Assembly (NCBI GenBank): GCA_027014155.1
Contig: JALWEG010000003.1
Coordinates: 2,479 to 56,954 of the forward strand
Reading direction: 5' to 3'
DNA: 54,476 nt
Source: Aquificaceae bacterium
Lineage (GTDB): Bacteria; Aquificota; Aquificia; Aquificales; Aquificaceae
How positions within the stretch are numbered: the first letter of the stretch is position 1; each line of letters begins with the position of its first letter. Below the pieces are notes generated by a model. It saw only the letters and a program-made list of their open reading frames with translations. It had not been told where the DNA came from and did not search any database. Shown here piece after piece: positions 1-54,476 of this stretch. Both the position numbers and the translations under genes were made by a program.

Positions 1-330
1 GGTGCGCTTACCGAAAGGCTCTTGAGGGTTCAGAGGAACGAGAGGGGAAGCAAGCCTTTCCTCAAAAAGCTTAAGGGTCTGAAGATGAACGAAACCGACC
101 TAAAAGGTTTATTGCCAGAAATCAGAATGAAACTTGAGGAGTATGACAGATACCGTGCTGGAGAGGATAGGCTCTTTAAGCTCGCCTCTCAATACCTCTC
201 TGAAGCACCTTCAAAATGGAATATGGGTATAGATGAAATGAACTTCTACTTTGCCTTGGGAATGGGGATGTTTGATAGGCTTGCAGATTTCATATACAGA
301 AAGGAGGAGAGCGATGAAAAACAGGCGTGA
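1..330 (+). CDS. cas8b: Cas8b/Csh1 C-terminus (type I-B Cascade large subunit), 5'-truncated by window edge
   Basis: The frame is open from base 1 and gives the last ~109 residues. It opens GALTERLLRVQ and continues with PFLKKLKGLKMNETDL, which is how the C-terminus of the Csh1/TM1802-type Cas8b family reads. The large subunit recognises the PAM and stabilises the R-loop in Cascade. An internal ATG at 85 exists but the upstream frame is coding. The stop at 328-330 lies 17 nt inside the next gene (cas7, starting 314), so the two are translationally coupled. cas6, usually the first gene of this operon, must lie upstream of the window. The assignment rests on the C-terminal pattern plus the I-B gene order behind it. 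Confidence 0.8.
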   Translation, partial: GALTERLLRVQRNERGSKPFLKKLKGLKMNETDLKGLLPEIRMKLEEYDRYRAGEDRLFKLASQYLSEAPSKWNMGIDEMNFYFALGMGMFDRLADFIYRKEESDEKQA

Positions 331-1213
331 GTTCTTGTTCCTTTACGATGTTTCATGGGCAAATCCAAACGGTGACCCTATGGATGAGAACAAGCCGAGA
401 ATTGATGAGGAGACGGGTATAAACTACGTCACCGACGTGAGGCTTAAAAGAACTGTCAGAGACCAGCTTGTAGATATGGGATATGAGGTCTTCCTGAAGG
501 AAGAAAGGGACGAAAACGATAAACTCAAAACCAAAGAGGATATATTCTCCAAATACGGCAACGATTATCAAAAGGTTCTTGATAAGTGTATAGATATAAG
601 GCTTTTTGGAGGAACCTTTGCAATTAAAAACCAGCAAAGGTCTTTCACCGGTCCCGTTCAGTTTAAGTTCGGGAAATCCCTGCACAGGGTAAAGCCTGAG
701 CTTGTTAAAGGCACCACCGTAATGCCTTCTGCGGAGCAAAAAGCTCAGGGTACCATGACGGAAGTCCACGTTTTACCTTACTCTCTGATAGCCTTCTACG
801 GAATAGCCAATGAAAAGGCTGCTAAGGATACAAAGCTGAAAGATGAAGATGTAGATGCGATGCTCAAAGCCATGTGGTTTGGTCATAAAGGTTCCACGGA
901 TGTAATCTCACGTTCCAAGTTCGGACACGAACCTCGCCTTCTGATAGAGATAATCTACAAGGAGGGAACTCTTACCCACATGGGTGAGTTGGACAAGCTG
1001 GTGAAGATAAACACGGACAAAAGAGACGAGGAGATAAGGGACATAGAGGAAGTAGAGATAGACCTAACAAAGCTGAAGGAAAAGGTTGAGAAATACAAGG
1101 ACAAAATAAAGAAAGTGAGATACAAACTCGGCGATAGGGTAAGGTTGAAGGAGGGTATAGAGAGCGTTTTTGAATGCGTGGAGGTTGAGAAACTTGATTT
1201 TGAGGATAGCTAA
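314..1213 (+). CDS. cas7: Cas7/Csh2, type I-B Cascade backbone subunit
   Basis: 299 residues. Cas7 polymerises along the crRNA to form the Cascade backbone. The N-terminus LYDVSWANPNGDPM (residues 10-23), then DVRLKRTVRD at 41-50 and a central FGGTFAIKN segment, are signature Csh2/Cas7 features. I chose ATG 314, not the longer frame open from 251, because GGAGGAG precedes it at good spacing and the family N-terminus begins here. It overlaps the cas8b stop. The gene is followed by only 23 nt before the inserted hicB gene, so it remains in the same transcript. Confidence 0.93.
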   Translation: MKNRREFLFLYDVSWANPNGDPMDENKPRIDEETGINYVTDVRLKRTVRDQLVDMGYEVFLKEERDENDKLKTKEDIFSKYGNDYQKVLDKCIDIRLFGGTFAIKNQQRSFTGPVQFKFGKSLHRVKPELVKGTTVMPSAEQKAQGTMTEVHVLPYSLIAFYGIANEKAAKDTKLKDEDVDAMLKAMWFGHKGSTDVISRSKFGHEPRLLIEIIYKEGTLTHMGELDKLVKINTDKRDEEIRDIEEVEIDLTKLKEKVEKYKDKIKKVRYKLGDRVRLKEGIESVFECVEVEKLDFEDS

Positions 1214-1236
1214 ATTATTACCATAGGAGGTCAGGA

Positions 1237-1443
1237 ATGGAAAGAAGGTTCACTATGGTAGTGGAAAGATGTCCAGAGACTGGGCTTTATATTGGATACA
1301 TTCCCGGAATACCGGGAGCTCACACACAAGGTGAAACTATAGAGGAGCTTGAGAGAAATATGAGGGAAGTTCTTGAATTACTTCTTGAGGAAGGTGTTCA
1401 GGTGGAATCTGAATTCGTAGGCACACACACAGTAGAGGTTTGA
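1237..1443 (+). CDS. hicB: HicB-family antitoxin, inserted in the cas operon
   Basis: 68 residues. The sequence ERRFTMVVERCPETGLYIGY, followed by IPGAHTQGETIEELERNM, is the partial RNase-H fold of HicB antitoxins, which bind and block HicA. It lacks a C-terminal DNA-binding domain, so it is the short form. A strong ribosome site (TAGGAGGT at 1224-1231) precedes the ATG. The stop codon TGA (1441-1443) overlaps the TTG start of hicA. The order antitoxin then toxin, and the place between cas7 and cas5, are unusual. I infer that it forms a toxin-antitoxin module cotranscribed with Cascade genes. Confidence 0.9.
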   Translation: MERRFTMVVERCPETGLYIGYIPGIPGAHTQGETIEELERNMREVLELLLEEGVQVESEFVGTHTVEV

Positions 1444-1676
1444 AATTGCCTAAAGTACCTGTTTTAAAGCCCGATGAGGTCGTACGAGCGCTGAAAAATC
1501 TCGGTTTTAAAGAGGCAAGGCAGAAAGGCTCCCATAGGGTTTTTAAGCACGATGATGGTCGCGTAACCGTAGTACCAATACACAAGGGAAGAGACATCTC
1601 TCCTGTCTTACTGAGAAAGATACTGAAAGACATAGGTGTTCCTGTGGATGAATTCTTGGAGGCTTTGAAAAAATGA
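1440..1676 (+). CDS. hicA: HicA-family mRNA interferase toxin, inserted in the cas operon
   Basis: 78 residues. HicA is a small double-stranded-RNA-binding-fold ribonuclease. The segment ARQKGSHRVFKHDDGR carries the catalytic His (H32) in its usual G-S-H context, and VPIHKGRDISPVLLRKILKDIG is the conserved C-terminal half. Length is normal and the key residue is intact, so the toxin looks active. The start is TTG at 1440, giving a TTGA overlap with hicB. Its stop (1674-1676) overlaps the ATG of cas5 as ATGA. Translation of cas5 is therefore probably coupled to the toxin gene. Confidence 0.9.
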   Translation: MKLPKVPVLKPDEVVRALKNLGFKEARQKGSHRVFKHDDGRVTVVPIHKGRDISPVLLRKILKDIGVPVDEFLEALKK

Positions 1677-2434
1677 AGGTTCTGTCCTTCTCTCTTTTTG
1701 GAGACTTCGCACACTTCAGGAAGTTCTACACGACCTCATCACCTCTGAGCTTTCCCTTTCCACCACCGCCAACCATAAGAGGAATAGTCGGTGCCATAAT
1801 GGGGTTTTCCAAAGAAGAGTATCTTAATAAAACGAAAGGCATTTCAGTGGGAGTTTCCCTAAAAGCTCCTCTTAAGAAAGTCAGGATGGGACTGAACCTG
1901 ATCTTTACAAAGGGAAGCTCAGGGAAATTTGACCCTACCCTCGTTCCTTGGAGGAAGGGGGACGTAAACAAGACTCTCAGAACTCAGATAAAGGCCGAGT
2001 TCATCAAAGACCCGATTTACAAGATTTATTTGAGTGCGGACGAGGACTTTATTGAAGAGCTTGCGGGGTTGCTCAAAGAACATAGAAGCTACTATACGGT
2101 CTCCTTAGGTCTTTCAGAGCTTATCGCAGACTTCAACTTTGAAGGTATTTACGAAGGCAGGGAGCTTAAAGTTTCCTCAAAAGCGGACAGCATAGTCCCC
2201 ACAAAGCTTGTTCAGGAGATAGACCTTGAAAGACTGCAGAGGATAGGCAAAGAGCGCATACCTGCCAATATGTGCACCGATAGGAAAGTTCTTAGATATG
2301 AAGATGTAATCTTTAACATGGAGGGAGGAAGCCTGTTCGGAAAGTTTAAAGACCTTGTAGAGCTTGAAAACGGGGAGGTGGTTTATCTGTGCAAGCAAAG
2401 TCAGAACTATACTCCCACCCAAGTGTCTTCATAG
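1673..2434 (+). CDS. cas5: Cas5 (type I-B Cascade, crRNA 5'-handle binding subunit)
   Basis: 253 residues. The N-terminus MKVLSFSLFGDFAHFRKFYT followed by PLSFPFPPPPTIRGIVGAIMG is the Cas5 RAMP start with its glycine-rich turn. Cas5 caps the crRNA 5' handle next to Cas7 and Cas8b. ATG 1673 overlaps the hicA stop (ATGA), and the 3' end overlaps the proposed GTG start of cas3 by 46 nt. A second conserved region is at about residues 150-165 (GEL-type beta hairpin). The gene sits downstream of hicBA but reads as a normal full-length I-B Cas5. Confidence 0.9.
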   Translation: MKVLSFSLFGDFAHFRKFYTTSSPLSFPFPPPPTIRGIVGAIMGFSKEEYLNKTKGISVGVSLKAPLKKVRMGLNLIFTKGSSGKFDPTLVPWRKGDVNKTLRTQIKAEFIKDPIYKIYLSADEDFIEELAGLLKEHRSYYTVSLGLSELIADFNFEGIYEGRELKVSSKADSIVPTKLVQEIDLERLQRIGKERIPANMCTDRKVLRYEDVIFNMEGGSLFGKFKDLVELENGEVVYLCKQSQNYTPTQVSS

Positions 2435-4710
2435 AAGACCATATAAACCGCTGTCTTGAGCTTATGAACTTCTATATGGAAGAAGTTCCTCTTTTGGATA
2501 ACGAGACTAAGACCACGATAGCGGTATCTACGGCTCTACACGACTTCGGGAAGTGCACCTCTTACTTTCAGGATTACATGAAAACTCTTATGGAAGGCAT
2601 CAAGCCGAAGACAGATAGGCTCAAGGAACACGCCTTCCTTTCGGGAGTTTATACCTTTTACGCTCTCAAAGACCTTGTAAATGACCCTTACCTTTATCTC
2701 TTTTCCTTTATAGCCTGCAAGAGACACCACACCAATCCCTACTCTTTCACTGAGGAAACGTCCATAATTGATGAAGACCTTGATCTTCTTCAAAAACAGA
2801 TAGAGAGCATAGATGAGGGCAAGGCGAACATATTTTTATCTAATCTAAACCTACCTAAACCAGTGAGAGATGCAATTTACTTTAAGAAGAGAGAGTTTAT
2901 GGATAACTTACATGACATTTTGAAAGAAATCAAAAGGTTAAAGCGTAATGTAAAGAAGTGCAAAACAGAAATAAAGGATTTTGTGAAATTCCAGTACATC
3001 TTTTCACTTATCCTTGATTCGGATAAAACGGAGGCTGGAGCAAAACCTTTCAAACCGGAGAGGGTAGAAAAGATACCGCCGAAGGCGGTGGTTTCGTTTA
3101 AAGAAAAAAATCTAAAAGAGGATTCACCTATCAACAGATTGAGGGAAGAAGCCTTCAGAGAGGTTTTGGGGCGTGAGATAGATACCTCTAAAAGGCTTTA
3201 CTCTATAACCCTTCCAACCGGCACGGGTAAGACATTAACGGGCTTTGCCTTTGCTCTGAAGCTCAGGGAAGCGATAACAAAGGAAAGGGGGACAGTCCCA
3301 AGGATAATCTACTCCCTGCCATTTCTTAGTATCATAGACCAGAACGCAGAGGTGCTTGAGGAGGTTCTTAAAGAAGAGTTCAAGGAAGTTAGCGGAAGAC
3401 TCCTTTTAAAGCACCATCACCTATCGCAGGTGGGAGACTTTGGCGAGTTTGAGTTTTCCGTCTCAAGAGTTCTTACGGAAGGGTGGAATTCCGAGGTGGT
3501 GATAACCACGTTCGTTCAGTTCTTTGAAACGCTTATCTCCTGCAGAAATTCCGCCTCAAGGAGGTTTAACAAGCTCGCTAACTCAATAGTGATACTGGAC
3601 GAAGTCCAGTCCCTTCCCACTAAATACTGGTATTTATTGAGGGAGATGATAAAAGAAGTTTCCCAAAGCCTCGGCACCTTCTTTATACTCATGACCGCAA
3701 CACAACCATACCTTGTAGAAGAGTGCGTAGAGCTTGCGTCAAAGGAGAGGTATCTTAAAGACCTTGATAGAATCACCGCACACTTTGACCTTGAGGAGAA
3801 GACGATAGATGAGTTTTTAGACGGCATAGAGTTTAGGAAAGACAAGACATACCTTTTTATAGCTAACACCATAGCTTCTTCAAAGGAACTTTATGAAAAG
3901 CTGAAAGAGAGGCTGGAGGAAGATATATGCTATCTCTCCACCTCGGTGGTTCCCTATGAGAGGAAGGAACGGATAGGCAGGATTAAAAGGGGACATTACA
4001 GAGTGGTAGTGAGCACTCAACTTGTTGAGGCAGGTGTGGACATTGACTTTGACATAGTTTACAGGGATTTTGCACCCCTTGATTCCCTTAACCAGTCTGC
4101 GGGAAGGTGCAACAGAAACATGGCAAGGGGAAGGGGAGAGTTCAGGATTGTTAGGCTCGTTGATGAGAAAGGGCAGCCTTTTACAAAGGGAGTTTACGAT
4201 GCGGTTCTCCTTCGCATAACCCAAACACTGCTGGAAGGTATAGACAGCTTATCAGAAAGAGATTTTACCTATTTGATAGAGGATTACTTCAAGAAAGTGT
4301 GGGAAGGTATGAGCAGGGATAAGTCGGAAGAAATCCTTGAGGCGGTCAAGTGCTTCAGATTTACAGGGCAGGACGTGTCTATAAGGAACTTTAGACTCAT
4401 AGACGACCAACCTTACAAAAGAGACGTCTTTATCCAGCTCAACAAGGAAGCGGTGGAGGTTTGGGAAAGAGCTAAGGCAGTACTGAAGGATTTAAGGGCT
4501 AAAAAATTAAACGTATTTCAAGCCAAGGAAGAGTTTGAAAAACTTAAACCTGATTTCTATAAGTTCGTCGTGTCCGTCAACGTTAGAGACAACCAACCTC
4601 TCTTAGACAGCGACCTAAATATGTTCCTTGTCAATACGGAAGAACTTGAGAGATACTACAACCCGGAAACGGGATTTATAAGCACAGGAGGGAGCTTTAT
4701 TGGACTCTGA
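2389..4710 (+). CDS. cas3: Cas3 helicase-nuclease (HD domain fused to SF2 helicase)
   Basis: 773 residues. The N-terminal HD nuclease carries H10, H18, H51-D52 (LHDFGK), H81 and H113-H114. The helicase follows with Walker A LPTGTGKT (275-282), DEVQ (404-407), MTATQP (435-440) and motif VI QSAGRCNR (569-576). Cas3 is recruited to the Cascade R-loop and degrades the non-target strand. The GTG at 2389 is chosen because the HD region needs the residues that follow. It overlaps cas5 by 46 nt, and no better start exists before the HD motif. All catalytic motifs look intact. Confidence 0.95.
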   Translation: MQAKSELYSHPSVFIEDHINRCLELMNFYMEEVPLLDNETKTTIAVSTALHDFGKCTSYFQDYMKTLMEGIKPKTDRLKEHAFLSGVYTFYALKDLVNDPYLYLFSFIACKRHHTNPYSFTEETSIIDEDLDLLQKQIESIDEGKANIFLSNLNLPKPVRDAIYFKKREFMDNLHDILKEIKRLKRNVKKCKTEIKDFVKFQYIFSLILDSDKTEAGAKPFKPERVEKIPPKAVVSFKEKNLKEDSPINRLREEAFREVLGREIDTSKRLYSITLPTGTGKTLTGFAFALKLREAITKERGTVPRIIYSLPFLSIIDQNAEVLEEVLKEEFKEVSGRLLLKHHHLSQVGDFGEFEFSVSRVLTEGWNSEVVITTFVQFFETLISCRNSASRRFNKLANSIVILDEVQSLPTKYWYLLREMIKEVSQSLGTFFILMTATQPYLVEECVELASKERYLKDLDRITAHFDLEEKTIDEFLDGIEFRKDKTYLFIANTIASSKELYEKLKERLEEDICYLSTSVVPYERKERIGRIKRGHYRVVVSTQLVEAGVDIDFDIVYRDFAPLDSLNQSAGRCNRNMARGRGEFRIVRLVDEKGQPFTKGVYDAVLLRITQTLLEGIDSLSERDFTYLIEDYFKKVWEGMSRDKSEEILEAVKCFRFTGQDVSIRNFRLIDDQPYKRDVFIQLNKEAVEVWERAKAVLKDLRAKKLNVFQAKEEFEKLKPDFYKFVVSVNVRDNQPLLDSDLNMFLVNTEELERYYNPETGFISTGGSFIGL

Positions 4711-5206
4711 AAAGAGCATCAGCGTAGGTGGAACCCTCATCTGGTACTACTACATCTGCAAAAGGGAGGTCTGGCTTATAGGACACGGAATAGAACCCGA
4801 GCAGGAAAACGATTACATAGCCTTGGGAAGGCACATACACGAGATTTTCTACCAGCGCAGGAAGAAGGAGCTGAGCATAGACAACACCATAAAGATAGAC
4901 ATACTCCCGGGAAAGAGAGTAATAGGAGAGATAAAGAAAAGCTCCCGATACCTTGAGAGTGCTAAGATGCAGGTAGCCTTTTACCTCTATTACATGAAGA
5001 AGGAGAAGGGAGTGGACATGGAAGGGTTGCTCCTTATCCCCGAGGAGAGAAAGCGGATTAAAGTTTCACTCACACCGGAGCTTGAAAGGGAGCTTGAGGA
5101 AACCGTAAAGAATATTGAGGATATTTTAGAAATGGAAAGACCGCCTTCGGCGGTGAAGATTCCTTATTGTAAAAAGTGCGCCTATAGAAGTATGTGCTGG
5201 GCATGA
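4700..5206 (+). CDS. cas4: Cas4 (PD-(D/E)xK nuclease with Fe-S cluster)
   Basis: 168 residues. Cas4 trims prespacers and helps choose PAM-correct spacers with Cas1-Cas2. RecB-like residues are visible: H47, D67, and E77-I-K79 in the GEIKKSS stretch. Four cysteines fit the 4Fe-4S cluster: C20 near the N-terminus and C157, C160 and C166 at the end (YCKKCAYRSMCWA). The start is TTG at 4700, preceded by an AGGAGGGAG ribosome site (4687-4695), with an 11-nt overlap with cas3. The stop overlaps the cas1 ATG as ATGA. Confidence 0.94.
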   Translation: MDSEKSISVGGTLIWYYYICKREVWLIGHGIEPEQENDYIALGRHIHEIFYQRRKKELSIDNTIKIDILPGKRVIGEIKKSSRYLESAKMQVAFYLYYMKKEKGVDMEGLLLIPEERKRIKVSLTPELERELEETVKNIEDILEMERPPSAVKIPYCKKCAYRSMCWA

Positions 5207-6192
5207 GGAAACCTCTGTATATCTTTTCCAACGGCAGGCTTGAAAGGAGAGAGAACACCTTAGCCTTGGAAACGGAGGAGGGAAGGAGAGTAATACCTGT
5301 CAACTCGGTCTCCGAAATTAAGGTCTTTGGTGAGCTTGACGTAAACAAGAGAGCACTTGAGTTTCTCACCAAAAACCAGATACCAGTTCACTTCTTCAAC
5401 CACTATGGATACTACATAGGAAGCTTTTACCCGCGCGAGGCTTTAAACTCAGGATACATAATCCTGAAACAGGCACAGCACTACCTTGACGAGGAAAGTC
5501 GTATCTATCTTGCAAAGAGCTTCGTGGTCGGTGCGGTAAACAACATGCTCAAGAATCTCCAGTATTACAAAAGAAGAGGTAAAAACCTGAAAGACTCCAT
5601 TGAGAGGATTGAGGAAACCGTAAAGGGAGTTTCCGAGGTCTTTTCAATTCCGGAGCTTATGCAGATAGAAGGCGAGATAAGAAAAACCTATTACAGCTCC
5701 TTTGACCTAATAATCCAGCTCCCCGAGTTCAGCTTTGAGCGAAGAACCAAAAGACCACCGGAAAACCCACTCAACGCACTGATAAGCTTTGGAAATTCCC
5801 TTCTCTATACCACCGCTCTGAGCGAGATTTACAGAACCCATCTTGACCCCCGCATAGGATATCTGCACGAGACCAATCAGAGAAGCTTTACCTTGAACCT
5901 TGACATAGCGGAGGTTTTCAAACCTGTGATAGTGGACAGAGTTATCTTTTCTCTCCTTAAAAAAGGCCAGGTACAGCTCAAGCACTTTGAGGAAGAGGTC
6001 GGCTTTTCATACTTAAACGAAAAAGGCAGAGCAATATTTGTCAAGGAATACGAAGATAAGCTAAAGACGACCATAAAACATAAAAACCTTGGAAAGGTTT
6101 CTTATAGAAAGCTCATAAGAGTTGAATGCTACAAGCTTTACAAACACTTCATGGAAGAGGGGGTTTATACACCTTTCCTCGGAGAGTGGTGA
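5203..6192 (+). CDS. cas1: Cas1 spacer integrase
   Basis: 329 residues. Cas1 with Cas2 integrates new spacers at the leader end. Metal-binding residues are E156 (QIEGEIRKTYY), H222 (GYLHETNQ) and E237 (DIAEVFKP). The FGNSLLYTTALSEIYRTHLD segment is also conserved. I use ATG 5203, not the in-frame GTG at 5194, because it overlaps the cas4 stop as ATGA and MRKPLYIFSNGRL fits the family N-terminus. The cas2 ATG overlaps its stop by 1 nt, so cas4-cas1-cas2 form a translationally coupled adaptation cassette. Confidence 0.96.
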   Translation: MRKPLYIFSNGRLERRENTLALETEEGRRVIPVNSVSEIKVFGELDVNKRALEFLTKNQIPVHFFNHYGYYIGSFYPREALNSGYIILKQAQHYLDEESRIYLAKSFVVGAVNNMLKNLQYYKRRGKNLKDSIERIEETVKGVSEVFSIPELMQIEGEIRKTYYSSFDLIIQLPEFSFERRTKRPPENPLNALISFGNSLLYTTALSEIYRTHLDPRIGYLHETNQRSFTLNLDIAEVFKPVIVDRVIFSLLKKGQVQLKHFEEEVGFSYLNEKGRAIFVKEYEDKLKTTIKHKNLGKVSYRKLIRVECYKLYKHFMEEGVYTPFLGEW

Positions 6193-6458
6193 TGTTTGTG
6201 ATACTGGTCTATGATGTCAAAGAAGAGAGAGTCGGCAAGGCTCTTAAAATATGTAGAAGGTATCTGACCCACGTTCAGAACTCGGTATTTGAGGGAGAGA
6301 TAAGCGAGGCTAAACTCAGGATACTGAAAGACGAGCTAAGGTCAATCCTTGATGAAAACTACGATTCTGTAATCATCTACAAATTCCGAACCAAGCACTA
6401 TTACCAGCGCGAAAGCATAGGTGTAGATAAACCCTCTCATGAGGACTTCATAGTTTAG
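6192..6458 (+). CDS. cas2: Cas2 (adaptation complex dimer)
   Basis: 88 residues. The N-terminal ferredoxin-like strand MFVILVYDVKEERVGKALK with the conserved Asp (D8), and the RRYLTHVQNSVFEGEI segment, are typical of Cas2. The protein bridges two Cas1 dimers during spacer integration. The ATG at 6192 overlaps the cas1 stop (TGATG). A longer frame opens at 6126 inside cas1 but would add sequence absent from the family. It is the last cas gene before the leader. Confidence 0.95.
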   Translation: MFVILVYDVKEERVGKALKICRRYLTHVQNSVFEGEISEAKLRILKDELRSILDENYDSVIIYKFRTKHYYQRESIGVDKPSHEDFIV

Positions 6459-6618
6459 ATCTCCCAACGCTTTGTCTATCCCTCGGGATTTTTACAGGAT
6501 TGAAGGTGGACAGGAAACAAACTCAACTTGACAGGCTTAAGTCAAAAGCATAAAATTTATGTGTAATCTTACGGGATTGCGGACTTCCTTGGCAATTGAA
6601 TAAGATTTTTAAGAGCTG
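6459..6618 (+). promoter_or_regulatory. CRISPR leader with sigma70-type promoter
   Basis: This 160-nt non-coding leader lies between cas2 and the first repeat. It holds a near-ideal promoter: TTGACA at 6528-6533, a 17-nt spacer and TAAAAT at 6551-6556. Transcription would start near 6563, about 55 nt before repeat 1, and run into the array. New spacers should be added at this end. Confidence 0.8.
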
Positions 6619-7515
6619 GTTTATTAGGTGGCTATAAGCGATTGAAACATTTTCTCTTCCGTAAGTGTTAGTGCCTTCCTCATAAGTTTATTAGGTGGCT
6701 ATAAGCGATTGAAACTTCTATTGAGCCTCGGCTGGTGTTTTAGTTGTTAAACGTTTATTAGGTGGCTATAAGCGATTGAAACTGAACCTTGATAATCGTG
6801 TAATCTTCGTTGAGGTAAAGTTTATTAGGTGGCTATAAGCGATTGAAACAGGTAAGCCGACAGATACAGCAAGAGGTAAAAGAGCCGTTTATTAGGTGGC
6901 TATAAGCGATTGAAACAGGTAAGCCGACAGATACAGCAAGAGGTAAAAGAGCCGTTTATTAGGTGGCTATAAGCGATTGAAACTTTGTATGCACTTTATA
7001 TCATCTTCCGGGTTAGTTGGTTTATTAGGTGGCTATAAGCGATTGAAACCCTTGCGCAAGAAGAAGGAAGTTTTTGATATGTATAGGTTTATTAGGTGGC
7101 TATAAGCGATTGAAACATGTTCACTCCCAGAGCCTCAAGGTCTTGAACGTAGGTTTATTAGGTGGCTATAAGCGATTGAAACATGTTCACTCCCAGAGCC
7201 TCAAGGTCTTGAACGTAGGTTTATTAGGTGGCTATAAGCGATTGAAACCTATAGAGCCATCGTCATCAATCAACGTTATATACAGTTTATTAGGTGGCTA
7301 TAAGCGATTGAAACTGTCGTTTTCTACCTTTGCTCTTAGCTTCCTCTTTTGTTTATTAGGTGGCTATAAGCGATTGAAACACCAAAGCATGCACCTTCGG
7401 AGACTCTTTTATAAGTGGTTTATTAGGTGGCTATAAGCGATTGAAACTGTTTGCCCAGCTCCCAGATGTCTCCGGGCTGGGTTATGTTTATTAGGTGGCT
7501 ATAAGCGATTGAAAC
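6619..7515 (+). CRISPR. CRISPR array, 14 identical 30-nt repeats and 13 spacers
   Basis: The repeat begins GTTTATTAGGTGG and ends CGATTGAAAC. Copies start at 6619, 6686, 6753, 6820, 6887, 6954, 7020, 7087, 7153, 7219, 7285, 7351, 7418 and 7486, and I saw no degenerate copy. Spacers are 36-38 nt. The final ATTGAAAC would be the 8-nt crRNA 5' handle made by Cas6. Spacers 4 and 5 (6850-6886, 6917-6953) are identical, as are spacers 8 and 9 (7117-7152, 7183-7218), so only 11 are distinct. The leader promoter and cas operon on the same strand set the direction. Confidence 0.99.
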
Positions 7516-7543
7516 GGAGTCCTGCGGAGCTTGATGAGAGGTT

Positions 7544-7735
7544 TTGGTTTACAGGCAGGGAGACAGGCTTGCTCTTGAAATGGATAGATACGTGGCTACT
7601 ATCCACCCGCCGGATACGAGGATTACTCTGTTTGAGCTTGATGAGCAGTATGAGAACTATGAAGATTATGCAACTCAAAGCGGTAGAACTATAATTAAAC
7701 TATGGCGGTTAAAACATATTCTAAAGAAGCTTTAG
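7544..7735 (+). other. Possible gene fragment abutting the CRISPR array
   Basis: A TTG-started frame of 63 residues opens 28 nt after the last repeat. Its middle (EMDRYVATIHPPDTRITLFE, then LDEQYENYEDYATQSG) has the composition of real protein. The adjacent frame reads SPAELDERFWFTG between 7518 and 7556, so a frameshifted 5' part may lie under it. I do not recognise it. The last 34 nt overlap the next gene. It could be the 3' remnant of a gene cut by growth of the array, or a real small upstream gene. Confidence 0.3.
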
Positions 7736-8055
7736 CACCTGACTACCAAACCATGGTATTGGAATTTGAGAACGTCCCCTTTGATCTGCAAAAGCAGAGG
7801 GAGCTTATATACGAATACGGTGTGGAAGATGATGAGACGGTGAGGTTTGCAGACCAATATCTACTTGACAACTTAGCTGACTTCATAGAAAACTCCCCCG
7901 AGTGGCACGGCTTTAAGATACAGGACAACGAGAGCCAACCTCTTGAGAAGTGGTGGTGGCACTTGAACAAGATTGCCAAGGGGGAGTATCCCATAGACAA
8001 ACTACCCGAGCATTTGAGGGAGATATACAGGGAGGAGTATTATAGGGAGGATTGA
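7702..8055 (+). CDS. Acidic hypothetical protein next to the CRISPR array
   Basis: 117 residues, unrecognised. It is strongly acidic (for example YEYGVEDDETVRFADQYL) and Trp-rich near the end (EWHGFK, KWWWHLNK). There is no signal peptide or membrane segment. A TATAAT at 7690-7695 ends 6 nt before the ATG at 7702, so the message is probably leaderless or nearly so. The stop overlaps the TTG start of the next gene (TTGA), making a two-gene unit. Position beside the array suggests, but does not show, a defence or accessory role. Confidence 0.6.
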   Translation: MAVKTYSKEALAPDYQTMVLEFENVPFDLQKQRELIYEYGVEDDETVRFADQYLLDNLADFIENSPEWHGFKIQDNESQPLEKWWWHLNKIAKGEYPIDKLPEHLREIYREEYYRED

Positions 8056-8318
8056 GGGTGGCGGACATAAGGGAAGAGGAGAGGATAGCGAGGCTTGAGG
8101 AGAAGGTTGAATTTCTTACCCGTGAGGTTCAAGATATAAAGAGGGACGTCAAAGAGCTTAGAGAAGACCTACACCGTGTAGAGGCTTCCCTGCGTGATGA
8201 AATTCACCGCCTTGATAAAAAGTTTACCGTCCTACTGCTCATAGTTATATTCCTTATAATCTTCCTCAATCAAAGCTCCCTTGAGCTTATACTTAGGGTT
8301 CTGGGGGTGATGAGGTAG
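8052..8318 (+). CDS. Small coiled-coil protein with C-terminal membrane anchor
   Basis: 88 residues. Residues ~5-60 are a charged heptad coiled coil (EERIARLEEKVEFLTREVQD). One hydrophobic segment follows at about 61-75 (FTVLLLIVIFLIIFLN), with a short tail. It is probably an oligomeric tail-anchored membrane protein. The start is TTG 8052, overlapping the previous stop by 4 nt. GTG 8058 is a possible alternative. Such proteins are common and give no specific function. Coupling to the acidic protein upstream suggests the two act together. Confidence 0.6.
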   Translation: MRVADIREEERIARLEEKVEFLTREVQDIKRDVKELREDLHRVEASLRDEIHRLDKKFTVLLLIVIFLIIFLNQSSLELILRVLGVMR

Positions 8319-8420
8319 CTCGGTCAAGTGGAAACGCCGGTTATGATATTGGCTATACATAATCTCCGTCGGCCGTATTAAATTAGAAGAGAAAAAAACG
8401 AGTTGAAAAGGAGGTTTCTG

Positions 8421-8684
8421 ATGGCCGTACCTACGAGAGAAGAGATTGAGAAGGTTCTGGACGAGGTCAGACCTGCGTTAAGGTTTGACGGCGGAGACGT
8501 GGAGCTGGTGGACATAACCGACGACGGTGTAGTTTTGGTCAGGTTGGTGGGAGCCTGCTCGGGATGCGGTATGTCGGTTCTAACTCTCAAAGCGGGAATA
8601 GAGAGAGCTATAAAGCAGAAGTTCCCAGACGTTAAAGAGGTCAAGGACGTAAATATGGACGTTCCTACTACGTTCGGTTTTTAA
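8421..8684 (+). CDS. NifU-like Fe-S scaffold/carrier (C-terminal NifU domain)
   Basis: 87 residues forming a single NifU C-terminal domain. Conserved features are FDGGDVELVDI and GACSGCGMSVLTLKAGIER, whose CxxC pair binds a 4Fe-4S cluster for delivery to apoproteins. ATG 8421 is chosen over the upstream in-frame TTG because AAGGAGG (8407-8413) sits 7 nt before it. It overlaps the convergent helicase gene by 17 nt at the 3' ends. The window's many Fe-S proteins (DinG-type helicase, AioA, AioB) are possible clients. Confidence 0.93.
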   Translation: MAVPTREEIEKVLDEVRPALRFDGGDVELVDITDDGVVLVRLVGACSGCGMSVLTLKAGIERAIKQKFPDVKEVKDVNMDVPTTFGF

Positions 8685-10590
8685 AGGCTAACCGCCCTTC
8701 GGGCGGTCTTTTATACAAAACCTTCAAACCTAACTCCTTTACAAAATTTACGAACTCCCTGTACCTCCATATCCTGTTGTCGCAAAAGATTATAGTTCCC
8801 TTATCTCCGTCTCTGCGCACCAATCTCCCTACGCCCTGTCTGAACCTTATGAAGGCCTTTCTGCGCTGATACTCAAAGGGGTCCTCCCCCGTCTCTTCAA
8901 GGTATTTAAGTCTGTGATAGGTTATCGGGTCCTTTGGGTGTTCAAAGGGAAGCTTTGAGATTAGCAATCCCTTCTCACCGGGAATGTCCACGCCCGTCCA
9001 AAGACTGTCAACACCTACCAGGACTCTGTAGTGCTCAGTCTGAAATCTCTCTATCAGCTCCCTGAGTCCCATGTTCCCCTGTTTTAAGGTGTCGGGTGAG
9101 TCCTCTATAAGTCCCATGTGCTCCCTGTTGGTCATCAGGACTATAACTTTCTCGTGCAGCCCTCTGAGCCTATCGTAGGCTTCCACCAGCTTGCTCTCCC
9201 AGTCCGACCTCTTGGGGTTTGTGCCCTCTATCACGAAGCTGACACCTTCGTAGCTGAAGGTGTGAGGCAGCCTGTAGAACCTTCCCTCTATACCGGTGGT
9301 AAAGCGTATATCCTCCGCGTCAACGGTGGCAGAGGTCAAAATGACACCTTTGTAGGCTTTGGTATCTACGATATCCCTGGGAAATATAGGAAAAGCTTCC
9401 ATCTTGTAGTTAAAGGTCTGGAGCTTTCTACTCCAGCTTCTGCTGACCGTATAGCCCCACTCCTTAGATGGCCTCCCCATGAGTCTGAAGAAGTAGTTAA
9501 ACCTTTGGAGTCTGCCTTGTAGAAACTCCAACTTTTTGGCCTTCTCCATAAGCTCCTTCTCTTCCCGCGTGGCTTCGTCGTAAGAGGCGTTTTTCTTCTC
9601 AAGAAGCTCCCTTGGAACCAGAGAGGTCTCTTCCAGATACTCTTTAAGCTCGTAAGATAGCATAAGCCGGCTCTCTAAAAGGTCTTCCAGCTCGCTTTTA
9701 AAATCCTCTAAACAAGTTTTGAACAGCTTCTTTAGGGGGTTCAGCACCTTGTTGCCAAACTCTTCAGCGTAAGGCTCAAGGGTATCCAAAACCATCTCTT
9801 CCCTCTTCTCCTTCTTAAAAGCTTCCTCAAAGTTGTTTATGAAGAACTCCTCCGGCTTTACATCTATGGTCTTGCCGTAAAGCTTGGATATGCCGGCTAT
9901 AAACTCCCTTAAGGAATACAGGGAGATACCTCCCCTTGAGGCGAGAGTCAGATACCTGTCCAGCTCGTGAGCCTCGTCTATCACCAAGAGCCTGTCCTGC
10001 GTATTGTCAAACTCCCTGAGTGCCAGTAATGAGTGGTTCACTATCAGTATGTCGGCTTTGAGCTCTTTCTGCTTGAGCTTTCTCCAGTAAAAGCAGGAGG
10101 ACAGATAAGGACACTTCTTTCTGTAAGCCGCGGTGCAGTAATCGTCGTCAACGTTGAACCTTGAGGGGTCTTCCACGAGAGCGTAATTGAGGTCTCCGTC
10201 CCATTCGGTATCAAGGAGTTCGGGTATGTTCCCCTTTTCTTCCTCTCTGAGGTCCTCCTTGTGGTATCTGTCAAGGCAGAGGTAGTTTCCCTTACCTTTG
10301 AGCACCGCGTAGTTTACCTCTCTGCCGGTTATCAGCCTGTAGTGGCCCGCCAGGAACTCTATATCCCTCTTGAGCTGGTCTTGGAGCACCTTGGTTCCCG
10401 TTGAGATTACGGCCCTTTGGCCGTAGGATATTATGGGTATCAAATAACCGAAGGTCTTTCCCGTCCCCGTAGGAGCCTCTATCAGCTTTACTCCGCCTTC
10501 CTCAATTGTGTCTATGACTAACTTGAAGAACTCCTCTTGGGACTTTCTCCTCTTTAAACCTTTTGAGAGCAGGTATTCATAAAGCTCCAT
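8668..10590 (-). CDS. DinG/XPD-family ATP-dependent DNA helicase with Fe-S cluster
   Basis: 640 residues. This is an SF2 5'-3' helicase of the XPD/DinG family that acts in DNA repair and recombination. Walker A is APTGTGKT (39-46) and the DEAH box is 205-208. Four cysteines between them (C105, C152, C160, C166) fit the 4Fe-4S domain of the family. The C-terminal motif RQGVGRLVRR is motif VI. The N-terminus has no exonuclease domain, so it is DinG-like rather than the fused Firmicute form. The start ATG overlaps the prfB stop by 1 nt. The last ~8 codons span the convergent nifU terminator. Confidence 0.9.
   Translation of the reverse strand: MELYEYLLSKGLKRRKSQEEFFKLVIDTIEEGGVKLIEAPTGTGKTFGYLIPIISYGQRAVISTGTKVLQDQLKRDIEFLAGHYRLITGREVNYAVLKGKGNYLCLDRYHKEDLREEEKGNIPELLDTEWDGDLNYALVEDPSRFNVDDDYCTAAYRKKCPYLSSCFYWRKLKQKELKADILIVNHSLLALREFDNTQDRLLVIDEAHELDRYLTLASRGGISLYSLREFIAGISKLYGKTIDVKPEEFFINNFEEAFKKEKREEMVLDTLEPYAEEFGNKVLNPLKKLFKTCLEDFKSELEDLLESRLMLSYELKEYLEETSLVPRELLEKKNASYDEATREEKELMEKAKKLEFLQGRLQRFNYFFRLMGRPSKEWGYTVSRSWSRKLQTFNYKMEAFPIFPRDIVDTKAYKGVILTSATVDAEDIRFTTGIEGRFYRLPHTFSYEGVSFVIEGTNPKRSDWESKLVEAYDRLRGLHEKVIVLMTNREHMGLIEDSPDTLKQGNMGLRELIERFQTEHYRVLVGVDSLWTGVDIPGEKGLLISKLPFEHPKDPITYHRLKYLEETGEDPFEYQRRKAFIRFRQGVGRLVRRDGDKGTIIFCDNRIWRYREFVNFVKELGLKVLYKRPPEGRLAFKNRT
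8691..8713 (+). terminator. Rho-independent terminator of the nifU-like gene
   Basis: A 7-bp GC stem, ACCGCCC-ttc-GGGCGGT (8691-8707), is followed by CTTTTA. It lies 6 nt after the stop. The same bases encode residues near the C-terminus of the convergent helicase gene, so terminator and coding sequence share DNA. Confidence 0.8.
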
Positions 10591-11705
10591 CAGTTCTTTC
10601 TCTTAGAAGCTCTCCATTTGAGGTAGTTCTCTATGAAGCTGTCTATATCACCGTCCATTACGGCGTCCACGTTTCCCGTCTCGTATCCCGTTCTGAGGTC
10701 TTTTATCATCTTGTAGGGGTGGAACACGTAAGAGCGTATCTGGTGTCCCCAACCTATATCCTTTTTATCCCCCTCATACTCTTTACGCTTTTCCTCCAAC
10801 TTCTGCTGTTCAAGCTGGTATAGTTTGGCCTTCAGGAGTTCCAAAGCCTTTCTCCTGTTCTGGAACTGAGAACGCTCCTGCTGGCAGGAGACCACTATGC
10901 CGGTGGGAATGTGGGTAATCCTAACCGCGGTGTCCGTCTTGTTCACGTATTGGCCTCCCGCTCCGGAAGCTCTAAAGGTTTCCAGCTTCAGGTCCTCATC
11001 TCTGATTTCTATGTTTATGTCCTCGTCTATCTGGGGTACCACGGAGACAGCGGCGAAGGAGGTGTGCCTTCTGGCATTGGAATCAAAGGGCGATATTCTT
11101 ACAAGTCTGTGGACTCCGTTCTCGCCTTTGAGGTAGCCGTAGGCGTAGGGGCCTTTAATCAGCACCGTGGCGCTCTTTATGCCGGCCACATCGTCGGGTG
11201 TTATGTCAACCATCTCCACCTCGTATCCCTTGTCCTCGGCCCATCTTTTATACATCCTCAAGAGCATCTGGGCCCAATCGCAAGCCTCCGTGCCGCCGGT
11301 TCCCGCCTGCACCGTGAGGAAGGCGTTCTTGGAGTCCATCTCCCCCGAGAGGTAGGTCTTTATCTCCAGTTCTCCCAGCTTGCGCTCTATAGACTCTATC
11401 TCCTCCGCAACCATGGAGAGCATGTCCGGCTCGTCCTGGGACAGCTCAATCAGCTCTTGAGCGTCCTTGAGGGAAGCCTCTATGGTCTCAAAGCTCTCTA
11501 AGGTCTCTTCAAGCCACTTTCTCCTCTGAATAAGCTCCCTGTTCTTATCCTGAGAGTTCCAGAACTCGGGCGAGGACATCGTCTCGTCCAACTTCCGCAG
11601 CTCTTCCTTAAGGGAGGGCAGGTTCAGAACCTCCCTTATCTCCTCAAAACGCTTCTTCAGCTCCTCTACCTTTCCCTTTAGCTCTACTACGTTCTGGGCT
11701 TTCAT
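10590..11705 (-). CDS. prfB: Peptide chain release factor 2
   Basis: 371 residues. RF2 reads UGA and UAA stops and triggers peptide release. The codon-recognition SPF tripeptide is at 205-207 ([14 protein letters not shown]) and the catalytic GGQ at 250-252 ([13 protein letters not shown]). The reading frame is continuous from ATG 11705. The in-frame UGA and +1 programmed frameshift seen near codon 26 in E. coli prfB are absent. The gene lies 13 nt after the copper-chaperone gene and runs into the helicase gene, so the three probably share a transcript. Confidence 0.97.
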
Positions 11706-11718
11706 GGTGGTGCCGACT

Positions 11719-11928
11719 TTAGCCTTCCACTACCTTGTATCCCCACTCCTCAATTGCCGCCGTTAGCTTTTCCTGCGGAACGTCCTTCTCCAGCTCCACC
11801 TCCACTCTGCCAGTGGGCAGGTCAACGTTAACGCTCACCACACCTTCAATGGAGGATAAAGCTCTCCGGACTGTATTCACGCAGTGCTGGCAGGTCATTC
11901 CTTGAACCTTAAGCTCTCTCTTTTCCAT
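11719..11928 (-). CDS. CopZ-like heavy-metal-associated (HMA) metallochaperone
   Basis: 69 residues, one ferredoxin-like HMA domain. The metal-binding MTCQHC motif is at residues 11-16, and [17 protein letters not shown] is the typical second half. It probably carries Cu(I) to a P-type ATPase not in this window. The frame is open to 12000, but ATG 11928 gives the standard HMA N-terminus. A weak promoter may lie upstream (TATCAA at 11961-11966 on plus, read as TTGATA on minus), in which case it would start the copZ-prfB-helicase unit. Confidence 0.88.
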
Positions 11929-11962
11929 AGCTCTATATATATTAAGGATTTCCAATCCGATA

Positions 11963-12739
11963 TCAAGCCGGAGGGGACTTAAGGAACCTCCTGCCTTCAC
12001 CTTTTAGCCACTCATTGAACTCCATGCCTACCTTGAGGGCGCGCAGAACGCTCTCTTCAAGGGGTGTAAGCTCCCGGGGTACGAGGTCTGGACGTCTCTC
12101 GTAGGTGTTCTTTATCCTGTGCCACATAGTCCAAAGCTCTATAAGCCTGTGGTTTCCCGAGGTTAGCTCCGGGGGAACGGACATACCCCTGTAGGTGCGC
12201 GGGCGGGTATAGACCGGATATCCCAGCCATCTGTTCTGGAAGGAATCCTCCTCCACGCTCTTTGGCTCACTTAAAACCCCGGGAACGAGCCTTGATATGC
12301 CGTCTATTAAGGAGAGGGCTACCAGCTCCCCTCCGGAAAGCACGAAATCCCCAAGGGATATCTCCATATCAACCTCCGACTTTACCCTCTCGTCAACCCC
12401 CTCGTACCTGCCGCAGATTATCGCTATCCTCCTGCACTGCGACAGCTCCCTTATGAGCTCTTGATTTAATCTCCTTCCCCAAGGCTCGGTTAGAACTACG
12501 AAGGGCCTGCCTTCCTGCGATACATACTCCAAGGCCTTCAGAATTGGCTCGGGTTTTAGAACCATTCCAGGAACGCCGCCGTAGGCGGCGTCGTCAACCT
12601 GTCTCTTGTGAGCGAATTCTCTCAGGTCAAGGCTCTTTACCTCAACGTGGCCTTTCTTTATGGCCTGCCTGACTATCCCAAACTGGGTGTAGCACTCAAT
12701 TATTTTGGGAAATATAGTCAGGACGTAGAAGCTTATCAT
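11963..12739 (-). CDS. trmD: tRNA (guanine-N1-)-methyltransferase TrmD
   Basis: 258 residues. TrmD makes m1G37 in tRNAs and prevents +1 frameshifting, using S-adenosylmethionine bound in a deep trefoil knot. Family motifs are present: DDAAYGGVPGMVLKPEP, CGRYEGVDERV, SLGDFVLSGGE and YPVYTRP. The start ATG overlaps the stop of the recombinase gene (ATGA, 12736-12739). The C-terminus (LKGEGRRFLKSPPA) is complete. The usual neighbours rimM, rpsP and rplS are absent here. Confidence 0.97.
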   Translation of the reverse strand: MISFYVLTIFPKIIECYTQFGIVRQAIKKGHVEVKSLDLREFAHKRQVDDAAYGGVPGMVLKPEPILKALEYVSQEGRPFVVLTEPWGRRLNQELIRELSQCRRIAIICGRYEGVDERVKSEVDMEISLGDFVLSGGELVALSLIDGISRLVPGVLSEPKSVEEDSFQNRWLGYPVYTRPRTYRGMSVPPELTSGNHRLIELWTMWHRIKNTYERRPDLVPRELTPLEESVLRALKVGMEFNEWLKGEGRRFLKSPPA

Positions 12740-13608
12740 GAACCCTGCAGGAACCCTCTGACCAGCTCCTCGGCTCTCCTTTGGCTGAACTTGTAGTAGG
12801 TCTCTATGGTGGTCTTTATGTTGGAGTGGCCGGCAAACTCCTTGACCACCTCTACGGGGAAGCCGCTGTTTACGAGGTTGGTTATGTAAGTGTGCCTGAA
12901 GCTGTGAACGCTGAAGCTTATACCTAACCTTTTGGAGAGTCTATCGGTGTAAACCTGGAGCACTCCCCTGCGGGCCTTGAAGTTGGACTCGTAATCCTCT
13001 ATCCACCTGACCATTCTCTCGGTTATTCTGTAGGTGTCCTCCTTGCTAAAACCCAGCACAGGAGCCAATCTGCCTTTATTTCTCTTGGTCATGTGGGGTT
13101 CCAGCTTTATCCAGAGTATCCCGCTCTTGTCAAGGTAAAAGTTCTTCCTTCCCAGCTTCTCAAACTCTCCCAGTCTTATGCCGCTGTGCAGAAAGAGGGA
13201 GTATATCTTTTCGTATCTCTTTCCCTTGACCGCCTCAAGGATTCTGTCCACCTCCTCCTTGCTCAGGGCACGGGGGTATCTGGGGGTCTTTTTTGAGTTG
13301 AGCTCCTCACGTAGCTCCTCTATAGCCTGTTCAAGGTCTGTAAACTTTTCTCTGGGTATGTAATCCCTCCTTAGGAGAAACTTAAAGAAGTGCTTGAGGG
13401 CAGACAGATTGGCGAGAAGAGAGGAAGGGCTCAGCTCCGAGTTGTCCACGTATCTGAATATCTGACCTGCACTTAAGTTAAGAATGTCCTCGTCCCTTTC
13501 AAGCTCCAAATCCCGTACGAAGCTCCTTACATGTCTGAGGTAGCTCTCGGTGGTCCTATCGCTCTTGGTCTTTCTTAAGCTTCTGTGCCACGTCTCAAGA
13601 AGCTCCAT
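12736..13608 (-). CDS. Xer-like tyrosine recombinase
   Basis: 290 residues. An N-terminal SAM-like core-binding domain is followed by the catalytic domain. Active-site residues are R145 (HSGIRLGE), K175 (MTKRN), H235 and R238 (HSFRHTY), H261 (GHSNIKTT) and the nucleophile Y271 or Y272 (ETYYKFS). The pair of tyrosines puts the first one residue later than in the common GHSSIxTTQIYTH pattern. The place in a housekeeping operon with trmD suggests a chromosome-dimer-resolving Xer enzyme rather than a phage integrase. No dif site was recognised here. Confidence 0.9.
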   Translation of the reverse strand: MELLETWHRSLRKTKSDRTTESYLRHVRSFVRDLELERDEDILNLSAGQIFRYVDNSELSPSSLLANLSALKHFFKFLLRRDYIPREKFTDLEQAIEELREELNSKKTPRYPRALSKEEVDRILEAVKGKRYEKIYSLFLHSGIRLGEFEKLGRKNFYLDKSGILWIKLEPHMTKRNKGRLAPVLGFSKEDTYRITERMVRWIEDYESNFKARRGVLQVYTDRLSKRLGISFSVHSFRHTYITNLVNSGFPVEVVKEFAGHSNIKTTIETYYKFSQRRAEELVRGFLQGS

Positions 13609-13620
13609 AGCTCTTTAAAT

Positions 13621-14634
13621 TTATAACTTAAAGCTCTTTACCGTGTCCACCAATAGTTTTACCTTATCAAACTCCATATCGGGTGCGAGGCCGTGGCCCA
13701 GGTTGAACACATATCTACTGCTTCTGGGCACACTCCTGAGAAGCTGCAAGGTTTTGTGCCTTATCACCTCCTCGGCTGCATAAAGGACGGAAGGCTCAAG
13801 GTTTCCCTGCAGAGCCTTATCGGTTCTCAGACAGGCCTGAGATAGCTCCACAGACCAGTCCACCGAGAGCGCGTCCGCGGAGGTTGAAGCCGCAAGATCA
13901 AAGAAGGAAGAGGAACCTTTAAAGAAGTAAATCACCGGGGTGTCGTAGTTGCTCTTGAGTCTATTTATAAGCTCGTCAATGAAGGGATAGACGTAATACT
14001 CGTAGTCTCCGTAGCTCAGGTAGTTAGTCCAGCTGTCAAAAATTTGAACCACGTCCGCGCCGGCCTCTATCTGATGGGAGAGGTACTCAAATATCACCTC
14101 CGTCAAAGTTTCCATTAAGTTAAAGAAGTGGCGCTCCCTTTCCCACATAAAGAGCTTGGTTCTTCTAAACTCACGGCTTGATGCACCCTCTATCATGTAG
14201 GAGGAAAGCGTAAAGGGTGCACCCGCAAAGCCTATAACCGGTACCTTGCTTTGGGCCTTCTTTACCTGCCGTATTATCTCGTAAACGTATCCGTTTTCCT
14301 CGGGGTCGTAATCCTTCAGGGAGCCGAGCTCCCCGTCCCAGTCCAGCTTGGGACCCTCTCCTTCAAGGAATCTAACCTTTACGCCTATGGCCTCCAAGGG
14401 CACCAGTATATCGGAGAAGATTATTATCGCGTCCACATCAAGCAGTTTCAGGGGCAGAAGGGAGGCTTCCACCGCAAGCTCTACGTTCTTGCAAAAGTCC
14501 AGAAAGTCCCCGGCTTTGGCTCTGAGCCGCCTGTATTCGCTCATGTATCTACCGGCCTGGCGCATGAGCCAGACGGGAAACCTCTCTATCTTTTCTCCCC
14601 TTAAGCTCTTGAGAAGAATCTCGTTCTCTACCAT
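13621..14634 (-). CDS. hemE: Uroporphyrinogen decarboxylase HemE
   Basis: 337 residues. It decarboxylates the four acetate side chains of uroporphyrinogen III to give coproporphyrinogen III in haem synthesis. The signature PVWLMRQAGRYMSEYR, the catalytic-loop IIIFSDIL Asp, GFAGAPFTLSSYMIEG and the C-terminal FNLGHGLAPD are all present. It lies 12 nt before the recombinase gene, so hemE-xer-trmD may be one transcript. The 444 bases upstream are AT-rich and probably hold its promoter. Haem supply fits the cytochrome and CcsA genes elsewhere in the window. Confidence 0.97.
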   Translation of the reverse strand: MVENEILLKSLRGEKIERFPVWLMRQAGRYMSEYRRLRAKAGDFLDFCKNVELAVEASLLPLKLLDVDAIIIFSDILVPLEAIGVKVRFLEGEGPKLDWDGELGSLKDYDPEENGYVYEIIRQVKKAQSKVPVIGFAGAPFTLSSYMIEGASSREFRRTKLFMWERERHFFNLMETLTEVIFEYLSHQIEAGADVVQIFDSWTNYLSYGDYEYYVYPFIDELINRLKSNYDTPVIYFFKGSSSFFDLAASTSADALSVDWSVELSQACLRTDKALQGNLEPSVLYAAEEVIRHKTLQLLRSVPRSSRYVFNLGHGLAPDMEFDKVKLLVDTVKSFKL

Positions 14635-15078
14635 GAGGCGACATTATCGTATATCGGACGCCGTTATGCAAGCGTGAAAAATACTTTATAAAGAATCATT
14701 TATTTCTTAGTAATTTCCGGAGTTCTTAAGTTTATAAATAGATTGTAAAATGCTTATATGCGAAAATTTATACAGATATATATGCGAGCAAATATTAAAT
14801 GACAATGTTTGTGGCTCTAATTTTTGCTCTATGGGATTAAATTCCATAAGTTAATGCGCATTTTGTAAAGAATTAAAAATCTCAAAACCTTTGGGAGTCA
14901 ATTATCAAGGGTTTAATGGCAGTTTTTTGTTGCATAAATAAACGTAAAGGAATAGAATATATATAGAAGAACAAAGTATTTTTAGGGTTCACCCGCTTGA
15001 CGGGTGGCATGTCTAAGCTTGCGGAGAGGGCGTTAAAGGCTCTAACCGTTAAGGTGGAAAGTTGGGAGGTAAGATTAA
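14635..15078. other. AT-rich intergenic region between divergent hemE and the P460 cytochrome gene
   Basis: No gene is seen in these 444 bases. The stretch 14680-14980 is much more AT-rich than its surroundings and holds many TATA-like words (14735, 14755, 14770, 14955), so a single promoter cannot be chosen. A short tnpB-derived relic sits at 14985-15007. One 8-of-9 match to a DnaA box (TTATACAGA, 14768-14776) is present, which is not enough to call an origin. Confidence 0.6.
14985..15007 (+). mobile_element. Short relic of a tnpB 3' coding region
   Basis: This 23-nt stretch holds the hairpin CACCCGcttgaCGGGTG and would translate GFTRLTGG. It matches the tnpB copy at 54156-54178 (minus, GLTRLTGG) and the relic at 48005-48027 (GFTHLTGG). 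Similarity fades after GGGTGG, so only a scar seems to remain. Confidence 0.55.
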
Positions 15079-15552
15079 ATGAGGGGACTTCTCATCAAAG
15101 GACTCCTGATTGCCGGAGTAGCAGTAGCCGGAGACCTTGAGTTTCCTGAAAACTGGAGCGGTATGAACAAGGTGGAGAAGGGAGCCATCATGCCGGGCAA
15201 TCCGCTGTACGGCATAGTTCCGGGCTATCACGAAACCTATATGGACGAAACCGCATACGCTCACTTCACCAAGTACGTGGCTGACCTAAAGAAGGGGAAG
15301 ACTCCCCCCGCATTTCCGAAGGGTTCCACCGTAGTGTTCGTGAATTTCAAAGACAAGGGGAAGACACCGAGGGTCGTGCTTGTGATGCAAAAGACCGGGG
15401 ACCCCAAGGACGAAGGTGGGTGGAAGTGGGAAGGTTTTCTACTGCCTGCCAAGAAGAGGATAGTTAAAAACGCCGCCAAGGATTGCGCCAACTGCCACTA
15501 CAAAGGAAAGAAGGACTGGGACGGCCTCTTTCTCCCTCACGTTAAAAAGTAA
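15079..15552 (+). CDS. Cytochrome P460-like monohaem c-type protein, exported
   Basis: 157 residues. A short signal peptide (about residues 1-17) precedes the mature part. One haem c site, CANCH, lies near the C-terminus (KDCANCHYKGKKDWDG), and GGWKWEGFLLPAKKR upstream of it resembles the end of the cytochrome P460/c'-beta family. Members bind NO or oxidise small nitrogen compounds. A good ribosome site (GGGAGGT) precedes ATG 15079. The stop overlaps the start of the chemoreceptor gene by 1 nt, so the two are made together, and the cytochrome may be the periplasmic ligand or redox sensor for it. That role is inference. Confidence 0.75.
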   Translation: MRGLLIKGLLIAGVAVAGDLEFPENWSGMNKVEKGAIMPGNPLYGIVPGYHETYMDETAYAHFTKYVADLKKGKTPPAFPKGSTVVFVNFKDKGKTPRVVLVMQKTGDPKDEGGWKWEGFLLPAKKRIVKNAAKDCANCHYKGKKDWDGLFLPHVKK

Positions 15553-17072
15553 TGAAGATATCACAGAAGCTGGGTGCAACCTTAGTCTTGGCCGTCATTG
15601 CACCGGTGATAGTGCCGGTTATCATTCTGTTCCAAAACATAAATGAGTTCCAAGAAAAGGCCGTACTTAACCTCCTTTATTCCCTTACCTCGGGCTTGGC
15701 TCCCTCCATAGCTTTTGAGTCTCAAGAGGGTGCTCAGGCCTACCTCAAAGATACGCTACGGAACGTGGAGGGAACAAGGTACGTGGTGGTGTTTACAAAA
15801 GACGGAAAAGTCTTCACCGAGCTTAAATGGGAGAAGGATTTTAAGCTGAGTATAGACTCACAGGTCGTGAAAAGAGTCCTCGGCGGTCAGAAGGAGGTAT
15901 CGGTTGAGGGAGAGAACCTTATAGTAGGTGTGCCTATAATGGATACCTCCTCGGAAAGCAAAGAGGTGATAGGCGCTCTGTTTCTGGTGGCCAAGAAAAA
16001 GTCGGTAATTACGGAGATAGTGATTATTCTGGGTGCTGTTGCCTTAGTGTCCCTTGTAGTTTTCTATATAGCCTTTTATACGCTAAGGTCTATTTCAAAA
16101 GAGATAGGAATGATAGTTGAGGAAATGTCAAAGTCTAAAGAGGGCAAGCTATCAGGGGTTGGTATAGATACGAAGGACGAGATAGGGCAGGTAGCGGCCT
16201 CTTGGAACGCTCTCGTTGATAAGCTCAACAATGTGGTATCAGAAATCGTAAAGCACTCAAAGAGCGTAGAGGAGGTGGCCTCCTCTCTTTCTTCCGGTTC
16301 GGCGGAGCTGTCCCAGTCCGTTAATCATCAGGTGGCCAACCTGTCCGAGGTATCGGAACTCGTTAAGGAGTTCTCTCAAGCGCTGAGGAACATATCGGAA
16401 AGAATGAAGCAGATGAGCGCCTTTGCGCGTGAGTCCCTTCAGGCTGCACAGGCCGGTGCGGAAAGCTCAAAGTCCATATCTATCTCAATGGAAAGGTTTT
16501 CCTCAACCGTTGAAGAGGTGCTAAAGACCTTCTCGGGTCTGTCCGAGAACGTGGCAAAAATAAACCGTATAGCTGACACGGTCAGAGAGATAGCCGAGAG
16601 AACGAACCTCCTGTCCCTCAACGCGGCCATAGAGGCAGCCAGAGCCGGGGAGGCCGGCAGAGGTTTTGCCGTTGTGGCGGAGGAGGTGGGTAAGCTCGCC
16701 ACCAAAACCAACGAGGAGCTTGAAAGCATAGAGAAGATTACCAAAGCGATTCTCGGAGCCTTTGAACAGGTCAACGTCAACATGGGTAAGGTCAGAGAGA
16801 GCTTCGGGGAGATGAGGAAAACCTCCGAGGTTATAGGAGAGAACTTCTCAAGGATACTCAAGGAATCTGAGCACACGAGCACTACCGCGGATACGGTATC
16901 TAACGAGGTTGAGGGGCATCTAAGGGGAATAGAGGAGATATCGGAGAAGCTTAGCTTCGTGACCAACGCGAGCCAGCAGATAGAGGCTATGGCAGAAGAG
17001 CTTGCCAGGGTTGCGGAAGAGATGAAAACGGTATCCGACAAGCTCTACAGAACTGTGGAGTTCTTTAAGTAA
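15552..17072 (+). CDS. Methyl-accepting chemotaxis protein
   Basis: 506 residues. TM1 is at about 10-28, a periplasmic sensor region at 35-150, TM2 at about 154-177, a HAMP domain to about 230, and then the cytoplasmic signalling rod. The hairpin tip [31 protein letters not shown] (given here only as a landmark at about 355-385) is the CheA/CheW-binding region. There is no C-terminal CheR-tethering pentapeptide. It is translationally coupled to the P460-like cytochrome gene. The sensor domain is not one I recognise. I infer redox or gas taxis from the context. Confidence 0.92.
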
Positions 17073-17103
17073 GATACCTCCGCTTTTAGCTTAAAAAAAA
17101 GGG

Positions 17104-17132
17104 TTGCAAAAAAGGGAGGGAAGTGGTATATT
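17104..17132 (+). promoter_or_regulatory. rRNA operon promoter (sigma70 type)
   Basis: TTGCAA at 17104-17109, a 17-nt spacer and TATATT at 17127-17132 form a good promoter about 95 nt before mature 16S. The start site would be near 17139. I saw no convincing boxB/boxA pair in the leader. Confidence 0.75.
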
Positions 17133-17183
17133 AGAAGTTCGCAATAAGGAGGACGTAGGAGCCTCCAGAACCTTGTCAGCTGA

Positions 17184-17204
17184 ATAGGGGATTAGGAGCC
17201 TCCA
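17184..17204 (+). other. 16S rRNA processing stem, 5' arm
   Basis: The segment ending GGAGCCTCCA (17184-17204) is complementary to 18814-18832 (TGGAGGCTCCT...). Pairing brackets mature 16S rRNA and would make the RNase III cleavage stem. One base is unpaired in the 5' arm. Confidence 0.7.
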
Positions 17205-17226
17205 ATAGGCTTGTCGCCTAAGAGTT

Positions 17227-18795
<1,569 letters not shown>

Positions 18796-18813
18796 AACGG
18801 AAAGCTAAATTGA

Positions 18814-18832
18814 TGGAGGCTCCTATCCCCTA
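18814..18832 (+). other. 16S rRNA processing stem, 3' arm
   Basis: This arm is complementary to 17184-17204. Together they close the 16S precursor loop for RNase III-type processing, upstream of the spacer tRNAs. Confidence 0.7.
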
Positions 18833-18854
18833 CTGAGTTGACGCTTGCAGAGCA

Positions 18855-18928
18855 GGGCCTCTAGCTCAGCTGGTTAGAGCGTGCCCCTGATAAGGGCAAG
18901 GTCGGTGGTTCAAGTCCACCGAGGCCCA
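18855..18928 (+). tRNA. tRNA-Ile (anticodon GAT)
   Basis: 74 nt without an encoded CCA. The acceptor stem GGGCCTC/GAGGCCC is perfect, the D arm is GCTC-loop-GAGC, the anticodon loop is CTGATAA between TGCCC and GGGCA, and the T arm is GGTGG-TTCAAGT-CCACC. It is in the 16S-23S spacer, the usual place. Confidence 0.98.
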
Positions 18929-18948
18929 TTATCAGGGACAACTTCCGA

Positions 18949-19021
18949 GGGGATGTAGCTCAGCTGGGAGAGCGCCTGCTTTGCAAGCAGGAGGTCGCGG
19001 GTTCAAGTCCCGCCATCTCCA
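18949..19021 (+). tRNA. tRNA-Ala (anticodon TGC)
   Basis: 73 nt, CCA not encoded. The acceptor stem GGGGATG/CATCTCC contains the G3:U70 wobble that identifies tRNA-Ala. The anticodon loop reads TTTGCAA between CCTGC and GCAGG, and the T arm is GCGGG-TTCAAGT-CCCGC. It follows tRNA-Ile by 20 nt. Confidence 0.98.
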
Positions 19022-19040
19022 AATCCTTGGCAACTGAATA

Positions 19041-19063
19041 GGTAGGAACTCCCTACGGGTAGG

Positions 19064-19071
<8 letters not shown>
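19041..19071 (+). other. 23S rRNA processing stem, 5' arm
   Basis: GTAGGTATGCAAG (19059-19071) pairs over 13 bp with 22007-22019. An outer block, GGTAGGAACTCCCT (19041-19054), pairs with 22026-22040. The long stem brackets 23S rRNA. Confidence 0.75.
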
Positions 19072-22006
<2,935 letters not shown>

Positions 22007-22014
<8 letters not shown>

Positions 22015-22040
22015 CCTACTCCAAAAGGGAGCTTCCTACC
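22007..22040 (+). other. 23S rRNA processing stem, 3' arm
   Basis: The two blocks CTTGCATACCTAC (22007-22019) and AGGGAGCTTCCTACC (22026-22040) are complementary to the 5' arm at 19041-19071. The region between the stem and 5S is only about 13 nt. Confidence 0.75.
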
Positions 22041-22053
22041 TATCCAGTTGTTT

Positions 22054-22176
22054 CCCCTGGTGGCCATAGCGGAGGGGCTACACCCGGTCTTCCCATTCCG
22101 AACCCGGCAGTTAAGCCCTCCTGCGCCGATGATACTGTGCCGGCTGCGGCACGGAAACCTAGGTCGCCGCCAGGGG
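22054..22176 (+). rRNA. rrf: 5S ribosomal RNA
   Basis: The terminal helix pairs CCCCTGG (22054-22060) with CCAGGGG (22170-22176). Inside are the typical CGAACCCGGCAGTTAAGC and GCCGATGATACTG stretches of loops B and E. It ends 3 nt before the convergent CLC gene, so transcription must stop within or beyond that gene. Confidence 0.95.
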
Positions 22177-22179
22177 GTT

Positions 22180-23877
22180 TTAACCAACTCTTCTGATAAT
22201 CCTCCCTATATCCGCTCTTGCTACTATGCCTACGAGCTTGTTTTCCTCTACAACGGGAAGCCTACCGATACCTCTGCTAAGCATAACCTCAAAAGCTTGA
22301 GCTAAGGTGGAATCCGGGTTTACGGTCAACACCCTTTCGCTCATGATGTCTTCCACCTTAAGGGTTTGTCTCTCAGGAGGAGAAACTGACATTATGTCGC
22401 TCTTGGTTATGATGCCCACCAGCCTTCCTTCCTTGACCACTGGAAGCCCACCGATAAGCCTTGATTTAATTATCTCGTAAGCTCTTTGAACGCTGTCCGA
22501 CGGAGCTACGGTAATAGGTGTTTTCATTACCTCCCTTACCTTTATCCTCTCTAAGGCCAGTATTCCCCAATCTTCCCTGTGCGCGGGAGAGTCAAGCCTC
22601 GTGTCCACCTGGCTGGGAAAGATGCTCCTCTTACCGCTGAGGAAATAGGCAGTGAATACCGAAATCATAGCGGGAACCAGTAGCTCGTAGCCTTTTGTCA
22701 TCTCCGCTATGAGTATTAAGGTTGATAAAGGTGCCTTAGCGGCACCTGCAAAGAGGGATACCATTCCCACTATCATGAAAGAAGGAACGTGGAACTTGAA
22801 AGAATAAAACTCACTCAAGCTCATGCTGTAAGCAGCACCAACGAGTCCACCTATTATGACCGAAGGTCCAAAAACTCCCCCAGAGCCACCTGAGCCTATG
22901 GTGAAGGACATACCCAGTATGACTCCGAATATACCCAAGATAACGAAGGCCAAGCTTGACTCCTTTCCATCCATAATCAGCTGGAGCCAGCCGTAGCCGT
23001 TGCCTATCGCTACAGGCGTTGCCATGCCCACGAGTCCCGCAAAGAATCCGCCTAAAGCCGGTTTTATGTAAGTCGGAAACCTTAGGTTATCAAAGCTTTC
23101 CTTGATTCTGAAAAACAGCCACACGTAGAACCTAACTACGAGAGCGCATACTACACCGAGGCCTACATAAGCCACGAGGTTGGGAATCTGAACGTTAAGC
23201 ATAGGGGGGATTTCAGTCTCAAAAATAGGTTGAAAGCCGAATACGAGACCAAAGACGCTGTAAGAGACCACCGAAGCTATAAAGCTCGGTATCATAGCCT
23301 CTATCTCAAAGTCCTTTTTGAAGAAGACCTCGGCGCTGATTATGGCTCCCGCCAACGGAGCCTTAAATATGGCCGCTATCCCCGCACCGAGTCCGACGGC
23401 AATCGCAATTCTTCTGTCCTTCGGACTTAGCCTAAACAGGCCGGCGACGCTTGAGCCTATACCTGCACCGATGAGTGCGATTGGACCCTCCCTACCAGAG
23501 GTTCCTCCCGTTCCTATGGTTATTGCTGAAGTTATGAGCTTTACAAGGGAAGACTTGAGAGACAACTTTTCGGAATTATGGTAAGCCTTTATGGCCGCAT
23601 CGGTTCCTACCCCTGCCGATTCAGGAGACAGGTAATATGTCAGTAAACCGGAGATTAAACCGCCTACGGCCACAACAAGCGGTAGCAGGAAAGCTCTCTC
23701 TGGATACTCGGTAAAATTCGGCCTTTTACCTTCACCGGCCGGAATAGGTTGGAAGTAGCCTACAATTTCCTCTAAAACGTGCTGAGTTATAAAATCTAAA
23801 GCGTAAACGAAAAGGACGGCAAAAAGTCCGGAGAGCAAACCTATAATAACAGGCAGGACTATATATCTGCGAAGCAC
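22180..23877 (-). CDS. CLC-family chloride channel/transporter with two C-terminal CBS domains
   Basis: 565 residues. The N-terminal ~440 residues are a CLC membrane domain. GREGP (128-132) carries the gating Glu (E130), and GSGGSGGVFGPS holds the GxFxP motif. The C-terminus has a CBS pair (from about residue 450: VREVMKTPITVAPSDS and VEDIMSERVLTVNPDS) that may bind nucleotides. At the position of the E. coli internal proton Glu (E203) my hand alignment gives Val (PLAGAIISAEVFF), which would favour passive anion flow over H+ exchange. It is tail-to-tail with the rRNA operon. Confidence 0.92.
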   Translation of the reverse strand: MLRRYIVLPVIIGLLSGLFAVLFVYALDFITQHVLEEIVGYFQPIPAGEGKRPNFTEYPERAFLLPLVVAVGGLISGLLTYYLSPESAGVGTDAAIKAYHNSEKLSLKSSLVKLITSAITIGTGGTSGREGPIALIGAGIGSSVAGLFRLSPKDRRIAIAVGLGAGIAAIFKAPLAGAIISAEVFFKKDFEIEAMIPSFIASVVSYSVFGLVFGFQPIFETEIPPMLNVQIPNLVAYVGLGVVCALVVRFYVWLFFRIKESFDNLRFPTYIKPALGGFFAGLVGMATPVAIGNGYGWLQLIMDGKESSLAFVILGIFGVILGMSFTIGSGGSGGVFGPSVIIGGLVGAAYSMSLSEFYSFKFHVPSFMIVGMVSLFAGAAKAPLSTLILIAEMTKGYELLVPAMISVFTAYFLSGKRSIFPSQVDTRLDSPAHREDWGILALERIKVREVMKTPITVAPSDSVQRAYEIIKSRLIGGLPVVKEGRLVGIITKSDIMSVSPPERQTLKVEDIMSERVLTVNPDSTLAQAFEVMLSRGIGRLPVVEENKLVGIVARADIGRIIRRVG

Positions 23878-23932
23878 GATTGTGTATTATTTTATCGCTG
23901 GTCTATGATGGAAGAGTGCCGAGACTTTATTC

Positions 23933-25432
23933 CTATTGCTTGAGAAAGTCGTTCAGTGTGCTTTCGGAAGAGTTTATCTCAATCCTATTTCTGCCGTTTC
24001 TCTTTGCCCGGTATAGAGCCACGTCTGCCCTGCGGAGTGTTTCACTTATACCCTCCTCCATCTTGTCGTAATCGGATACACCTATGCTGACGGTGAACCT
24101 GACTCCATTACCTACAATAGAGCCTTCTGCCTCCCGCTTTATTCTTGTAGCCACGTCAATGGCCGAGTGTATATTCGTTTCAGGAAGAACTACCGCGAAC
24201 TCCTCTCCTCCCAAACGAGCGGCTATGTCGCCTTTACGAACGCTGGAGCTAATTATGTCTGCGAGCCTCTTTATTACCAAATCACCTACATCGTGTCCGT
24301 ATGTGTCGTTTATGCTCTTAAACTTGTCTATGTCTATTATAAATGCACTAACCGGCTTACCTTCACGTATTGCACCGGGTATTACGTTGTTGTCCACGGC
24401 TTCAAAGAAAAACCTCCTGTTGTAAAGTCCCGTAAGGGAATCTCTGCTCGCAAGCTCTTGAAGCCTCTGATTGGCTCTTTCAAGTTCCTCCGTTCTTTCT
24501 CTAATCCTGTCCTCAAGTTCTTCGTTCATCTTCTTGATTTCTCTGTTTTTGTCCTTTAACTCCTCGTTGAGCTTACGGGTCTGCGCTTCCCTTTTCCTTA
24601 TATCGTCATGCAGCCGTGTGCTGACCTTAACGCTCTTATTTATTGAGCTTGCCATCTGTCCAAACTCATCTTTTGAGCTTATCAATATCTCGTTAACCTT
24701 GTCTTCGGGATTGGCAAGGTATCTAAAGAAAGAGTCAAGTCCCCTCTTTAGCTCCTGAAGTGGTTTGTGAACCAGCTTAAATATCAGGAACACGCTCAAG
24801 GCCGTTGTCAGCAAAACACCGAATAGAAGAATGCCGATGCCTACGAGCATTCCCCTATGTCTATCTTCCTCAAGTTTCAAAAGTCCCGCGGTAAGGTTAT
24901 TTATATCTTCCGTTTTCTTTTTTTCCAACCTCGCTACAACGCTTCCGATGTCGTAATAGACCTCCATGTATCCGAGAAGCTCACCGTTATAGGTCAGATT
25001 CCTTCTTGTAGACAGAAATCCCTTTGGAGAGTTTGGAACGGGAGAAAAGAGTATCCCTTTCCCATTCCTGAGTGCGGATATAAATAGTGTTCCGTCGGAG
25101 AGGTCGTATATGTTTATAGCCCTTATGTTTTCATTGACCTCCATGAACTTTTTAAGGGTCGCTACGGTTCCATCCTTGTCCAGAGCAAAGAGAGACTGAC
25201 TTAGAGAGCCTTCTATAGAGGTTATAAGTCTGTTTATGAATCTTTCTTCTTTCGCGAGATTGTAGTCCCTACTTTCTTTCGCTTCCCTCATAATATTCAT
25301 ACGCATATCTTGGCTAAATCTGTTCATTCCTTCCAGATAGTTCCTGTGGACGTAAATTATTGCGACTGAAAGTATCAGGAGTTGGACTATAGCCAGTGCA
25401 AGGGAAACTTTTAGGATTACGCTATTTTTCAA
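23933..25432 (-). CDS. Membrane-bound diguanylate cyclase (sensor-HAMP-coiled coil-GGDEF)
   Basis: 499 residues. TM1 is at about 8-28, a periplasmic sensor region at 30-190, TM2 at about 195-220, HAMP to about 275, a long coiled coil (280-325) and a GGDEF domain. The active site is GGEEF (408-412). An RxxD product-inhibition site (RKGD, 399-402) lies five residues upstream, so the enzyme should make c-di-GMP and be feedback-inhibited. It follows the solute-binding-protein gene by 34 nt in the same direction, so the binding protein probably feeds ligand information to its periplasmic domain. That link is inferred. Confidence 0.93.
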   Translation of the reverse strand: MKNSVILKVSLALAIVQLLILSVAIIYVHRNYLEGMNRFSQDMRMNIMREAKESRDYNLAKEERFINRLITSIEGSLSQSLFALDKDGTVATLKKFMEVNENIRAINIYDLSDGTLFISALRNGKGILFSPVPNSPKGFLSTRRNLTYNGELLGYMEVYYDIGSVVARLEKKKTEDINNLTAGLLKLEEDRHRGMLVGIGILLFGVLLTTALSVFLIFKLVHKPLQELKRGLDSFFRYLANPEDKVNEILISSKDEFGQMASSINKSVKVSTRLHDDIRKREAQTRKLNEELKDKNREIKKMNEELEDRIRERTEELERANQRLQELASRDSLTGLYNRRFFFEAVDNNVIPGAIREGKPVSAFIIDIDKFKSINDTYGHDVGDLVIKRLADIISSSVRKGDIAARLGGEEFAVVLPETNIHSAIDVATRIKREAEGSIVGNGVRFTVSIGVSDYDKMEEGISETLRRADVALYRAKRNGRNRIEINSSESTLNDFLKQ

Positions 25433-25466
25433 ACCTCTTCAGTCTCCTTACTCCTAATATAAACCT

Positions 25467-26312
25467 TTACTCAAGCTTGTGCCATCTATAAGCAGGCAGC
25501 TTCTTAACACGCTTGGACAGGAAAGGGTTATCTATGTATATAGTTCTTCTACCCTTTATAAGGCGCAAAGCACTCTTTATGTAAGGAATGGAATAGAACC
25601 ACCTTTTGAAACTTCCGTTCCTGTATGCGTTCTCAAAACCCCTGTTAAGTATCCGAGCCAGCTCTTTATTCTTAGGAGAGACAAAGAAGAACATTGCAAA
25701 GGGATAGACCAGAAGTATCCTCTTTTCGACGGTTATGTCTTTGCATTTATTCTTCCTCGCTAAGACCTCTCTCTGCGCCTCGGTTATCCCACGGGAGAAG
25801 TAATCTACCCTTCTCTTCTCGATTAAAAGAAATATATTCTCGTATTTGGCTTGTATCTGCTTGAGTCCCGCGTGTTCAAGTATCGCGTTGTCGCTCCAAC
25901 CTATGCCCTGCGCACCGATAAGTTTGCGCAAGTCCCTAAGGGTTTTTACCTCGTCAAACTTCTTTTGTGACTCCTTGTGAATTATAAACACCCTGTACCC
26001 AAGAAGCCCTCTGTATATGGGATAGTATATGGGAATTAACTCCCTCTCAAACCTCTCCGAGGTTCCCATCCAGTAAAGGTCTATCTTCCCGCTCTTTAGC
26101 TCTTTTTCTATCCTCGCCTGGGTGTACAGCTGTTTTGTTTCCTCTATAATGTAGTCTTTAACACCTGCCTTTTTGAGTATAAAGTTCAGGAGTTGCAATT
26201 GATACATGTTCCTGTCCGGTTCCTCTGAAGTCCTCGGGACTACTATTCTGAGGGTTTCTGATAATGCCGCAAGGCTAAAGGCTAAAAAGGCTACTAAGCT
26301 GATTAAAATCAT
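25467..26312 (-). CDS. Periplasmic type-2 solute-binding protein (SBP_bac_3-like)
   Basis: 281 residues. A signal peptide occupies about residues 1-18 (ISLVAFLAFSLAALS). The rest (LRIVVPRTSEEPDRNMYQLQ, KSGKIDLYWMGTSERFE, and a YPFAMFFFVSPKN segment) has the layout of a family 3 extracellular binding protein. No ABC permease or ATPase genes are nearby. Its partner is the GGDEF protein downstream, so it looks like a sensor component and not a transporter part. The ATG at 26312 abuts an inverted repeat and has no Shine-Dalgarno site. Confidence 0.8.
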   Translation of the reverse strand: MILISLVAFLAFSLAALSETLRIVVPRTSEEPDRNMYQLQLLNFILKKAGVKDYIIEETKQLYTQARIEKELKSGKIDLYWMGTSERFERELIPIYYPIYRGLLGYRVFIIHKESQKKFDEVKTLRDLRKLIGAQGIGWSDNAILEHAGLKQIQAKYENIFLLIEKRRVDYFSRGITEAQREVLARKNKCKDITVEKRILLVYPFAMFFFVSPKNKELARILNRGFENAYRNGSFKRWFYSIPYIKSALRLIKGRRTIYIDNPFLSKRVKKLPAYRWHKLE

Positions 26313-26334
26313 ACTATACCATTACGGTATAGTA
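26312..26334 (-). promoter_or_regulatory. Inverted repeat over the start of the binding-protein gene
   Basis: TACTATACC-attac-GGTATAGTA is a perfect 9-bp dyad with a 5-base loop. It covers the start codon and part of the -10 element. It could be a repressor operator. As RNA, only part would be transcribed. Confidence 0.65.
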
Positions 26335-26359
26335 TAGTCGCGTACGTTTAAAATGTAAA
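26331..26359 (-). promoter_or_regulatory. Promoter of the binding protein-GGDEF operon
   Basis: On the minus strand, TTTACA (26354-26359) is 17 nt from TATACT (26331-26336). The start site would lie about 10-14 nt before the ATG, leaving almost no leader. A second dyad, AAATGTAA-ac-TTACATTT (26351-26368), overlaps the -35. Confidence 0.65.
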
Positions 26360-26378
26360 CTTACATTTATCTCAAAAA

Positions 26379-26689
26379 ACACTCCAAGACTCCTTCCGTA
26401 AGGGAGGAGATACGGAGTGTCGCCCGCAAGGGCGTTAAAATAGAAGTTGACCGGAAAACATTTGTGGAGTAAAGTAGTAAATAATTAAATACCCCACTGC
26501 TCCCGAGAGGGAGAACAAAAGCTCTAAGGTGGGGTAGAAGAAGAACGAAGAAACAGAAAGTAGCTCCACTACCTATCTTCGGGTAGGTAGGCAGGAGTAG
26601 AGGCGGAGTGAACCCGCCTGTTGTGGTAAGGGACACTACGAGTGTCCAAACCCACACGAAGCTCCGTCCGTGAGGGCGGAGAGGTTCAC
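26379..26689 (+). ncRNA. Candidate structured non-coding RNA ending in an IS200/IS605-type right end
   Basis: No gene lies in this stretch, yet hairpins follow one another. ACACTCC (26379) pairs with GGAGTGT (26414) around CTCCTTCC-GTAA-GGGAGGAG. Then come CGCCC-GCAA-GGGCG (26421), ACCCCAC/GTGGGGT (26491/26529) around CTCCC-GAGA-GGGAG, CTACCTATC-TTCG-GGTAGGTAG (26569), AGGCGG/CCGCCT (26601/26614), TGTGG/CCACA around GGACACT-ACG-AGTGTCC (26631), and CTCCGTCC-GTGA-GGGCGGAG (26662). Four GNRA loops and one UUCG loop exist only when read on plus, so the RNA is plus-sense. The 3' end AGCTCCG...CGGAGAGGTTCAC matches the right end at 53992-54023 (minus). It resembles an omega-RNA-like element without its protein gene. 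The function is not known. Confidence 0.6.
26658..26689 (+). mobile_element. IS200/IS605-type right-end hairpin (solo)
   Basis: GAAGCTCCG, an imperfect stem loop, then CGGAGAGGTTCAC. The 9 outer and 13 inner bases are identical to the right end of the tnpB element at 53992-54023 (minus strand). No transposase or tnpB frame is attached. Confidence 0.7.
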
Positions 26690-26729
26690 TTAGGAAATTT
26701 GGCAGACGTTCCTTACGGCAAGCTAAGGC

Positions 26730-26951
26730 CTACACGTAGATGGCTCCCGTTATCTCGGCTATACCTTGAGTCAGCCTATCGTATATGTGCTTTCCCCTAA
26801 CTGAGTTCAGGGGAATCTCCACCTTTTGGCCACTTTCCTTAACCAGGATTATTTTCTCGCCGTTCAGGTATGCGTCCTTTATAGGCTTCCCGGTGCTGCT
26901 GTCCAGAATGTACTTCTTCTGTATGTCATCGTATTTGACAATTGTTTCCAT
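26730..26951 (-). CDS. Small conserved-looking hypothetical protein
   Basis: 73 residues, not recognised. It is rich in short beta-prone segments (KYILDSSTGKPIKDAYLNGE, then KVEIPLNSVRGKHIYDRLTQ) and has no signal peptide or membrane segment. The ATG at 26951 has a strong ribosome site (AAGGAGG 10 nt upstream on minus), which supports translation. It is monocistronic, divergent from hisF, and converges on the structured RNA region. The reading MDxI-type start and the high expression signal suggest a real gene. Confidence 0.65.
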   Translation of the reverse strand: METIVKYDDIQKKYILDSSTGKPIKDAYLNGEKIILVKESGQKVEIPLNSVRGKHIYDRLTQGIAEITGAIYV

Positions 26952-27039
26952 CTTATAAAACCTCCTTATTAGTTTTACTTAAACTTTAATATAGGTTTTC
27001 TCCCGAAAGATATACTGAATGTTTGTCATAATTTTCTCC

Positions 27040-27792
27040 ATGCTTGCCAAGAGGATTATCCCCTGTTTGGACGTTGATAAAGGTAGAGTGGTTAAAGGGG
27101 TCAAGTTTAAGGACCTAATAGACGCCGGAGACCCCGTAGAGGTGGCAAAGCTTTATGAAGAGCAGGGAGCCGACGAGCTTGTATTCCTTGACATAACAGC
27201 CTCCGCGGAGGACAGGAACATAATGATAGAGGTGGTGAAGAGGGTAGCCGAAAGGGTCTTCATGCCCTTTACCGTAGGGGGCGGTATAAGAAGTACAGAG
27301 GACATGAGAAAACTTCTTGAGGCTGGAGCGGACAAGGTTTCTATTAACACCGCCGCCGTGAAGAATCCATCGCTCATAAGGGAGGGTGCCCTTAGGTTCG
27401 GTTCCCAGTGCATAGTTGTAGCCATAGACGCAAGAAGGTCAGGAGGCAGCTGGGAGGTTTACACCCACGGAGGAAGGAACCCAACCGGTAAAGATGTTGT
27501 CGCATGGGCAAAGGAAGCCGAGTCCTTGGGTGCGGGAGAGATACTGCTAACCTCCATGGATAGAGACGGAACTAAAACCGGATACGACCTTGAGCTGTGC
27601 GCAGCAGTTGTGGAGGCGGTCAACATTCCCGTCATAGCGTCGGGCGGAGCGGGAACCATGGAGCACTTTTACGAGGCCTTCAGCGTAGGGGTAGATGCCG
27701 CTTTGGCAGCCTCCCTATTTCACTTCAAGGAGGTATCTATACCTCAACTTAAGGAGTTTCTAAGAGCTAAGGGTGTCTTAGTAAGGATTTGA
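27040..27792 (+). CDS. hisF: Imidazole glycerol phosphate synthase cyclase subunit HisF
   Basis: 250 residues. HisF joins ammonia from HisH with PRFAR to form imidazole glycerol phosphate and AICAR in histidine synthesis. The (beta/alpha)8 barrel motifs are present: [18 protein letters not shown] with the catalytic Asp 11, GGGIRS, the second catalytic Asp in VVAIDARRS and VIASGGAG near the end. ATG 27040 matches the family start. The frame opens earlier at 27019 next to a TATACT (27011-27016). hisH is not adjacent. The last 15 nt overlap the convergent gene. Confidence 0.97.
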
Positions 27793-28641
27793 GTTCTCTG
27801 CCAAGCCCTTGTTCATCAAGCAGGCCAAACCCTCACCGAACAGGCTTTTGGTTATGAAGTTAGCCCTGCTCCTCGCCACGCGGAGGTTGCTCTCCTCCGA
27901 CTTAGCCTTTCCGTCGGCTATGCCCACGACCTTGATAACGGGTTCGAACCCCATACCGTTCAGGTTTTTGAGAACCTCCTTTATGTTCTCTATGTTTATG
28001 TCCTTAGCCTTGGCCTTTCCGTATCCGAAAAATATGGAATACTTGCCAACTAAAACCAGCACACGTTTCTTCTTTTCACGGGTTATCTCCTTGGGAGAGG
28101 TCGTGTATATCTTTGGGAGCTTCGGCTCACCCACTACGTTGTAGCTTACCTTTATCTCCTCCCCCGGCTCCAGAGAGGGCAGGCCTATCATGACCCTTTC
28201 CGGAGTTATGTCCGTAGGGAATATACTTATGGACTCTGTTATGTAAGGTGCAACGGAACGAACCCTCGTAGCTCTGAGGCTGTTTTCTTCAAAGGAGGAC
28301 GTAGTTATATCCTGCTCAAGGACTATGTCCTTGACCGTATAAGGCGTCTTGTTCTTGACCTTTATAGAGAAGGAGTAGGTATCCTCACCCACGTACTTTA
28401 TGGACACCTTCTTGTCAAGTAGCGAGGACGCTTGCTTTGTAAGCAGCTTGTCTCCCACCTCTATGGGTATGTAAACGTAAACGTCGCTCCTCCTGTATTC
28501 CTGTCCCACGTCCTCTACAGATACCGCGTCCGTGCTGAGAGAAGCGTGGAAGGTGGTGGTGCATGCCTCTACCGAAGGGGAGACAGAAGCCAACCCCAAA
28601 AAAAGACCCAGCCCTATTATGGCATTACCTTTTCCCCCCAT
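27778..28641 (-). CDS. Exported protein with OmpA-like C-terminal domain
   Basis: 287 residues. A signal peptide (about 5-26, ending SVEAC) could be cleaved by signal peptidase I, or with poor fit as a lipoprotein. The middle is a beta-rich region ([20 protein letters not shown]) like surface-assembled repeat domains. The last ~90 residues ([20 protein letters not shown], then [25 protein letters not shown]-like text) follow the OmpA peptidoglycan-binding pattern with the terminal NxxLxxxRAxxI helix. ATG 28641 has an AGGGG site. An in-frame TTG lies at 28656. It overlaps the L,D-transpeptidase gene, so both likely serve the cell wall. Confidence 0.72.
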
Positions 28642-29839
28642 GGATAAACCCCTCAAAAACTATCTTGACATCTTTAATATTATCACCTTCCTTTAGTATA
28701 TACAACCTTTTTACCCCTTTATCCCGGTAGCTGTCCGATTCATACTCCTGCGTGAACTCTACTAGATAATAAAGAACTTTGCCCTCCTTAGCGAAGGCCA
28801 ACGCGGTTATGTCCTTTATGTTTACTTTTATATATTTCTTTCCTAATATTACCCTCCTCTTATATCTCTTCCATTCCTTAAAGCCACCGCCCTTCCACCT
28901 GAATTTGTCCGAGTAGAAGGATAGGAAACCTTCCAGGTCTTTGTTTTCCCAGCTTTCTTTCCACCTCTGTAGGAACTCTTTTATATCTTCCGTTTCCAAG
29001 TGGGCAGGCAGGGTTTTGTATATACCTATCAGAGTGTTGTTGAGCTTTATGAACTTAAGTATCCCTCTTAGAGATTCGTTGTCCGCAACTACGCATCCCC
29101 TCGTGCTGAAGGGTATCTTCTCCCTGTCGGTTTCGTTGCTGCCGTGCAGCCATATGCCGCTTCCGCCCTTACCCCAGAGTTTATCCACCGGATTTGGGTA
29201 GTTTAAGACCACCGCTATGCCGCCGTATATGGCAGGTAGCTGGCTGGGGGGTATAAACCTCGTGAAGTAGTACAGACCCTCCGGAGTCTTTTTATCTCCT
29301 TCAACCCACTTATCTCCCCAGTTCGCACCCGTGGTTATGGGATAGAGTCCTACCAGCTCTTTCCCTCTGTAAACCAGCAGGTATTGGGACATCTTCTCCA
29401 CCAAAAGGATGTACTTATCGGGTGGATTGTTTAGTATGACCGGGGGAGTGCTCTTAAAGCGTTTCTTGATTACCTCGGTAATCCTTTCCCGGTAAGAGGT
29501 AGGGTCGTCAACGCTCCTTATAAGCTCGTTAAAGCGGTAGTAGGCCGGGTTGTAGTCGGACTTTAGCTCTATGGACTTGAGGAAGTGCTCCAAAGCCTTT
29601 TCCTTGTTCCCCCTTAGCTCCTGAAGCAGTCCCTTAGTGTACTCCTTGATGTAAGGAGGAGCCTCCACCTCTATCTGTGAACCCAGCTCCTTTATGACCG
29701 CGGCCTCCTCGGGTGAGGCGGAGCCCTCTATGAACCTCTCAAAGACCCTGAGGATATCCCCCCTCTCCAAGTCCTTGTAGGCTAAACCTACCCCTGCCGA
29801 CAAAAACAGTCCCAAGGTAATGAAAAGAAGCCTCTTCAT
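28625..29839 (-). CDS. L,D-transpeptidase (YkuD) with C-terminal Cds6/NTF2-like domain
   Basis: 404 residues. A signal peptide spans residues 1-20. A helical TPR-like region precedes the YkuD domain (ILLVEKMSQYLLVYRGKELV onwards). The catalytic signature is IWLHGSNE...STRGCVV, with His and the nucleophile Cys. The C-terminal ~110 residues (RWKESWENKDLEGFLSFYSD) match the NTF2-like domain fused to many such enzymes. It cross-links peptidoglycan or attaches proteins to it. Its start overlaps the stop of the small membrane protein by 1 nt, and its 3' end overlaps the OmpA-like gene by 17 nt. Confidence 0.9.
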   Translation of the reverse strand: MKRLLFITLGLFLSAGVGLAYKDLERGDILRVFERFIEGSASPEEAAVIKELGSQIEVEAPPYIKEYTKGLLQELRGNKEKALEHFLKSIELKSDYNPAYYRFNELIRSVDDPTSYRERITEVIKKRFKSTPPVILNNPPDKYILLVEKMSQYLLVYRGKELVGLYPITTGANWGDKWVEGDKKTPEGLYYFTRFIPPSQLPAIYGGIAVVLNYPNPVDKLWGKGGSGIWLHGSNETDREKIPFSTRGCVVADNESLRGILKFIKLNNTLIGIYKTLPAHLETEDIKEFLQRWKESWENKDLEGFLSFYSDKFRWKGGGFKEWKRYKRRVILGKKYIKVNIKDITALAFAKEGKVLYYLVEFTQEYESDSYRDKGVKRLYILKEGDNIKDVKIVFEGFIHGGKR

Positions 29840-30003
29840 CAGGTAATCTCTTCGTCCCCAAACTCGGTGTCGGAGCCGTTATTTTTTAAGTTCTCCTCAC
29901 CCTCCGGAGGAGGGTTGTTCATTAACATAGTAAAACAGAAAACCGCCAACCCGTATATGATTCCCCAAGAAGCCAGCATAAACAGCAGAGCTTCTCCCTT
30001 CAT
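29839..30003 (-). CDS. Small single-span membrane protein
   Basis: 54 residues from ATG 30003. One hydrophobic segment (LLFMLASWGIIYGLAVFCFT, about 6-25) precedes an acidic tail (PPPEGEENLKNNGSDTEFGD). No function is recognised. ATG 30012 is in frame and possible, but the predicted start of transcription (TATAAT at 30013-30018 on plus read as minus -10) lies so close that ATG 30003 on a nearly leaderless message fits better. It is the first gene of the operon with the L,D-transpeptidase and the OmpA-like protein. Confidence 0.65.
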   Translation of the reverse strand: MKGEALLFMLASWGIIYGLAVFCFTMLMNNPPPEGEENLKNNGSDTEFGDEEIT

Positions 30004-30012
30004 CAGGTTCAT

Positions 30013-30042
30013 ATTATAGGTAAAAATGTAAAATAGAGCCAA
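30013..30042 (-). promoter_or_regulatory. Promoter of the small protein-L,D-transpeptidase operon
   Basis: On minus, TTGGCT (30037-30042) is 18 nt from a perfect TATAAT (30013-30018). It lies in the 57-nt gap shared with the divergent gene at 30061. Confidence 0.6.
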
Positions 30043-30060
30043 TACTCGGAGGGAGCTGCC

Positions 30061-30939
30061 ATGAAGAAGCTTATTTTTCCCGTTTTAATTCTTGCCATCG
30101 CTTTGGGAGTGTTCGCCTTAGACAAGTATATGGACAGGAGAGCGGAGCAGGAGGTTAAGAGGGTCTTTAAAGAGCTGGGCGTTGAGGGTGAATACGAGGA
30201 GGTGGATTACTTACTCCTGAAGAACCAGATCTTGGTGAAGAACTTCAGGATAAGGGACAAGGAGGGAGAGTTTTTCGCTTCAGAGCTTCTCATTAAGAAG
30301 TTTTCGGAAGACGGCGTGGACATAGAGTATAAAGGCATAAAGGTAAGCGAAGACGACAAGCTCTCCGAAGACTTCAGGAGCCTCGGATATAAGGACTTCA
30401 GCCTTGACGGGGGTGTGAAGGTAGATATAGACAAAGAAAAGGGATCCGTAGAGGTCAGCAGAGCCTTTGCGGAGCTTAAAGATGGCTTTAGGATAGAGAT
30501 GAGCTTAAGGCTGGAAGGAATAGATATAGACTTCTGGAAGGATTTAGACCCCCAGAGCGAGATTAACCCTTTCCTGCTCATGGCCCAGCTGAGCGAGATA
30601 AAGCTGATTTACGCCAAGTTTCTGTTTGCAGACCTGGGTATAAAGAGGAGACTGCTGGAGGCGGGAGCCAGAAAGGAGGGAATGAGCTATCGGGAGTTTA
30701 AGAGAAAGCTCATCAAAGAGCTTAACCGGGACATACTAAAGGCCAAGAGTGCCGAGGAGGCACGCCTTCTTATGAACTTTAAGAAATTCCTGGAGGAGGG
30801 CAAAGAGATTAAAATAGAGATAAAACCTCAGAGAGGTTTGAGCTTGGGCAAAGCCTTGACCACCCTGATGTTTACTCCACAGGATAAGGTTTTCAAGAGA
30901 GCTTTAGCTCTCTTTAACGTAAAGGCAGAGGTGAACTGA
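30061..30939 (+). CDS. AsmA/DUF-like exported or inner-membrane-anchored hypothetical protein
   Basis: 292 residues. A single N-terminal hydrophobic segment (LIFPVLILAIALGVFAL, 4-20) is followed by a periplasmic part. Repeated beta strands (VDYLLLKNQILVKNFRIRDK, VDIEYKGIKVSEDDK) recall AsmA-like or DUF945-type lipid-binding proteins, and the second half is helical. I do not assign a function. A good ribosome site (GGAGGGA) precedes ATG 30061. It is followed after 1 nt by an epimerase gene with a GTG start, so they are cotranscribed. Confidence 0.7.
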   Translation: MKKLIFPVLILAIALGVFALDKYMDRRAEQEVKRVFKELGVEGEYEEVDYLLLKNQILVKNFRIRDKEGEFFASELLIKKFSEDGVDIEYKGIKVSEDDKLSEDFRSLGYKDFSLDGGVKVDIDKEKGSVEVSRAFAELKDGFRIEMSLRLEGIDIDFWKDLDPQSEINPFLLMAQLSEIKLIYAKFLFADLGIKRRLLEAGARKEGMSYREFKRKLIKELNRDILKAKSAEEARLLMNFKKFLEEGKEIKIEIKPQRGLSLGKALTTLMFTPQDKVFKRALALFNVKAEVN

Positions 30940-30940
30940 A

Positions 30941-31906
30941 GTGAAAGTACTGATTACTGGAGCGGCAGGTTTTGTAGGCTGGAAGACCTCCCAAAGGCTT
31001 CTGGAAGAAGGACATCAAGTCGTAGGGGTAGACAACCTCAACGATTATTACGACGTGTCCGTAAAGGAGTGGCGGCTCAGGCAGCTGGAAGCTTTTGAAG
31101 AATTCACCTTCTATAGGGTGGACATAGAGGATAAAGAGGCTTTAGAAGAGGTGTTTTCAAAGCACCGCTTTGACGCGGTTATAAACGAGGCGGCAAGGGC
31201 CGGGGTCAGGTACTCCTTAGAGAACCCTTGGGTTTATCTGAGCACCAACGCGGAGGGAACCCTAAACCTTCTGGAGCTGATGAGGAAATATGAAGTGAAG
31301 AAGATGGTTTTGGCCTCCACCTCCTCCCTTTACGCGGGACAAGAGATGCCTTTTAAGGAAGAGCTTCCGGTAAACACACCCATATCTCCCTACGCCGCAT
31401 CAAAGAAGGCCGCCGAAGTTATGGCCTACAGCTATCACTACCTATACGGTCTGGACATAACCGTGCTCAGATACTTCACCGTCTATGGCCCTGCCGGCAG
31501 GCCGGACATGAGCATCTTCAGATTCGTAAAGTGGGTGATGCAAGGGGAGCCTATAGAACTGTTCGGGGACGGGAGCCAGAGCAGAGACTTCACCTACATA
31601 GACGATGTAGCTGAGGGAACGGTTAGAGCGCTCAGGCCTGTGGGATATGAGATTATAAACCTGGGGGGAGATAATCCCCATAAGCTCATGGAAGCGCTGG
31701 AACTTATAGAGGGTATGCTCGGCAAAAAGGCCAGGATAGAGTTTAAAGACTTTCACAAGGCGGACATGAAGGCCACCTGGGCCGATATAAGCAAGGCGAG
31801 GGAGCTTCTTAACTGGGAACCGAAGGTCTCCCTTGAGGAGGGGATAAGAAGAACGGTGGAGTGGTTTAAGGAGAACTGGGACTGGCTCAAGGAGGTAAAG
31901 CTGTGA
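30941..31906 (+). CDS. NAD-dependent sugar-nucleotide epimerase/dehydratase (UDP-glucuronate 4-epimerase-like)
   Basis: 321 residues. An extended SDR with GAAGFVGWKT (Rossmann GxxGxxG), the active site S-S-S then YAASK, and RYFTVYGPAGRPDMSIF, which is typical of UDP-glucuronate 4-epimerases. It probably provides UDP-galacturonate or a related sugar for surface polysaccharide. The start is GTG 30941. The stop overlaps the argH GTG start (GTGA). Substrate is inferred from the GRPDM motif only. Confidence 0.85.
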   Translation: MKVLITGAAGFVGWKTSQRLLEEGHQVVGVDNLNDYYDVSVKEWRLRQLEAFEEFTFYRVDIEDKEALEEVFSKHRFDAVINEAARAGVRYSLENPWVYLSTNAEGTLNLLELMRKYEVKKMVLASTSSLYAGQEMPFKEELPVNTPISPYAASKKAAEVMAYSYHYLYGLDITVLRYFTVYGPAGRPDMSIFRFVKWVMQGEPIELFGDGSQSRDFTYIDDVAEGTVRALRPVGYEIINLGGDNPHKLMEALELIEGMLGKKARIEFKDFHKADMKATWADISKARELLNWEPKVSLEEGIRRTVEWFKENWDWLKEVKL

Positions 31907-33276
31907 GCAAGCTTTGGTCAGGTAGGTTTTCGGAGGATACGGACGCCTTCGTTGAGGAGTTCACCCAATCCGTCAGTTTTGACAGGGAGCTGGCGTACGA
32001 GGACATTGAGCAGGATATAGCCCACGTAAAGACCCTTTTCAAGGCCGGAGTCATAAGTGAAGAGGAGAAGGAAAAGCTTATAAAGGGGCTGCTGGACTTA
32101 AAGAAGGATATAGAGGAAGGAAAAGTAGAGTGGAAAAGCCGGTTGGAAGACGTACACATGAACCTGGAAGCCCTACTAACGGAACGGCTGGGCGATGTAG
32201 GAGGCAAACTGCACACGGGTCGCTCCAGAAACGACCAGATTACCACCGACGAGAGGCTTTACCTCAAAAAACAGCTCAGGGGCATACTTTCCCTTCTTAA
32301 GCAACTCAGGATAACGCTGCTGGACTTGGCTCAAAAGCACATAGACGTTTTGCTACCCTCTTATACGCACCTGCAGAGAGCGCAGCCCATCAGGTTGGCC
32401 CACTACTTCCTCGCCTTTAGGGAGATGTTTCTCAAGGATTCCGAGAGGTTCGCCGACGCCTACAGGAGGATAGATGAGCTTACCTTAGGAAGCGGTGCCG
32501 TGGCGGGTGTAGATTTTCCCTTGGATAGGTTCTTCACCGCTTCGGAGCTTGGTTTTAATCGGGTATCCAGAAACTCCATGTACGCCACCGCAGACCGGGA
32601 CTTCATCGCCGAGTTCCTCTTTTGCTGTGCCTGCACGGGAATGCACCTATCAAGGCTTTCGGAAGACCTGATCCTGTGGGCTTCTGAAGAGTTCGGCTAC
32701 ATTGAGCTACCCGATAAGCTCTGCACGGGCAGCTCCATAATGCCCCAGAAGAAGAACCCCGACGTTCTGGAGCTCATAAGGGGAAAAACGGGCAGGCTTT
32801 ACGGGAACCTGATTGCTTTGATGACCACTGTGAAGGCACTTCCCATGTCCTACAACAGAGACCTGCAGGAGGATAAGGAACCCCTCTTTGATAGCGTGCG
32901 GACATTGAAGGGTTCCTTAAGCGGAATGATAAAGGTTCTAAAAGGCTTAAGGCCCAAGAGCGAAGTTATGGAAAGGAACGCGGGGAACTTCGTCCTGATA
33001 ACCGACGTGGCCAACTTCCTCGTGGACAAAGGAGTACCCTTCAGAAGGGCACACGAGATAGCCGGTAGAATAGTGGCTTATCTGATAGACCGGAGCAGGA
33101 GGCTGGAAGATATGAGCCTTGAGGAGTTCAAGATGTTCTCCGAGGATTTTGACGAGAGTGTCTTGGAGCTTCTCAATCCTCAGGTGGTTGCCGATAGGAG
33201 GAAGACCTTCGGTGGAACCTCAAAGGAGAGGCTGCTGGAGGCCATAGAGGCGGCAAAGCTGGAGGAAGGGGTGTAA
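31903..33276 (+). CDS. argH: Argininosuccinate lyase ArgH
   Basis: 457 residues. It splits argininosuccinate to arginine and fumarate, the last step of arginine synthesis. The N-terminal LWSGRFSEDTDAFVEEFTQS, the HTGRSRNDQ motif with its catalytic base region, and the fumarase-superfamily signature GSSIMPQKKNPD are all visible. The start is GTG 31903, overlapping the epimerase stop by 4 nt. speE begins 9 nt after the stop, so arginine and polyamine synthesis are linked in one transcript. Confidence 0.98.
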   Translation: MSKLWSGRFSEDTDAFVEEFTQSVSFDRELAYEDIEQDIAHVKTLFKAGVISEEEKEKLIKGLLDLKKDIEEGKVEWKSRLEDVHMNLEALLTERLGDVGGKLHTGRSRNDQITTDERLYLKKQLRGILSLLKQLRITLLDLAQKHIDVLLPSYTHLQRAQPIRLAHYFLAFREMFLKDSERFADAYRRIDELTLGSGAVAGVDFPLDRFFTASELGFNRVSRNSMYATADRDFIAEFLFCCACTGMHLSRLSEDLILWASEEFGYIELPDKLCTGSSIMPQKKNPDVLELIRGKTGRLYGNLIALMTTVKALPMSYNRDLQEDKEPLFDSVRTLKGSLSGMIKVLKGLRPKSEVMERNAGNFVLITDVANFLVDKGVPFRRAHEIAGRIVAYLIDRSRRLEDMSLEEFKMFSEDFDESVLELLNPQVVADRRKTFGGTSKERLLEAIEAAKLEEGV

Positions 33277-33285
33277 AATAATCCC

Positions 33286-34128
33286 ATGCGGGACATCTTC
33301 TTCTTAGAGAGAGACCCATACGCACCCATAAGGCACTGCTACCCTATATCAAAGATTCTTTACGAGGGGAAGAGCGAGTATCAGGAAATACTGGTGGCGG
33401 AGTCCCCCGAGTTCGGCAGAATACTGGTACTGGACGGGGTAGTTCAGCTTGACGAGAAGTACGAGTTCACCTACCACGAGTTTCTCGCCCACGTTCCCAT
33501 GTTCGCTCACCCAAATCCCGAGGACGTTCTGATAATAGGTGGAGGAGACGGAGGCACCCTGAGGGAGGTCTTAAAGCACGAGAGCGTAAAGAGGGCGGTT
33601 CTGGTTGATATAGACAGAGAGGTGGTGGAAGTATCCAAAAAGTTCTTTCCCACCCTATCGGTGGGCTTTGAGGACCCGCGTGCCATAGTGATTCATGAAG
33701 ACGGCTATAAGTACGTTCAGGATTACTCTCAAGAGTTTGACGTAATAATAGTTGACTCCACAGACCCCGTAGGATTCGCCCACGTGCTTACAACGGAGGA
33801 GTTCTTCAGATACGTACACAACGCTCTCAAAGAGGATGGCATATTCGCCGCCCAGACGGAGTCCATATACTACCACCTTGACATAATAAGGAGGATACAG
33901 AAAGACCTGGCCAAGGTCTTCCCCATAGTTGACCTCTTTGTTTCCAACATACCCATATACGCCGGCTACTGGTGGACCTTCTCCATAGGTAGCAAGAAGC
34001 ACCCGGTAAGGCGACCCTCAAGGGAGGTGTCCGTGGACACAAAGCTCTACTCGGCACAGATGCACTCTTACTCCTTCCTGCCCGAAGATTTCTACAGAAA
34101 GCTGCTTGAGGGCCAATTTAGGTTATAA
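33286..34128 (+). CDS. speE: Polyamine aminopropyltransferase (spermidine synthase-like)
   Basis: 280 residues. It transfers the aminopropyl group of decarboxylated S-adenosylmethionine to a polyamine. Motifs: YQEILVAESPEFGRILVLDG, the glycine-rich GGGDGGTLREVLKH, the acidic VLVDIDREVVE and catalytic DVIIVDSTDPVG. Thermophiles use such enzymes for long polyamines and the acceptor (putrescine, agmatine or spermidine) cannot be read from sequence here. It follows argH by 9 nt. Arginine is the precursor of the polyamines. Confidence 0.93.
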   Translation: MRDIFFLERDPYAPIRHCYPISKILYEGKSEYQEILVAESPEFGRILVLDGVVQLDEKYEFTYHEFLAHVPMFAHPNPEDVLIIGGGDGGTLREVLKHESVKRAVLVDIDREVVEVSKKFFPTLSVGFEDPRAIVIHEDGYKYVQDYSQEFDVIIVDSTDPVGFAHVLTTEEFFRYVHNALKEDGIFAAQTESIYYHLDIIRRIQKDLAKVFPIVDLFVSNIPIYAGYWWTFSIGSKKHPVRRPSREVSVDTKLYSAQMHSYSFLPEDFYRKLLEGQFRL

Positions 34129-34145
34129 TAAACCCTTCAAGCCTC

Positions 34146-34173
34146 GTTTCCCGCCGATGGCCGGATGGGAGAC
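34146..34173 (+). promoter_or_regulatory. Putative S6:S18 autoregulatory leader hairpin of rpsF
   Basis: GTTTCCC (34146-34152) pairs with GGGAGAC (34167-34173) around an inner GCC-gat-GGC stem and an unpaired CCGGAT. S6:S18 leader motifs use a stem with a CCG bulge upstream of rpsF. A TATAAT at 34124-34129, overlapping the speE stop, could start this leader. I found no matching -35. Confidence 0.45.
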
Positions 34174-34196
34174 CTAAAAAGTCCAGGAGGTAAGCG

Positions 34197-34538
34197 ATGC
34201 CCAGAAACAGGCATTACAAAACGGAAAGGTTTTACGAGACCGTCTTTGTCCTCAAGCCTACCCTGACGGAGGAGGAGGCCAAGAGGATTCTTGAAGAGGT
34301 AAAGACCCAAATAACCCAAAAGGGTGGTGAGTTGCTCTACGAAGAGGACTGGGGAAATAAGAGTTTGGCTTACAGGATAGAGAACTTCAATCACGGCCGA
34401 TTCTTCCTGCTCCAGTTCAAGACCCAGAACCCGGAGCTACCCAACGAGCTGGACTTCTTCTTTAGAATAAACGAGGACGTAATCAGGTGGATGAACTTCC
34501 AGATAAAGAAGGAGGAGGTTCTAAAGCCTAAAAAGTAG
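34197..34538 (+). CDS. rpsF: 30S ribosomal protein bS6
   Basis: 113 residues. bS6 binds 16S rRNA with bS18 in the platform. The sequence YETVFVLKPTLTEEEAKRI and LAYRIENFNHGRFFLLQF match the family. AGGAGGT precedes ATG 34197. The ssb, rpsR and rplI genes follow in the classical order rpsF-ssb-rpsR-rplI, and a leader hairpin before the gene may bind S6:S18 for feedback control. The C-terminus lacks the long acidic tail seen in enterics. Confidence 0.97.
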   Translation: MPRNRHYKTERFYETVFVLKPTLTEEEAKRILEEVKTQITQKGGELLYEEDWGNKSLAYRIENFNHGRFFLLQFKTQNPELPNELDFFFRINEDVIRWMNFQIKKEEVLKPKK

Positions 34539-34552
34539 GGGAGGTTTGGGCT

Positions 34553-35017
34553 ATGTTGAACAAAGTCCTGCTCATCGGCAACCTGACGGCTGACCCAGTG
34601 GTTAGATACCTGCCTTCCGGAACACCCGTATGCGAGTTCGGACTGGCTTACAACCGTAGGTTCAAGTCGGGTGAGGAATGGAAAGAGGAGAGCCACTTCT
34701 TTGACGTTAAAGCCTACGGTAGGTTGGCTGAAAGCTTATCTGAGAGACTTTCCAAAGGTTATACCGTAGTTTTGGAAGGTAGATTGACCCAAGACAGGTG
34801 GGTGGGACAGGACGGCAAGAACTACAGCAAGGTTAGAATAATCGCCGAGGCCGTGAGGATTATCAAGAAACCCAGGCTTGAAGAGGAGGTAGAGGAAGAG
34901 GAAATTACGGGCATGGAGGTGCCCAAGGATATAGATGAGGAGCTTAAAAGGCTTGATGAGGTAAAGCCCGAAGAAGAAAAACCTTTCAAAGAAGGTGATG
35001 ATGAAGTCCCATTTTAA
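34553..35017 (+). CDS. ssb: Single-stranded DNA-binding protein
   Basis: 154 residues. The OB fold starts LNKVLLIGNLTADPVVRYLPS and contains EWKEESHFFDVKAYGRLAE. The acidic C-terminal tail ends DDEVPF, the peptide that recruits partner repair proteins. A low-complexity acidic linker (LEEEVEEEEITGMEVPKD) lies before it. It sits 14 nt after rpsF and 12 nt before rpsR in the normal order. Confidence 0.97.
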   Translation: MLNKVLLIGNLTADPVVRYLPSGTPVCEFGLAYNRRFKSGEEWKEESHFFDVKAYGRLAESLSERLSKGYTVVLEGRLTQDRWVGQDGKNYSKVRIIAEAVRIIKKPRLEEEVEEEEITGMEVPKDIDEELKRLDEVKPEEEKPFKEGDDEVPF

Positions 35018-35029
35018 GGAGGTTTAGTT

Positions 35030-35251
35030 ATGGCTATAAAGAGACCTGCAAAGAAGAAGGTTTGTTTTTACTGCGAGCAAAAGAGAGACCCCGACTACAA
35101 AAACTACGAGGAGATGAGGCAGTTCATGACCGAGAGAGGAAAGATAAAGTCCAGGAGGCAAACCGGCCTCTGTGCCAAACACCAGAGGAAACTGGGACTT
35201 CAGATAAAGAGAGCAAGACAGCTGGCACTTCTGCCCTACGTAGTCTCTTAA
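35030..35251 (+). CDS. rpsR: 30S ribosomal protein bS18 (Cys-containing, zinc-ribbon form)
   Basis: 73 residues. KVCFYCEQKRDPDYKNYEEM carries a CxxC pair, and a third Cys is in QTGLCAKHQRKLG with a nearby His, so this is the C+ form likely to bind zinc. The basic helix SRRQTGLCAKHQRKL contacts 16S rRNA. AAGGAGG precedes ATG 35030. The gap to rplI is 12 nt. Confidence 0.97.
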   Translation: MAIKRPAKKKVCFYCEQKRDPDYKNYEEMRQFMTERGKIKSRRQTGLCAKHQRKLGLQIKRARQLALLPYVVS

Positions 35252-35263
35252 GGAGGAGATGAA

Positions 35264-35716
35264 ATGAAGGTAATACTCAAGCACGACTTGGAAGGCTACG
35301 GCTTTATGGGAGACATAATAGAGGTAAAGGACGGCTTTGCCAACAACTACCTCATACCCAGAGGTATAGCTCTGCCCGCTACCGAGGGCAACGTTAAACA
35401 CGTAAGGGACATACTCTCTCAGAAGGGACGCAAGCTCCAGAGGGAAAAGGAGAAAGCCCAGCAGTTGGCCAAGAAACTGGAAGGCACCATAATAGTAATC
35501 AGGAAGAAGGCCGGAGAGGGCGGAAAGCTCTTTGGCTCCATAACCGCCACCGACATACTTCAGGCCCTCAAGGAGCTGGGCTTTGAGCTGACCAGAAAGA
35601 ACGTGCCCACCAAGACCAACATCAGAGAACTCGGAATATACACCATAACCCTCAGACTCCACAAGGACGTCAGCGTTGACATAAAAGTAGATGTCAAACC
35701 CGAAGAAGAGGATTAA
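35264..35716 (+). CDS. rplI: 50S ribosomal protein bL9
   Basis: 150 residues. The N-terminal domain reads MKVILKHDLEGYGFMGDIIEVKDG and FANNYLIPRGIALPAT, the L9 signature. A long helix and C-terminal domain (FGSITATDILQALKELGFEL) follow. GGAGGAG precedes ATG 35264. ccsA begins 13 nt after the stop, so it may be transcribed from the same promoter. Confidence 0.98.
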   Translation: MKVILKHDLEGYGFMGDIIEVKDGFANNYLIPRGIALPATEGNVKHVRDILSQKGRKLQREKEKAQQLAKKLEGTIIVIRKKAGEGGKLFGSITATDILQALKELGFELTRKNVPTKTNIRELGIYTITLRLHKDVSVDIKVDVKPEEED

Positions 35717-35729
35717 ATTACTCTAAGCC

Positions 35730-36668
35730 ATGAAAGAGGTATCCGTAGAGAAGAAGAAGGTAAGCCTATTTTCTTTAGATTTGATGACCGCCTTCGGCGG
35801 TGTTTTACTGGCAATCCTCCTGGGACTTTTGCCTTACCCAAACACCTTCTGGTACAAATCTGCGATGCTGATTTACGGACTCGGCTCTTTGGTGTATATA
35901 GCCTACGCCTTCCTCAGGGAGAAAATTTTGGGCAACATAGGCACGGGCGTTCTCCTGCTGGGGCTGGTACTAAACCTCGCCGGTATGATAAGAAGGGGCA
36001 TAGAGAGCTACCAAATGGGAATATTCCACCCCCCCTGGAGCAACCTCTTTGAGGCTCTTACCTTCTGGAGCTTTATAGCCGGAAGCGTCTATCTGATAGT
36101 GGAGAGGAAGTACGGCTTTAAGGTGATAGGTGCCTTCGTCCTACCCCTCATATTTCTAACCTCCGCCTACGCCATATTCAAAGCTTCCCACGAGATACAA
36201 CCCCTCATGCCCGCCCTAAGGAGCTACTGGCTCTACATACATGTGATAACGGCCTTCACGGGATACGCCGGCTTTACCGTGGCCTTCGGCGGTGCGGTGG
36301 CCTACCTTATTAAGGATTACTTTAAAGGCAAAAGGTTTGCTGAGAACTACCTGCCCTCCAAGGAGCTGCTTGACGAGATAACTTACAAATCCATAGCCAT
36401 AGTCTTTCCGGTCTGGACGGCCTCAATAATCCTCGGTGCCGCGTGGGCCAACGAGGCGTGGGGCGGATACTGGAGCTGGGACCCCAAAGAGGTATGGTCT
36501 CTGATAGTGTGGCTCTTCTTCGGAGCATATCTGCACGCCCGTCAACTGATGGGTTGGAAAGGCAGGCGTGTGGCGTGGATGGTGGTTGCCGGATTCATCA
36601 CCGTCCTGATATGCTTCTTTGCTATAAACCTTTACTTCCCCGGACTGCACAGCTACGCCACCGAGTAA
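35730..36668 (+). CDS. ccsA: CcsA/ResC-type cytochrome c biogenesis protein
   Basis: 312 residues with about eight hydrophobic segments. The haem-handling WWD motif is visible as WGGYWSWDPKEVWSLIVW (about 226-243), and conserved His residues lie before it (IHVITAFTGY) and near the end (LHARQL, GLHSYA). It carries haem across the membrane for system II attachment to CxxCH sites. The P460-like protein in this window is a possible substrate. ResB/Ccs1 is not adjacent. It ends immediately before the convergent EAL-HDOD gene with no spacer. Confidence 0.93.
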   Translation: MKEVSVEKKKVSLFSLDLMTAFGGVLLAILLGLLPYPNTFWYKSAMLIYGLGSLVYIAYAFLREKILGNIGTGVLLLGLVLNLAGMIRRGIESYQMGIFHPPWSNLFEALTFWSFIAGSVYLIVERKYGFKVIGAFVLPLIFLTSAYAIFKASHEIQPLMPALRSYWLYIHVITAFTGYAGFTVAFGGAVAYLIKDYFKGKRFAENYLPSKELLDEITYKSIAIVFPVWTASIILGAAWANEAWGGYWSWDPKEVWSLIVWLFFGAYLHARQLMGWKGRRVAWMVVAGFITVLICFFAINLYFPGLHSYATE

Positions 36669-37916
36669 TCAGCTCTTCGTCGTCTTGGCGGGGGACACCT
36701 TCCTAAAGCCGAAGAGCCTTTCCGCTACGGCACGGGACTTCTTTATGGCTCTATCAACCCTCGCGCTGTCGGTTCCCAGTATCTTTGCTACCTTGCTCAC
36801 TACAAACTCGTCTTGGGTATCCTCCAACAGCTCCACTATGGATAGAATAAACCCCAGCTCGTTGTTCCTTTTCTCATAGGCGTTTATTATGTCCGTATCC
36901 AGCTTAAGCTCCCTTGCTATGTCTTCCGGAGGTTCGCCCATCAGGTATCTGGTGGTGGAGAACAGCCCCATCAAGTAGGCCTTCTCGCTCTTTTCCGGAA
37001 TATACAGCTTTGCCAGCTCCTCCGCCAGGCTGGCCCTGAAGAGTGAAGACTTTATGAACCTCTCCTCTTCTATACCGGCAAACAGCTCGGTTATGGCTAA
37101 GGAGAGGGCGAAGTTGGCCATCTTGTTCACGTTTAAAAAGGACACCGCTGACTCCACGGAATCTATGTGCTCCGAGTCCTTGTAGTTGGCTCTAACGAAG
37201 TTGAGCAATCTGTAGGTGGCTCCCACGTCGCTCTCTATAACCTGAGCGGCACGCTTCATATCCCTATTTTTCAAAGCCTTATAGAGGTCTATTATGGTTC
37301 TCTTCATAAAGTAGAAGCTCTTAACGTCCCTTATAGGCTCGGGCCTTGCGAGATAAAAGCCCTGAAAATACTTAAAACCGAAGCTCTTGGCTCTGATTAA
37401 ATCCTCTTCCGTTTCCACGTTCTTGGCTATTGTGTCCTTTCCCAAGTCCCTTAGTATCTGAAGAATTTCCTTCATATCGCTGTCATTGTATATGTTCCCC
37501 TTTATATCTATCTTCACCCCGTGGCACTTACCCAAGAGAGAGAGGTAGTTTATCTTCTCAAAGCCAAAATCGTCTATTATGAAAGTAAAGCCCATCTTTA
37601 CCAGCTCGTTGACCGCCTGAAGCAGGTCGTTAGTTATCTCCTTGTTCTCTACCAACTCTATGCCCACGTACTCGGGCGGTAGTAGCTCAAACATGGAAGC
37701 TCTCAAGAACAGGGAAGGAACGTTTATAAAAATCTTCTTCCCCTGGGCTACCCGCTCGAGCCCCATCTCCATGAGAAGGTTGACGGCTATGGAGGTGGCC
37801 TTAAGGGGGTCCGTATCGGAGGGGTAGCGTTTGGTTTTTATATCCTTGAGCAGTGCCTCGTAGAAGGCTATCTCGCCCTCAGCGTCAAATATGGGCTGCT
37901 TGAAAACTACATACAT
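36669..37916 (-). CDS. EAL-HDOD signalling protein (YuxH-like)
   Basis: 415 residues. The N-terminal ~200 residues are an EAL domain: YEALLK (EAL Glu), IFINVP, GIELVEN, IDDFGFEK and VKIDIKGN are recognisable. The loop usually reading AEGVETEE is AKNVETEE here, so one metal or loop Glu is lost and phosphodiesterase activity is doubtful. The C-terminal ~200 residues are an HDOD domain (ALKNRDMKRAAQVIESDVGA, then SVESAVSFLNVNKMANFALS). Such proteins usually act as c-di-GMP-linked scaffolds. It abuts ccsA tail to tail. Confidence 0.88.
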   Translation of the reverse strand: MYVVFKQPIFDAEGEIAFYEALLKDIKTKRYPSDTDPLKATSIAVNLLMEMGLERVAQGKKIFINVPSLFLRASMFELLPPEYVGIELVENKEITNDLLQAVNELVKMGFTFIIDDFGFEKINYLSLLGKCHGVKIDIKGNIYNDSDMKEILQILRDLGKDTIAKNVETEEDLIRAKSFGFKYFQGFYLARPEPIRDVKSFYFMKRTIIDLYKALKNRDMKRAAQVIESDVGATYRLLNFVRANYKDSEHIDSVESAVSFLNVNKMANFALSLAITELFAGIEEERFIKSSLFRASLAEELAKLYIPEKSEKAYLMGLFSTTRYLMGEPPEDIARELKLDTDIINAYEKRNNELGFILSIVELLEDTQDEFVVSKVAKILGTDSARVDRAIKKSRAVAERLFGFRKVSPAKTTKS

Positions 37917-37947
37917 TTCTGCACCATAATTAAAAATAATATTAATT

Positions 37948-39162
37948 TCAGGAACTAAAACAACGTTTTATTTCCCCTATCAGGTACGTGGAACCCAGCG
38001 CCAGCAAGGGGTAAGGATAGTCCTTCAGGTCCTCCACCTTCAGCACCTTTACATTTTTAAAGCCCAGCTCCTTTGCGCCCCTGACTAGGCTGCCTATATC
38101 CTCTCCTCTGTGGTGGCTCACCTGCACAAGGAGTATTCTGTCCTTGAACTTCCTCAGCGCAGCCATAGACTCATACCACTGCTTTTCCTTTAAACCCGTA
38201 AACAAAATATCTATATCGGGCATATACTTGAGAATTTCAGATACCACCTTTTCAACCGCGTAGGGGTTGTGGGCTCCGTCCACCATCAGAAGCGGCTCTC
38301 TGCGAAGCACCTCCATTCTGCCTTCCCACCTGACGGATCCGAGAGCCTTCTTGACCACTTCCTCCTTTAAACGGATAACTTCCTCCGTTAGCTTTATCGC
38401 CACGGCAGCGTTGTCTATCTGCCACCTGCCCCACAGTCCGAGCCTTGCCTCCTCAAGGGTCAAGCTATGGGTCCTGAGGCTGTGCAGCAGGGTTTGTGAA
38501 CCGCTGACGGTGCCGGCATAAGTAAAGTCTATCCCCGCCACCCTTAAGTCTTCCACGCGGGCTCTTTCCAAGGCTACCGGGTACAGGGGAAACCTCGCAG
38601 AGCCTAAAATCAGGGGTCTGTTCCTGCGATATAGCTCTATCTTGTCCGAGGCTATCTCCCAGAGGTTTCTACCCAGCCACCTGGTATGGTCCCTTTCCAC
38701 GTTGGTTATGGCTACCGCCCGGGCTTCGCACACCTTGGTGGCATCCCACCTGCCCCCCATACCCACCTCAAAGACCGCAAAATCTACTCCTGCATCGGAG
38801 AAGTACTTGACGGCTATCAGCGTGGCAGCTTCAAAGTAGGTAAGATTGAGTTCTAAAAAGAGGGGCTTTAGCTCCCTAACGTACTCTCGCAGGACTTGGG
38901 ACTCTATAGGCTCTGCATCTATACGCCACCTCTCTTCTTCCCTGAGCAGGTGGGGGGATACGAACCAGCCGGTCTTGTATCCGTGATGGCGCAGCAGGCT
39001 CTCGGTAAAGGCACAGGTGGAGCCTTTGCCGTTGGTTCCACCCACGAGGAGACTTACGTAATTCCTCTGAGGGTTTCCCAAACGCCTGACCCCTTCCTTT
39101 ATTCTGTCCAAAGAAGGCTCTATATGGTAATCCCTACCCTTAAAGAGTTCCCACAGGCTCAT
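37948..39162 (-). CDS. folC: Folylpolyglutamate synthase / dihydrofolate synthase
   Basis: 404 residues. The ATP-binding GGTNGKGSTCAFTESLL, FVSPHLL, the EVGMGGRWDATKV motif and MVDGAHNPYAVEK are the FolC hallmarks. It adds glutamate to folates. ATG 39162 has no strong ribosome site. It overlaps nothing but lies 7 nt after the galE stop, so it probably shares the galE transcript. Folate supply may also serve HypX two genes upstream, which uses formyl-THF. Confidence 0.95.
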   Translation of the reverse strand: MSLWELFKGRDYHIEPSLDRIKEGVRRLGNPQRNYVSLLVGGTNGKGSTCAFTESLLRHHGYKTGWFVSPHLLREEERWRIDAEPIESQVLREYVRELKPLFLELNLTYFEAATLIAVKYFSDAGVDFAVFEVGMGGRWDATKVCEARAVAITNVERDHTRWLGRNLWEIASDKIELYRRNRPLILGSARFPLYPVALERARVEDLRVAGIDFTYAGTVSGSQTLLHSLRTHSLTLEEARLGLWGRWQIDNAAVAIKLTEEVIRLKEEVVKKALGSVRWEGRMEVLRREPLLMVDGAHNPYAVEKVVSEILKYMPDIDILFTGLKEKQWYESMAALRKFKDRILLVQVSHHRGEDIGSLVRGAKELGFKNVKVLKVEDLKDYPYPLLALGSTYLIGEIKRCFSS

Positions 39163-39169
39163 GATAGGC

Positions 39170-40150
39170 TCATCTTCGGAGATAGCTAAGCTTCTTGTGC
39201 CACTCCCAGGCGGTCTCTATTATCACATCTAAGCTTCCGTATCTAGGTTCCCAACCTAAAACCTTCTTGGCCTTCTGGGCGCTGCCTACGAGAACGGGGG
39301 GGTCTCCAGGCCTTCTATTCCCTTCCACCACATTAATGTTCTTTCCCGTGATTTCCCCCGCTCTCTCTATGACCTCGCGGACGGAAAAGCCGGCACCGTT
39401 CCCGAGGTTGAAGACGTCGCTATCCCCACCGGACTTAAGATACTCCAGGGCGAGCAGATGTGCAGTCGCAAGGTCGGATACGTGTATAAAGTCCCTGATA
39501 CAGGTTCCGTCCGGTGTAGGATAATCCGTTCCGTATATTTCTACATGACTTCTTTCCCCCAAAGCCGTCTCTAACACTATGGGAATCAGGTGGGTCTCGG
39601 GTTCATGCCACTCACCTATTTCCGTATCCGGGTCAGCTCCTGCGGCGTTAAAGTACCTCAAGGATACATAGCGCAATCCGTAAGCCTTAGAGTAGTCTTC
39701 AAGCATGTGTTCCACGGCCAGCTTGCTCCTTCCGTACGGGTTCACGGGATTTTGGGGGTGGCTTTCCTTTATTGGAATCTCGGTGGGAATCCCGTACGTG
39801 GCACAGGTGGACGAAAAAACTATGTACTCTATACCCTGCTTTCTCATAACCTTTAGAAGGTTGAGCGTGTTTCTTACGTTGTTCTCGTAATAAATCTCCG
39901 GATTCTCAACGGATTCTCCCACGTAGGCGTAGGCGGCGAAGTGCATCACGGCGTCTATGGGGTAGCTCTCCAATATCTTCCTGAGCCTCTCTTCGTCCGA
40001 GAGGTCGCAAACTTCCAGCTTTCCCCACTTTACCAACTCCCTATGTCCCCTCTCAAGGTTGTCTAAGGTTAGCGTCTCGTATCCGGCTCTGCTCAGCTCC
40101 TTGTTTACGTGAGAGCCTATGTAACCCGCACCGCCGGTTATGAGAATCAC
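39170..40150 (-). CDS. galE: UDP-glucose 4-epimerase
   Basis: 326 residues. Extended SDR with GGAGYIGSHV, the Asp-binding TLDNLERGH, MHFAAYAYVGESV, catalytic SST plus YGRSK, and SLRYFNAAGAD, which is the GalE signature. It interconverts UDP-glucose and UDP-galactose. The start is GTG 40150. A perfect TATAAT (40192-40197 read on minus) lies upstream in the end of hypX. The neighbour on the other side is folC, 7 nt away. Confidence 0.94.
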   Translation of the reverse strand: MILITGGAGYIGSHVNKELSRAGYETLTLDNLERGHRELVKWGKLEVCDLSDEERLRKILESYPIDAVMHFAAYAYVGESVENPEIYYENNVRNTLNLLKVMRKQGIEYIVFSSTCATYGIPTEIPIKESHPQNPVNPYGRSKLAVEHMLEDYSKAYGLRYVSLRYFNAAGADPDTEIGEWHEPETHLIPIVLETALGERSHVEIYGTDYPTPDGTCIRDFIHVSDLATAHLLALEYLKSGGDSDVFNLGNGAGFSVREVIERAGEITGKNINVVEGNRRPGDPPVLVGSAQKAKKVLGWEPRYGSLDVIIETAWEWHKKLSYLRR

Positions 40151-40190
40151 CTATAAAACACCCCTTACCACTTTGTTAATAGAAGTGCTA

Positions 40191-41864
40191 TTATAGCCTT
40201 CTGTGCAGTGCAAGGTAAGGGGGCGTTCTAAAGTGGGGGAGTCTGCGGGTAAAGTAGTATCTGGCTATGTGGTAGCTGGTATCAAAGCCGTAAAAGTTAA
40301 GCCTCATCTTCTCCAGCTCCTCCTCCCTATACTTGGCGAGAGGCTTTCTCTTCTCATCTTCAAGCCTTTGCCTCACCTTCTCTCTCAAGAAAGCCTCAAC
40401 CTCTGGGGAGACTATAAAGCTCTCCAGTCTATTCCTCAATGCGTTCCTGAACTCCTCGGGAGTCCGGCCAAAGCAGTCGTCTATCAAGCCTATGGCCTTG
40501 GCCTTCTTTGAGCTTATGGGCATGCGGCTCTCCATTACCTTCTTTGCCCCCTCATGTCCCACCCTCTTGGGTAGCGTGTAAGTCCAAAACTCGGAACCGA
40601 ACAGGTTACCGATATTCTTGTAGTGGGGATTGAGTACCACGCCTTCCCTCGCAAATACGAGGTCGCAGGTGAGAGCTAAGAATACCCCTCCGGCACCGGC
40701 GTTCCCCTGCATGGCCGCAACGGTCAGCTTGTCCATGGTGGTCAGAATCTCCTCGCACAGGTCGTCCATGGCGTTTATGTTCTCCCAGGACTCGTCCGTC
40801 GGACTTTCGGCAGCCTCTATGGTGTTTAGGTTCATTCCGTTGGAGAAGAAGTCCTCCTGTCCCATCAAAGCTATGGCTTTCACCGGTCTGGATTTTGCAT
40901 ACCTGAACGCCTCCAGAAGGCTCTTACACTGACGCGTGGACATGGCACCGTTGTAAAAGTTAAAGTAGAGGTATCCAACGCCTCCCTTTTCCTCGTAGAG
41001 TATCTCCCTGTAGGTTTTAAAGTCCACCTTCTCCCAGGGCTTTAAAGGCAGTTCTGGGATTTTCTTTTTTAATTTAATCACCCGCTTCGCGGGTAGCTTT
41101 ATAGAACCCTTAACCTTAGCTCTCGCATGGGTTATCCATACGGCTCCGTCCGCCGTCGCTATACATAGGGCTTCGTCTCTGCTGGCCAAAACCTCACCGG
41201 GCTTGCCCCTTAGCCCCTGCTCAAGAAAGGCGTTATAAACATAAAACTCCTCATCTCCTATACGGGCCAAGGCCCCCGGCTGACTGTCAGAGGCGTAAAC
41301 CTTCCTGAGAACTTCCCGAGAGGAGTCCCTTTCCCAATCTATGCGCCTCAGATGGGGGCTGACCTTGGGATTCCATACGCCTTCCCTCTGAGGTTGAGGA
41401 GAGAAGTTCCCCTTCTGAAACTTCTCCACCGCTTCTAATACACACTCAACCGCCGCCTCCGTAATCTCCCCCCTGTATACGCTGGACTTTCTCTTAAAGG
41501 GCATGGGAAACTCCCTCCATGCCCATATATCCCCGGCATCGTACTCCTCGTGAGCCTCTATTAGAGTTGTACCCCATTTGTGCACGCCTCTGAGTATAGC
41601 CCAATCAAGGGCCGAGGGACCCCTATCGCCCCTGACTCCCGGGTGGATTATCAGGGTCTTGTATCTCTTCCACACCTGAGATGGGATCTTCCTCCTCATG
41701 AAGGGAGCCAGTATAAGGTCAGGCTTATACAGCTCGGCCGCCTCTATTATAAGCTCCGGGTGTACGTCAAGCTCCACCGATACCTCGTGTCCCCTGTCGG
41801 TAAGCTCGCAGTAGAGCCTCTGGGATAGGGAGTTAAACCTGTAGCAGTAGAAGAGAATTCTCAT
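40191..41864 (-). CDS. hypX: HypX hydrogenase maturation protein (CO-ligand synthesis)
   Basis: 557 residues. The N-terminal half is a formyl-THF-binding/transferase domain (LIIHPGVRGDRGPSALDWAI with the conserved His and the following EYDAGDIWA). The C-terminal half is an enoyl-CoA hydratase-like domain (MGQEDFFSNGMNLN; GNAGAGGVFLALTCD). In Aquifex and other aerobic hydrogen oxidisers, HypX makes the active-site CO ligand of [NiFe] hydrogenases from formyl-THF. The start overlaps hypD stop by 4 nt. A hydrogenase must lie elsewhere in the genome. Confidence 0.94.
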   Translation of the reverse strand: MRILFYCYRFNSLSQRLYCELTDRGHEVSVELDVHPELIIEAAELYKPDLILAPFMRRKIPSQVWKRYKTLIIHPGVRGDRGPSALDWAILRGVHKWGTTLIEAHEEYDAGDIWAWREFPMPFKRKSSVYRGEITEAAVECVLEAVEKFQKGNFSPQPQREGVWNPKVSPHLRRIDWERDSSREVLRKVYASDSQPGALARIGDEEFYVYNAFLEQGLRGKPGEVLASRDEALCIATADGAVWITHARAKVKGSIKLPAKRVIKLKKKIPELPLKPWEKVDFKTYREILYEEKGGVGYLYFNFYNGAMSTRQCKSLLEAFRYAKSRPVKAIALMGQEDFFSNGMNLNTIEAAESPTDESWENINAMDDLCEEILTTMDKLTVAAMQGNAGAGGVFLALTCDLVFAREGVVLNPHYKNIGNLFGSEFWTYTLPKRVGHEGAKKVMESRMPISSKKAKAIGLIDDCFGRTPEEFRNALRNRLESFIVSPEVEAFLREKVRQRLEDEKRKPLAKYREEELEKMRLNFYGFDTSYHIARYYFTRRLPHFRTPPYLALHRRL

Positions 41865-43012
41865 GCCGGCACCAGGTCCCTCTTATACTTGTAGTAAGCT
41901 GCGCAGGCGCCCTCCGAGGACACCATGCATGAGCCCAAGGGGTTCGTAGGTGTGCACACGTTGCCAAAGAGCTTACACTCTGTAGGAATGGCCACTCCCC
42001 TTATTACCTTTCCGCATATGCAGGCGGGGTGCTCTTTGGGCTTGGGTAGCTTTACCTCAAAGCGTTTTTCGGCATCAAACTCCCCGTATTCGGAGTTAAT
42101 CCTCAGAGCGCTGTAGGGTATGCTTCCTAAACCTCTCCACTCAAAGCTCTTTCTGAGCTGGAATACCTCCGATACCAACCTCTGTGCCTTCAGATTTCCC
42201 TCGTAGCTCACAAACCTGCCGTATTGATTCTCAACACGCGCTCTCCTCTCCTTTATCTGCCTCAAAATCATGGCAACCGACTGAAGCAGGTCAAGGGGCT
42301 CAAAGCCCGAAATTACCACCGGTTTCTGAAACTCCTCTGCGAAGTAAAAGTAAGGCTTGGTTCCTATTACGGTGCTCACATGGCCGGGTCCTATGAAGGC
42401 GTCTATCTCCACACGTCCTATCTCTCTTATCTCCGGAGCGTTAAGTATATGCTGGATAGCCGCCGGGGTTATCACGTGATTGCACACCACGGAGAGGTTT
42501 TTCAGTCCCATCTGCTTTGCCTTCTTTATCAGAACGGCCGTTTGCGGCGTGGTGGTCTCAAAGCCTATGGCGAAGAAAACCACTTCCCTGTCGGGGTTCT
42601 CTTGGGCTATCTTCAGAGTGTCCAGACAGGAATACACCATTCTCACGTCGCTTCCGGCAGCGCGCAAATCCAGGAGACTCCTGCGCTCAGAACCCGGAAC
42701 CCTGAGCAGGTCTCCGTAAGAGCAGAGGATTACATCCGGAAGCTTTGCCAACTCAATGGCTAAGTCTATCCTACCCATGGGCATCACACACACGGGACAG
42801 CCGGGGCCGTGTATGAACTTAACGTGGCCTTCCAATAGCTGGTCTATCCCTAACTTCATTATGGAGTGGGTGTGTCCACCGCAGAACTCCATCACTCTAA
42901 CGGGCAACTCGTTTAGCTCTGAAGCCAGCTGTTTGACCCCATCAAGCAGCCTTTGTATCCTCCCGGAGCTTCTGAACTCTTTCCTTATGTCCCTATCCTT
43001 CACCCTCTTCAC
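41861..43012 (-). CDS. hypD: HypD hydrogenase maturation protein
   Basis: 383 residues. HypD with HypC assembles the Fe(CN)2CO group. MEFCGGHTHSIMKLGI and IHGPGCPVCVMPMGRIDLAI carry the active-site cysteines. The C-terminal cysteines (HPACICGKVIRG, ECKLFGNVCTPTNPLGSC) bind the 4Fe-4S cluster. The start overlaps hypC by 20 nt, and its stop overlaps hypX. ATG 43012 begins MKRVKDRDIRKEFRSSGR. No second start fits better. Confidence 0.97.
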   Translation of the reverse strand: MKRVKDRDIRKEFRSSGRIQRLLDGVKQLASELNELPVRVMEFCGGHTHSIMKLGIDQLLEGHVKFIHGPGCPVCVMPMGRIDLAIELAKLPDVILCSYGDLLRVPGSERRSLLDLRAAGSDVRMVYSCLDTLKIAQENPDREVVFFAIGFETTTPQTAVLIKKAKQMGLKNLSVVCNHVITPAAIQHILNAPEIREIGRVEIDAFIGPGHVSTVIGTKPYFYFAEEFQKPVVISGFEPLDLLQSVAMILRQIKERRARVENQYGRFVSYEGNLKAQRLVSEVFQLRKSFEWRGLGSIPYSALRINSEYGEFDAEKRFEVKLPKPKEHPACICGKVIRGVAIPTECKLFGNVCTPTNPLGSCMVSSEGACAAYYKYKRDLVPA

Positions 43013-43238
43013 CCTCCAGCTCCCTTACCAGCTCCTCAAAGAGTTCCAAACTCTTCAAGGCCTCCTCCTCGTTGAGCTTCTGCAGAGCGAAACCCACGTG
43101 TATGAGCAGGTAATCTCCCACTTTGACCTCCTCCTGCATCAGCTCAAGGGACACTTCCCTCCTAACTCCCATGGTGTCCACTACCGCCACATTGCCTTGC
43201 CTCAGCTCCACCACCTTTGAGGGTATGGCCAAACACAT
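42993..43238 (-). CDS. hypC: HypC hydrogenase maturation chaperone
   Basis: 81 residues. It begins MCLAIPSKVVEL. The essential Cys2 forms part of the iron-binding site shared with HypD and hands the Fe(CN)2CO group to the large subunit. ATG 43238 sits only about 2 nt after the predicted transcription start, so the message would be leaderless. The C-terminal helix (ALQKLNEEEALKSLELF) is longer than usual. It overlaps hypD by 20 nt. Confidence 0.96.
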   Translation of the reverse strand: MCLAIPSKVVELRQGNVAVVDTMGVRREVSLELMQEEVKVGDYLLIHVGFALQKLNEEEALKSLELFEELVRELEGEEGEG

Positions 43239-43245
43239 AGCTTTA

Positions 43246-43273
43246 AATATAAATAGCTGTTCATTTCTTTCAA
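43246..43273 (-). promoter_or_regulatory. Promoter of hypCDX, giving a leaderless message
   Basis: On minus, TTGAAA (43268-43273) is 16 nt from TATATT (43246-43251). The start site falls at about 43239, next to the hypC ATG. It lies in the 44-nt gap after the sigma54 regulator gene. Confidence 0.6.
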
Positions 43274-43282
43274 GGGTGTCCT

Positions 43283-44620
43283 TTAGCCTTCAATGCCGTA
43301 AGAGCTGAGTTTCACCCTTAGTGTATTCCTTGAGATATTCAGAAGTTCTGCAATCTTACTCTTATTCCCTCCGTATCTTTCCATCAAGAAGCTCAGAAGC
43401 TCTCTTTCCATCTCCGGCAGGAAGCGTTTGATTTCTCCTTCCGGGAGAGCTTCCAGAAGCTCCCGTACTAAGGGGTTTATATTTTTTATACTCTCTTTCG
43501 GAACTTGGAGGTTTTCTATGTATCCCTCTTTAACCTCAAGAACTCTTTTATATACGGTATTTTTCAACTCCCTGATGTTTCCCTTCCAGGTATAGTTTAG
43601 TGCCTCTTCAAGGGCACTCTTACTTACACCTCTCACTTGAGTCCCGAATTCATCATTCGCTTTTTTTATAAAGAAGTTTATTAACTTCGGTATATCTTCT
43701 TTCCTTTCCCTAAGCGGAGGAATGCTTATAGTCAGCTGAGAAAGCCTGTAATAAAGGTCTTCTCTAAACTTACCTTTTTCCACAAGACTCTGAAGGTCCC
43801 TGTTGGTAGCAGCTATTATCCTTACGTCAGCTTTTCTCTCTTCGTCATCTCCGAGTCTGTAGAAACTTTTATCTTCAAGGAACCTTAAAAGTTTTGATTG
43901 AAGGGGGTAGGGTATGTCCCCTATCTCATCTAAAAAGAGCGTTCCTCCTTCAGCTATCTCTACCTTACCCTTCACGTCCTTTATAGCACCCGTAAACGCA
44001 CCCTTTTTGCATCCGAAAAGCTCCGCCTCAAAGAGCGTTTCTGGTATGGCAGAGCAATTTATCGCCACGAAGGGAGCATCTTTTCTTAGAGAGTTTTCAT
44101 GTATCACCTTTGCCATAAAGTCCTTACCTACACCCGTTTCCCCTACCAAAAGCACAGTCATGTCTGATGAAGCGGCAGCTCCAACCTTCTTAAATACTTC
44201 CATCATGGAAGGGGCATCTCCTATAATGGATCCACCGGCGAGAACCTCCGGTTTCTTCGCTGAAGGTTCTTCCTCTTTCAAAACCTGTCTCACCAATCCC
44301 AGAAGCTCTTCTTTACCAAAGGGCTTTTTGAGTATATCAATGGCTCCATACCTTGACGCTGAGATGATGTTTTCGGGGTTTGCGTACGCGGTTATGACAA
44401 CTACGGGAATGCTGAAACCCTTTTCTCTCAAGGTTCTTAGGAAATCTATGCCTGAGGTATTCTTGAGCTTAATGTCTAAGATGAGGAGGCTGTAGCTCGT
44501 TAAGTTGTCTATTTCATGAGGGTTTTCTATATCTTTTACTGAAAAACCTGCTTCTTCAAGGACTCTCTTTACCGCATACCTTACGTTTCTTTCATCTTCC
44601 AATAAGAGAATCTTCCTCAC
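43283..44620 (-). CDS. AioR-like sigma54-dependent response regulator (NtrC family)
   Basis: 445 residues. A receiver domain carries the phospho-acceptor D49 (LLILDIKL) and K99. The AAA+ domain has Walker A GETGVGKD (160-167) and GAFTGA (207-212) that contacts sigma54. A Fis-type helix-turn-helix ends the protein (NKSKIAELLNISRNTLRVKL). It overlaps the kinase gene by 4 nt. Its probable target is the -24/-12 promoter of aioBA at 48561-48580. In known arsenite oxidisers this position is filled by AioR, so I infer the same role. Specificity is not proven by sequence. Confidence 0.9.
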   Translation of the reverse strand: MRKILLLEDERNVRYAVKRVLEEAGFSVKDIENPHEIDNLTSYSLLILDIKLKNTSGIDFLRTLREKGFSIPVVVITAYANPENIISASRYGAIDILKKPFGKEELLGLVRQVLKEEEPSAKKPEVLAGGSIIGDAPSMMEVFKKVGAAASSDMTVLLVGETGVGKDFMAKVIHENSLRKDAPFVAINCSAIPETLFEAELFGCKKGAFTGAIKDVKGKVEIAEGGTLFLDEIGDIPYPLQSKLLRFLEDKSFYRLGDDEERKADVRIIAATNRDLQSLVEKGKFREDLYYRLSQLTISIPPLRERKEDIPKLINFFIKKANDEFGTQVRGVSKSALEEALNYTWKGNIRELKNTVYKRVLEVKEGYIENLQVPKESIKNINPLVRELLEALPEGEIKRFLPEMERELLSFLMERYGGNKSKIAELLNISRNTLRVKLSSYGIEG

Positions 44621-46293
44621 CCTTTTAGGTCCCCGGCCAAAGGTATGTGTAATTTAAATATAGTACCTTTTCCCGGCTTAGAATCAAGTTCCAAGCTCCC
44701 TCCGAGCAGATAGATATTTTTCATTACTATTGATAGACCGAGGCCAGAACCAGATTCTTTGGTGGTATAGAAGGGCTCAAAGACTCTTTTCATCTCGTCT
44801 TCCCTCATTCCCTTACCCGTATCCCATACCTCTATGTAGAGTTCACCTTCCTTAATATAGGCGCTAACTCCGACTTCACCGCTATCGTCTATCGCTTCAA
44901 CCGCATTAAGAAGAAGATTTATGAGCACAATCTCCAAGAGGTCTCTGGAAGATTTTATCTCTATATCCTTAACATTCTTTATAAATTTTATGCTTTTACT
45001 ACGAGCTTTGGATTCAACGATAGAAAGAATATCCTCAATAACTGAGGAAAGATTAAACTTAGTAATTTCCACCGGAACCGGCTTAGCAAAATTCAGAAAG
45101 GTGTTTACCAGCTTGTTAATCCTCGTAAGTGAGTTTTTTATCACATCAATATCATCGTCCGAAAACTCGCTTACGCCTGAAAGCAGGTTTAAAGGTAGCA
45201 TAGCATTCTTCAATTCATGAGCAAAATTTACACTCATTTCACCTAATCTTGACAGAATTTCCGCTCTCTTGAGCTTGTCTTCCATTTTCTTCCTTTCAGA
45301 AATATCAATTAAGGTTATTATTCGCCAATCTTCGTAAGCGACTGTTCCCATTAGCATAGGGATTGCCTCCCGATTGCCTTCTAACTTTAGCAATACCTCT
45401 CTGTAATTAGAGTTATTTCCATTTTCTTTTTCTAAGTTTTCAATAATATTTTCTATATTAAGGCCTATAAGGTTGTTTATCTTATAGCCAAAAGATTCCA
45501 CCTTTTTGTTAACATAAAAAATTCTATCCTCCTTATCTACCACAAATACCAGCTCGTTTATCGTATCCAATATGTTCATATAGAATTTTTGAGCGTAGCT
45601 TATGTTTTCGTAATAATTCTTTAACGCTTGAATGATTTCATAAAGGAAGTCTGATAATTCTTGAAGTTCATCTTTTTCCTTAAATTCAACCTTTTTTACA
45701 TTTTCTAAATTACCCTTTTTAACCTCTTTTATGGAACTTTTTATCTTCTTCAATCTTGAATTTATTCTATGTGATATAAATAACCCTAATAGGAAACTTA
45801 TACCGGTAAACGGGACTGCAGATGCTATCAGAAAAAATCTTATCGGTTTAAATTCAGCCTTTATGCTATCCTTATCCAGAGTTAAAATCACCTTACCTAT
45901 CTCAGAACTCAAGCCTACTATTGGGTAGTTTATATCTCCTTCCTTAGTGTATAAACTGCCTATAGGATATTTCTGCGGGTTTGAGTGGGCAAGGACGTGG
46001 CCTTTGCCATCTATAACTACCGCTTCGCTAACGGGACTTTTCTCCATTAGGCCTTTCACGAACTTGAATAAACTCCAGAAGTCTCTGTTTATTATGTAAT
46101 ACCTTATCTGAAGCTCCTCACTTCTTACGCTGCCTATTAAAGATTTATACAGTCTTTCGTAATACACCTTCTCGCTGAACCGAATGACCATAAAGGAGAG
46201 GGGTATAGAGGTTATGGCTATGAGAGCGATAAAGGTCAAAGTGAGCTTAGTTCCTATACTAAGGTTAAGGAGCTTGCCGACTAACTTCTTCAT
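44617..46293 (-). CDS. AioS-like membrane sensor histidine kinase
   Basis: 558 residues. TM1 at about 15-38, a periplasmic loop of about 110 residues, TM2 at about 152-172, HAMP to ~225, a PAS domain (DEL to IGLNIENI, about 240-330), a DHp helix with the phospho-acceptor H359 (NFAHELKN), and an ATPase domain (NLLLNAVEAI, DTGKGM, GSGLGLSIV). The periplasmic loop probably receives the signal from the binding protein upstream. Its start overlaps that gene by 29 nt and its stop overlaps the regulator gene, so the three are made as a set. Confidence 0.9.
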   Translation of the reverse strand: MKKLVGKLLNLSIGTKLTLTFIALIAITSIPLSFMVIRFSEKVYYERLYKSLIGSVRSEELQIRYYIINRDFWSLFKFVKGLMEKSPVSEAVVIDGKGHVLAHSNPQKYPIGSLYTKEGDINYPIVGLSSEIGKVILTLDKDSIKAEFKPIRFFLIASAVPFTGISFLLGLFISHRINSRLKKIKSSIKEVKKGNLENVKKVEFKEKDELQELSDFLYEIIQALKNYYENISYAQKFYMNILDTINELVFVVDKEDRIFYVNKKVESFGYKINNLIGLNIENIIENLEKENGNNSNYREVLLKLEGNREAIPMLMGTVAYEDWRIITLIDISERKKMEDKLKRAEILSRLGEMSVNFAHELKNAMLPLNLLSGVSEFSDDDIDVIKNSLTRINKLVNTFLNFAKPVPVEITKFNLSSVIEDILSIVESKARSKSIKFIKNVKDIEIKSSRDLLEIVLINLLLNAVEAIDDSGEVGVSAYIKEGELYIEVWDTGKGMREDEMKRVFEPFYTTKESGSGLGLSIVMKNIYLLGGSLELDSKPGKGTIFKLHIPLAGDLKG

Positions 46294-47134
46294 TCCCGTA
46301 GGGAAACTTAAACGCTTTAACCGTTGAAATCATATCACGTATGGGGTCATAAAACTCATCGCTTACTACCGTAAATCCGTCAAGAGCAAATTCCTTAAGT
46401 ATTTTTTTTCCCTTTGCGTCTCTTGCCATGAGTATAAGGGTATCTCTTACGGTGCGCTTTATACTTTTGGCTAAACCTTTTCTAACCACTACAGGCGTTA
46501 TTGGATACGGTCCATAGGCTTCTATTACTTTCAATTTGGAAGCTATCTCTGGTGTCTTCTTTGCAAACTGTTCAAAGACTATACTATCAACGCTCGCACC
46601 TTCAACGAATCCGTAATATACCGCCAGAATGGATTCCGAATGGCTGTACGTATAGACTATAGGGTTAAAAAAGTCCTCCGCTTTGTATCCATTTTCAATG
46701 AGAATATAGGTGGGCACCAAGGAGCCTGAGTTAGACTTTGGGTCTGAAAAGGCGTAGGGTTTACCTCTAAGGTCAAGTATGCTTTTGTATGCTTTGTCCC
46801 TTCTGGTTATGACATAAGAGTAGTAAAGAGGTTTGCCTTTGTGCAAGGGCACGGCCAAAAGTTCAAAGTTTGAGGTGTCTTTGTCTTCAACGTATGGAGC
46901 GCCGCATATGTAGGCTATATCAACTATCCTCCTGCTCAACAGATAACTCATCTCATCGTAAGACTTCGTAAATACGGGGACGAACCTGTATCCCGTTCTT
47001 CTTGATAAATAATTTAAGAAATGCTCTATACTCTCTATATCCTCCTTTGCAACCACCGCGGTGAACCCAAAACGAACTATGTCCTGAGAGTAAGCAACGC
47101 TTACAAGTAATAGAATGACTAAAATAAAACCCAT
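46265..47134 (-). CDS. AioX-like periplasmic PhnD-family binding protein
   Basis: 289 residues. A signal peptide covers about 1-16 (VILLLVSVAYS). The mature protein follows the phosphate/phosphonate-binding PhnD fold (IVRFGFTAVVAKEDIESIEH, then DIAYICGAPYVED, LRGKPYAFSDPKSNSGSLVP). AioX, the arsenite sensor of arsenite oxidisers, is a member of this family and sits with AioS and AioR, as here. One Cys is present in the pocket region (YICGAPY), which would suit arsenite. Ligand specificity is inferred from context. It lies 36 nt after arsC. Confidence 0.82.
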   Translation of the reverse strand: MGFILVILLLVSVAYSQDIVRFGFTAVVAKEDIESIEHFLNYLSRRTGYRFVPVFTKSYDEMSYLLSRRIVDIAYICGAPYVEDKDTSNFELLAVPLHKGKPLYYSYVITRRDKAYKSILDLRGKPYAFSDPKSNSGSLVPTYILIENGYKAEDFFNPIVYTYSHSESILAVYYGFVEGASVDSIVFEQFAKKTPEIASKLKVIEAYGPYPITPVVVRKGLAKSIKRTVRDTLILMARDAKGKKILKEFALDGFTVVSDEFYDPIRDMISTVKAFKFPYGNEEVSRQAP

Positions 47135-47170
47135 TCTAATTTTTAAAATACGTAGCTAACTAAGGTTAGG

Positions 47171-47587
47171 CTAAATCTCCCCAATGAACGCTTTCACCTT
47201 CTCTTCTATCTTATCTCTAACCTCTCTAAACTTACGGAGCCTTTCCTCTTTGCTCCCTCTTGCTTTTGCAGGGTCTGGCAGTTCCCAATGTTGGGTGTTG
47301 GCACCAGGAATCAAGGGACAGTTCTCGGCGGCGTCTCCACAAAGGGTTATTAAGTAATCCAATTCATTCAGGGGAACGTCCTCAAGAGACTTTGATCTGT
47401 TCCTTGATATGTCTATTCCTTTCTCAGCCATTACCTCAATAGCAAGCGGATGGACGTATCCGGACGGTTCGGAACCCGCGGAGTATATCTTTACGTCCTT
47501 CCCGAACTTTTCTGCATAATATTTAGCAAACCCTTCAGCCATTTGGCTTCTTGCAGAATTACCGGTGCATATGAAGGCAACTTTCAA
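47171..47587 (-). CDS. arsC: Arsenate reductase ArsC (thioredoxin-coupled, low-molecular-weight phosphatase fold)
   Basis: 138 residues. The P-loop CTGNSARSQ puts the nucleophile at C7. C83 and C90 (TLCGDAAENCP) are the relay pair, and the acid Asp is in ELPDPA (D105). It reduces arsenate to arsenite using thioredoxin. Enzyme and arsenite oxidase act in opposite directions, so the cell apparently handles both species. It begins 1 nt after the Cys-rich small gene. No arsenite pump (ArsB/Acr3) is in the window. Confidence 0.93.
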   Translation of the reverse strand: MKVAFICTGNSARSQMAEGFAKYYAEKFGKDVKIYSAGSEPSGYVHPLAIEVMAEKGIDISRNRSKSLEDVPLNELDYLITLCGDAAENCPLIPGANTQHWELPDPAKARGSKEERLRKFREVRDKIEEKVKAFIGEI

Positions 47588-47588
47588 T

Positions 47589-47867
47589 TTAAAGCTCCTT
47601 TTTACTCCTGCTCATGGCTTCTTTTATCTCCTCTTCTGTCAAATCCCCCTTTATCTCTATGGCAACTCTTCCCTTTTCCGCCTTAAAATCTATAAATTTG
47701 ACCTTCTGTTTCACCTCTTCGCTCATGCAGTCGCATCTTCCGGTCTGGCAGTTCTCCACTATCTCTTTAACCTTTTGAGCCTCAACCGAGCTGTCCTTGA
47801 CCTCTATGACAACACCTTCTTTCATCTTTCTCACCTCGCTCACGTCCTTTATGGTTCTCTTGGCCAT
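47589..47867 (-). CDS. Small Cys-rich protein of the arsenic cluster
   Basis: 92 residues, not recognised. The centre holds a C-x4-C-x-C motif (ENCQTGRCDCMSEE), able in principle to bind a thiophilic metalloid. The rest is charged, with an alpha/beta look (VVIEVKDSSVEAQKVKEIVE; VKFIDFKAEKGRVAIEIKGD). It has no export signal. ATG 47867 is well placed after GGAGGT, better than the in-frame GTG at 47873. An extended -10 element lies upstream. The 1-nt spacing to arsC means the two are cotranslated. Confidence 0.75.
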   Translation of the reverse strand: MAKRTIKDVSEVRKMKEGVVIEVKDSSVEAQKVKEIVENCQTGRCDCMSEEVKQKVKFIDFKAEKGRVAIEIKGDLTEEEIKEAMSRSKKEL

Positions 47868-47900
47868 TTTCACTACCTCCTTCTAATAGCGTCTTGGCTT

Positions 47901-47909
47901 AGTATAACA
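47901..47909 (-). promoter_or_regulatory. Extended -10 promoter element for the Cys-rich protein-arsC operon
   Basis: On minus the sequence reads TGTTATACT (TG-n-TATACT). The -35 region is poor, which is usual for extended -10 promoters. It lies 34 nt upstream of ATG 47867. Confidence 0.5.
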
Positions 47910-48004
47910 TATAAAAAATTTTTTATGTGTAAAATTTAGGATAAAATTTGCGTAGACGCACCCCGAAGTAAATTAATTTGTGATAGCCGATAACCAAGAC
48001 TATC

Positions 48005-48120
48005 GGGTTCACCCACCTGACGGGTGGTAAGGGTGGATCGTCCCGAACTGAAGCCCGTGGAGAGGGAATATCCTTCTGTGAAGCTGGAAGTTCTCCACTC
48101 CGAGTGGAAAAGGGAGGTCA
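48005..48120 (+). mobile_element. tnpB-element relic: 3' coding remnant and right-end-like hairpin
   Basis: On plus the bases translate GFTHLTGGKGGSSRTEARGE, which aligns with GLTRLTGGRVGATRTNACGE of the tnpB at the right edge. The end is a hairpin (TCCAC-tccga-GTGGA) and then GGAGGTCAC, like a decayed GGAGAGGTTCAC right end. No upstream tnpB frame survives. This region would encode only an omega-RNA-like scaffold. Its 3' flank is the antisense of the arsR 3' end. It fills the gap between arsR and the Cys-rich gene. Confidence 0.65.
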
Positions 48121-48426
48121 CAGTTCACAGCTTACCATATCCGTTTTAATCTCCTCAAGTTCAGCTATCAGCTTTTTGTTAGCTTTCAGAATAGGATTAT
48201 TCATGTTTAAGGAGTAATAAACCCATTTTCCTCTTTTTTTAGTCCTTACCATATTGGCTTCTCTTAGAATCCTGAGGTGGAAAGATAGGTTGGGCTGGGA
48301 TATGCCAAATATACTTTGAATCTGACAAACGCATAACTCCTTTTCCTCGGAAAGGACCTTCAAGATTCTCAATCGTGTCTCGTCGGATAAGGCGTAATAT
48401 GAAACTTTCAATCTTTCCAGTTCCAT
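48118..48426 (-). CDS. arsR: ArsR-family arsenite-responsive repressor
   Basis: 102 residues, winged helix. The DNA-recognition region includes ELCVCQIQSIFGISQPNLSFHL, in which the two Cys of the ELCVC motif match the As(III)-binding pair of classical ArsR proteins. An extra Cys lies at the C-terminus (VSCEL). It should repress the ars genes and release DNA on binding arsenite. ATG 48426 is followed by a normal N-terminus (ELERLKVSYYALSDETRLRI). The stop codon lies in the last bases of the IS right-end relic. Confidence 0.92.
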   Translation of the reverse strand: MELERLKVSYYALSDETRLRILKVLSEEKELCVCQIQSIFGISQPNLSFHLRILREANMVRTKKRGKWVYYSLNMNNPILKANKKLIAELEEIKTDMVSCEL

Positions 48427-48470
48427 GGATATAAGTCTAACTCAGCGGTGGTAATCTTTTTACCGGCAAT

Positions 48471-48485
48471 GCTCAAAGTTTGAGC
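48471..48485. promoter_or_regulatory. 15-bp palindrome between arsR and aioB
   Basis: GCTCAAA-g-TTTGAGC is perfect. It lies about 80 nt upstream of the sigma54 -24 box and 45 nt upstream of the arsR start. It is a candidate enhancer site for the sigma54 regulator or an ArsR operator. Confidence 0.6.
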
Positions 48486-48562
48486 AAACTTTTAGACATA
48501 TAAAGCTTTAACTATATCTTTATAAGCTTTGATATACACAGACTATCCGGTATTCATAAGCA

Positions 48563-48580
48563 ACGGCACACTACCTGCAA
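48563..48580 (+). promoter_or_regulatory. Sigma54 (-24/-12) promoter of aioBA
   Basis: ACGGCACACTACCTGCAA contains GG (48565-48566), exactly 10 nt, then GC (48577-48578). It agrees with TGGCACG-N4-TTGCA at most positions. The start would fall near 48590, about 32 nt before the aioB ATG. It fits the sigma54 activator gene in the same cluster. Confidence 0.78.
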
Positions 48581-48621
48581 TATATAGGCGAAAGCTTGAA
48601 AAGGTGAAAGGAGGTATGGGT

Positions 48622-49116
48622 ATGCTGCAGACTACCATGTCGCGACGAACCTTTGTGGGAGGCTCCGTAGTTTTAGGAGCTCTTCTCACCAGCGTTCGCT
48701 TTTCAAAAGCTTTTGTTGCTCCCTCTTTGTCTTACAAAAGGAAAAGAATAGCTAATATCAGAGACTTGAAAAACCACAAACCGGTGATGTTCAACTATCC
48801 CGATAAGGACTCACCGGCCATGCTTGTGAAACTCGGAAGACCCGCTATCGGGGGTGTAGGTCCCGGAAAGGACATAGTGGCCTTTTCTGCGCTTTGTACT
48901 CACCAGGGATGTCCTCTGAATTACTCAAAGGTAAGGTTCGTGTGTAAGTGCCACTATTCCATGTTTGACCCCGCCAAGAATGGACAAACCTACCAAGGAC
49001 ACGCTTCCGAATGGCTTCCCCAGATAAGGCTCAGTGTGGATTCAAGAGGGAACATTTATGCAGAAGCCGTTGAAGGATTGGTTTGGGGAAGAGTGATAAA
49101 CATTTTGCCTAAATAA
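48622..49116 (+). CDS. aioB: Arsenite oxidase small (Rieske) subunit
   Basis: 164 residues. A Tat signal (MSRRTFVGGSVVLGALL) exports the folded complex. The Rieske 2Fe-2S ligands are C92-T-H94 (CTHQGC) and C108-K-C-H111 (CKCHYSMFD), with C97 and C110 placed for the disulfide found in some homologues. AioB passes electrons from AioA to cytochrome c. GGAGGT at 48610-48615 is too close to ATG 48616, so ATG 48622 is chosen. aioA follows 19 nt after the stop. Confidence 0.94.
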   Translation: MLQTTMSRRTFVGGSVVLGALLTSVRFSKAFVAPSLSYKRKRIANIRDLKNHKPVMFNYPDKDSPAMLVKLGRPAIGGVGPGKDIVAFSALCTHQGCPLNYSKVRFVCKCHYSMFDPAKNGQTYQGHASEWLPQIRLSVDSRGNIYAEAVEGLVWGRVINILPK

Positions 49117-49135
49117 CATTAAGGGAGGTGTAAAA

Positions 49136-51754
49136 ATGGCACTGTTTGCAAGAAAAGATAGGTTGCCTATACCACCTAAGAATGCGGAAAAGAAGACCAC
49201 CGTGTGCCAATACTGCAACGTCGGATGTGGCTACGACGTTTACAAATGGCCGGTAGGTAAAGATGGGGGTAAGAAACCCAGCCAGAACGCGTTGGGTATA
49301 GACTTCACCAAGCAGCGGGTTGCTCTCCAAGGGCAGGCGATAGTGGAAAATATGCACACCGTTATTACCGGCAAAGATGGGAAGCAATATAACGTTCTCG
49401 TAATCCCTTCTAAAAACTCTCCTATAAACAGGGGAAATTACTCCATAAGGGGAGGAACCAACGCACAAGCCACCTATGCACCGTCAAAGCCTACGAGGAA
49501 CAGGCTTCATTACCCCCTCCTCAGAGTAGGCGACCAGTTTCAACCTGTAAGTTGGGAGGAAGCTATAGACATAGTGGCAAGGGTGGTTAAAGGCGTTAAA
49601 GACAACTGGGGTCCTGACTCAATCGCTATGAAAGTTCACGACCACGGAGGTTCCGGTTCCGGTTTTGAAGATAACTGGGCCGTAGGAAAGTTTTTCTTCA
49701 TAGCCGTAGGAACGAGAATGCTCTCCATACACAACAGACCGGCTTACAACTCGGAAGTTTGGGGGCAAAGGGAAAGGGGAACCCACGAGCTTAACTACTG
49801 CTATGAAGATGCGAGGCTCGCGGATACTATAGTTCTTTGGGGTGCAAACTCTTTTGAGACGGCATCGGTGTTTTACACACAGCACATGCTTCCCAATCTT
49901 CAAGGAGCTACTACAGAAGAGAAAAAGAAGGTTTACAAAAGGGGTGAGCCAGTGGAAGCGGCAAGGATGATAGTCGTTGACCCCAGAAGGACAGCTTCCG
50001 TCACCGTTGCCGAAGACGTAGCTCCCGGAAGGGTGTTGCATCTGAGACCGAGGCTGGGGACGGATTACGTTCTTGCGAACGCTATAGCAAGGGCTATATA
50101 CGAGAAAGGTTGGCACGACAAAGAGTTCATAGAGAAAAGAACAGACCTAAAGACCTTTGAAGACTACAAGAAAAAGTCCCTCATGCTTGATGTCCCCTAC
50201 GACAGATTCATGAGGGACGTTGAGAAGTTAACCGGCGTGTCAAGGAAAGATATAGAGAAAGCTGCCGAGTGGATAGCCAAACCCAAAAAGGGTGGATACA
50301 GGCGTAGAACCTTAACCATCTACGAGAAGGGAGTTATATGGGGATATAAGAATTACGACACCATAGCGGCCATATCCCAGATAGCCGCACTCACAGGTAA
50401 TTATGGAAAACCTGGAACAGGTTGTGGAAGACAAGGTGGACACCAGGAAGGCTACGTGAGACCTCACAGCAGGTCAAGAGCTAAGCTGGTAGGTTCTATC
50501 TACGCCGGAGGTCCTCCTCCCAATATAGACGAGTATGTAAAGAACGACCTCAAGTCCAAGGTTTACTTCGTCTCCGGAACAGACCCTTACCTTTCAACTC
50601 CCAACGCGCAGGCGTATAAGAAGAGGGTTCATGAAAGAACCTTAGCTTTGACCGAGTTCCTCTCTGAGTACGCAGCAGCAGCAGGCGAACCTGCGGGTTC
50701 TGAAGAGAGAGCGAGAAGGATAATTGAAGGACTCGGAAAAACGCAAGGCCTCTTCTTAGTTGTAATAAACATGTATCAGAATGAAACCGCAAGAGATGCT
50801 CATCTCATACTTCCCGCAGCGGGGTGGGGTGAAACACCGACCACTTACATCAATTGCAACTCACGCCTTTTGAGAATAGCCGATAAGTTTGCAGATCCAC
50901 CGGGAGATGCAAAACCCGACTGGTGGATATGGGGAAGGATAGCTACGAGGATGAAAGAGCTTTACGAGGCGGAAGGCAATCACGAAGAGGCCAAATACTG
51001 CTCCGGTATGGACTGGAAGAGTGCTGCCGAGGTATTCGCTGACGGAGCTTCCGAGTTTCCCAACAACAAGTTATCTAAAGCGGACGAGGCCAAGCTCCCG
51101 GCAGAGTGCTACAAGGGAGTGACCCACGACCTGCTGAGAAAATTGGGACAGAAGGGTATACAGACACCCGTCAGAATAGACCCTAAGACGGGCAAGCTTG
51201 TAGGGACAAAGAGGAGATACACCTACAAGTTTGGAACCTCCGACGGCAAATTTAAGTGGTATGGAACAGACCCTTGGAGTCCTGACCTCAATGAGTTCTA
51301 TCCGCCTCAGATAACCAAGTATTTCAAGAACGGAAACGACCGGAAGTTTCCCTTCTGGTTTACCAACGGCAGAACTCAGATATTCTGGCAGACGGGTTAT
51401 CACGATAGATACCTACCTGAAAAGGTTTATACCATTCCCATGCCTTACATAGAGATGAATACCAAAGACGCCAAGAGGCTCGGAATCAAGAGTGGTGATA
51501 TCGTTGAAGTCTATAACATGGAAGGCAATTGTGTGGCGGTAGTTTACGTTAACGACTCACCTCCCCCGGGAACGGTTTACGGGCTTATGTATAGATTCCA
51601 CGAGTCCCTAAATCACCTAACGACCGATTATACAGACCCGAAAACCACCATACCTTGGTACAAGGCTTCAAGAGTAGGAATAAGGAAACTATCCGGTAGT
51701 CTTGAACACGTGCGTAAGTTCACATCGTTCCTACCAATTAATGACTTCAGCTGA
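49136..51754 (+). CDS. aioA: Arsenite oxidase large (molybdopterin) subunit
   Basis: 872 residues. It is a DMSO-reductase-superfamily enzyme that oxidises arsenite to arsenate at a bis-MGD molybdenum centre. The 3Fe-4S ligands are C24, C27 and C31 (CQYCNVGCGYDVYKWPVG), the AioA signature with the fourth Cys replaced. Downstream are NRPAYNSEVWG and TGNYGKPGTGCGRQGGHQEG regions of the cofactor cavity. It has no own Tat signal and should be carried by AioB. AAGGGAGG precedes ATG 49136. Length is within the family range (about 800-870). Confidence 0.96.
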   Translation: MALFARKDRLPIPPKNAEKKTTVCQYCNVGCGYDVYKWPVGKDGGKKPSQNALGIDFTKQRVALQGQAIVENMHTVITGKDGKQYNVLVIPSKNSPINRGNYSIRGGTNAQATYAPSKPTRNRLHYPLLRVGDQFQPVSWEEAIDIVARVVKGVKDNWGPDSIAMKVHDHGGSGSGFEDNWAVGKFFFIAVGTRMLSIHNRPAYNSEVWGQRERGTHELNYCYEDARLADTIVLWGANSFETASVFYTQHMLPNLQGATTEEKKKVYKRGEPVEAARMIVVDPRRTASVTVAEDVAPGRVLHLRPRLGTDYVLANAIARAIYEKGWHDKEFIEKRTDLKTFEDYKKKSLMLDVPYDRFMRDVEKLTGVSRKDIEKAAEWIAKPKKGGYRRRTLTIYEKGVIWGYKNYDTIAAISQIAALTGNYGKPGTGCGRQGGHQEGYVRPHSRSRAKLVGSIYAGGPPPNIDEYVKNDLKSKVYFVSGTDPYLSTPNAQAYKKRVHERTLALTEFLSEYAAAAGEPAGSEERARRIIEGLGKTQGLFLVVINMYQNETARDAHLILPAAGWGETPTTYINCNSRLLRIADKFADPPGDAKPDWWIWGRIATRMKELYEAEGNHEEAKYCSGMDWKSAAEVFADGASEFPNNKLSKADEAKLPAECYKGVTHDLLRKLGQKGIQTPVRIDPKTGKLVGTKRRYTYKFGTSDGKFKWYGTDPWSPDLNEFYPPQITKYFKNGNDRKFPFWFTNGRTQIFWQTGYHDRYLPEKVYTIPMPYIEMNTKDAKRLGIKSGDIVEVYNMEGNCVAVVYVNDSPPPGTVYGLMYRFHESLNHLTTDYTDPKTTIPWYKASRVGIRKLSGSLEHVRKFTSFLPINDFS

Positions 51755-51759
51755 TTTGT

Positions 51760-51780
51760 CGGGAGGAAGATTCCCTCCCG
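51760..51780 (+). terminator. Hairpin between aioA and the porin-like gene
   Basis: CGGGAGG-aagattc-CCTCCCG is a 7-bp stem just after the aioA stop. It is followed by TTAGAAAAAT, which is a weak T-run. It may attenuate or stabilise the aioBA message rather than end it. Confidence 0.5.
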
Positions 51781-51809
51781 TTAGAAAAATCTATAGGGGG
51801 TGCAGTGGT

Positions 51810-53126
51810 ATGAAAAAGGCTGCAATTTTTGGAACAGTCCTGTCGGTGGTTGGGCTTTCGTTGCCCTCTCACGCTATTAAGCTCAGAGATGCGGACGTTG
51901 ACTTTGGAATCCAGTATAGGGTTATGTATAACAACTCAAATATTGCTTCCACAAAACAGTATGACTTTTTCAGACAGAGGCTCAGACTCAATTTAGATGT
52001 CCACACGGAAAAAGATGTAGGAGGCTTTATACAAATTGAGTACAGAGGAGGATGGGGAGGTTCTTCCCCGGAGGTAAGTGACCCGAGGGGAGCTTACGCG
52101 ATAAACGCCTTTAACAGACTTCAGGCAAGGGGTATAAGATACGGTTTTCTCTACTTCCCCTTAGGTCCGGGTAAGGTTCTGGCGGGTATTCTTCCCGCAA
52201 ACGACCAGGTTGACCAGATGCTCTTTTCGGCGGACTGGGACCTGAACCTCGGTGGTGTAGCCTACGCCGGAGGAGTGGGAAATATTAACTGGAGAGTTGC
52301 TTATGTAAGGCTTGTTGAAGGTGGAATGCTTATAGATAATACCAAGATAAACAGCGACGAGGACGAACACTTTATAGTCTTTGATTTGGGAACCAAAGTT
52401 TCTGGGATAGATCTCGGAGTCCACTGGTATGGTGCTTATGGTAAAGTTTGCGTACCCGGGACTGGACAGGAGTGTGTGGACAGCGACGGCAACCCTGCAA
52501 ACGATGCTCCCTCAACAAAGCTTAACCAGACGTGGCTCGGTGCCCACGCAACCGCAAAGCTTGGTATGGTAAGGCTTCACGGTGTTCTTCTTTACAATAC
52601 GGGTAAGGTAGGAGGGCAGAGCAATGACGGTTTACTTATAAGGATAGAACCGTCCATAAGGATGGGAAATGTCAACGTCAGTCTGTTGGGTATATACTCA
52701 AGCGGTAAAAAAGACGGCTCAGGGTTTAAAACCGTTCACAACCTCCTCGGAACCGGAGGTTATTGGGGGTACACTTATATCTTCTCGCCTCACGGACCTT
52801 CGGATGTTAACGATTTCGGATTGGAGCCGGGTAACGGAGGATACGGTTTGACCACTTTGCAAGGTAAAGTTGACGTTCCTCTCATGGATAAATTGTCCGC
52901 TCAGGTGGTTGCCGGGTGGTTTAGGTCTTCCAAGGACATGGGAGGAAACGGTAAAGACTTAGGAACAGAAGTTGGAGTTCAGTTTACAGCAAACGTTGGG
53001 AAACATATGAACTTAGAGTTTGGAGGTGCCATAGCGAGCTTAGGAAGTGCAGGTAAAGCTCATTACCAAGGCAACAACAAATCTTCTGTTAATGAGATAT
53101 TTGCACGACTGCAACTGGAGTTTTGA
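51810..53126 (+). CDS. Outer-membrane porin-like beta-barrel protein
   Basis: 438 residues. A signal peptide occupies about 1-23 (GLSLPSHA-I). The remainder alternates polar and hydrophobic residues with many Gly and Tyr and ends in the aromatic IFARLQLEF, a typical C-terminal beta signal. Strand-like segments include VDFGIQYRVMYNNSN, LRLNLDVHT, and AKLGMVRLHGVLLYN. The start ATG 51810 has a GGGGG site. The frame extends upstream to 51702 but overlaps aioA. It sits 55 nt after aioA and could pass arsenite or arsenate. That is a guess from context. Confidence 0.8.
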   Translation: MKKAAIFGTVLSVVGLSLPSHAIKLRDADVDFGIQYRVMYNNSNIASTKQYDFFRQRLRLNLDVHTEKDVGGFIQIEYRGGWGGSSPEVSDPRGAYAINAFNRLQARGIRYGFLYFPLGPGKVLAGILPANDQVDQMLFSADWDLNLGGVAYAGGVGNINWRVAYVRLVEGGMLIDNTKINSDEDEHFIVFDLGTKVSGIDLGVHWYGAYGKVCVPGTGQECVDSDGNPANDAPSTKLNQTWLGAHATAKLGMVRLHGVLLYNTGKVGGQSNDGLLIRIEPSIRMGNVNVSLLGIYSSGKKDGSGFKTVHNLLGTGGYWGYTYIFSPHGPSDVNDFGLEPGNGGYGLTTLQGKVDVPLMDKLSAQVVAGWFRSSKDMGGNGKDLGTEVGVQFTANVGKHMNLEFGGAIASLGSAGKAHYQGNNKSSVNEIFARLQLEF

Positions 53127-53150
53127 ACCTTTTTTCCTGCCCCCAGTATA

Positions 53151-53183
53151 GCTGCCCTGCCGGAGGCGGGGTAGCTTGCTTTT
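53151..53183 (+). terminator. Terminator after the porin-like gene
   Basis: GCTGCCCTGCC-gga-GGCGGGGTAGC forms an 11-bp stem with two G-U pairs, followed by TTGCTTTT. It may act as a partial terminator before the small genes downstream. Confidence 0.6.
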
Positions 53184-53214
53184 AAAGCTTGTCCTACAGA
53201 GAGAGGAACGGATT

Positions 53215-53622
53215 ATGCCTCCCGTTCTTGATGCTAAAAGTTTGGAACTTTTAATTAAAGAGGAACAGGACTTTATAGTGTGCTTTTACAAAGGAAAGCG
53301 TAAACCTTTGCTTTTTGATAAGCTTTTCAAAAAGTATGCTCCAGAAATACTCATTCTTGTGTGTTCCGAAAATGTCTGTCCTAAAATGCGCAAATATATC
53401 AAGCCGAGGTGGAATACAGCTGTGTATATGTTTTCCGGTGGAAAGCTGATGGATGTTGTTTCAAAGCTTGAAGATGAGAACAGAGTCTATTTTGCAGTTG
53501 ATAAGTTTATAAGGTTCGCCCAACGTAGGGAAGTCTTGCTGCTCAGAGAGAAATTATTTCAAAGAAACAGTAAGAGGCTAAACTCTCTTTTAGAACGGTA
53601 CTACTATAGTATGGGAGGCTGA
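53215..53622 (+). CDS. Hypothetical thioredoxin-fold-like small protein in the aio cluster
   Basis: 135 residues from ATG 53215. A thioredoxin-like order of strands is suggested (FIVCFYKGKRKPLLFDKLFK, ILILVCSENVCPKMRKYIKP, WNTAVYMFSGGKLMD), but the CxxC site is missing: the Cys are at CFYKG and CSENVC. The last ~45 residues are a basic helix. It has no export signal. A GAGAGGA site precedes the ATG. The in-frame earlier TTG is less likely. It is directly followed by the Rossmann-type gene after 1 nt. The role in arsenic metabolism is unknown. Confidence 0.55.
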   Translation: MPPVLDAKSLELLIKEEQDFIVCFYKGKRKPLLFDKLFKKYAPEILILVCSENVCPKMRKYIKPRWNTAVYMFSGGKLMDVVSKLEDENRVYFAVDKFIRFAQRREVLLLREKLFQRNSKRLNSLLERYYYSMGG

Positions 53623-53623
53623 A

Positions 53624-53995
53624 ATGAGAACTGTAAAGGTTGCCATAGCAGGGTTGGGAAAAGTAGGAAGCGTATTTTTAGATGCTCTGCTATCTTCTGA
53701 ATCTGACAGCATAAAGGTTGTGGCTGTTGCCGAACCCAGAGAGGAGCTTGAGTCCGTAAAAAAAGCAAAAGAAATGGGAGCTGGATATTTCAGGGACGCA
53801 CGCAACATGCTTGAAGCTTTAGGTGATGAGATAGATATCCTTTTTGATCTTACAGGAAACGCAATTGTAAGAACCGAGCTTCACGAAATCCTTAGCGGTC
53901 AAGGAAATAGACACACCATAATAGCCCCTGAGAGGATAGCCTACCTGATATGGGCTCTGATAACAGAGGGTAATAAACGTTATCCCCGGCCGTGA
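53624..53995 (+). CDS. NAD(P)-binding Rossmann-fold domain protein, 3' end altered by a tnpB element
   Basis: 123 residues. The N-terminal VKVAIAGLGKVGSVFLDALL has GxGxxG at 10-15. The rest (VVAVAEPREEL, DILFDLTGNAIVRTELHEIL, AERIAYLIWALITE-like end) is like the domain found N-terminal to some sensor kinases or standing alone. The stop TGA (53993-53995) lies within the GTGAACC of the right end of the IS element, so the last residues GNKRYPRP come from the junction. Most of the domain is kept. It may still fold. Confidence 0.6.
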   Translation: MRTVKVAIAGLGKVGSVFLDALLSSESDSIKVVAVAEPREELESVKKAKEMGAGYFRDARNMLEALGDEIDILFDLTGNAIVRTELHEILSGQGNRHTIIAPERIAYLIWALITEGNKRYPRP

Positions 53996-54476
53996 ACCTC
54001 TCCGCCTTCTGCGGCGGAGCTTCCAGTAGAGACTACTCCCACCCGGAAGACCCACATGGGATTCCTGCTTCAACGAGAGATGGCTAACACCCTCCTCTGA
54101 GAGTATCCCGCCAGAGCTCTCTCCACAGGCGTTAGTTCGGGTCGCTCCGACCCTACCACCCGTCAGGCGGGTGAGACCTTTCCTTAGTATGTTTACGCTC
54201 GCATTGTAATCCCTGTCCATCACCGTCCCACATTCGGGACACCTGTGCAACCTCTCGGCTAAGACCTTGGGAACTCTAAACCCACACACAGAGCAATCTT
54301 GCGTCGTGTAGGACGGGTCAACCTTTGCCACCTTCGCTCCTGCCATTACAGCCTTGTAGGTAGCAAAGGTGATGAGTGTCCCCCATCCTGCATCAAGTAT
54401 TAGCTTGGCTAAGTTGCTGTTCTGAACGAGTCCTTTTACGTTCAGCTTCTCAAAGCTTATGTAGTCGTAATTGTTT
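53819..54476 (-). CDS. tnpB: TnpB (IS200/IS605-type RNA-guided nuclease), 3' part only, cut by window edge
   Basis: The frame is open from 54475 downward. Residues read FEKLNVKGLVQNSNLAKLIL, KVDPSYTTQDCSVCGFRVPK, HRCPECGTVMDRDYNASVNI: part of the RuvC nuclease with its final Asp (DRDYNAS) and the CxxC...CxxC zinc finger. At the Glu position, EK replaces the common ED. The normal family end (ACGE...SLKQE) is reached near 54062, but no stop follows. The frame continues through the right end into the neighbouring gene to 53819. An internal ATG at 54346 is not the true start. Confidence 0.85.
   Translation of the reverse strand, partial: NNYDYISFEKLNVKGLVQNSNLAKLILDAGWGTLITFATYKAVMAGAKVAKVDPSYTTQDCSVCGFRVPKVLAERLHRCPECGTVMDRDYNASVNILRKGLTRLTGGRVGATRTNACGESSGGILSEEGVSHLSLKQESHVGLPGGSSLYWKLRRRRRRGSRPGITFITLCYQSPYQVGYPLRGYYGVSISLTAKDFVKLGSYNCVSCKIKKDIYLIT
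53992..54476 (-). mobile_element. IS200/IS605-family tnpB element, right end inside window
   Basis: On minus, the element ends with GAAGCTCCGCC-gcagaa-GGCGGAG and AGGTTCAC (53992-54023), the typical right-end hairpin. The tnpB 3' coding region and omega-RNA scaffold lie before it. The rest of the element and its left end are beyond the window. The same end occurs at 26658-26689. Confidence 0.8.

Follow-up and report, generated by a model that had tools for sequence, protein, structure and literature searches.

TnpB is a transposon nuclease and the ancestor of CRISPR-Cas12. Its guide RNAs are regarded as arising from the tnpB mRNA as by-products, so that every nuclease is bound to the transposon that encodes it. 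For IscB, stand-alone omegaRNAs (HEARO) were reportedly described by Altae-Tran et al. in 2021. In ISDra2 and other IS200/IS605 elements, the omegaRNA (reRNA) takes its guide from the flanking DNA, and the TAM is identical to the insertion target (PMC8612924, PMC10097598). The omegaRNA of ISDra2 is laid out as stem 1, a pseudoknot of the stem 1 loop with the 3' terminus, and stems 2–4 (PMC10097598). A PATE-like element of Halanaerobium consists of 271 nt and keeps 58 nt of tnpB together with the whole right end (PMC7290912), and a rearranged RuvC site with an alternative glutamate has been described in TnpBs and Fanzors (PMC10711439).

The window analyzed here is the whole stretch of 54,476 nucleotides from the genome of an Aquificaceae bacterium. 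A sequence-only reading of its positions 26379–26689 had proposed a strongly structured plus-strand RNA without a protein gene, possibly an omegaRNA kept without its nuclease. Folding of these 311 nt yielded a minimum free energy of −125 kcal/mol compared to −87.4 ± 5.3 kcal/mol for shuffled sequences (z = −7.09), with none of 100 dinucleotide shuffles being as stable, and all of the described helices and tetraloops were recovered, including four GNRA loops and one UUCG loop. Because G-U combinations (185 cells) far outnumber A-C combinations (17 cells) across 49 aligned cores, the plus strand is indeed the folding strand. Scanning for open reading frames of at least 60 aa revealed no convincing protein gene across the region, the sole frame over the element coding for 96 aa on the opposite strand. 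The previous failure to match tmRNA, RNase P or SRP RNA was borne out, with no covariance match to any of them or to 6S RNA or HEARO in the element. No Rfam family reached its gathering score, and scans of the window and 16 relatives at E 10 and E 1 returned nothing real. The best weak match of the element was to the archaeal HgcC RNA (RF00062), which resembles positions 26599–26702, the 3' half of the omegaRNA, at 16.9 bits (E 0.12; gathering score 50); this resemblance is possibly due to chance, or possibly HgcC is itself an uncharted omegaRNA.

A multicopy mobile element and its ends

Instead of a single odd RNA, as assumed before, copies were found across the same genome, and positions 26366–26689, a slightly larger unit than initially delimited, constitute a 324-bp mobile, multicopy element of the IS200/IS605 type. 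The search of its own genome returned 44 matches, among them at least six full-length copies of 92–100% identity and many fragments which end at contig ends in a repeat-like manner. The copies vary by indels between 316 and 326 bp, and their alignment set the ends of the element at TTTAT on the left and GGTTCAC (26683–26689) on the right. TTTAT was present at the left junction in nearly all full copies and the right junction was identical in all copies, with unrelated flanks and without a target duplication. The left part of the element contains the following features:

26366–26370, plus strand: TTTAT target site at the left junction and predicted TAM for the cognate TnpB, from copies and empty sites
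26371–26434, plus strand: left end, predicted single-stranded DNA substrate of TnpA, with the same architecture on related elements
26379–26385/26414–26420, plus strand: outer stem of the left end, 7 bp, enclosing an 8-bp hairpin
26390–26409, plus strand: inner hairpin of the left end, 8 bp, GUAA loop
26421–26434, plus strand: second hairpin of the left end, GCAA loop

The fold of the left end recurs with unrelated sequence in stand-alone elements of other genera, in tnpB elements and in elements containing both tnpA and tnpB. Because it is common to elements bearing these genes, we assign it as a transposition end outside of the guide RNA, and its helices, which had been counted as part of one RNA, are therefore to be separated from the latter. 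Six sites with joined flanks were searched in relatives, and two or three of them corresponded to uninterrupted, unoccupied sites in G001, the sister genome, the best being that of L011 with 86% across the junction and L014 also reading through; the others were too diverged for a call. A search for seven sites of genome G009 within its genus showed no clear read-through. The target, the hairpins of the ends and the short guide-like motifs at the hairpin feet, whose pairing was judged by eye, are as expected for IS200/IS605 elements with a Y1 transposase. As in non-autonomous members of this group (PATE/MITE), there is no transposase gene, the ends are like those of autonomous elements, and insertion occurs 3' of a short, fixed target without duplication.

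Next to the insertion, a palindrome at 26310–26359 (TATACTATACC-GTAAT-GGTATAGTATG) is located just before the minus-strand gene at 25467–26312 and overlaps the −10 box of a promoter-like site of this gene. The element is inserted 7 bp beyond the −35 box of the same site, which stays intact.

The omegaRNA core and the region preceding it

The remaining part of the element and its right flank contain the following features:

26447–26475, plus strand: sigma70-like promoter sequence TTGACC-17-TAAAGT, from a consensus scan
26490–26536, plus strand: central hairpin domain, covariance model R2
26558–26689, plus strand: TnpB-type omegaRNA core of 132 nt, covariance model R1
26563–26598, plus strand: 5' hairpin of the core (helices 1 and 2) with UUCG loop, two-sided changes at 9 of 9 pairs of helix 2
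26601–26619, plus strand: stem 1 with GUGAACC in its loop (26608–26614), from covariation and the ISDra2 layout
26622–26656, plus strand: stem 2 with nested stem 3 (26631–26647), two-sided changes at 11 of 11 pairs of helices 4 and 5
26662–26689, plus strand: right end with stem 4 or RE hairpin (26662–26681, GUGA loop), pseudoknot strand and cleavage site TTCAC
26690–26705, plus strand: predicted 16-nt guide TTAGGAAATTTGGCAG in flanking host DNA, different for each copy, by analogy to ISDra2

Eight cores of other genera, of which five came from tnpB elements, were used to build model R1, and the window was left out. The model matched the window core with 122.5 bits (E about 2e-35) and detected cores in 31 of 136 Aquificota genomes, covering those of tnpB-bearing and of stand-alone elements alike, which indicates that the core is homologous to the right end of genuine tnpB elements. 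Compensatory changes, which the earlier reading had named as support for its RNA, were abundant. In the 49 aligned cores, 97.1% of the cells were paired vs. 41–50% in slid controls, two-sided changes occurred at 30 of 39 pairs vs. 16.6 in shuffles, and the covariation score was 0.453 vs. 0.187 in shuffles; the core alignment was fitted to the tested structure, and relatedness inflates the comparison with the shuffles but is addressed by the slid controls. The 23 stand-alone cores taken alone were paired in 98.5% of the cells and showed two-sided changes at 21 of 39 pairs. The loop of stem 1 is complementary to the terminal GGUUCAC (26683–26689), giving a predicted pseudoknot which is nearly invariant and hence beyond the reach of covariation testing.

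The core thus contains the omegaRNA scaffold of stem 1, pseudoknot and stems 2–4, and at the DNA level it ends at junction 26689 in every copy, followed by differing flanks, as known for omegaRNA 3' ends. By analogy, positions 26690–26705 would be in the place of the guide. The suggested retention of an omegaRNA without its nuclease therefore holds for the 3' part. Ordinary omegaRNAs are encoded at the 3' end of tnpB in the same element; because there is no tnpB within the 324 bp, this RNA would need to act in trans and represents a stand-alone variant.

The −10 box reads TAAAGT in the window copy and TAAATT in most copies, and the transcription start of the stand-alone RNA is predicted at about 26481–26484. 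Stand-alone elements of five genera keep the promoter hexamers at a spacing of 16–17 with a variable spacer sequence, their −10 boxes being imperfect (3–5 of 6 matches). The central domain consists of a 9-bp outer stem (26490–26498/26528–26536), an inner hairpin with a GAGA loop and a conserved, asymmetric 3' internal loop of 14 nt. Model R2 matched only five genomes of five genera (the window's own, G009, G021, G027 and G029), exclusively in the position directly upstream of the cores of tnpB-less elements and never in tnpB elements. In G045 and G047 (another family), a hairpin of the same plan with a different inner sequence is present. The growth of the RNA suggested before corresponds to the promoter-like sequence and one extra hairpin domain in place of tnpB. 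We dropped the assumption that the promoter is exclusive to tnpB-less elements, because tnpA/tnpB elements of G009 have a promoter-like sequence upstream of tnpA; specific to tnpB-less elements is a promoter-like sequence positioned directly before hairpin and core.

A complete related stand-alone omegaRNA element (TTTATAG...AGTTCAC) was observed at 6370–6692 of L300, on a contig of 167 kb which IMG/VR classes as viral; the hairpin domain of this element is preceded by TGGACA-16-TATAAT. A DNA similarity search of phage and plasmid records yielded none with the element. A homologous core is located at 489.9 kb of a 1,551,335-bp genome which we took as A. aeolicus, and the printed Table 3 of an A. 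aeolicus RNA-seq study (PMC4227106) lists nothing near it.

Cognate TnpB and the proposed action in trans

The window's own genome contains a 1485-bp element (L027) which combines a left end of the window type with tnpB (477-codon frame) and the core. The cognate TnpB is an intact protein on contig C65, which is matched by NCBIfam guided_TnpB with 152 bits, above the cut-off. The RuvC-II glutamate is moved to E-x-YTSGVD in the clade comprising the TnpB of L027/L057 (P0001) and its orthologues. All ten aligned TnpBs of this clade, including that of C65, conserve DPN (RuvC-I), the alternative glutamate and NAD and are devoid of the canonical RuvC-II glutamate and the zinc-finger cysteines.

The C65 protein replaces the product of the tnpB gene at 54 kb, which had been proposed as partner in trans. 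The 3' hairpin had also been taken for the right end of the 54-kb TnpB family; this applies to the terminal ~32 nt, which are common to both, but the rest of the core differs. The 54-kb gene was rejected as a partner because only these last 32 nt match and its omegaRNA corresponds to a different tnpB-less family. It is found at 53992–54476 of the window on the minus strand (L046), has the same terminal hairpin and runs into the window end. The second tnpB-less family of the genome comprises elements of ~386 bp with the target TTTAA, whose 3' 184 nt share 89–96% identity with right ends from the clade of the 54-kb tnpB, indicating that the same design is present twice in this genome. Its members are L031, L032, L034, L035, L036 and L041 (contigs C1, C17, C27, C66 and C8), and their promoter-like sequence reads TTGCA(C/T)-17-TAAAAT.

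The closed genome G009 contains seven tnpB-less copies, five cognate tnpB genes and a single tnpA gene, which lies immediately next to one of these five. The left end of the tnpA- and tnpB-containing copy is nearly identical to those of the seven tnpB-less copies, and its right end matches. In the window's own draft genome, a tnpA with exactly these ends was not found, its two tnpA genes being part of TTTAG-target elements. A short distance beyond one TTTAG-target tnpA/tnpB element (L048, contig C61), downstream of its tnpB, CRISPR-like repeats (CAACTCCACACGGCGCATTAGGAAC) begin. Of the stand-alone cores whose genome also contains a tnpB core, 16 of 17 had their nearest tnpB core in that genome, as expected if the RNAs must fit the local protein, although this may partly reflect host phylogeny. 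A cognate tnpB was not detected in the drafts G021 (seven cores) and G027 (one core), which possibly reflects loss or an assembly gap. G021 is a 99%-complete draft, and five of its seven omegaRNA cores (L093–L098, L125) have the central hairpin.

Because the element has no protein gene but a seemingly complete guide RNA and an apparent promoter, its enzymes are probably supplied by full-size relatives within the same genome. We consider it likely that it represents a non-autonomous, guide-RNA-only IS200/IS605 transposon, in which a small RNA gene replaces tnpB and which uses TnpA and TnpB in trans. This builds on the observed mobility, ends and target, conserved omegaRNA core, promoter-like sequence, extra hairpin and intact cognate TnpB elsewhere in the genome, and adds that, as judged from sequence, the stand-alone element would be expressed and would guide TnpB in trans. 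The promoter would then yield an RNA of about 205 nt plus 16–20 nt of guide from flanking host DNA, which would be bound in trans by TnpB from a full element. The RNA-loaded TnpB would recognize TTTAT plus guide and cut the re-joined donor site once TnpA has excised the element, and repair from the sister copy would restore it. The element would parasitize TnpA for its movement and TnpB for its retention. The central hairpin probably either stabilizes the stand-alone RNA at its 5' end or aids its competition for TnpB, which is the least certain step.

An alternative which we regard as unlikely is a plain MITE or PATE, i.e. a passive deletion derivative of a tnpB element moved by TnpA, whose internal RNA is an unused relic and whose hairpins act as single-stranded DNA only. 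The ends and the mobility are as expected for a PATE, the element of Halanaerobium has likewise retained its right end along with the 3' end of tnpB (PMC7290912), and some copy-bearing genomes have no detected cognate TnpB. However, the internal helices are dispensable for transposition and still covary among the stand-alone copies, and promoter and central domain are conserved across five genera, whereas a relic should decay. The conserved RNA structure and the same genomes without detected TnpB would also agree with a host-domesticated regulatory RNA, or with a guide RNA which directs TnpB, in a repressor-like manner, to genes away from the donor site. We deem this highly improbable in view of the mobile copies with differing flanks and guides, their absence from the orthologous site in the sister genome and the complete DED-type site kept by TnpB. 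An IStron, which combines an intron with an IS605 element and an omegaRNA, or another self-splicing ribozyme element with the left-end and central helices as its core might be suspected from the many helices with GNRA loops, but is scarcely credible given that no group I or group II intron of Rfam matched the element up to E 10 and that the left-end fold is common to ordinary tnpA/tnpB elements.

Beyond the favored guide-RNA-only transposon, we tentatively propose, with more doubt than confidence, that these elements, each with a promoter of its own and an additional RNA domain, form a distinct class which has spread within the Aquificota and onto at least one contig of viral classification, contributes guides to a common pool of TnpB and perhaps competes with or regulates autonomous elements via the extra domain. 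In at least five genera, the guide RNA would here be a separate mobile gene, putatively driven by a promoter. If the action in trans is true, a single TnpB can protect numerous copies without tnpB, whose natural guides all differ; this is akin to the division of labor between one Cas12 effector and its many guides and would make an early step from TnpB to CRISPR directly testable. The host organisms are thermophiles, and because of this origin and the rearranged active site without zinc-finger cysteines, the pair of TnpB and RNA may be biochemically useful.

Comparison with known systems

Like the omegaRNAs of ISDra2 and other IS200/IS605 elements, the RNA core ends at the right end of the transposon, shows the same layout of stems and pseudoknot and would be followed by a guide from the flank, the predicted TAM corresponding to the target (PMC8612924, PMC10097598). 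Unlike these, it belongs to a separate element without tnpB instead of deriving from a tnpB mRNA, and it has its own promoter-like sequence and an extra 5' hairpin domain. Stand-alone IscB omegaRNAs are similar in that their loci contain a guide RNA alone and would rely on a nuclease supplied in trans, but IscB is a nuclease of the IscB/Cas9 type and uses an unrelated RNA. The cognate TnpB shares DP at RuvC-I and the alternative glutamate with the rearranged TnpBs and Fanzors, but is devoid of zinc-finger cysteines and occurs in an IS200/IS605 rather than an IS607 setting (PMC10711439).

In the literature covered, which includes few subscription journals, we came across no account of TnpB guide-RNA elements with a promoter. 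As in the PATEs and MITEs of the IS200/IS605 group, the protein gene is absent, the ends are intact and mobilization would occur in trans; the differences are an internal RNA whose conservation across genera is seen from covariation, a promoter-like sequence, and a domain which is absent from tnpB elements. Non-coding IS200/IS605 derivatives without tnpB were already known, and the new features are the apparent promoter, the extra domain and the conservation across genera.
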